Both the position numbers and the translations under genes were made by a program. A stretch of 20,090 bases of DNA from a virus: positions 1 through 20,090 of IMG/VR virus record IMGVR_UViG_3300013120_000386; one strand, written 5' to 3'. The notes beneath the pieces were generated by a model. The model did not search any database, was not told where the DNA came from, and worked only from the letters and a program-made list of their open reading frames with translations. Below, piece by piece: positions 1-20,090 of the stretch (positions are counted from its first letter, which is position 1; the number at the start of each line of letters is the position of its first letter).

Positions 1-2
1 TG

Positions 3-137
3 CACCGCTATCTGGCCGAGTTTGATCTTCGCGCGAACACCCGCGACATGAGCGACCAAGACCGCGCCGATGCAATCATTCTTGGCGGCATTGGTCGCCG
101 CCTTACTTATCGGCGGATTGATAAGCTCGCCGCCTAA
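3..137 (+). CDS. IS1595/ISXO2-type transposase, C-terminal end (5' truncated by window)
   Basis: The last 44 residues of a protein run off the left edge and stop at TAA 135-137. The segment reads HRYLAEFDLR, then a Ser-Asp-x-x-Arg-Ala-Asp stretch and a GRRLTYR end. This is how ISXO2-like (IS1595 family, DDE) transposases finish: the HRYL-EFD helix carries the last catalytic region and a K/RRLTY motif closes the domain. The enzyme would cut and join IS ends. Only the tail is visible, so completeness and the left inverted repeat cannot be judged, and no convincing right inverted repeat was found before 1242. The element may be a passenger insertion in the phage or may mark the edge of the prophage. 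Confidence 0.7.
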   Translation, partial: HRYLAEFDLRANTRDMSDQDRADAIILGGIGRRLTYRRIDKLAA

Positions 138-234
138 GACTGCTAAGACCCCGCGCCAGATTGGCGAACGCCGCAAGCGCTGGACTCGCCGCTAGCATGA
201 GCTAGGCTCCCAACCTCAGTAATGGGAGTGTCCA

Positions 235-498
235 ATGAGTGAGCAAGACGAATTAGCTGGTCTAAGTCGGGGTATCGCAGTCCTTGCGACCTGCATCGTT
301 CAAGAATTGAGTCGATCCGATCCAACCTTTGAAGAGCGGTTCTTGAAAAGGCTGAACGAGGGCTATTACGAACTTCGAGACAATTCAGAGAGAGACCCCG
401 GTGCTGCGCTCGCGCTGCTTGCATATACTCGCTCCCTCATAACGGGCTTCGATCACGTGAACGGTCAACGAGAGCCCTTCTTGGCAGGCCGCGCCTGA
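235..498 (+). CDS. Small protein next to IS1595 transposase, unknown function
   Basis: Encodes 87 residues with a good ribosome binding site (GGGAG at 225-229, before ATG 235). The middle is helical (GIAVLATCIVQEL, then DPTFEERFLKRL and YYELRDN), and no catalytic motif or membrane segment is obvious. It lies 97 bases after the transposase stop in the same direction, so it may be an accessory gene of the IS or a gene at the insertion point. The last 34 bases overlap, tail to tail, with the minus-strand gene ending at 465. I do not recognise a named family. The resemblance to small sphingomonad proteins found beside IS1595 transposases is a memory-level impression only. Confidence 0.6.
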   Translation: MSEQDELAGLSRGIAVLATCIVQELSRSDPTFEERFLKRLNEGYYELRDNSERDPGAALALLAYTRSLITGFDHVNGQREPFLAGRA

Positions 499-620
499 GC
501 GCCCTTCTTTTGCTTCTCATGCGGCTTGTGTGGCGTTGCCAGCATCCGCTTTAGCGCGGCCTCGCGGCGGCGTTCGGTTTCCTCTTCGCAATAGGTTTCC
601 TCTTTAGGATTGTTCGCCAT
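465..620 (-). CDS. Small basic protein (51 aa), unknown
   Basis: Encodes a 51-residue, very charged protein: an acidic start (NPKEETYCEEE), an Arg-rich helix (TERRREAALKRMLATPHKPH) and a Lys/Arg tail. Small proteins with an EET-RRR-ALKRML-TPH-PH pattern occur in alphaproteobacteria, but I know no function for them. The ATG at 620-618 is preceded on its own strand by GGGAG with about 9-base spacing, which supports this start over a much longer in-frame reading from 980. The start codon overlaps the start codon of the divergent gene at 619 within the single tetranucleotide CATG. The end overlaps the tail of the gene at 235-498. Confidence 0.5.
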   Translation of the reverse strand: MANNPKEETYCEEETERRREAALKRMLATPHKPHEKQKKGAQARPAKKGSR

Positions 621-1242
621 GCCCAAAACACTCCCACCACCACCGTTTGAAATCCCGCTCACGCAGGGAGAACTCGCCCTTATGGGGAGCATAGCAGTCC
701 TTTGGGGGCAAATCGACGAAGGACTTAATTCGGTCCTCCGTTCGATGCTTGCCACTCCGCCAGATGTTTTTGACAGCCTCCTAGGCACCCAGATGATTGG
801 CTCAAGAGTGTCACACCTCCGTGTTGCCGCCAACCACGCGAGCCGCCCGAAGGTCCGCCAACTAGCAATAGACCTGGTCGAGCGAATGACGGAAGTTCTA
901 CCCGATCGTAACGCCGCGATGCACGGCTGCTGGGGATGGTTCCCCTCTGATCCCTCTTTCAGAAACCTTCGAAGCGGCATCTACAACCATCAAAAACCCA
1001 AGGTGCGCTTTTACGCCAATCAACTTCCGTCTCTTTACGAGCGGATGACGCACATCATGACGATCATTGCGGACCTCACCATGCTGGCAATTGAAGAGGA
1101 CCCCGAGCCTACCTCTTATGACAGGAATAAGATTTACTTCTCCCCTCAACCTCCAGACGAACGTGCGGAGGGATTATGGTTTCGACGAGGAGATAGAATA
1201 ATTCGCGTGGAGTCCAAAGCTCGGGGTTGGAAGCAAGGCTGA
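619..1242 (+). CDS. HEPN-like domain protein, putative
   Basis: Encodes 207 residues starting at ATG 619, with AGGA at 606-609 as ribosome binding site. Residues 15-45 form a helix with LWGQIDEGLNSVL. Residues 97-102 read RNAAMH, followed by G-x-W. An Arg-x4-Arg/Asn-type R-x4-6-H motif followed by Gly and Trp is what HEPN-fold proteins show, many of which are RNases in toxin or defence systems. The match rests on one motif and predicted helices, so RNase activity is an inference. No nucleotidyltransferase (MNT) partner is seen; its only close neighbour is the divergent 51-residue basic protein, whose start codon overlaps this one. The 3' end overlaps a possible minus-strand gene. Confidence 0.6.
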   Translation: MPKTLPPPPFEIPLTQGELALMGSIAVLWGQIDEGLNSVLRSMLATPPDVFDSLLGTQMIGSRVSHLRVAANHASRPKVRQLAIDLVERMTEVLPDRNAAMHGCWGWFPSDPSFRNLRSGIYNHQKPKVRFYANQLPSLYERMTHIMTIIADLTMLAIEEDPEPTSYDRNKIYFSPQPPDERAEGLWFRRGDRIIRVESKARGWKQG

Positions 1243-1492
1243 TTATACGCTCAGCCTCCGCCAGCTGAGCGCCAGAAACTTTTATAGCCGTAACCTCAAT
1301 GGTTCCTTCTTCACACTGTGCGGACATCGCGGCTTCCTCATACGAATCGTCAACTGCTAAGTAAAGTATATAATTGCCAACAACGTAAATGAAGCTGGCT
1401 TGATACGGAATGTCGTTATCCCGCAAATCCTTTACGAGATACCCCTTCGCCATGTTGCCGGTGATCCGGCGCTTTTCCGCACGCTGCGTCAT
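1109..1492 (-). CDS. Unknown protein, uncertain 3' end
   Basis: A 127-residue reading frame starting at ATG 1492-1490, with GGAG just upstream on the minus strand. A second in-frame Met is at 1453. The central part (IPYQASFIYVVGNYILYLAVDD, then EEGTIEVTAIKV) looks like a compact beta-rich domain. It is the last leftward gene, downstream of the NusG-like gene, and separated from it by a structured non-coding stretch. The final 134 bases lie antisense to the end of the 619-1242 gene, which is unusual for convergent genes. The tail may therefore have been replaced when the IS-associated segment arrived, leaving a fused or truncated C terminus. Codon use is less GC-rich than in the phage genes. 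Confidence 0.4.
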   Translation of the reverse strand: MTQRAEKRRITGNMAKGYLVKDLRDNDIPYQASFIYVVGNYILYLAVDDSYEEAAMSAQCEEGTIEVTAIKVSGAQLAEAERIISLASNPELWTPRELFYLLVETIIPPHVRLEVEGRSKSYSCHKR

Positions 1493-1512
1493 GTCGCTCC
1501 ATTGCAGTCGCA

Positions 1513-1577
1513 CACCACGGGAAGCGAGGCTTCTCCGCTGTGGTGACGAACGGGGGTCGAAACCCTCCCGGCCCATC
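1513..1577 (-). other. Two adjacent strong hairpins downstream of the NusG-like gene
   Basis: CACCAC at 1513-1518 pairs with GTGGTG at 1540-1545, with extra pairs inside (AGCG with CGCT). Directly beside it, GGGGGT-CGAA-ACCCTC around 1551-1567 forms a hairpin with a four-base loop. Neither is followed by a T run on the minus strand, so simple terminators are unlikely. They would sit in the leader of the minus-strand gene starting at 1492. A tRNA was considered and rejected because no matching acceptor stem or TTCRANN loop is present. Confidence 0.4.
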
Positions 1578-1610
1578 TAAGCCGCTTACTTTCGCGCGGC
1601 ATTTCCAATG

Positions 1611-1639
1611 CCCTTAAACCATCGCGGCGCAAAAGTCAA
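1611..1639 (-). promoter_or_regulatory. Possible promoter, leftward
   Basis: On the minus strand TTGACT (1639-1634) is followed after 17 bases by TAAGGG (1616-1611). The -35 box is good and the -10 box poor. It lies in the 173 bases between the end of the NusG-like gene (1666) and the next start (1492), upstream of the hairpins at 1513-1577, and could drive a structured leader or small RNA. Confidence 0.35.
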
Positions 1640-1665
1640 CACAATATTCACTTTTTGTTCGGTAT

Positions 1666-2253
1666 TTATGCCGCCTTGGTTCCCGCTTCGTCCTGCTCCT
1701 GTTCTAAAAGCACCGATGCAATCTTGATCGGGCTATGGAAGCCAGCGAAGTTTACCAGCGTGAACTGCCCTCGCTGGTCCTCGACAACGCCCTCCATGCC
1801 AGCGAAGGCGTCACCCTCTGCCACGCGGACAAGCGTTCGCGGATCGAACTTCGGCCCCTTCTTCCCCTTGCGACACTGGCGCTCGTATATGCCCTGCAAC
1901 CGCCCCTCTTCGGACCGCAGCGCGTCGAGCTGGTTGTCGGCAATGAGCGGCACGCCCCCATTGTGCTGAAAAAGCACGAAGCGGGGCATGTTGCGCGGAG
2001 GTAGGAGCGCCATGTGCTGGATCTCTGCCAGGTGGTGGATGTTGACGAACACATAGGAGGGCATCAGCGCAAACTCCTTGTCATAGGCCGTCCGAGTGCG
2101 CGGCATTTTGCCCTTCTTGCGCTCGATAGGCGTCCATACGTCGAAGCCCGCCTTGGACAGCCCCTTGGCTACGCTCAGTGTGTCATTGCTCGCCATGCGG
2201 AGGATGAACCACGATCCGAGGTCCAGCGTCTCGTCGCCCTTGCGCTTTGCCAT
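1666..2253 (-). CDS. NusG-like (NGN + KOW) transcription antitermination protein
   Basis: Encodes 195 residues. Residues 14-110 fit the NusG N-terminal (NGN) domain: WFILRM start, AKGLSKAGFDVWTP, and the typical FALMPSYVFV strand. Residues 138-165 fit a KOW motif (VRVAEGDAFAGMEGVVED). NusG/RfaH proteins bind RNA polymerase at the clamp helices and reduce pausing or termination. The length and both domains match the family, and it is clearly a phage-borne paralogue rather than the host gene because it lacks the secE/ribosomal neighbours. It is near the end of the leftward operon and may allow read-through to later genes. ATG 2253 has GAAGGGAA upstream. Confidence 0.85.
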   Translation of the reverse strand: MAKRKGDETLDLGSWFILRMASNDTLSVAKGLSKAGFDVWTPIERKKGKMPRTRTAYDKEFALMPSYVFVNIHHLAEIQHMALLPPRNMPRFVLFQHNGGVPLIADNQLDALRSEEGRLQGIYERQCRKGKKGPKFDPRTLVRVAEGDAFAGMEGVVEDQRGQFTLVNFAGFHSPIKIASVLLEQEQDEAGTKAA

Positions 2254-2256
2254 GTT

Positions 2257-2571
2257 CTATTCCCTTCCCGCTGTGTCAGTGGCCGGAACCAACCGCGTTT
2301 CCTCTCGGCTTGGTGACTGATCGCTGCACAACCCCGCGTCGATAAATGCCTTCAGAACGGTGTAAGGGGTTCGGCTCAATCCGAGGCACCACCGCTCTAA
2401 TTCGGCTTTGGTCCAACCGAACTCAGCACCCTCTCGCAATGCAGTGCGACCGTTTTCGAGACACTCCGCGCTGATACGACACCAATGCGAACCATCGTCC
2501 TCGACTGGCGACAGGTGCGTGGTCTCGTAAATGAACTCCGCGAGGGCTTCGCGTAGATTGGGTGCGGTCAT
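2257..2571 (-). CDS. Unknown phage protein (104 aa)
   Basis: The start ATG 2571 forms an ATGA overlap with the stop of the gene before it, so translation is probably coupled. The protein is acidic, with two Trp-rich stretches (SHWCRISAE and GWTKAELERWCLGL) and a helical segment TVLKAFIDAGL. No known catalytic motif is seen. A gap of only 3 bases separates it from the NusG-like gene. Function unknown. Confidence 0.65.
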   Translation of the reverse strand: MTAPNLREALAEFIYETTHLSPVEDDGSHWCRISAECLENGRTALREGAEFGWTKAELERWCLGLSRTPYTVLKAFIDAGLCSDQSPSREETRLVPATDTAGRE

Positions 2572-2795
2572 TCCGGCTCTCCCCGCAGGTCGGCAGGGGT
2601 AGGGCCGCCTACGAAGCCAGCGAAGCGGCATTTTGCGATGCACAGCGGGTCGGAACGGAAGATAACTGAAAGCGTCTTGCCTTCCGCCCATGCCTCCATA
2701 CCCCCCGTCACAATCGCATCGGCGATGTCGTGCAGCGTTTCTTCGGCTTCGGGTTCACCGCCCGCGCTAATGTGTAGAATCCGCGCGCCACTCAT
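2568..2795 (-). CDS. Unknown phage protein (75 aa)
   Basis: A small protein with ATGA overlaps at both ends, fully embedded in the leftward operon. The core ILHISAGGEPEAEETLHDIADAI is amphipathic, followed by GKTLSVIFRSDP and a two-Cys stretch (PLCIAKC). Many phage genomes carry such short proteins between replication and methyltransferase genes. No function can be assigned. Confidence 0.6.
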   Translation of the reverse strand: MSGARILHISAGGEPEAEETLHDIADAIVTGGMEAWAEGKTLSVIFRSDPLCIAKCRFAGFVGGPTPADLRGEPE

Positions 2796-3016
2796 ATTGT
2801 CACCTCGACCGGTTCGCGGTGAGGGTCGGCCACTGCGCCGTCGTAACCAGCGCGAATGCCCGCAAGGAACAGGTGCATATGTTGGGAAGATGGGAACGCG
2901 CCCAACAACTCACCAGACAATACGTCCGAGACGCGATAAGGCATCGGCGTATCCCTCAAATACGACAACCGGAAAATTTGACCGTCGCTCGGACGCCCAT
3001 TACTCACTTCTTCCAT
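2792..3016 (-). CDS. Unknown phage protein (74 aa)
   Basis: ATG 3016 overlaps the stop of the C5 methyltransferase gene as TGATG; an in-frame GTG three bases earlier is also possible. The protein contains FRLSYLRDTPMPYRVSD and HLFLAGIRAGYDGA, with no membrane segment or metal motif. It is transcribed with the methyltransferase but nothing in the sequence ties it to methylation. Confidence 0.6.
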   Translation of the reverse strand: MEEVSNGRPSDGQIFRLSYLRDTPMPYRVSDVLSGELLGAFPSSQHMHLFLAGIRAGYDGAVADPHREPVEVTI

Positions 3017-4014
3017 CACCTATCTCCTGCCACAGCATCATAGCCTTCCAACCAGTCAGAATGCTTGCGTGCGTCGCGTTTATCCCCGCGTATTGTGGTG
3101 TTTTGCGCAGCTAGAATTGCCCGCCCGATTAGCTCGGGAATCTGAGGCACTACTGCGTTTCCTAAGCACTTAAGTCGGTGTGCCCGGTCGGAAATCCCAT
3201 CAACCACTCGACCCACTGGGGGTTCAGGGCACCACTTTGGCCCGTCACCGTCAACGCGTCGTTCAAGCTGTTGCTGAAACCTCGACCCGACTTGGCCAGC
3301 GCCTCCGGTGAGCGCCCGCCCTTCCAATCCCTCGCTGTTGGAGTAGGCCATAGCCGCACCGCAGTCGGAAGACTGCATGTCGAATATCTCTTCATTCTCG
3401 CAACGCCTGCCGCGAACCCTTCCGGTTGTGCGTCCCGCGCTCGGGCAGTAGGCCATAATCCAGATTCGGTCCCTGCGGTGAGGTGCGCCAACGTAGGAAG
3501 CTGGTATGCAGTGCCATTCCGCATCATACCCGAGCGAGGCCAAGGTTCCGAGAACGTCTGCAAGCCCTCGACTAAGCAGTGCTGCGACGTTTTCCAGGAT
3601 AACGTATCGGGGTTCCAGTTCGCCAATGAGACGGGCGACTTCGTAGAACAGCCCGCTTCGTTCGCCAGCGAGGCCAGCGCCCTTTCCCGCAAAGCTGATG
3701 TCCTGGCAGGGGAACCCTCCGCAGATGACATCGACGGCAATTCCATCGGCAGCAAGTCGCTCTGCGGTAAGTTCTCGCACGTCTCGGTAGCAGGGCACAT
3801 CGGGCCAGTGCTTGGCGAGAACTTTGCGGGGGAACTCTTCGATTTCGCAGAACGCGACCGTTTCAAAGCCGTCATACTCAGCACCTTCCATTGTTGCGCG
3901 TTCAAGGCCAAGGGAGAAGCCGCCTATGCCGCTGAAGAGATCCAGCACCCGAAGCTTGCGCCCGCGTATTGCTGCCTCTCGGCCTGCTTGATATTTCAGT
4001 ATGTCCTCAGCCAT
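3016..4014 (-). CDS. DNA (cytosine-5)-methyltransferase
   Basis: Encodes 332 residues with the ordered C5-methyltransferase motifs. Motif I (AdoMet binding) is DLFSGIGGFSLGL at 25-37; motif IV with the catalytic Cys103 is GGFPCQDIS; motif VI is ENV at 141-143; motif VIII is RRDRIWIMA at 180-188; the C-terminal motif is CLGNAVVPQ, near residue 295. The target recognition part between VIII and IX is short (roughly 90 residues), so the recognition sequence cannot be told. The enzyme adds a methyl group to C5 of cytosine. Its start overlaps the stop of the amino-methyltransferase (TAATG), and no restriction endonuclease is next to it. This fits a solitary phage enzyme that protects phage DNA from host restriction. 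Confidence 0.93.
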   Translation of the reverse strand: MAEDILKYQAGREAAIRGRKLRVLDLFSGIGGFSLGLERATMEGAEYDGFETVAFCEIEEFPRKVLAKHWPDVPCYRDVRELTAERLAADGIAVDVICGGFPCQDISFAGKGAGLAGERSGLFYEVARLIGELEPRYVILENVAALLSRGLADVLGTLASLGYDAEWHCIPASYVGAPHRRDRIWIMAYCPSAGRTTGRVRGRRCENEEIFDMQSSDCGAAMAYSNSEGLEGRALTGGAGQVGSRFQQQLERRVDGDGPKWCPEPPVGRVVDGISDRAHRLKCLGNAVVPQIPELIGRAILAAQNTTIRGDKRDARKHSDWLEGYDAVAGDR

Positions 4015-4739
4015 TAGGCGGCTCCCGCGATGAATAGGTCAGCCTGCCGTTGCGCTTGCTCGATGCGCTCACATGCGACTGCGAAATACTCGGGGTTCAT
4101 CTCCACGCCGATGAAATTGCGACCCGCTTGGACTGCTGCGACGCCAGTGGTGCCCGACCCCATGAACGGGTCGATGATTGTCTGCTCCGGTTGCGTGAAG
4201 TCAGCGACCAGCTCGGCCATCAGCTTACGCGGCTTTTCGGTCGGATGCCGCCCATCGCGCTCGCGACCGTTAACGCAGTGGGTATAGACCCCGCGCTTAC
4301 CACCTGCGTTCCATTTTGCGTGTCCTGTGCCCGCCCATGCGCAGACGAAATGCTCCGCGCCCTGCGCTGGCCCCTGTCCGTTTAGTTGCGGGGTGGAGTC
4401 CGGCTTAATCCAGACACAGGCCCGCTTGTATTTCATCGGGGAGGCGTTGATTGCCTGCGCCCACGGCCATACGCCCTCGCTTGTACAGAAAGCGATGAAC
4501 CAGCCATCGCATTGCTCGCCCATCGCCACAACTTGCTCGCGGATGGTGTCGATCGCATCGAAGTTCAGGCCCTGAAGCGCGGGGCCTCCGTCCAGCCTTG
4601 CGGGCGCACGCTCGTTTTTGCTGGCGTGCATAATCGCCTCATACGGCGGATCTGTGATGATGTGATCGACGCGCGGAAGGTCGAGCGAGAGGCAGTCACC
4701 GCAGTAAAGCGTAGCCCGTCCTATCGTTACTGCTTCCAT
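4014..4739 (-). CDS. DNA adenine/cytosine-N4 methyltransferase (DPPY type)
   Basis: Encodes 241 residues. The catalytic DPPY is at 30-33, an HPTEKP stretch at 165-170, and the AdoMet-binding DPFMGSGTTG at 190-199. Catalytic motif before AdoMet motif is the beta-class order, as in many N6-adenine and some N4-cytosine enzymes; the sequence alone does not say which base is modified. ATG 4739 is chosen because GGGAGGA lies 5 bases upstream; an earlier in-frame start at 4790 would overlap the preceding gene. It overlaps the C5 methyltransferase start, so phage DNA may carry two kinds of methyl mark. Confidence 0.9.
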   Translation of the reverse strand: MEAVTIGRATLYCGDCLSLDLPRVDHIITDPPYEAIMHASKNERAPARLDGGPALQGLNFDAIDTIREQVVAMGEQCDGWFIAFCTSEGVWPWAQAINASPMKYKRACVWIKPDSTPQLNGQGPAQGAEHFVCAWAGTGHAKWNAGGKRGVYTHCVNGRERDGRHPTEKPRKLMAELVADFTQPEQTIIDPFMGSGTTGVAAVQAGRNFIGVEMNPEYFAVACERIEQAQRQADLFIAGAA

Positions 4740-4758
4740 CACTTCCTCCCTGCCTGTT

Positions 4759-4980
4759 TCATCCGTCCACCCTGCGTATCGCGACCACATCGCCGGGATG
4801 CTCGATCACGTTGCCAGCATCGTCCCGATCCCAGCGCCAGCGCGTGGTCTCCACCGGCCACGGCGATACGTCGGTAAAACCGTTGCGGATTTGCACCCAC
4901 AGCTTGTCGCCCCATGCTTTGGGCGGGGCGCGGTTGCCGGATATGCGGGTGTAGCCGGGGGCAGGCACTTCCCTTTTCAC
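4759..4980 (-). CDS. Unknown phage protein (73 aa)
   Basis: GTG 4980 forms a GTGA overlap with the stop of the HNH-AP2 gene, matching the coupling style of the operon; TTG 4989 is an alternative. The protein is Trp-rich, with KLWVQIRNGF, SPWPVETTRWRWDRD and a VIEHPGDVVAIRRV end that looks like a small beta barrel. No family is recognised. It precedes the amino-methyltransferase gene by 19 bases. Confidence 0.55.
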   Translation of the reverse strand: MKREVPAPGYTRISGNRAPPKAWGDKLWVQIRNGFTDVSPWPVETTRWRWDRDDAGNVIEHPGDVVAIRRVDG

Positions 4981-5525
4981 GAGCGCCAACCATATTCGCC
5001 GTGATATTTTTTACTCGCGCGCAAGTAGGCATCGCGGGCCTCCTCTTGTGTGTCGAAAACGCCAAGGCTTCGACGCTTGCCATGAGCCACAATTCGGGCC
5101 TGCCAGCGGCCCGAGCGGCGAATGAAAGTGACCCCCTTGTAGGCTGAAGTGCAGCCCCTCTGCGGCCTTCGGTTCCATTGGTTCGTCGCGTTGGTTGTCT
5201 CGCGGAGGTTGCAAATCCGATTATCTTTTCGGTTGCCATTGATGTGGTCGATCTGGTCCTTCGGCCATCGGCCATGGACTATCGCCCAAATCACTCGATG
5301 CGCCCGCATCGTCCGACCGGCTAGGTGGCTGCACAGATAGCCGTCGCCGTTGTCGGCAGTGAACGCCTCTTTGCCCGCGAACTGTGAGTTAAACGCCGCC
5401 ATGGCGCGCTCGCTCTTGCAAAGACTAATGTCGCGTGCGCGCCAATAAAGTTTGCCGGTATGGGGATCATAGCGGAGCAGCCTGCGTAGGCCCTCTGGCG
5501 TATGGGCTGGCGAGGCATTAGCCAC
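4977..5525 (-). CDS. HNH endonuclease with AP2 DNA-binding domain
   Basis: Encodes 182 residues. Residues 1-75 hold an N-terminal region with YDPHTGKLYW; residues 76-110 form an HNH_3-type nuclease (H76, the DH pair at 93-94, NGN at 97-99, N102, and ICNLR at 104-108); residues 128-175 are an AP2 domain (YKGV, RWQARI, LGVFDTQEEARDAY). This layout is typical of free-standing phage homing endonucleases that cut and copy themselves into new sites. Start GTG 5525 overlaps the stop of the upstream gene by 8 bases. It sits within a tight operon without an obvious intron, so it probably behaves as an intergenic selfish gene. Confidence 0.88.
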   Translation of the reverse strand: MANASPAHTPEGLRRLLRYDPHTGKLYWRARDISLCKSERAMAAFNSQFAGKEAFTADNGDGYLCSHLAGRTMRAHRVIWAIVHGRWPKDQIDHINGNRKDNRICNLRETTNATNQWNRRPQRGCTSAYKGVTFIRRSGRWQARIVAHGKRRSLGVFDTQEEARDAYLRASKKYHGEYGWRS

Positions 5526-5946
5526 GGTGTTCCCCCAATACCTTGACCTGCCCGATTTGCTTTGCGCCGCCGCGTCCGTCAGTCAGCGCGGGTGCAGTCC
5601 GTCCCGGCACATGGTGACCGTCACGCTGCAACTGGCGCACCGTGCGTTCGTGCTGCTCGTGGCTCTTGACCGTGAAGCTGCCGAGGATCGCCGGGATAAT
5701 CTGGCCGTGATGCGTGACCGTGCGGCCTGCTTCCCGCGCCGCCTGCTGCAACACCGAGGCGGGCAGGTGGGCAACATCCGTTGCGCAGACCGTCAGCCAT
5801 TCGTGCGCCGCGTCGTCCGACATGCCAGCGGGGCGAACCCGAGCAAGGCAGGCGGAGAGGATCGAAACCCGCTCAGCCACCGAGGCTGGCGATGGCGCGC
5901 TGGGCTGCATTGGCTGTGCCGGTCGGTTTTGAATTGCGGTAGTCAT
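5518..5946 (-). CDS. Unknown protein after replication initiator; possible helicase-loader-like partner
   Basis: Encodes 142 residues from ATG 5946, or 120 from GTG 5880. The first start overlaps the replication gene by 74 bases out of frame; AAGGGA lies 10 bases upstream. The first 25 residues are Pro/Ala-rich. The middle is helical (VSILSACLARVRPAGMSDDAAHE, then HLPASVLQQAAREAGRT and HHGQIIPAILGSF). Proteins of this kind follow HTH replication genes in alphaproteobacterial phages, the place held by helicase loaders in lambda-like phages, but no ATPase motif is present. Its role is inferred from position only. Confidence 0.6.
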   Translation of the reverse strand: MTTAIQNRPAQPMQPSAPSPASVAERVSILSACLARVRPAGMSDDAAHEWLTVCATDVAHLPASVLQQAAREAGRTVTHHGQIIPAILGSFTVKSHEQHERTVRQLQRDGHHVPGRTAPALTDGRGGAKQIGQVKVLGEHRG

Positions 5947-6859
5947 TGGCTGGTTTTCCCTTCGGCTCAAAAAGTCCGGTCCAGTTGTTTTCAATCGAAT
6001 TGTCGAAGATCGCGCCAAGATCGTGGCCTGCGTCTCGCCATTTGCGGAGTTTGCCGAGCATCAACTTCACGGCATCATCGGTGGGCCACTTGCGCATTGC
6101 TTTGCGCATTTTGAGAAAGGCATTCCACTTGTCGGCGGGCACCCAATTAGGGATTTCCGGCCAATGGCTATCGCGCGTATATTGTTTGTCGTTAGACAAA
6201 CATAGGTTCCTAGAAGGTTCCGTGTCCCGTTTTTGGGACTGTCTCGGGGAAATTTCGGGACTGTTCGACCGTGCCGCTTTCGGTACTGTCTTGCGAGTGT
6301 CCCGTTTTTGGGACTCTTTAGCTATGTTCTTGCAAAGCGGCTCTTTCATCCCCTCCGCGATGGCCTCCGCCTCCGCTCGTTCCGCCTCGGTCCTGCTCTT
6401 AAAAGTGCCCAAGATGTCCTTGCGGAGTGGGTTGCCGCGAAACTTTGCGCCAGTCGGCCACTTGCCTGATCCCTTGTAGCCGTCGCTTGCAGGGTCGCCG
6501 ATGAAGCTGCGCACCCCAATGTAAAACTCGCCGGTCACGTCATCGGTCAGGCGATAGGTGTAGTGCGTTTCATTTACGCCCCGCCCAACTGTCTCAATGG
6601 CCAAAGAATAGGCCTTAATTTGCTTGCTTTTGCCGACCCTCTGGCCACTATCAGCGATAAGCCCAGCAGCCTCCAAGCGCTGCAATGACGCGATCACCGT
6701 CTTGCGGTTGAGGTCGCTGAACTCGCAAAGCCAAGCGATAGAAGGATAGGCGATATTGCTGTCTTCGTTGTGCCTATCGGCCAACGCGATAAGGATCAGC
6801 TTGTCCGACGCGCGGCCTGGACGCTGCTTGCTTGCCCATGCGAGTGCTTGCCAGCTCAT
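5873..6859 (-). CDS. Winged-HTH replication initiator with inserted GIY-YIG-like domain
   Basis: Encodes 328 residues from ATG 6859, which overlaps the stop of the HNH gene (ATGA); earlier in-frame Met is less likely. Residues 1-90 are a winged helix-turn-helix (SDKLILIALADRHN, then SIAWLCEFSDLNRKTVIASLQRL) as in phage replication initiators. Residues 98-178 (THYTYRLTD, TGEFYIGVRS, YKGSGKWP, KDILGTFKSRTEAERAEAEAI) resemble small GIY-YIG-like domains found in phage proteins. Residues 180-230 are a basic linker in which SQKRDT occurs twice. Residues 232-300 (IPNWVPADKWNAFLKMRK, WTGLFEP) match the C-terminal domain of HTH replication proteins, which binds partners. The linker DNA has iteron-like repeats. 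I infer origin binding. Confidence 0.8.
   Translation of the reverse strand: MSWQALAWASKQRPGRASDKLILIALADRHNEDSNIAYPSIAWLCEFSDLNRKTVIASLQRLEAAGLIADSGQRVGKSKQIKAYSLAIETVGRGVNETHYTYRLTDDVTGEFYIGVRSFIGDPASDGYKGSGKWPTGAKFRGNPLRKDILGTFKSRTEAERAEAEAIAEGMKEPLCKNIAKESQKRDTRKTVPKAARSNSPEISPRQSQKRDTEPSRNLCLSNDKQYTRDSHWPEIPNWVPADKWNAFLKMRKAMRKWPTDDAVKLMLGKLRKWRDAGHDLGAIFDNSIENNWTGLFEPKGKPANDYRNSKPTGTANAAQRAIASLGG
6183..6202. repeat. Perfect 8-bp inverted repeat inside the replication gene
   Basis: TGTTTGTC (6183-6190), four bases GTTA, then GACAAACA (6195-6202). It lies 20 bases to the left of the iteron-like repeats and in AT-richer DNA than the surroundings. It could be part of an origin or an initiator site. 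Confidence 0.6.
6221..6315. repeat. Iteron-like repeats within the replication initiator gene (candidate origin)
   Basis: Four related copies of a TTTCGGGACTGTCT-like unit occur with GGGACT or GGTACT at 6235, 6257, 6282 and 6310, spaced 22-28 bases. The two outer copies share an exact 19-bp repeat (GTGTCCCGTTTTTGGGACT at 6221-6239 plus one base, and again at 6297-6315), each with its own GTCCC/GGGAC dyad. This is the arrangement known from lambda, where origin iterons lie in the middle of the O gene. The repeats also produce repeated SQKRDT in the protein, so selection on protein sequence is an alternative explanation. Confidence 0.5.
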
Positions 6860-7344
6860 GCTACAGGCCTCCACTCGTTCAATAGCTTGTCGCCCTTGCT
6901 CGAATTGCAGGACCGGCAAGCAGGAGTGAGGTTGTCCATGTCGTTCGTGCCCCCGCGAATGAGAGGAACGATGTGGTCAATTGTCGGGTCTTCGACCGAG
7001 CCGCAGTAGGTGCATTGCCGCCCGTCGCGCTCGAAGACCTCTTGCCGAAGTGCGCGCCAAGCCTTCTGGCTCAGACCAAGGCGCTGCCTGTAAGGGCTGG
7101 GTTCAGACGCCCCACGCCAGCGGCGTTCCTGAACCCTGTTGTCTGCGTTGATTTGATGCGCCAACGCTACGACAGCGATAGCCATTGCCTTGTCGTTGCA
7201 GTCGGTGTCGAGAAGCCTGTCAAAAAGCTCATAGACAGCATCGCGATCTTCACCGCGCTCCATCGCCTTAGCGACGACGATGCAGTCCTCGATGGGCCTC
7301 CCCCCGTTGCTGAGCATTTCTAGAAGTGTGCTACAGATGCTCAT
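6856..7344 (-). CDS. HNH endonuclease domain protein
   Basis: Encodes 162 residues. Residues 1-75 are a helical N-terminal region with no recognised motif. Residues 90-152 form a classic HNH nuclease with a zinc-binding Cys4: C111-x2-C114, the DH pair at 123-124, GGTND and DNL around 131-139, and C143-x2-C146 followed by NSSKG. HNH proteins of this type nick or cut DNA, and in phages they act in homing, packaging or recombination. Here the place just before the replication initiator, with ATGA overlaps on both sides, suggests co-expression in early replication. It is not near terminase genes in this window, so a packaging role is less likely. Confidence 0.85.
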   Translation of the reverse strand: MSICSTLLEMLSNGGRPIEDCIVVAKAMERGEDRDAVYELFDRLLDTDCNDKAMAIAVVALAHQINADNRVQERRWRGASEPSPYRQRLGLSQKAWRALRQEVFERDGRQCTYCGSVEDPTIDHIVPLIRGGTNDMDNLTPACRSCNSSKGDKLLNEWRPVA

Positions 7345-7487
7345 TGCTTCCCCCGGTTCGGTTTCAGCGTTTCCAGTTGCCCCATGACCCGCGCGTCATC
7401 CTTCGCGCCAAGCACCTCCGCATCGAAGGCGGCGTCTGCTAGGCGGGTGTCTTCAAGACACCGCTTGCGGGTGCGGCGGGGTTTCAT
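7341..7487 (-). CDS. Small basic/helical protein (48 aa), unknown
   Basis: A short gene fills the space between the nuclease-like gene and the HNH gene. ATG 7487 overlaps the upstream stop (ATGA), and its own stop TGA 7343-7341 overlaps the HNH start ATG 7344. The start is Arg/Lys-rich (MKPRRTRKRC) and the rest forms one or two helices (LADAAFDAEVLGAKDDARVMGQLETL). Coupling at both ends is the main support. Function unknown. Confidence 0.7.
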   Translation of the reverse strand: MKPRRTRKRCLEDTRLADAAFDAEVLGAKDDARVMGQLETLKPNRGKQ

Positions 7488-7792
7488 TGAAGCAGGTCCA
7501 AGAGGTCATCGAAGCGGACGAGAACCAGCGTCTCGCCACGGTCCTGTTTGAGGATAAGCCCCTTGTGGTCGCCAAGGGCGGCAATCAGCGCGGGCAGCTT
7601 GGCCCTACGCTTGCACTCGAAGTCCCAGACAGGCGCGTCAGGCTCGTATGTGGGCGTGATAAGGACATCGCCCTTTTCCCACTCCATTGCGCCGCTGTAT
7701 GCGGTCCTGCGAGCGTCCAGGTGCTTTGCCTTGGCCGCGTTGACGCACTCTCGCTCAAATCGACTTCCCTTGTCTCGGCTTGCCTTGCCCAT
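7484..7792 (-). CDS. PD-(D/E)XK nuclease-like protein (Hjc-like resolvase fold)
   Basis: Encodes 102 residues from ATG 7792, which overlaps the upstream stop (TAATG). Candidate catalytic residues are in the order of the restriction-endonuclease fold: E13 in SRFEREC, D42 in EKGDVLI, then E59-x-K61 in FECKRR. The start DKGSRFEREC and small size resemble archaeal-type Holliday junction resolvases and related phage nucleases. It could resolve branched DNA made during phage recombination, together with the RecT-like protein and SSB of the rightward operon, although it is transcribed in the opposite direction. A nuclease of another specificity is possible. Confidence 0.6.
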   Translation of the reverse strand: MGKASRDKGSRFERECVNAAKAKHLDARRTAYSGAMEWEKGDVLITPTYEPDAPVWDFECKRRAKLPALIAALGDHKGLILKQDRGETLVLVRFDDLLDLLQ

Positions 7793-8241
7793 TATTCGCC
7801 GCCCCGATGGGCACAGGCACCGGCTTCCCCGCATTTCCAGCAAGGGGTGCTGTAGGTGACAACCTTGTATGTCGGGCGAGGGATCGCATCGCGCTCGCTT
7901 GTGCCGTGCCCAGCATCAGCGCCGCTAACGTGGTTCCAGATCATGCGGCTCGGTGTCTTGGGGACACCACCTGCAAGCATCGTCTCGATCGCCTGCGCCA
8001 GCGCCATAGAGCCGCGCTCCATGTGCGTGTGATAGTCTTCGTCCTGTTGGATAATGCTGTGCTTGGCAGGAGCGGCGTAATGCGCCTTGGGGCGATAGCC
8101 GGTAACGGGGGCCTGCTTCGATACGGGGGCAGGGGCGTTGCGCTTGAAGTAGTCACCGACCACCTTCTCAAGCATCTGCTCGTCAGTGATGACGTTAGCC
8201 AGCGAGGCGCGCATCTGTGCGGGGGAGGTGTAGTTGCCCAT
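7792..8241 (-). CDS. Unknown phage protein with C-terminal zinc-ribbon-like motif
   Basis: Encodes 149 residues. The first half is helical (QMRASLANVITDEQMLEKVVGDYFKR) and is followed by a Pro/Ala-rich basic stretch. The end carries C134-x2-C137 and C143-x-H145, a possible single zinc site. It starts one base after the stop of the gene upstream and overlaps the next gene. It has no enzyme motif; a nucleic-acid-binding accessory is a guess from the zinc motif alone. Confidence 0.6.
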   Translation of the reverse strand: MGNYTSPAQMRASLANVITDEQMLEKVVGDYFKRNAPAPVSKQAPVTGYRPKAHYAAPAKHSIIQQDEDYHTHMERGSMALAQAIETMLAGGVPKTPSRMIWNHVSGADAGHGTSERDAIPRPTYKVVTYSTPCWKCGEAGACAHRGGE

Positions 8242-8242
8242 C

Positions 8243-8548
8243 TTACGCCTCCACCGGCTTGCGGTTCATGAGGTCGATGACTTCGCGGTCGAACTCGTCT
8301 GCCTTGGGGGGGGTGACCTTGCGGAAGCGGGAGGCTGTCCAGCCCATCCCTCGATGTTCGTAAGTAGCAGGAACACCCTCAATGAAGAGAGTAAGGCCGC
8401 TGCACGTTCCTACGCGGCCCAATCCCGCTACGGTGTATACACGCCCCTTTTTGATGCGGTTCAAATTCAGTATTTGTTCGCCGTTAAGCCACGGTTTGAG
8501 ACCGTCATCCACACACAGCGCCAGATCGCCTTTCTGCCAATCGGTCAT
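8243..8548 (-). CDS. Unknown phage protein (101 aa), beta-rich
   Basis: ATG 8548 forms an ATGA overlap with the gene upstream. The sequence alternates hydrophobic strands (GDLALCV, KGRVYTVAGLG, LTLFIEGV), followed by a FRKVTPP end. Small beta-barrel proteins of this form (GDxALCV then GxxYTV) are frequent in phage early regions, but their function is not known to me. No catalytic residues are seen. Confidence 0.6.
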   Translation of the reverse strand: MTDWQKGDLALCVDDGLKPWLNGEQILNLNRIKKGRVYTVAGLGRVGTCSGLTLFIEGVPATYEHRGMGWTASRFRKVTPPKADEFDREVIDLMNRKPVEA

Positions 8549-8991
8549 GCTACGGCCCTCACTTTGCTCAGGAGTGCGTCCAGATCGTCGCGGGCCTGCT
8601 CAAAAAGCTGGCGGCTCTCGCGGATCTCGGCTGCGGTAATCTCACCATCGGCAAGCGACTGGCTAAGGCTGGTGGCTGCCGAGAGAACGTTGGTTAGGGC
8701 GCTGTGGTCGCACTGGCTGCCGGGGCGGCTGTCAACGCAAAGGCGCTCAAAGTATCCGGTGAAGCGCCCGTTCCATTCGCGCTTCCCGCGACCGTAGGTG
8801 ACGAAATCCATGTAGGCGCTGCCATCGGCATACTTGGCGACCTGATCCTCGCTCTTGCCGAGGACGACGCCTATTTCCGCCCAAGTCAAAGAATCCTCTG
8901 ACTTGATCTCTAGGATGGCGCGACCGATCGCGGCAGCCGCCGCAGAAGCGGAATACACGCTCCGTTTGCCGTGGATTAGCGGGGCGCTCAT
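8545..8991 (-). CDS. Putative HTH regulatory protein of the leftward operon
   Basis: Encodes 148 residues. Residues 15-60 look like a helix-turn-helix (AAAAAIGRAILEI, then LTWAEIGVVLGKSEDQVAKYADGSA), which could bind DNA as phage CII-like or other early regulators do. Residues 61-85 contain RGKREWNGRFTGYFERLC. The C-terminal 60 residues form a long helix (SLADGEITAAEIRESRQLFEQARDDLDALLSKV), likely for dimerisation. It lies two genes after the Cro-like gene, where lambda-like phages have CII, but it has no sequence match to CII that I can see. ATG 8991 overlaps the stop of the membrane peptide gene. Confidence 0.6.
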   Translation of the reverse strand: MSAPLIHGKRSVYSASAAAAAIGRAILEIKSEDSLTWAEIGVVLGKSEDQVAKYADGSAYMDFVTYGRGKREWNGRFTGYFERLCVDSRPGSQCDHSALTNVLSAATSLSQSLADGEITAAEIRESRQLFEQARDDLDALLSKVRAVA

Positions 8992-9146
8992 TGGTTATCT
9001 CCAGTGTTATGAGAAAGGGAAACAACATCGGTGCGAGTAGAGCCGTCGAGGTGGCGGCTCCGCACATCTGCGAGGTAAAGATCGCGCATCACGAAAAGGC
9101 CGAAGAACACGGCCCACATGACAGCGCAGACAAGCGCGAGGATCAT
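8988..9146 (-). CDS. Single-pass membrane peptide (52 aa)
   Basis: The N-terminal 20 residues (MILALVCAVMWAVFFGLFVM) form one clear hydrophobic helix, followed by a charged tail with RDLYLADVRSRHL. ATG 9146 has GGAGG 6-8 bases upstream on the minus strand. The stop overlaps the start of the next gene (ATGA). Its place at the head of the leftward operon suggests early expression in the inner membrane, perhaps exclusion or host takeover, but this is an inference. Confidence 0.65.
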   Translation of the reverse strand: MILALVCAVMWAVFFGLFVMRDLYLADVRSRHLDGSTRTDVVSLSHNTGDNQ

Positions 9147-9160
9147 GCTGCGCCTCCGAA

Positions 9161-9202
9161 ATTGTATATTTTCGCCAATGGCTTATCCCGTTGTGGGACA
9201 AG
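9161..9202. promoter_or_regulatory. Imperfect palindrome and possible -10 upstream of the membrane-peptide gene
   Basis: CTTATCCC (9182-9189) and GGGACAAG (9195-9202) form an inverted repeat with 7 of 8 matches. To its left TACAAT reads on the minus strand at 9166-9161, a good -10 box, but no good -35 is seen. The stretch 9147-9298 has no codon-position bias and looks non-coding. Confidence 0.3.
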
Positions 9203-9239
9203 TGTTTTTGCTGAGATTGACCGGGCTCGATCCGGCATG

Positions 9240-9274
9240 TTGACTGATGTTCCAAAAGAGAACATGGAGAGAAC
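9240..9274 (+). promoter_or_regulatory. LexA (SOS) box over a rightward promoter
   Basis: GAAC at 9260-9263, seven bases, then GAAC at 9271-9274. GAAC-N7-GAAC (GTTC-N7-GTTC on the other strand) is the established alphaproteobacterial LexA operator. A TTGACT hexamer at 9240-9245 would be a -35 box; the -10 is weak (CATGGA at 9263-9268 with a 17-base gap) and lies within the operator, so bound LexA would block it. An additional ATGTTC at 9248-9253 makes an inverted repeat with GAACAT at 9260-9265. Confidence 0.6.
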
Positions 9275-9298
9275 ATGCACCGCAAAGGAATGCTCGTT

Positions 9299-9487
9299 AT
9301 GTCCGAGGGACCGCCGACCTTTTGCGAGGAACGCGGCCTGTTTATCCTGTCCATCCCATGTGGCGGGCGCGACTTGCGCTTCGGGTTCCTGCCGCACGAC
9401 TTCCTGCAAGCGGTCGAGGAAAGCCGCGCAATCTCCGAAGAGTTTTTCGAGAGACGCGGCGCGGTCCCGTTCAGGCGAACCGGCTAG
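9299..9487 (+). CDS. Small LexA-box gene; candidate antirepressor (62 aa)
   Basis: ATG 9299 has AAAGGA at 9284-9289, 9 bases upstream; in-frame ATGs at 9275 and 9290 are possible. About 79% of third codon positions are G or C, higher than first positions, as expected for a real gene in a GC-rich genome. The protein has a beta-like start (GLFILSIPCGGRDLRFGFLP) and a helix (DFLQAVEESRAISEEFF). No known family is recognised. The gene follows a LexA box and runs toward the Cro/repressor switch. The adjacent repressor lacks a self-cleavage domain, so an SOS-controlled antirepressor, as in phage 186 and Gifsy-type prophages, would complete the switch. An antisense frame at 9143-9490 competes for this DNA. 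Confidence 0.55.
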   Translation: MSEGPPTFCEERGLFILSIPCGGRDLRFGFLPHDFLQAVEESRAISEEFFERRGAVPFRRTG

Positions 9488-9489
9488 CA

Positions 9490-9687
9490 TCACGCTGCGC
9501 GGTCCTGCGCGACACCGGACATGAGTTCGTCAGCGCCCGCCGCGCCTTCGCTTACTAGAAGCAGCCAGCAATCAACCGGAATGCGCTTGCGCTGCTTCCA
9601 GGAGCGGATGGTATGAATGGACTTGCCGGTCAGCTCGGCCAAAGGCTCGACCCCTACGGCTTCGATGATTTCGGTGTGACTACGCAT
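9490..9687 (-). CDS. Cro-like HTH regulator
   Basis: Encodes 65 residues from ATG 9687 (70 from ATG 9702). It has a helix-turn-helix of Cro/YdaS type (TEIIEAVGVEPLAELTG, then SIHTIRSWKQRKRIP). It is divergent from the repressor gene at 9760, as cro is from cI in lambda. The predicted leftward promoter has its -10 box at 9699-9694, downstream of the 9702 ATG, so only ATG 9687 fits; it would lie at or within a base or two of the transcription start, giving a leaderless mRNA. It would bind the same operators and favour lytic growth. Confidence 0.7.
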   Translation of the reverse strand: MRSHTEIIEAVGVEPLAELTGKSIHTIRSWKQRKRIPVDCWLLLVSEGAAGADELMSGVAQDRAA

Positions 9688-9700
9688 AACGGTGTTATGC
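9684..9700. promoter_or_regulatory. Operator half-sites: perfect 7-bp inverted repeat
   Basis: GCATAAC (9684-9690), GGT, then GTTATGC (9694-9700) form a perfect inverted repeat overlapping the -10 box and start of the Cro-like gene. GTTATGC is also part of the 19-bp operator at 9694-9712, which recurs at 10109-10127. It is a likely binding site for the repressor or Cro. Confidence 0.6.
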
Positions 9701-9722
9701 ATTATGCGTTACCGGAATGCAA
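9694..9722 (-). promoter_or_regulatory. Leftward promoter for the Cro-like operon with shared operator
   Basis: On the minus strand TTGCAT (9722-9717), a 17-base gap, then CATAAC (9699-9694). The 19-bp stretch GTAACGCATAATGCATAAC covers the spacer end and -10 box. The same 19 bases with one change lie in the promoter at 10099, so both are probably closed by one regulator. Confidence 0.6.
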
Positions 9723-9738
9723 GCGCCTTTTGCGTAAT
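9709..9738 (+). promoter_or_regulatory. Possible repressor maintenance promoter, rightward
   Basis: TTACCG (9709-9714) and CGTAAT (9733-9738) are separated by 18 bases, about 20 bases before the repressor ATG at 9760. The -35 box overlaps the end of the 19-bp operator, so repressor binding could adjust its own synthesis as in lambda PRM. The match to consensus is moderate. Confidence 0.4.
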
Positions 9739-9759
9739 TCTTTCAATTATTCTCAAGGC

Positions 9760-10086
9760 ATGGACACGCCAGCAGACAGATTGCGCCACGCCCGAGTGCG
9801 GGCAGGGTATAATACGGGCAAGGAAGCAGCCGAGGCGCTAGGCTTTCCCGTCTCCACATACCTAGGCCACGAGAACGGCAGTCGAGGCTTTCCTGCCAAG
9901 AAAGCAGCTATTTACGCCCGCCGCTATAAGGTGGCGGAGGAATGGCTCTTGTATGGCAAAGGTGATGCTCCTGGAGAGACGGACGATCCCAAGGCTGAGG
10001 TGGTGCGACTCTTCCGCCAACTGCCGCCGATCAAAAAGGCAGAGGCCATCGGATACCTGCGCGGACTGGCAGAAGTGCAAAAATAA
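9760..10086 (+). CDS. Phage repressor, XRE/HTH type without peptidase domain
   Basis: Encodes 108 residues from ATG 9760; AAGG lies only 2-3 bases upstream, so translation may be weak. Residues 5-60 form an XRE-type helix-turn-helix (ADRLRHARVRAGYNTGKEAAEALG, then VSTYLGHENGSRGFPAKKAAIYARRY), followed by VAEEWLLYGKG, common in alphaproteobacterial CI-like proteins. The rest is a short helix (EVVRLFRQLPPIKKAEAIGYLRGL). Lambda-like repressors of about 200-240 residues have an S24 domain with Ser/Lys for self-cleavage; it is absent here. It is divergent from the Cro-like gene and surrounded by GCATAA operators. I infer that it maintains lysogeny and needs another route for induction. Confidence 0.75.
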   Translation: MDTPADRLRHARVRAGYNTGKEAAEALGFPVSTYLGHENGSRGFPAKKAAIYARRYKVAEEWLLYGKGDAPGETDDPKAEVVRLFRQLPPIKKAEAIGYLRGLAEVQK

Positions 10087-10098
10087 TGCAATTTGCGT

Positions 10099-10127
10099 TT
10101 GACAAGGGGTAACGCATAAAGCATAAC
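10099..10127 (+). promoter_or_regulatory. Rightward early promoter with shared operator
   Basis: TTGACA (10099-10104), 17 bases, CATAAC (10122-10127). The 19-bp stretch GTAACGCATAAAGCATAAC (10109-10127) differs by a single base from the operator in the leftward promoter at 9694-9712. It would drive the RecT-like, HTH and SSB genes and be silenced by the repressor. AAAGGAG before ATG 10151 provides the ribosome binding site. Confidence 0.7.
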
Positions 10128-10150
10128 CGGCTCCACAAAGGAGTTGGTTT

Positions 10151-11002
10151 ATGAACGCAGTCACCATACAGCCAGGCGCGGCAGAGAAAGTCGCTGAGGC
10201 CATCGTTAAGTCGGGTTTCTGGAGGGGCGCGAACGAACACGCGGTCCGGCTCATGTGCTACTTGGCAGAGGCCGAGGGCCAGCACCCCGCCATCGTTTAT
10301 CGCGACTACCATTTGATGAATGGCAAGCCTTCGAAGAAGGCCGAGGCCATGCTTGCCGACTTCGCTAAGGCTGGCGGCAAGGTGGAGTGGCATGCGCTCG
10401 ATGACGAGTGCGCTGACGCCACCTTTTCGCATTCTAGCGGAAGCGTCCGCATTATGTGGACCATACAGCGTGCCAAGCAGGCGGGCCTCAATAGTCCTAT
10501 GTGGAAAAAATACCCGCGCCAGATGCTTCGCAGTCGGTGTGTGAGTGAGGGCGTCCGGTCGGTGTTTCCAAGTGCGACAAGCGGCCTCTACGAAGAGTCC
10601 GAGGTCGCAGACATCGCGGCAGAAAGTGCGCCCGAGGCAGTTGAGGGGCGCAGCGGAGGCGATAGTCAGCGCGAAGTTAGCCCCGCTGCCGTCAAGAACT
10701 GGCGCGAACCGGACAGCATCTACAACTGCAAGACGGCGCTGCATCGCGGCCTGACCGTCCATCAAGCGGAATTGCGCCGTCTTGGCGACGAGGGGGTTAT
10801 CGACGACCTCGAAGACTACCTGACTTCCACCGAATATCAGGAGTTCCTCAAAATCGCTGGCAAACACGCGCCCCACTACCTTGAGGGCGGCGAACCCGCG
10901 CCGGAAGAGTTCGTCGGGTGCTTCGCGCTGGAGACGCGCGCCCGCGACCTCATCATGCTTCGCGGGAACACGCCCGCAGATCAGGAAAGGGAAGACGCAT
11001 AA
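10151..11002 (+). CDS. RecT-like recombination protein, putative
   Basis: Encodes 283 residues. Residues 8-60 contain AEKVAEAIVKSGFWRGANEHAVR and a HPAIVYRDYHLMNGKPS stretch, and residues 61-140 contain GGKVEWHALDD, then AKQAGLNSPMWKKYPRQMLRSR, ending in VFPSATSGLYEESEV. This succession (a strand giving a substrate description, then W-x-KYPRxMLxxR) is typical of phage RecT-like single-strand annealing proteins and related replication-recombination proteins. Residues 150-283 are acidic and less conserved, with helices that may contact partners. SSB follows two genes later, which fits. The family assignment comes from motif memory, and an exonuclease partner is not adjacent. Confidence 0.6.
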   Translation: MNAVTIQPGAAEKVAEAIVKSGFWRGANEHAVRLMCYLAEAEGQHPAIVYRDYHLMNGKPSKKAEAMLADFAKAGGKVEWHALDDECADATFSHSSGSVRIMWTIQRAKQAGLNSPMWKKYPRQMLRSRCVSEGVRSVFPSATSGLYEESEVADIAAESAPEAVEGRSGGDSQREVSPAAVKNWREPDSIYNCKTALHRGLTVHQAELRRLGDEGVIDDLEDYLTSTEYQEFLKIAGKHAPHYLEGGEPAPEEFVGCFALETRARDLIMLRGNTPADQEREDA

Positions 11003-11184
11003 TGGCTGAGCATTGGATGACCATCAAAGAGTTTTGCGAGCGCAACAAATGCACGCGGGGCTACGTTTACACCGAACACCGCGCAGGCCGATTGCCATTT
11101 GTGAAAATGGGCAGGGCAACTCGGATCAAATTTGAAGACGAGAAGGCATGGCGGGACAGCCTGCCTGTGATTGGGGGGCAATGA
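11002..11184 (+). CDS. Small MerR/excisionase-type HTH protein (60 aa)
   Basis: Encodes 60 residues: [49 protein letters not shown] in outline. This is the one-domain winged HTH seen in AlpA/excisionase-like proteins, with helix 2 YVYTEHRAG and the K[11 protein letters not shown] wing. ATG 11002 overlaps the stop of the RecT-like gene (TAATG) and its own stop overlaps the SSB start. It is far from the integrase, so it is more likely a regulator or a second recombination directionality factor. Confidence 0.7.
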
Positions 11185-11645
11185 TGGCTGGCAGCATGAA
11201 TAAGGTAATCCTGATCGGCAATCTGGGCGCAGACCCTGAAATTCGGTCCTTCCAGAACGGCGGCAAGGTCGCAAACCTTCGGGTCGCCACTTCCGAAACT
11301 TGGAAGGACAAGAACACTGGCGAGCGCCAGGAGCGCACCGAATGGCACACCGTCGCGATCTTCAGCGAGGGGCTGGTCGGTGTTGTCGAGCGGTTTCTTC
11401 GCAAAGGGTCGAAGGTTGCAATCGAGGGCCAGTTGCAAACCCGCAAATGGCAGGACCAGTCGGGCAGCGACCGCTACAGCACCGAAGTCGTCATTCGCGG
11501 TATGGGCGGAACGCTAACCATGCTTGACGGGCCGCAGGGCGGTTCTGGCAACAGCGGCGGCGGGCAGGGCGGCAACTGGGGTAGTGGCCAATCTGACAAC
11601 GCGGGCGGCGGCAATTGGGATGATGGCGGCGATCCACCATTTTGA
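11181..11645 (+). CDS. ssb: Single-stranded DNA-binding protein
   Basis: Encodes 154 residues from ATG 11181 (an in-frame ATG follows at 11184); ATGA overlaps the upstream stop. Residues 5-110 form the OB fold: [41 protein letters not shown] and a [17 protein letters not shown] strand. The linker is Gly/Gln/Asn-rich, and the end reads DDGGDPPF, close to the DDDIPF tail through which SSB calls replication and repair proteins. It covers single strands made during phage DNA replication and recombination and may cooperate with the RecT-like protein. Confidence 0.95.
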
Positions 11646-11650
11646 CGGGG

Positions 11651-11743
11651 GTGCCTACCTCCTTTGCCACGTTGGCCGCGTGGTTAATGCTCGCGATGCA
11701 GGCCCGTGTTGACCCAGACGCATTCACGGCACGGATGACCTGA
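11651..11743 (+). CDS. Possible very small protein (30 aa)
   Basis: From GTG 11651, five bases after the SSB stop, a frame of 30 residues runs to TGA 11743 (SFATLAAWLMLAMQARVDPDAF). GACGGGG lies directly before the start, too close for a normal spacing. The composition is coding-like, but it is short and without a family match. Confidence 0.3.
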   Translation: MPTSFATLAAWLMLAMQARVDPDAFTARMT

Positions 11744-11838
11744 AACCCGGCACCTTAAACATAGAGGGGGAATTGTGAGAACGGCTAGTGATGGCGGGCG
11801 CTCCTAATACCCGCCAAACCTTTCAGCAGGAGCGAGCA

Positions 11839-12207
11839 ATGCTGCCTAAGCGCATCCCGAAGAAATCGAAGCGGTCGAGCATGTGGCGTAAGCCCTCCTA
11901 CCGCGCGTTCGTTCGGAGCTTCGCTTGCTGCAACTGCGCCTCGATGGTGAACGTCGAGTGCGCGCATGTCCGCTGGCAAAGCGGGGCTGGGATGGGCGAG
12001 AAGCCGCACGACTGGCTTACGGTCCCCCTCTGCCATGATTGCCACACAGGCGAGCAGCACACCAAGCTAGGCGAGCCGGAGTTCTGGACCCGCTACGCCA
12101 AGCGCGAAGGCCAGACCGTGTTCGACCTAATGCAAGAGTTGAACGACGCAGATCCGAAGTTCCGGCGCGAGATTGCCGAGGCCAAGCGGGAGCGTGGCCT
12201 TGAGTGA
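11839..12207 (+). CDS. HNH-type / DUF968-like zinc-binding nuclease, putative
   Basis: Encodes 122 residues from ATG 11839, with AGGAG at 11828-11832; an earlier in-frame start at 11788 lacks a clear ribosome binding site. The N terminus is very basic (KRIPKKSKRSSMWRKPSYRAF). Cys/His pairs follow: C30, C31-x-C33, then C41-A-H43 and C65-HD-C68-H69, then GEQHT. This is the pattern of small phage HNH-like nucleases (DUF968/Ref-type group) found near NinB/NinG-type recombination genes. The final 35 residues form a helix. It probably acts on DNA branches or nicks during early recombination; the exact reaction is not known. Confidence 0.65.
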   Translation: MLPKRIPKKSKRSSMWRKPSYRAFVRSFACCNCASMVNVECAHVRWQSGAGMGEKPHDWLTVPLCHDCHTGEQHTKLGEPEFWTRYAKREGQTVFDLMQELNDADPKFRREIAEAKRERGLE

Positions 12208-12634
12208 CACCGAGCCGCTGCTGTTCCGCGTCAAGCTGGGCGCGCTGCGACCTGCCAATGCAGCCGCAGAGGAAGCCCTAAAGGCAGCTGGCGACGAGCT
12301 GTTGCGGATCGAGATCAAGCGCACCACCGGCAACATTCGCCGCCTCGCATGGTATTGGGTGATGCTGCGCCTGTTCCTGGAGAACAGCGACTTTTTCGAC
12401 GGGCCGGTTAGCCCGAACTTTCTGCACCGCGAAATGAAGAAGCGCGCGGGGCTGGCGACACCGATTATCTCCAAGGCGACCGGCGAGATTTACGATTATG
12501 ACTTCGACAGCATTAGCTTCAATTCGATGCCAGAGAACGAACGGGCCGAGTTTATCGACTTCGTGGCGGACGCTCTGAGCAAGGCGTTGGGCGTTCCGAT
12601 GGACACGCTGAAACGCGAGGCGCAGGAAGCGTAA
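12200..12634 (+). CDS. DUF1367-like phage protein
   Basis: Encodes 144 residues. TTG 12200 is preferred because GGGAG lies at 12187-12191, 8 bases upstream; GTG 12194 and TTG 12173 are other in-frame starts. The pattern is that of DUF1367 phage proteins: an N-terminal strand, GNIRRLAWYWVMLRLFLE helix, a REMKKRAGL segment, then DSISFNSMPENERAEFIDFVADALSKAL near the end. Members are found near replication and recombination genes of lambda-like phages; their activity is not established. It overlaps the preceding gene by eight bases and ends the first rightward operon segment. Confidence 0.7.
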   Translation: MSDTEPLLFRVKLGALRPANAAAEEALKAAGDELLRIEIKRTTGNIRRLAWYWVMLRLFLENSDFFDGPVSPNFLHREMKKRAGLATPIISKATGEIYDYDFDSISFNSMPENERAEFIDFVADALSKALGVPMDTLKREAQEA

Positions 12635-12663
12635 ATTAATTTGCGGCGTAACGCGAAATGCGT

Positions 12664-12692
12664 TTGACAATGCAAAATGCATAAGGCATACA
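12664..12692 (+). promoter_or_regulatory. Second rightward promoter with GCATAA operator
   Basis: TTGACA (12664-12669), 17 bases, CATACA (12687-12692). Upstream GCGTTTGACA matches the promoter at 10099, and GCATAAGGCATAC (12679-12691) resembles GCATAAAGCATAAC there. It would drive the accessory operon beginning at 12726. Confidence 0.65.
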
Positions 12693-12725
12693 GTCTCTAT
12701 AGCCACTTGGCAAAGGAGACTAGAG

Positions 12726-13082
12726 ATGGCGAAGGACGAGACACAGAACCCAGTTCCTTGGAGCCCCCGCTGCGGCACGGTTGCCGAACCAGCACTGCCC
12801 ATGCCCCCGCACAACGGAACGCTCTATATCCAGTTTGCCGAAAGCCCCAGCGCCCACGGTGGCGAGCGCATTCGCAAGTGGTCGCGGCAACCGTTCGATG
12901 GCGCGCTAAAGTTCGAGTGCCTGACATATCAAGCCAATCCCCGAGATACGCATGATATGTCACCTAGGCTCAGAGGCGCGCTGGCCAGCATCATCGCTGA
13001 CCCCGATTGCTGTGCGGCTTCCAAGTCCATCGCGCGGGACGCTCTGCGCCGTAGTGTGGATGGTCGAGGGTCAAGCCAGTGA
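12726..13082 (+). CDS. Unknown phage protein (118 aa)
   Basis: First gene behind the operator-controlled promoter at 12664, with AAAGGAGAC 6 bases before ATG 12726. The N-terminal half is Pro-rich with PPHNGTLYIQFAE; the second half has GERIRKWSRQPFDGALKFEC and helices RLRGALASIIADPDCC and AASKSIARDALRR. The stop overlaps the next start (GTGA). No family is recognised; early expression under repressor control is the only clue. Confidence 0.6.
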   Translation: MAKDETQNPVPWSPRCGTVAEPALPMPPHNGTLYIQFAESPSAHGGERIRKWSRQPFDGALKFECLTYQANPRDTHDMSPRLRGALASIIADPDCCAASKSIARDALRRSVDGRGSSQ

Positions 13083-13486
13083 CCGCCCCCGCCACCTTCA
13101 CCAAGGCATCCGTAGCTGACTGGCACATGGAGCCTGCCCCCGCAGCAATCCTCGCATCGGTTGATCCCGAGCAATTCATCGAACGCAAGACCGCTGCGAT
13201 TACGCCACGCGGTTTGGCTGGCGATGTGTTCGAGATTTACGGCACGACCGACCGTGCTTGCGAACAGCGGGAGATGCTGGAGCAATACCGCAAGGCATGG
13301 ATCGAGCGCCAAGTCGGCATGACCGAGAAGGCAGCTATCGAAGCCGAGATACAGGGCGACAACAGCTACTTCATGCAGATGGTCGAGCTTACGGGCGCGA
13401 TCCCGAGCGTGTCGGCTGTGCTTCGTTCTGCGTTTGGGGAGCCTGACAGGTTCGTGACGCCGCGTGTGGCGGGAGGGATGGCGTGA
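13079..13486 (+). CDS. Unknown phage protein (135 aa)
   Basis: GTG 13079 overlaps the upstream stop. Mostly helical: AAITPRGLAGDVFEIYGTTDRACEQREMLEQYRKAWIERQ, then MTEKAAIEAEIQGDNSYFMQMVELTGAIPS. No catalytic or metal motif and no membrane segment. Ends with a TGATG overlap to the Cys-rich gene. Function unknown. Confidence 0.6.
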   Translation: MTAPATFTKASVADWHMEPAPAAILASVDPEQFIERKTAAITPRGLAGDVFEIYGTTDRACEQREMLEQYRKAWIERQVGMTEKAAIEAEIQGDNSYFMQMVELTGAIPSVSAVLRSAFGEPDRFVTPRVAGGMA

Positions 13487-13764
13487 TGGACATCGACGAC
13501 CTCGACTACGACGATGGTGACTGCGCCAACTGCGGCGGCGAGGGCTTTACCTACGGATGCTCGTGGGACTGGCAGTGTGACACCTATGACGAAGGGGAGG
13601 GCACATGCCTCTGCACCCGTCGCTGCGAGTGGTGCAATCCCCCGTCCGCAGCCGAGATAGCAGAGCGCCAGAAGCTCCGAGACATTCTGGCGACCGCCCT
13701 AGCCAAAGACAAGATAGCCGAGCTGCGCACCCCCACAAGTCAGGAGACAGATCATGCAGAATGA
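13486..13764 (+). CDS. Small Cys-rich, acidic protein
   Basis: Encodes 92 residues from ATG 13486 (GGGAGGG at 13471-13477 upstream). The start is very acidic (MDIDDLDYDDGD) and is followed by CANCGGEG, CSWDWQC, CLCTRRCEWC: about nine cysteines in 50 residues. The first CxxCGG resembles half of a DnaJ-type zinc finger, and the remainder could make one or two zinc sites. The C-terminal half is helical (AAEIAERQKLRDILATALAKDKIAEL). A metal-binding adaptor is plausible; no family is recognised. Confidence 0.6.
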   Translation: MDIDDLDYDDGDCANCGGEGFTYGCSWDWQCDTYDEGEGTCLCTRRCEWCNPPSAAEIAERQKLRDILATALAKDKIAELRTPTSQETDHAE

Positions 13765-14035
13765 GAAGGTGCCCGATTGGGCAAAGGGTCGCGCAAACGA
13801 AATGCTCAAAGGCTGCTCGTGCGACTACTCCTCGTTTCTAGTCTTCGCCCGCTACATCGCGGAGCATGAAGAGCCCCCGGTCGATGAGCTTTACGAGGCG
13901 CTCAAGGCGGTTGTGGAAATGGGGCGTTACGACACCCGCGAACAGACCGAATTGCTGCGGAGCGAACTTAAGGATCGCGGCTTTGAAGTGCGGAAGATTG
14001 AACTCGCCCGTAAGGAGGACAGCCATGCAGGATAA
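13754..14035 (+). CDS. Unknown phage protein (93 aa)
   Basis: AGGAGAC precedes ATG 13754, and the gene overlaps the upstream gene by 11 bases and the next by 11. It is helical: DWAKGRANEMLKGC, SFLVFARYIAEHEEPPVDELYEALKAVVEM, REQTELLRSELKDRG. No metal or catalytic motif is visible, only CSC at 21-23. Function unknown. Confidence 0.6.
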   Translation: MQNEKVPDWAKGRANEMLKGCSCDYSSFLVFARYIAEHEEPPVDELYEALKAVVEMGRYDTREQTELLRSELKDRGFEVRKIELARKEDSHAG

Positions 14036-14339
14036 TGTGACGCAGGCGCTGCCGGTGATTCAAGCGGATCGTGAGGCCGCCGCTGATTTTCATAAATCAA
14101 ATAGCCGCAAGATGTTTGCTGAAAACTACGCTGAGGCTATCCGACAAGGACTGCGTGATAGCGACAGCATGGTCCAAGCCTTCGCCGCCCATCGCATCGC
14201 CTCCACAACAGCACAGACCGAAGCAGTGCAAACGCTGGTGGAGTTCATACGCGGCCTAGAGTGTGAATGCGACAGCTATCATGGGTTCCGCTGCGGGCGC
14301 TGCCTCACCCTCGCAGCCCACCGCGAGAGCCAGCCATGA
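14025..14339 (+). CDS. Unknown phage protein (104 aa)
   Basis: ATG 14025 has an excellent ribosome binding site (TAAGGAGGAC) and is preferred to the longer in-frame frame from 13866. Helices dominate (KMFAENYAEAIRQGL, SMVQAFAAHRIASTTAQTEAVQTLVEFIRG). The C terminus carries ECECDSYHGFRCGRC, four cysteines that may bind zinc. The stop overlaps the next start (ATGA). Confidence 0.6.
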   Translation: MQDNVTQALPVIQADREAAADFHKSNSRKMFAENYAEAIRQGLRDSDSMVQAFAAHRIASTTAQTEAVQTLVEFIRGLECECDSYHGFRCGRCLTLAAHRESQP

Positions 14340-14512
14340 GCGGGTGGCAGATACTTGGCACGCTGATGCTGGCCGCTCCGACACTGCTTGGGCTTGTGGC
14401 GATGGCTTCCGTCATGCCGCTTCGCGAGGTTGCCTACATGATCGGCGGCTCGATTGCTCTGACCGCAATCATGGTTGTCGGAGTGGGCCTGCTTGTTGGG
14501 GCGCTGCCATGA
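14336..14512 (+). CDS. Two-pass membrane peptide (58 aa)
   Basis: ATG 14336 overlaps the upstream stop. Two hydrophobic segments, residues 5-25 (ILGTLMLAAPTLLGLVAMAS) and 33-56 (AYMIGGSIALTAIMVVGVGLL), separated by a short MPLREV loop with one Arg and one Glu, predict a hairpin in the inner membrane. Small phage membrane peptides of this type may act in superinfection exclusion or be holin-like, but its place in the early accessory operon argues against lysis. Confidence 0.65.
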   Translation: MSGWQILGTLMLAAPTLLGLVAMASVMPLREVAYMIGGSIALTAIMVVGVGLLVGALP

Positions 14513-14715
14513 GCATCCGCCAGCAACACCGCCAGGACGAACATGCAGCAGCCGATCTGCGCGAAAGCATGTGGAGGCCCGCCGCCCTCGCAAGAGTGAT
14601 CGCAGAGCATGACGCGGCAATCGCAGCAATGGAAAGCATTGAGGCCTGCATAGCGCGGGCAGACACCTTGCTCGCACACAATGCTGCGCTGCTTAATCAG
14701 ATGGAGAATGGATGA
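14509..14715 (+). CDS. Small helical protein (68 aa), unknown
   Basis: ATG 14509 overlaps the upstream stop (ATGA). It is almost entirely helix: HRQDEHAAADLRESMWRPAALARVIAEHDAAIAAMESIEACIARADTLL in outline, with a coiled-coil-like pattern and a basic N terminus. It overlaps the next gene by four bases. No family is recognised. Confidence 0.55.
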   Translation: MSIRQQHRQDEHAAADLRESMWRPAALARVIAEHDAAIAAMESIEACIARADTLLAHNAALLNQMENG

Positions 14716-15113
14716 TGGAAATCGACATCATGGAATACGTGAATGACGCCGAGATAAAGGACGCCATTCTTTCCGGCTTGAGCGGATACGCCCGCGACAA
14801 TGCCGAGCGTATCATCAGCAACGCTGGCTACTCTCTCGCAACAGACATCGCGAACGCTAAACTCGACGAGGCCGCTGGTGCAAAAATCTATGACAAGGCG
14901 GTTGGCCTTCTCGATGAACTTTCCGCGTTCACCCTGTTTGATCTTGGGGGATACGGTCGCCCGCCTAGCGAGGCTCGTCAGATACTGAACAGCGCGGTCC
15001 GCAAGGAGGCCGATGCGCTTTCGGCGGCTATCCGGTCCGCAATCCACAACCTGACCAAGCGGGAAATCGTGGACATTGTGAAGTCTGGCGCAGTCAAAGT
15101 GGTGATCGAATGA
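14712..15113 (+). CDS. Unknown phage protein (133 aa)
   Basis: ATG 14712 or 14715. Mainly helical, with repeated short stretches (AEIKDAILSGLSGYARDNAERIISNAGY, AGAKIYDKAVGLLDELSAFTLFDLGG, SAVRKEADALSAAIRSAIHNL). No catalytic motif, zinc motif or membrane segment is seen. Its ATGA overlap with the next gene suggests coupling. Function unknown. Confidence 0.6.
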   Translation: MMEIDIMEYVNDAEIKDAILSGLSGYARDNAERIISNAGYSLATDIANAKLDEAAGAKIYDKAVGLLDELSAFTLFDLGGYGRPPSEARQILNSAVRKEADALSAAIRSAIHNLTKREIVDIVKSGAVKVVIE

Positions 15114-15256
15114 CCACCCGCGCCCACAGCTACGAGCGCAGCCACCGCACGGCTAGAGACGCGCGGGCCTTTAGTGGAGGTCACGCTTACCCGCGCATTC
15201 AACCAATGGAACAGCCCTCTTTGCTGGCCAAGATATTCGGAAGGAACGCACGATGA
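15110..15256 (+). CDS. Very small basic protein (48 aa)
   Basis: ATG 15110 overlaps the upstream stop (ATGA), and its own TGA 15254-15256 overlaps the start of the Lar-like gene at 15253. The protein is rich in Arg/His (MTTRAHSYERSHRTARDAR) and has a PSLLAKIFGRN end. Coupling at both ends supports a real gene. No function is recognised. Confidence 0.6.
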   Translation: MTTRAHSYERSHRTARDARAFSGGHAYPRIQPMEQPSLLAKIFGRNAR

Positions 15257-15609
15257 GCGAGGAATTGAAGCCGTGCCCGTTTTGCGGGGGTGAGGTCGAG
15301 TTGCGTCACGACCACACAACCGAGGATATTGACACGGTCCACCACGCCCAGCCTGCGCCGGATTGCCCACTTGATGCTGGCGTCAGTGCATTCCTGATCG
15401 GCAACAAGGAATTGGTCGCCGCGTGGAACCGCCGCGCAGCACTCAAGGATAGGGATGTAGTGCTGGAAGAAGCGGCGGAGCGTGCGGCGTTCGTAGCTGG
15501 CTATCGCGCGGCGCACATGGTCCCTGACGCCTACGACAGCACCAGTGCGGCAGAAGAGGCATGGGAAGGCTACTGGCTTGTTTCTCGCAATCTCAAGGAG
15601 CGGGTGTGA
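15253..15609 (+). CDS. Lar-like restriction alleviation protein, putative
   Basis: Encodes 118 residues beginning SEELKPCPFCGGEVEL, with C8-x2-C11 and Cys38, then a WNRRA stretch at 58-62. This CPFCGG ... WNRR pattern is shared by Lar (restriction alleviation) proteins and other small phage zinc-ribbon proteins. Lar relieves EcoKI-type restriction of unmodified phage DNA in E. coli phages; here only the zinc ribbon is seen. It may complement the two methyltransferases in the leftward operon. The C-terminal half is helical. Confidence 0.7.
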   Translation: MSEELKPCPFCGGEVELRHDHTTEDIDTVHHAQPAPDCPLDAGVSAFLIGNKELVAAWNRRAALKDRDVVLEEAAERAAFVAGYRAAHMVPDAYDSTSAAEEAWEGYWLVSRNLKERV

Positions 15610-16211
15610 TGGTCTGTAGTAATCAACCGACCGATAGTGGGCGTTCCCCTACGGGTCGGGCTACCCTTGCTTCGCACCAAGCCCGTTCCGGTCTTGGCCA
15701 TGCGGAGGGTATCCCTAACGCGGTGATAGACTGCGATTGGTGTGGCACGTCCTGCAAGGCGGATGCATCCGACACCATGGGGGAGTGGGCACCTGTCCGC
15801 ATTGAGTTGGGTATTTGCGACATATGCGCGATTGGCGAGGACCGCGCACGGAAATACGCCGAAGGGCGAGGCACTAAGTGGCTAATCATCGAGGGTAATC
15901 TGTATTCACCCCGACCAGTAGTTCCCTTGGGTCAGCCTGATCCACAACCCGGCACGCCATCGGATTGGAAAGGGTTTGGCGGGGCGCGCTTTGACTTCCA
16001 GCGTGACGGTGAAGAACCCCAGACGACCTATTCAATGTGGCACGGTGGAACGGTGAGAGAGCAACAGAAAGAGCGAATGCCCGACAACGGTCGTTTTTTG
16101 ACAAGGGAAGAGGTCGCGCAAAGGATCGAGGCGCGAAGCGACGAGACGCTGCAAGCGGCTCGGCCCGAAGGGCGAGAGCCTGACGGCAACGCCGATGCGC
16201 CCAACCCCTAG
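15609..16211 (+). CDS. Unknown phage protein (200 aa)
   Basis: ATG 15609 follows AAGGAGCGGG and overlaps the upstream stop (TGATG). Residues 40-75 contain two Cys pairs, CDWCGTSC and CDICA, typical of a small zinc ribbon. The rest has GTKWLIIEGNLYSPRPVVP, a Gly/Asp-rich region, and a C-terminal helix (REEVAQRIEARSDE) followed by a charged tail. I know no family for it. The amount of Ser/Thr and Pro suggests partly disordered structure. Confidence 0.6.
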   Translation: MVCSNQPTDSGRSPTGRATLASHQARSGLGHAEGIPNAVIDCDWCGTSCKADASDTMGEWAPVRIELGICDICAIGEDRARKYAEGRGTKWLIIEGNLYSPRPVVPLGQPDPQPGTPSDWKGFGGARFDFQRDGEEPQTTYSMWHGGTVREQQKERMPDNGRFLTREEVAQRIEARSDETLQAARPEGREPDGNADAPNP

Positions 16212-16224
16212 CGGAGTAAATCTC

Positions 16225-16287
16225 ATGTCTAAGAGTATAGCAGAACGTATCGAAGCACTCCGCACTCAGGAGGCAACCAATGGATAA
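16225..16287 (+). CDS. Possible 20-residue peptide
   Basis: GCGGAG precedes ATG 16225, and a 20-codon frame (SKSIAERIEALRTQEATNG) ends with TAA at 16287, overlapping the next start at 16280. It may be a translated leader coupling to the following gene. Evidence is the ribosome binding site and overlap only. Confidence 0.35.
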   Translation: MSKSIAERIEALRTQEATNG

Positions 16288-16456
16288 GATCGCTGAGATA
16301 GCCGAAGTCCTGGACGAAGCCGAAAGCGTGATCTGGCAATACAAGAGCGACCTTCTGTATCCGCCGGAAGGTGACAGCATCGGTCGCCGTTTAGAGCGCG
16401 CCAGTGAAGCCGCCTACGCCCTTCGCCGCGTCCGCAAGCACCTCAACGGAGAGTAA
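16280..16456 (+). CDS. Small helical protein (58 aa)
   Basis: ATG 16280 has AGGAGG 6-8 bases upstream (16268-16273). It is one or two helices with acidic and basic faces (MDKIAEIAEVLDEAESVIWQ, then RRLERASEAAYALRRVRKHL), with coiled-coil character. It stops two bases before the excisionase-like gene. No family is recognised. Confidence 0.65.
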   Translation: MDKIAEIAEVLDEAESVIWQYKSDLLYPPEGDSIGRRLERASEAAYALRRVRKHLNGE

Positions 16457-16457
16457 T

Positions 16458-16790
16458 GTGACCGCTCCCGCACTCATGACAGAAGCCGAGGCAGCGGAAC
16501 AGATCGGCATTGCCCCACGCACCCTGCGGGCTGTCCGGTCGCGTGGTGAGATCCGCTATGTTCGCCCGACGCCGCGAAAAATTTACTATCGCCCCGAGGA
16601 CGTGCAAGACTACCTGTCGAGCCACGTCTGCCAGGAACAGCCGCCATGTCCGTCTACAAACCCAAGAAAAGCCGCCTCTACCAGTATGACTTCCAGTTCA
16701 AAGGTCATCGGCATCATGGATCGACTGGCTGCACGTCAAAGCGGGACGCGGAACGATACGAAGCCGAGCAGCGGCGGAAGGTCGCATTAG
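16458..16790 (+). CDS. Excisionase-like MerR/AlpA-type HTH protein
   Basis: GTG 16458 follows the upstream stop by one base. Residues 7-55 form a winged HTH (MTEAEAAEQIGIAPRTLRAVRSRGEIRYVRPTPRKIYYRPEDVQDYL) like excisionases and AlpA. The residues after about 62 are low in hydrophobic content and come from DNA shared out of frame with the integrase: the overlap with the integrase gene (16646) is 145 bases. It is the likely recombination directionality factor for the integrase next to it. Such long xis-int overlaps occur in alphaproteobacterial prophages, but I cite this from general impression. Confidence 0.7.
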   Translation: MTAPALMTEAEAAEQIGIAPRTLRAVRSRGEIRYVRPTPRKIYYRPEDVQDYLSSHVCQEQPPCPSTNPRKAASTSMTSSSKVIGIMDRLAARQSGTRNDTKPSSGGRSH

Positions 16791-17746
16791 GTGAGACGAC
16801 CAAGCCCTCTTGGACTATCGAAGAAGCTTGCGATGCTTGGTTTCACGCCAAGGGGCAGCACCAGAAGTCACACGCTGCCAACCTCTACCAGCTCGGGCAG
16901 CTTATCAGGCTCTTGGGCGGACCGAAGCCCCTGCACGACCTCACAGTTCGCGACCTTGACCTGTATGTCGCCAAACGGCGCGCCAAAGTGAGCAATGCCA
17001 GCGTCAACCGCGAAATAGCCCTGTTGCGGCGCGTGGTGAGGTGGGCGGCAAAGCGCAATTACGAAACGCCGACAATCGACTGGCCCGAGGTGATGCTGCC
17101 GGAAGAGAGCGAGCGTGTCCGAGAGTTGACCGCAGAAGAAGAGGATCGGCTTTTCGCTGCGCTCCCCGACAACCTGAAGCCCATCGTGGAGTTCGCCCTG
17201 CTATCAGGGCAGCGGCGCACAGAAATCATATCCCTGCGCTGGTCGGACGTGAACCTAGCCGAAGCGCGGGCGTCGTTTTCGATCAAGGGCGGGGACAAGC
17301 ACAGCATTCCCCTATCGCCCCGCATGGTGGCACTGATCGCCAACCAGCCCAAGGTCTGCCCGCAGGTGTTCACCTACGTGTGCCGGCGACCCGCACCGAA
17401 GCGCAAGGATCGACCGCAGCGGGTGAAGGGGGAGCGCTACCCGTTTAGCAAGCAGGGTTGGGCGCGCCAGTGGCGCAAGGCGCTCAAAGAAGCGGGGATC
17501 GAGAACTACCGCTTTCACGACAACCGCCACACCGCCGCGACTCGCAATCTGCGCGCATCGGGCAACATGAAGGGTGTGCAGAAGCTGCTGGGCCACAAGG
17601 ATCTACGGACCACAGGCCGCTATGCTCATGCGATGGAAGATGACGTGCGGGCGATGCTGTTTGCAACCGAGTCCCGAAATAGTCCCGAACCGCAAGACAA
17701 TGACTTGCCGCAAACCCGCAGAAATGCTAGGAGTGGCGATGCCTAA
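16646..17746 (+). CDS. int: Tyrosine-type site-specific integrase
   Basis: Encodes 366 residues. Residues 55-140 are the core-binding helical domain; the catalytic part has Arg190 (SGQRRTEI), Lys218 (GGDKHSIPL), His291-x-x-Arg294 (FHDNRHTAA), His317 (LLGHKD) and the nucleophile Tyr326 (TGRYAHA). The full catalytic set R-K-H-R-H-Y is present. The enzyme cuts and rejoins attP and attB; its attP is likely the tRNA-Pro-derived site at 17750-17794. The C-terminal 35 residues are polar; the DNA encoding them carries the left copy of an 18-bp direct repeat. Confidence 0.97.
   Translation: MSVYKPKKSRLYQYDFQFKGHRHHGSTGCTSKRDAERYEAEQRRKVALGETTKPSWTIEEACDAWFHAKGQHQKSHAANLYQLGQLIRLLGGPKPLHDLTVRDLDLYVAKRRAKVSNASVNREIALLRRVVRWAAKRNYETPTIDWPEVMLPEESERVRELTAEEEDRLFAALPDNLKPIVEFALLSGQRRTEIISLRWSDVNLAEARASFSIKGGDKHSIPLSPRMVALIANQPKVCPQVFTYVCRRPAPKRKDRPQRVKGERYPFSKQGWARQWRKALKEAGIENYRFHDNRHTAATRNLRASGNMKGVQKLLGHKDLRTTGRYAHAMEDDVRAMLFATESRNSPEPQDNDLPQTRRNARSGDA
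17671..17688. repeat. 18-bp direct repeat, left copy (candidate integrase arm site)
   Basis: GTCCCGAAATAGTCCCGA occurs here, within the integrase 3' end, and again at 17893-17910. Each copy contains two GTCCCGA units spaced 11 bases, the pattern of adjacent arm-type integrase sites. The two copies lie on the two sides of the tRNA-like core. Confidence 0.6.
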
Positions 17747-17749
17747 GCA

Positions 17750-17794
17750 CACTTTACCCAAAACAAGTGCGCTACCAGGCTGCGCCACTCCCCG
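17750..17794 (-). other. attP core with 5' half of tRNA-Pro(TGG)
   Basis: From 17794 leftward on the minus strand about 40 bases match the 5' part of a tRNA-Pro gene: CGGGGAG, a D-arm with GCGC...GGTAGCGC, ACTTG, and the loop TTTTGGGT with anticodon TGG (17760-17758). The match ends just after the anticodon loop, and the rest of the tRNA is absent. CACTT (17750-17754) and AAGTG (17765-17769) flank the loop as an inverted repeat, like integrase core sites. Integration in or near an anticodon loop is common, but most phages carry the 3' half of the tRNA. Confidence 0.65.
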
Positions 17795-17982
17795 ACCTGC
17801 GGAAGCCCTTAGGTTTCGTGCGGTTCGCGGGCAAGCCCCAAAAGCCGTTCGCGGCAAGAAAGGGCGGAACGTGGCAAGAACAGGCAGCGGGTGTCCCGAA
17901 ATAGTCCCGAGGCCTGAGAGCGGGCCGAGAAGGTGCGACAACACCGACCCGGCCCTGACCATAACGAACGTAGGAGGTTCGC
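17795..17982. other. Non-coding attP flank with possible phage-borne tRNA promoter
   Basis: No gene is seen. On the minus strand TTGCCC, 17 bases and TAAGGG precede the tRNA-like start by 11 bases. That could be a promoter supplied by the phage for a rebuilt tRNA-Pro after integration. The right copy of the 18-bp direct repeat is at 17893-17910. Confidence 0.35.
17893..17910. repeat. 18-bp direct repeat, right copy (candidate integrase arm site)
   Basis: Exact second copy of GTCCCGAAATAGTCCCGA, 222 bases from the left copy and about 100 bases beyond the tRNA-like segment. Confidence 0.6.
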
Positions 17983-18552
17983 ATGGCTGACAGTTACCCT
18001 AGGCCGATTCTGCCGTATCTTGAAGGAAAGCATGGTGCGCTGCGTATCATGCGGTTTTGGTCGCACGTCGATATGCGCGGCCCCGATGAATGCTGGGAGT
18101 GGCAGGCGTCGCTTCACACCAGCGGCTATGGCCGGTTCAAGATCGCCAGCTATCGCACGATGATGGCAAATCGCGTGGCGCTGGTAATCCACACCGAGCA
18201 GGAGCCTAGCGGCATGATGGCGCTGCACCACTGCGACAACCCGAAGTGCTGCAACCCGCACCACCTCTATTGGGGCACGGCGTCGGACAATATGCAGGAC
18301 CGTGCGCGGCGAGGGCGGGCGAACACTCCGAACCAAGCTGGCGCGAACAATGGCGCAGCCAAATTGACCGAGGCTCAGCTTGCTGAGATTATCGAGAAGT
18401 TCCGGCGAGGCTTGAGCAACAAGCAGATTGCCAGCGGATTGCCGGTATCGCACTCGCTTGTGAGCCGCATACGGACGGGCCGCTCATGGGCAGACCAAGC
18501 CGCCGCGCTTGGCTGGGAGCCTTGCCCGCAGTTCAACCGCAAGTCCGCCTAG
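17983..18552 (+). CDS. HNH homing-type endonuclease with C-terminal HTH
   Basis: Encodes 189 residues, with TAGGAGG before ATG 17983. Residues 25-105 form an HNH_3-type domain: CWEWQ near 37-41, then LHHCDNPKC at 81-89, NPHHLYWGT at 91-99 and SDNMQD. Residues 125-170 form a helix-turn-helix (LTEAQLAEIIEKFRRGLSNKQIASGLPVSHSLVSRIR) that would guide target choice. The architecture is that of free-standing phage homing endonucleases. It sits directly beside the attP region, so it may have entered there without disturbing a gene. Confidence 0.9.
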   Translation: MADSYPRPILPYLEGKHGALRIMRFWSHVDMRGPDECWEWQASLHTSGYGRFKIASYRTMMANRVALVIHTEQEPSGMMALHHCDNPKCCNPHHLYWGTASDNMQDRARRGRANTPNQAGANNGAAKLTEAQLAEIIEKFRRGLSNKQIASGLPVSHSLVSRIRTGRSWADQAAALGWEPCPQFNRKSA

Positions 18553-18574
18553 CCAGTAGTGAAGGAGAATAGCC

Positions 18575-18754
18575 GTGAAGCGTTCGCAACATGGAAAGTT
18601 CGGGAAGGGCGTCTTCATCCCTTTGCGCAACTACCAAACCCGCGAGGGCAGTATTGCCACCGAGAACCGCCACACCGGCAAGCCCCACCAGAACAAGCGC
18701 GAGGTAGAAAGGCGGCTTGCGCGTCTTGCCAAGTCAGGAGCAAGCAATGGCTGA
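18575..18754 (+). CDS. Small basic protein (59 aa), unknown
   Basis: GTG 18575 with AAGGAGAAT upstream. The protein is highly basic (KRSQHGKFGKGVFIPL, then RHTGKPHQNKREVERRLARL) and could bind nucleic acid. It overlaps the next gene by eight bases. No family is recognised. Confidence 0.65.
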   Translation: MKRSQHGKFGKGVFIPLRNYQTREGSIATENRHTGKPHQNKREVERRLARLAKSGASNG

Positions 18755-18965
18755 GGTAATCGAGTTTATCCCGCGCCTACCTACCGATGTGAGCGCAGCG
18801 GATGCTGTGTCGCGGCTGTCCGTCAGCCAGATGCGCGCGGTCTGGGATGCTTGGGGAGGCGGTGGCCCGTTGGACTACGCCGAGATCGACCCCGGCTGCT
18901 ACATCCTTGAAGCGATCCATGCTGAGATGAACGAGCGCGGCGAGGGTCGCCACGTTGCGGTCTAG
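18747..18965 (+). CDS. Unknown phage protein (72 aa)
   Basis: AGGAG precedes ATG 18747 by 6-7 bases. Acidic, with a short beta start (AEVIEFIPRLP) and helices (VSRLSVSQMRAVWDAWGGG, CYILEAIHAEMNERG). No motif is recognised. Function unknown. Confidence 0.65.
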   Translation: MAEVIEFIPRLPTDVSAADAVSRLSVSQMRAVWDAWGGGGPLDYAEIDPGCYILEAIHAEMNERGEGRHVAV

Positions 18966-18985
18966 CCTAGCCACAGGAGACACCA

Positions 18986-19279
18986 ATGTCAGATAAATGG
19001 ATGACGATAGATAGCGCGCCGAAGGATGGGACGGTCATTCTCGCAGCCAGCTTTGAGCCGCCTTGGAGCGACAGCCACCTGAAAGGTGACGTTGCGCAAT
19101 GTTGGTGGCAGGAGGAGTTTGGCGAGTGGATCGAAAGCTGCCGCGAGATGACGCTCGCACCAAGCTATAGCTTCGAAGATGGATCGCGCTCTAAACTACA
19201 CAGTCCGGTGATCGCGCACCACCGCTCGCATTGGATACCCCTCCCGCCAGCCCCCAAGGAGGACAGCAAACATGGATGA
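18986..19279 (+). CDS. Unknown phage protein with W-x-x-IDSAPKDGT start
   Basis: ATG 18986 follows AGGAGA. The start KWMTIDSAPKDGTVILAA is a common opening of small phage/prophage proteins (DUF551-like group); the rest is Trp-rich (CWWQEEFGEWIESC, HWIPLPPAP). Such proteins are probably small beta domains of unknown function. The gene ends the rightward run, overlapping a tiny frame at 19272. Confidence 0.75.
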   Translation: MSDKWMTIDSAPKDGTVILAASFEPPWSDSHLKGDVAQCWWQEEFGEWIESCREMTLAPSYSFEDGSRSKLHSPVIAHHRSHWIPLPPAPKEDSKHG

Positions 19280-19377
19280 TCTTAGAGAAGTGATCGAGGC
19301 ACCCAATGCGCCTACCTAAGCCCCTGCTGGTGCTGGTAGGTATGGGGCTTATCGTGGGGGTGATTGGGCGGTGGTGA
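19272..19377 (+). CDS. Two possible tiny overlapping peptides (15 and 23 aa)
   Basis: AAGGAGGAC precedes ATG 19272, which begins a 15-codon frame (DDLREVIEAPNAPT) ending at 19319. ATG 19306, overlapping it, begins a 23-residue hydrophobic peptide (PLLVLVGMGLIVGVIG) ending at 19377. DNA here also holds TAAGCCCC (19317-19324) and GGGGCTTA (19343-19350) as an inverted repeat. The ribosome binding site is strong, the lengths are short. Confidence 0.35.
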
Positions 19378-19555
19378 GGTAGCTGCGGGCCGGATTGGAT
19401 ACCGACAGCGGGCTGTTCCTGTCCCCCGCTTTATGCATCCTGCGATGGCCATACAGCGTCCTCACTAGCCGAAGCCGGGAACCTGAGGCGCTATTCTCGC
19501 AGGGTAGCGCGCTTATCTCCAGCGCCCCGCCGCAGCTATAGCAGGTGCACTCCAT
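19349..19555 (-). CDS. Possible small protein with CxCxxCGG start
   Basis: A 68-residue minus-strand frame starting MECTCYSCGGALEIS, whose first half has GC-rich third positions, followed by basic, less ordered sequence. AAGG lies close to the start and a promoter-like pair is upstream at 19587-19614. The 3' end overlaps a tiny plus-strand frame and a terminator-like hairpin, which weakens the case. Confidence 0.3.
   Translation of the reverse strand: MECTCYSCGGALEISALPCENSASGSRLRLVRTLYGHRRMHKAGDRNSPLSVSNPARSYLTTAQSPPR
19407..19434. terminator. Terminator-like hairpin after rightward genes
   Basis: AGCGGG (19407-19412) pairs with CCCGCT (19425-19430), followed by TTAT. The T run is short, so termination would be weak or factor-assisted. 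It lies 30 bases after the last small frame on the plus strand. Confidence 0.4.
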
Positions 19556-19586
19556 GCCTTAGGACATGGTCGCAACCAGCAATCCC

Positions 19587-19614
19587 ACCCTACAGCATTC
19601 GGCCCTTGCGTCAA
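19587..19614 (-). promoter_or_regulatory. Possible leftward promoter with nearby operator-like repeat
   Basis: On the minus strand TTGACG (19614-19609), 16 bases, TAGGGT (19592-19587). AGCATAA-AA-TTATGCT (19614-19629) touches its -35 side. The -10 box is poor. Confidence 0.3.
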
Positions 19615-19629
19615 GCATAAAATTATGCT
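19614..19629. repeat. GCATAA-type perfect inverted repeat
   Basis: AGCATAA (19614-19620), AA, TTATGCT (19623-19629). It shares GCATAA with the early operators at 9684-9712, 10109-10127 and 12679-12691 and may be a further binding site for the repressor or Cro. Confidence 0.45.
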
Positions 19630-19762
19630 AGTGGGGGATACGCACTAGAGGTGGGAACACGCTCCCCACGCGCCGAGTGTAGGGAGGCTTCGCCAGCCCT
19701 TGCGCGGCACAGTATGCGGTCATTTGATGGCCGAGGAAGAGATGCGGGGGTGGCGATCCCGC

Positions 19763-19999
19763 CTAGTGCGAACCGCAGATAGCATCCCACTTGGCGTTAT
19801 GCGCTTCGATCTCGTCAACGGTAGGCTTGCTGTCAGCCACGTTGCCGGGATCGTCCACCTCGCCAGCAGCCAGCTCCGCATAGCTTATCGCGCGGAACGT
19901 CAGGCAGGAGGTGTCAACAGTTCTCGGGGGTTCGTGAGTGGCGCAGGCACCCGTCACGCCGAGCATCAGGGTCACGCTTGATATTTTCAGCAGCTTCAT
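19763..19999 (-). CDS. Rz1-like outer-membrane spanin lipoprotein
   Basis: Encodes 78 residues from ATG 19999, with GGAG 8-10 bases upstream. Residues 1-18 are a signal-like segment (KLLKISSVTLMLGVTGA) followed by Cys19, an imperfect lipobox (TGA-C). The mature part has DTSCLTFRAISY and EIEAHNAKWDAIC, a two-Cys, H-N-x-x-W pattern that small phage Rz1-like proteins of alphaproteobacteria share. Together with the inner-membrane partner encoded around it, it would fuse the two membranes at lysis. It starts inside that gene in a different frame, as Rz1 does in lambda. Confidence 0.65.
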   Translation of the reverse strand: MKLLKISSVTLMLGVTGACATHEPPRTVDTSCLTFRAISYAELAAGEVDDPGNVADSKPTVDEIEAHNAKWDAICGSH

Positions 20000-20090
20000 T
20001 GGCTGTCTCCGCCCGTTCGATAGTCTTGCGCAGGTCGCCTTCGCGCTGGACCTTTGCGCCGATCTCTTGGTTTGCCTTGTCGTCTGCTTC
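19914..20090 (-). CDS. Rz-like inner-membrane spanin, C-terminal part (5' truncated by window)
   Basis: Runs in from the right edge, 58 residues to TGA 19914. It is helical and charged with coiled-coil character (EADDKANQEIGAKVQREGDLRKTIERAETANEAAENIKRD in outline), and ends RRDGCLRHSRTPENC. This fits the periplasmic coiled coil of Rz-like i-spanins in alphaproteobacterial phages. The last 86 bases overlap the Rz1-like gene in another frame. The N-terminal membrane anchor should be to the right of the window. Confidence 0.65.
   Translation of the reverse strand, partial: EADDKANQEIGAKVQREGDLRKTIERAETANEAAENIKRDPDARRDGCLRHSRTPENC

Follow-up and report, generated by a model that had tools for sequence, protein, structure and literature searches.

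Small LexA-linked genes as candidate swappable antirepressors in phages whose repressor lacks a self-cleavage domain

Comparison of about 30 related phages suggests that small LexA-linked genes act as swappable antirepressors that wake prophages whose repressor cannot cut itself. The analysis started from the window, the complete 20,090-base IMG/VR record IMGVR_UViG_3300013120_000386, in which a small gene (9275-9487, + strand) lies directly behind a predicted LexA operator and next to the immunity genes. Placement of this gene, its co-exchange with the repressor, and precedents in other phages make it reasonably likely that its 70-residue product is an antirepressor whose expression LexA represses and which acts specifically on the non-cleavable repressor next to it.

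The closest protein match of the window integrase is from Sphingomonas parapaucimobilis, those of the SSB are encoded on alphaproteobacterial plasmids, and those of the 108-residue repressor are from Phenylobacterium and a Xanthobacteraceae MAG. From these closest matches, we infer that the window derives from a temperate phage of an alphaproteobacterial host. Behind the integrase, positions 17740-17800 (- strand) read like a partial tRNA-Pro gene, with no complete tRNA detected by ARAGORN, and this is the probable attachment site.

The switch comprises, in order, the repressor gene (9760-10086, + strand), a cro-like gene (9702-9490, - strand), the small gene (+ strand), and an early operon (- strand). 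The cro-like protein (70 residues) has only weak, HTH-type matches in Pfam and PHROGs, and its gene has a low dN/dS; it is arranged tail-to-tail with the small gene, with 2 bases between the stop codons. An operator region (GTTATGCATTATGCGTTACC...) occupies the gap between cro and the repressor (9694-9748), and an inverted, OL/OR-like second region lies behind the repressor (10073-10127), such that two inverted copies of the operator-region sequence GTTATGCNTTATGCGTTACC flank the repressor. Upstream of the small gene is a leader (9147-9274, + strand) that is common to prophages with different genes behind it. A conserved early gene outside of the switch proper (8545-8991, - strand; phrog_16695) served as the bait for collecting related phages.

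Two IMG/VR records (L005 and L004) contain relatives of the small gene at 91% nucleotide identity. Comparison of the small gene with these relatives yields a dN of 0.045 and a dS of 0.45 (dN/dS ~0.10), and its codon score and GC3 match those of the phage's own genes. The small gene is a real protein gene under purifying selection, in agreement with an earlier sequence-only reading that had described an open reading frame with strong codon bias. That reading had placed the start 25 bases beyond the LexA box, yielding 62 residues. The most likely start is an ATG at 9275, which directly abuts the box and yields 70 residues: the box contains a Shine-Dalgarno sequence (GGAGA), the relative has the same residues 1-9, and the junction recurs elsewhere (GAACN7GAAC-ATG in L050, L059, and L069). 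A minus-strand open reading frame at 9143-9490 was considered as a gene due to its TGATG overlap with cro, which looks operonic. This frame is also open in the relative and was preferred by a codon-based gene finder, but it was rejected and taken as non-coding because its dN (0.12) is close to its dS (0.14); it is a trap for gene finders.

No family match for the 70-residue protein was found in Pfam or PHROGs, even at E ≤ 1, or in NCBIfam, and it therefore falls into no known antirepressor family in these libraries; the sequence-only reading had likewise not recognised the family. An AlphaFold2 model built from five sequences comprises three strands and one long helix (pLDDT 78), and a structural search with this predicted fold returned no match at E ≤ 0.001. 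Genome contigs and 385 genomes of the class yielded no convincing relatives, the A4 search of the same genomes (run without a positive control) yielded no match, and phage and plasmid records yielded no usable match.

The predicted LexA operator (9260-9274, + strand) is a direct repeat, GAAC-N7-GAAC (GAACATGGAGAGAAC), that ends flush with the ATG of the small gene. It is kept as GAACAGGGAGGGAAC in L005, although conservation of the leader (~88% identity between the window and L005) does not single out the box. GAACN7GAAC or GTTCN7GTTC is present within 300 bases upstream of 24 of 27 lexA genes from sampled alphaproteobacterial genomes, which agrees with the Caulobacter LexA operator, GTTCN7GTTC (PMC12700426), and upholds the earlier identification of this repeat as the alphaproteobacterial LexA operator. 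The window box is positioned at a gene start, as would be expected for a member of the alphaproteobacterial LexA regulon, with the operator at the promoter or start. A possible third half-site, GTTC-N7-GAAC (9249-9263, + strand), shares the first GAAC of the operator and is kept in L005 and L050; it would extend the array, from 9249, to GTTC-N7-GAAC-N7-GAAC. A search for a sigma-70 promoter at the box found none. LexA bound at the box would cover the ribosome-binding site, and this points to an upstream promoter, with LexA probably serving as a roadblock or overlapping the start region. Collectively, the sequence evidence makes it very probable that the small gene is under LexA (SOS) control.

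The repressor next to the small gene has HTH matches only and no Peptidase_S24 in Pfam, a search that does return PF00717 for control repressors from this phage group. It thus lacks the domain that defines self-cleaving, lambda-type repressors, as had been noted from the sequence, and in this respect resembles the cognate repressors of LexA-antirepressor systems. A natural swap involving such repressors was identified in IMGVR_UViG_2811995091_000080 (G001; 83 kb), which contains two related prophages, one of them window-like. In the second prophage, leader and box (GAACAGGGAGAGAAC) are retained as far as the start codon, but the 75-residue open reading frame that follows is unrelated, and cro and the repressor differ as well, the latter again without Peptidase_S24 (S24-less). 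Window positions 8515-9278 are similar to this prophage, with the similarity stopping at the start codon. A small LexA-linked gene thus segregates with its repressor, and the swap is as expected for a cassette of cognate antirepressor and repressor. A small gene located between the leader and cro would, however, be carried along passively in any exchange of immunity as well. In both G001 prophages, a further GAACN7GAAC (32915-32929 and 77519-77533) overlaps the ATG of a gene for a small, holin-like membrane protein, which may reflect either SOS-timed lysis or chance.

Divergent relatives of the 70-residue protein (P0001-like proteins) are encoded convergently with cro at the same place in L016 and L085, and another occurs in L080. 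Shuffle z-scores are ~5 to 6 for the window-L085 and window-L016b pairs and ~3 for the window-L080 pair; by reading of the sequence, the L016 protein (130 residues) comprises two copies. When relatives of the L085 protein were sought in an independent scan, only the L085 protein itself was recovered. No GAACN7GAAC was found upstream of the genes in L016, L085, and L080, and one-mismatch boxes were absent or at chance level. The genes adjoin S24-less repressors in the window, L016, and L085, although the L080 repressor contains Peptidase_S24. The earlier proposal of a candidate antirepressor is supported by the joint segregation of small gene, box, and repressor C-terminus, which makes it the best-supported reading, and weakened in that the distant homologs have no box.

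The same observations bear on a different role, in which the gene is LexA-controlled but its product leaves the repressor alone and serves, with SOS timing, in host takeover or lysogenic conversion (as a cell-division, recombination, or toxin-like protein). In favour of this role, accessory genes are common among LexA-controlled phage genes, no domain is recognisable in the 70-residue protein, and P0001-like genes can lack a box and in one case adjoin an S24 repressor. However, the gene lies inside the immunity region, next to S24-less repressors in three phages, and was exchanged together with cro and the repressor, and we consider an accessory role unlikely.

The window contains three GAACN7GAAC sites where 0.53 are expected. 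By itself the motif is therefore not rare, and since the excess is only suggestive, the motif was tested across the phage group and the class. The other two sites, 6206-6220 (- strand) and 17867-17881 (+ strand), are compatible with chance; one is intragenic and one lies between the integrase and 17983. The group comprised 44 loci that encode the neighbouring early gene (phrog_16695), with repressors typed by Pfam. GAACN7GAAC was present in the switch region of 7 of 11 S24-less phages versus 2 of 16 phages with an S24 repressor (p = 0.011 in a Fisher test, or p = 0.026 when L050, which has the leader of the window, is left out; the phages are related and both values are without phylogenetic correction). 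S24-less switches contained seven sites versus 0.58 expected. Other spacings and control words were mostly at background, with 3 of 11 each for spacing 6 and the word AACG, and spacing 7 was the strongest. No box was present in the region examined of the S24-less phages L064, L073, L082, L085, and L016. Both L071 and L077, which are S24-bearing, contain a box and related open reading frames of 60-83 residues (GKP..PWR..KE...DEWG.FY) that are tail-to-tail with the repressor, ~210 bases past its stop; these are possibly a third SOS-linked small family.

Most boxes in the group precede a gene for a 95- to 105-residue protein with a PxC-x3-C-x2-C-x3-C motif (Cys-type), which runs tail-to-tail into an S24-less repressor. 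Members were identified in L053, L059, L063, L069, L088, L125, L127-L130, L132, L133, L135, and L137. A re-scan with three members as queries recovered 14 loci, of which nine remained after removal of known and duplicate loci. A perfect GAACN7GAAC was located just before the Cys-type gene in all nine of these newly fetched loci, compared to a background in which 8 of 891 predicted genes carry a box at their start. Eight of the nine repressors have no S24 in Pfam, and the ninth (L130) closely resembles that of L129. The family is absent from PHROGs, Pfam, NCBIfam, and the phage and plasmid records searched. Cys-type genes overlap the 3' end of the repressor in antisense by 200-230 nt. In four pairs, third-position change is depressed in both frames within the overlap, and outside of the overlap change in each gene is concentrated in third positions. 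From this pattern, both overlapping genes are probably real.

This arrangement is informative with regard to whether the transcript rather than the peptide matters in the window, with a LexA-repressed promoter that corresponds in position to lambda PRE and whose transcript crosses cro in antisense and enters the repressor gene, thereby tuning cro or re-establishing the repressor after damage. The small gene does point through cro towards the same-strand repressor, with no + strand terminator-like site found between 9487 and 9760. However, the peptide is under purifying selection, and the Cys-type LexA gene runs antisense into its repressor, so that the topology is not conserved whereas the box is; a primary role for the transcript thus appears improbable. 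It is similarly doubtful that the box is a coincidence of ribosome-binding site and start context (GAAC...GGAGAGAAC-ATG) and the gene is not SOS-controlled, as one might suppose from the chance expectation per window and the unremarkable conservation of the box within the leader, given that boxes are enriched at S24-less switches, most strongly with spacing 7, and that every new Cys-type locus has one, against so few among predicted genes.

For the antirepressor reading, the repressor C-terminus is the likely point of contact. Repressors of the window, L016, L017, L069, and L088 have 52-75% in common in the HTH part and differ in their C-termini. No partner was found for the S24-type C-terminus (L017, by reading), the window/L016 type is paired with P0001-like proteins, and the L069/L088 type is paired with the Cys protein, where C-terminal similarity could partly reflect the overlapping gene. 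L017, L019, and L020 have an HTH similar to that of the window repressor in longer proteins, and those of L017 and L020 read as S24-type by eye. L085 encodes a P0001-like protein but has an L050-type C-terminus, indicating that the pairing is not one-to-one. We tentatively propose, as a generalisation about which we are less confident than about the window protein itself, that prophage induction in temperate phages of alphaproteobacteria is a plug-in function: one HTH is combined with varied C-termini, and each S24-less type (window, L050, Cys-type) would have its own unrelated, SOS-controlled small antirepressor, with the Cys-type gene placed antisense within the C-terminal coding sequence of the repressor and both frames selected.

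In the proposed mechanism, host LexA would bind at 9260-9274 in the lysogen and silence the 70-residue gene, while the 108-residue repressor, unable to cleave itself, would hold the lytic promoters via the two inverted flanking operator regions. Upon DNA damage, RecA would promote LexA self-cleavage and the 70-residue gene would be expressed. Its product may then bind and inactivate the cognate repressor, most likely via the C-terminal part, which would allow transcription of cro and the early operon.

LexA-controlled antirepressors have precedents in Gifsy, 186, and N15 (PMC3121763), and the LexA-antirepressor scheme as such, exemplified by 186 Tum and Gifsy GfoA, is already known. As with GfoA, GfhA, and GftA of Gifsy (Lemire et al., 2011; PMC3121763), the window combines a small LexA-controlled protein with a non-cleavable repressor, and prophages of one family have different immunity genes. 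In contrast, the Gifsy genes are outside of the immunity region, after a dinI homolog, whereas the window gene is inside of it and tail-to-tail with cro, its start codon directly follows the box, and its product has no family match. Phage 186 Tum is LexA-controlled and binds its cognate repressor, a property that the window protein may have by analogy. Tum is 146 residues with a DinI-like half (PMC3121763), whereas the window protein is 70 residues long, with neither a DinI domain nor any other detected. TF-smORF modules (Silpe et al., 2023; PMC10432266) also rely on small orphan proteins, each inactivating its own cognate cI specifically and non-proteolytically, as the window protein might, but they are SOS-independent and activated by a divergent transcription factor, whereas a LexA box precedes the window gene. 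Self-cleavage of lambda and P22 CI has the same outcome, SOS induction, which the window repressor would reach without Peptidase_S24. Based on the open-access literature searched, three features appear new: the protein families, the location of the gene inside the immunity region with its start codon directly behind the operator, and the Cys-type relative that overlaps its repressor in antisense.

If correct, this would mean that outside of the enterics, phages with non-cleavable repressors are routinely woken through small proteins under LexA control, and that such proteins come from families absent in the public libraries searched. It provides a search rule, GAACN7GAAC flush with a small open reading frame at the immunity region, that would allow direct prediction of DNA-damage-inducible prophages and would supply matched repressor/antirepressor pairs for tests of specificity.
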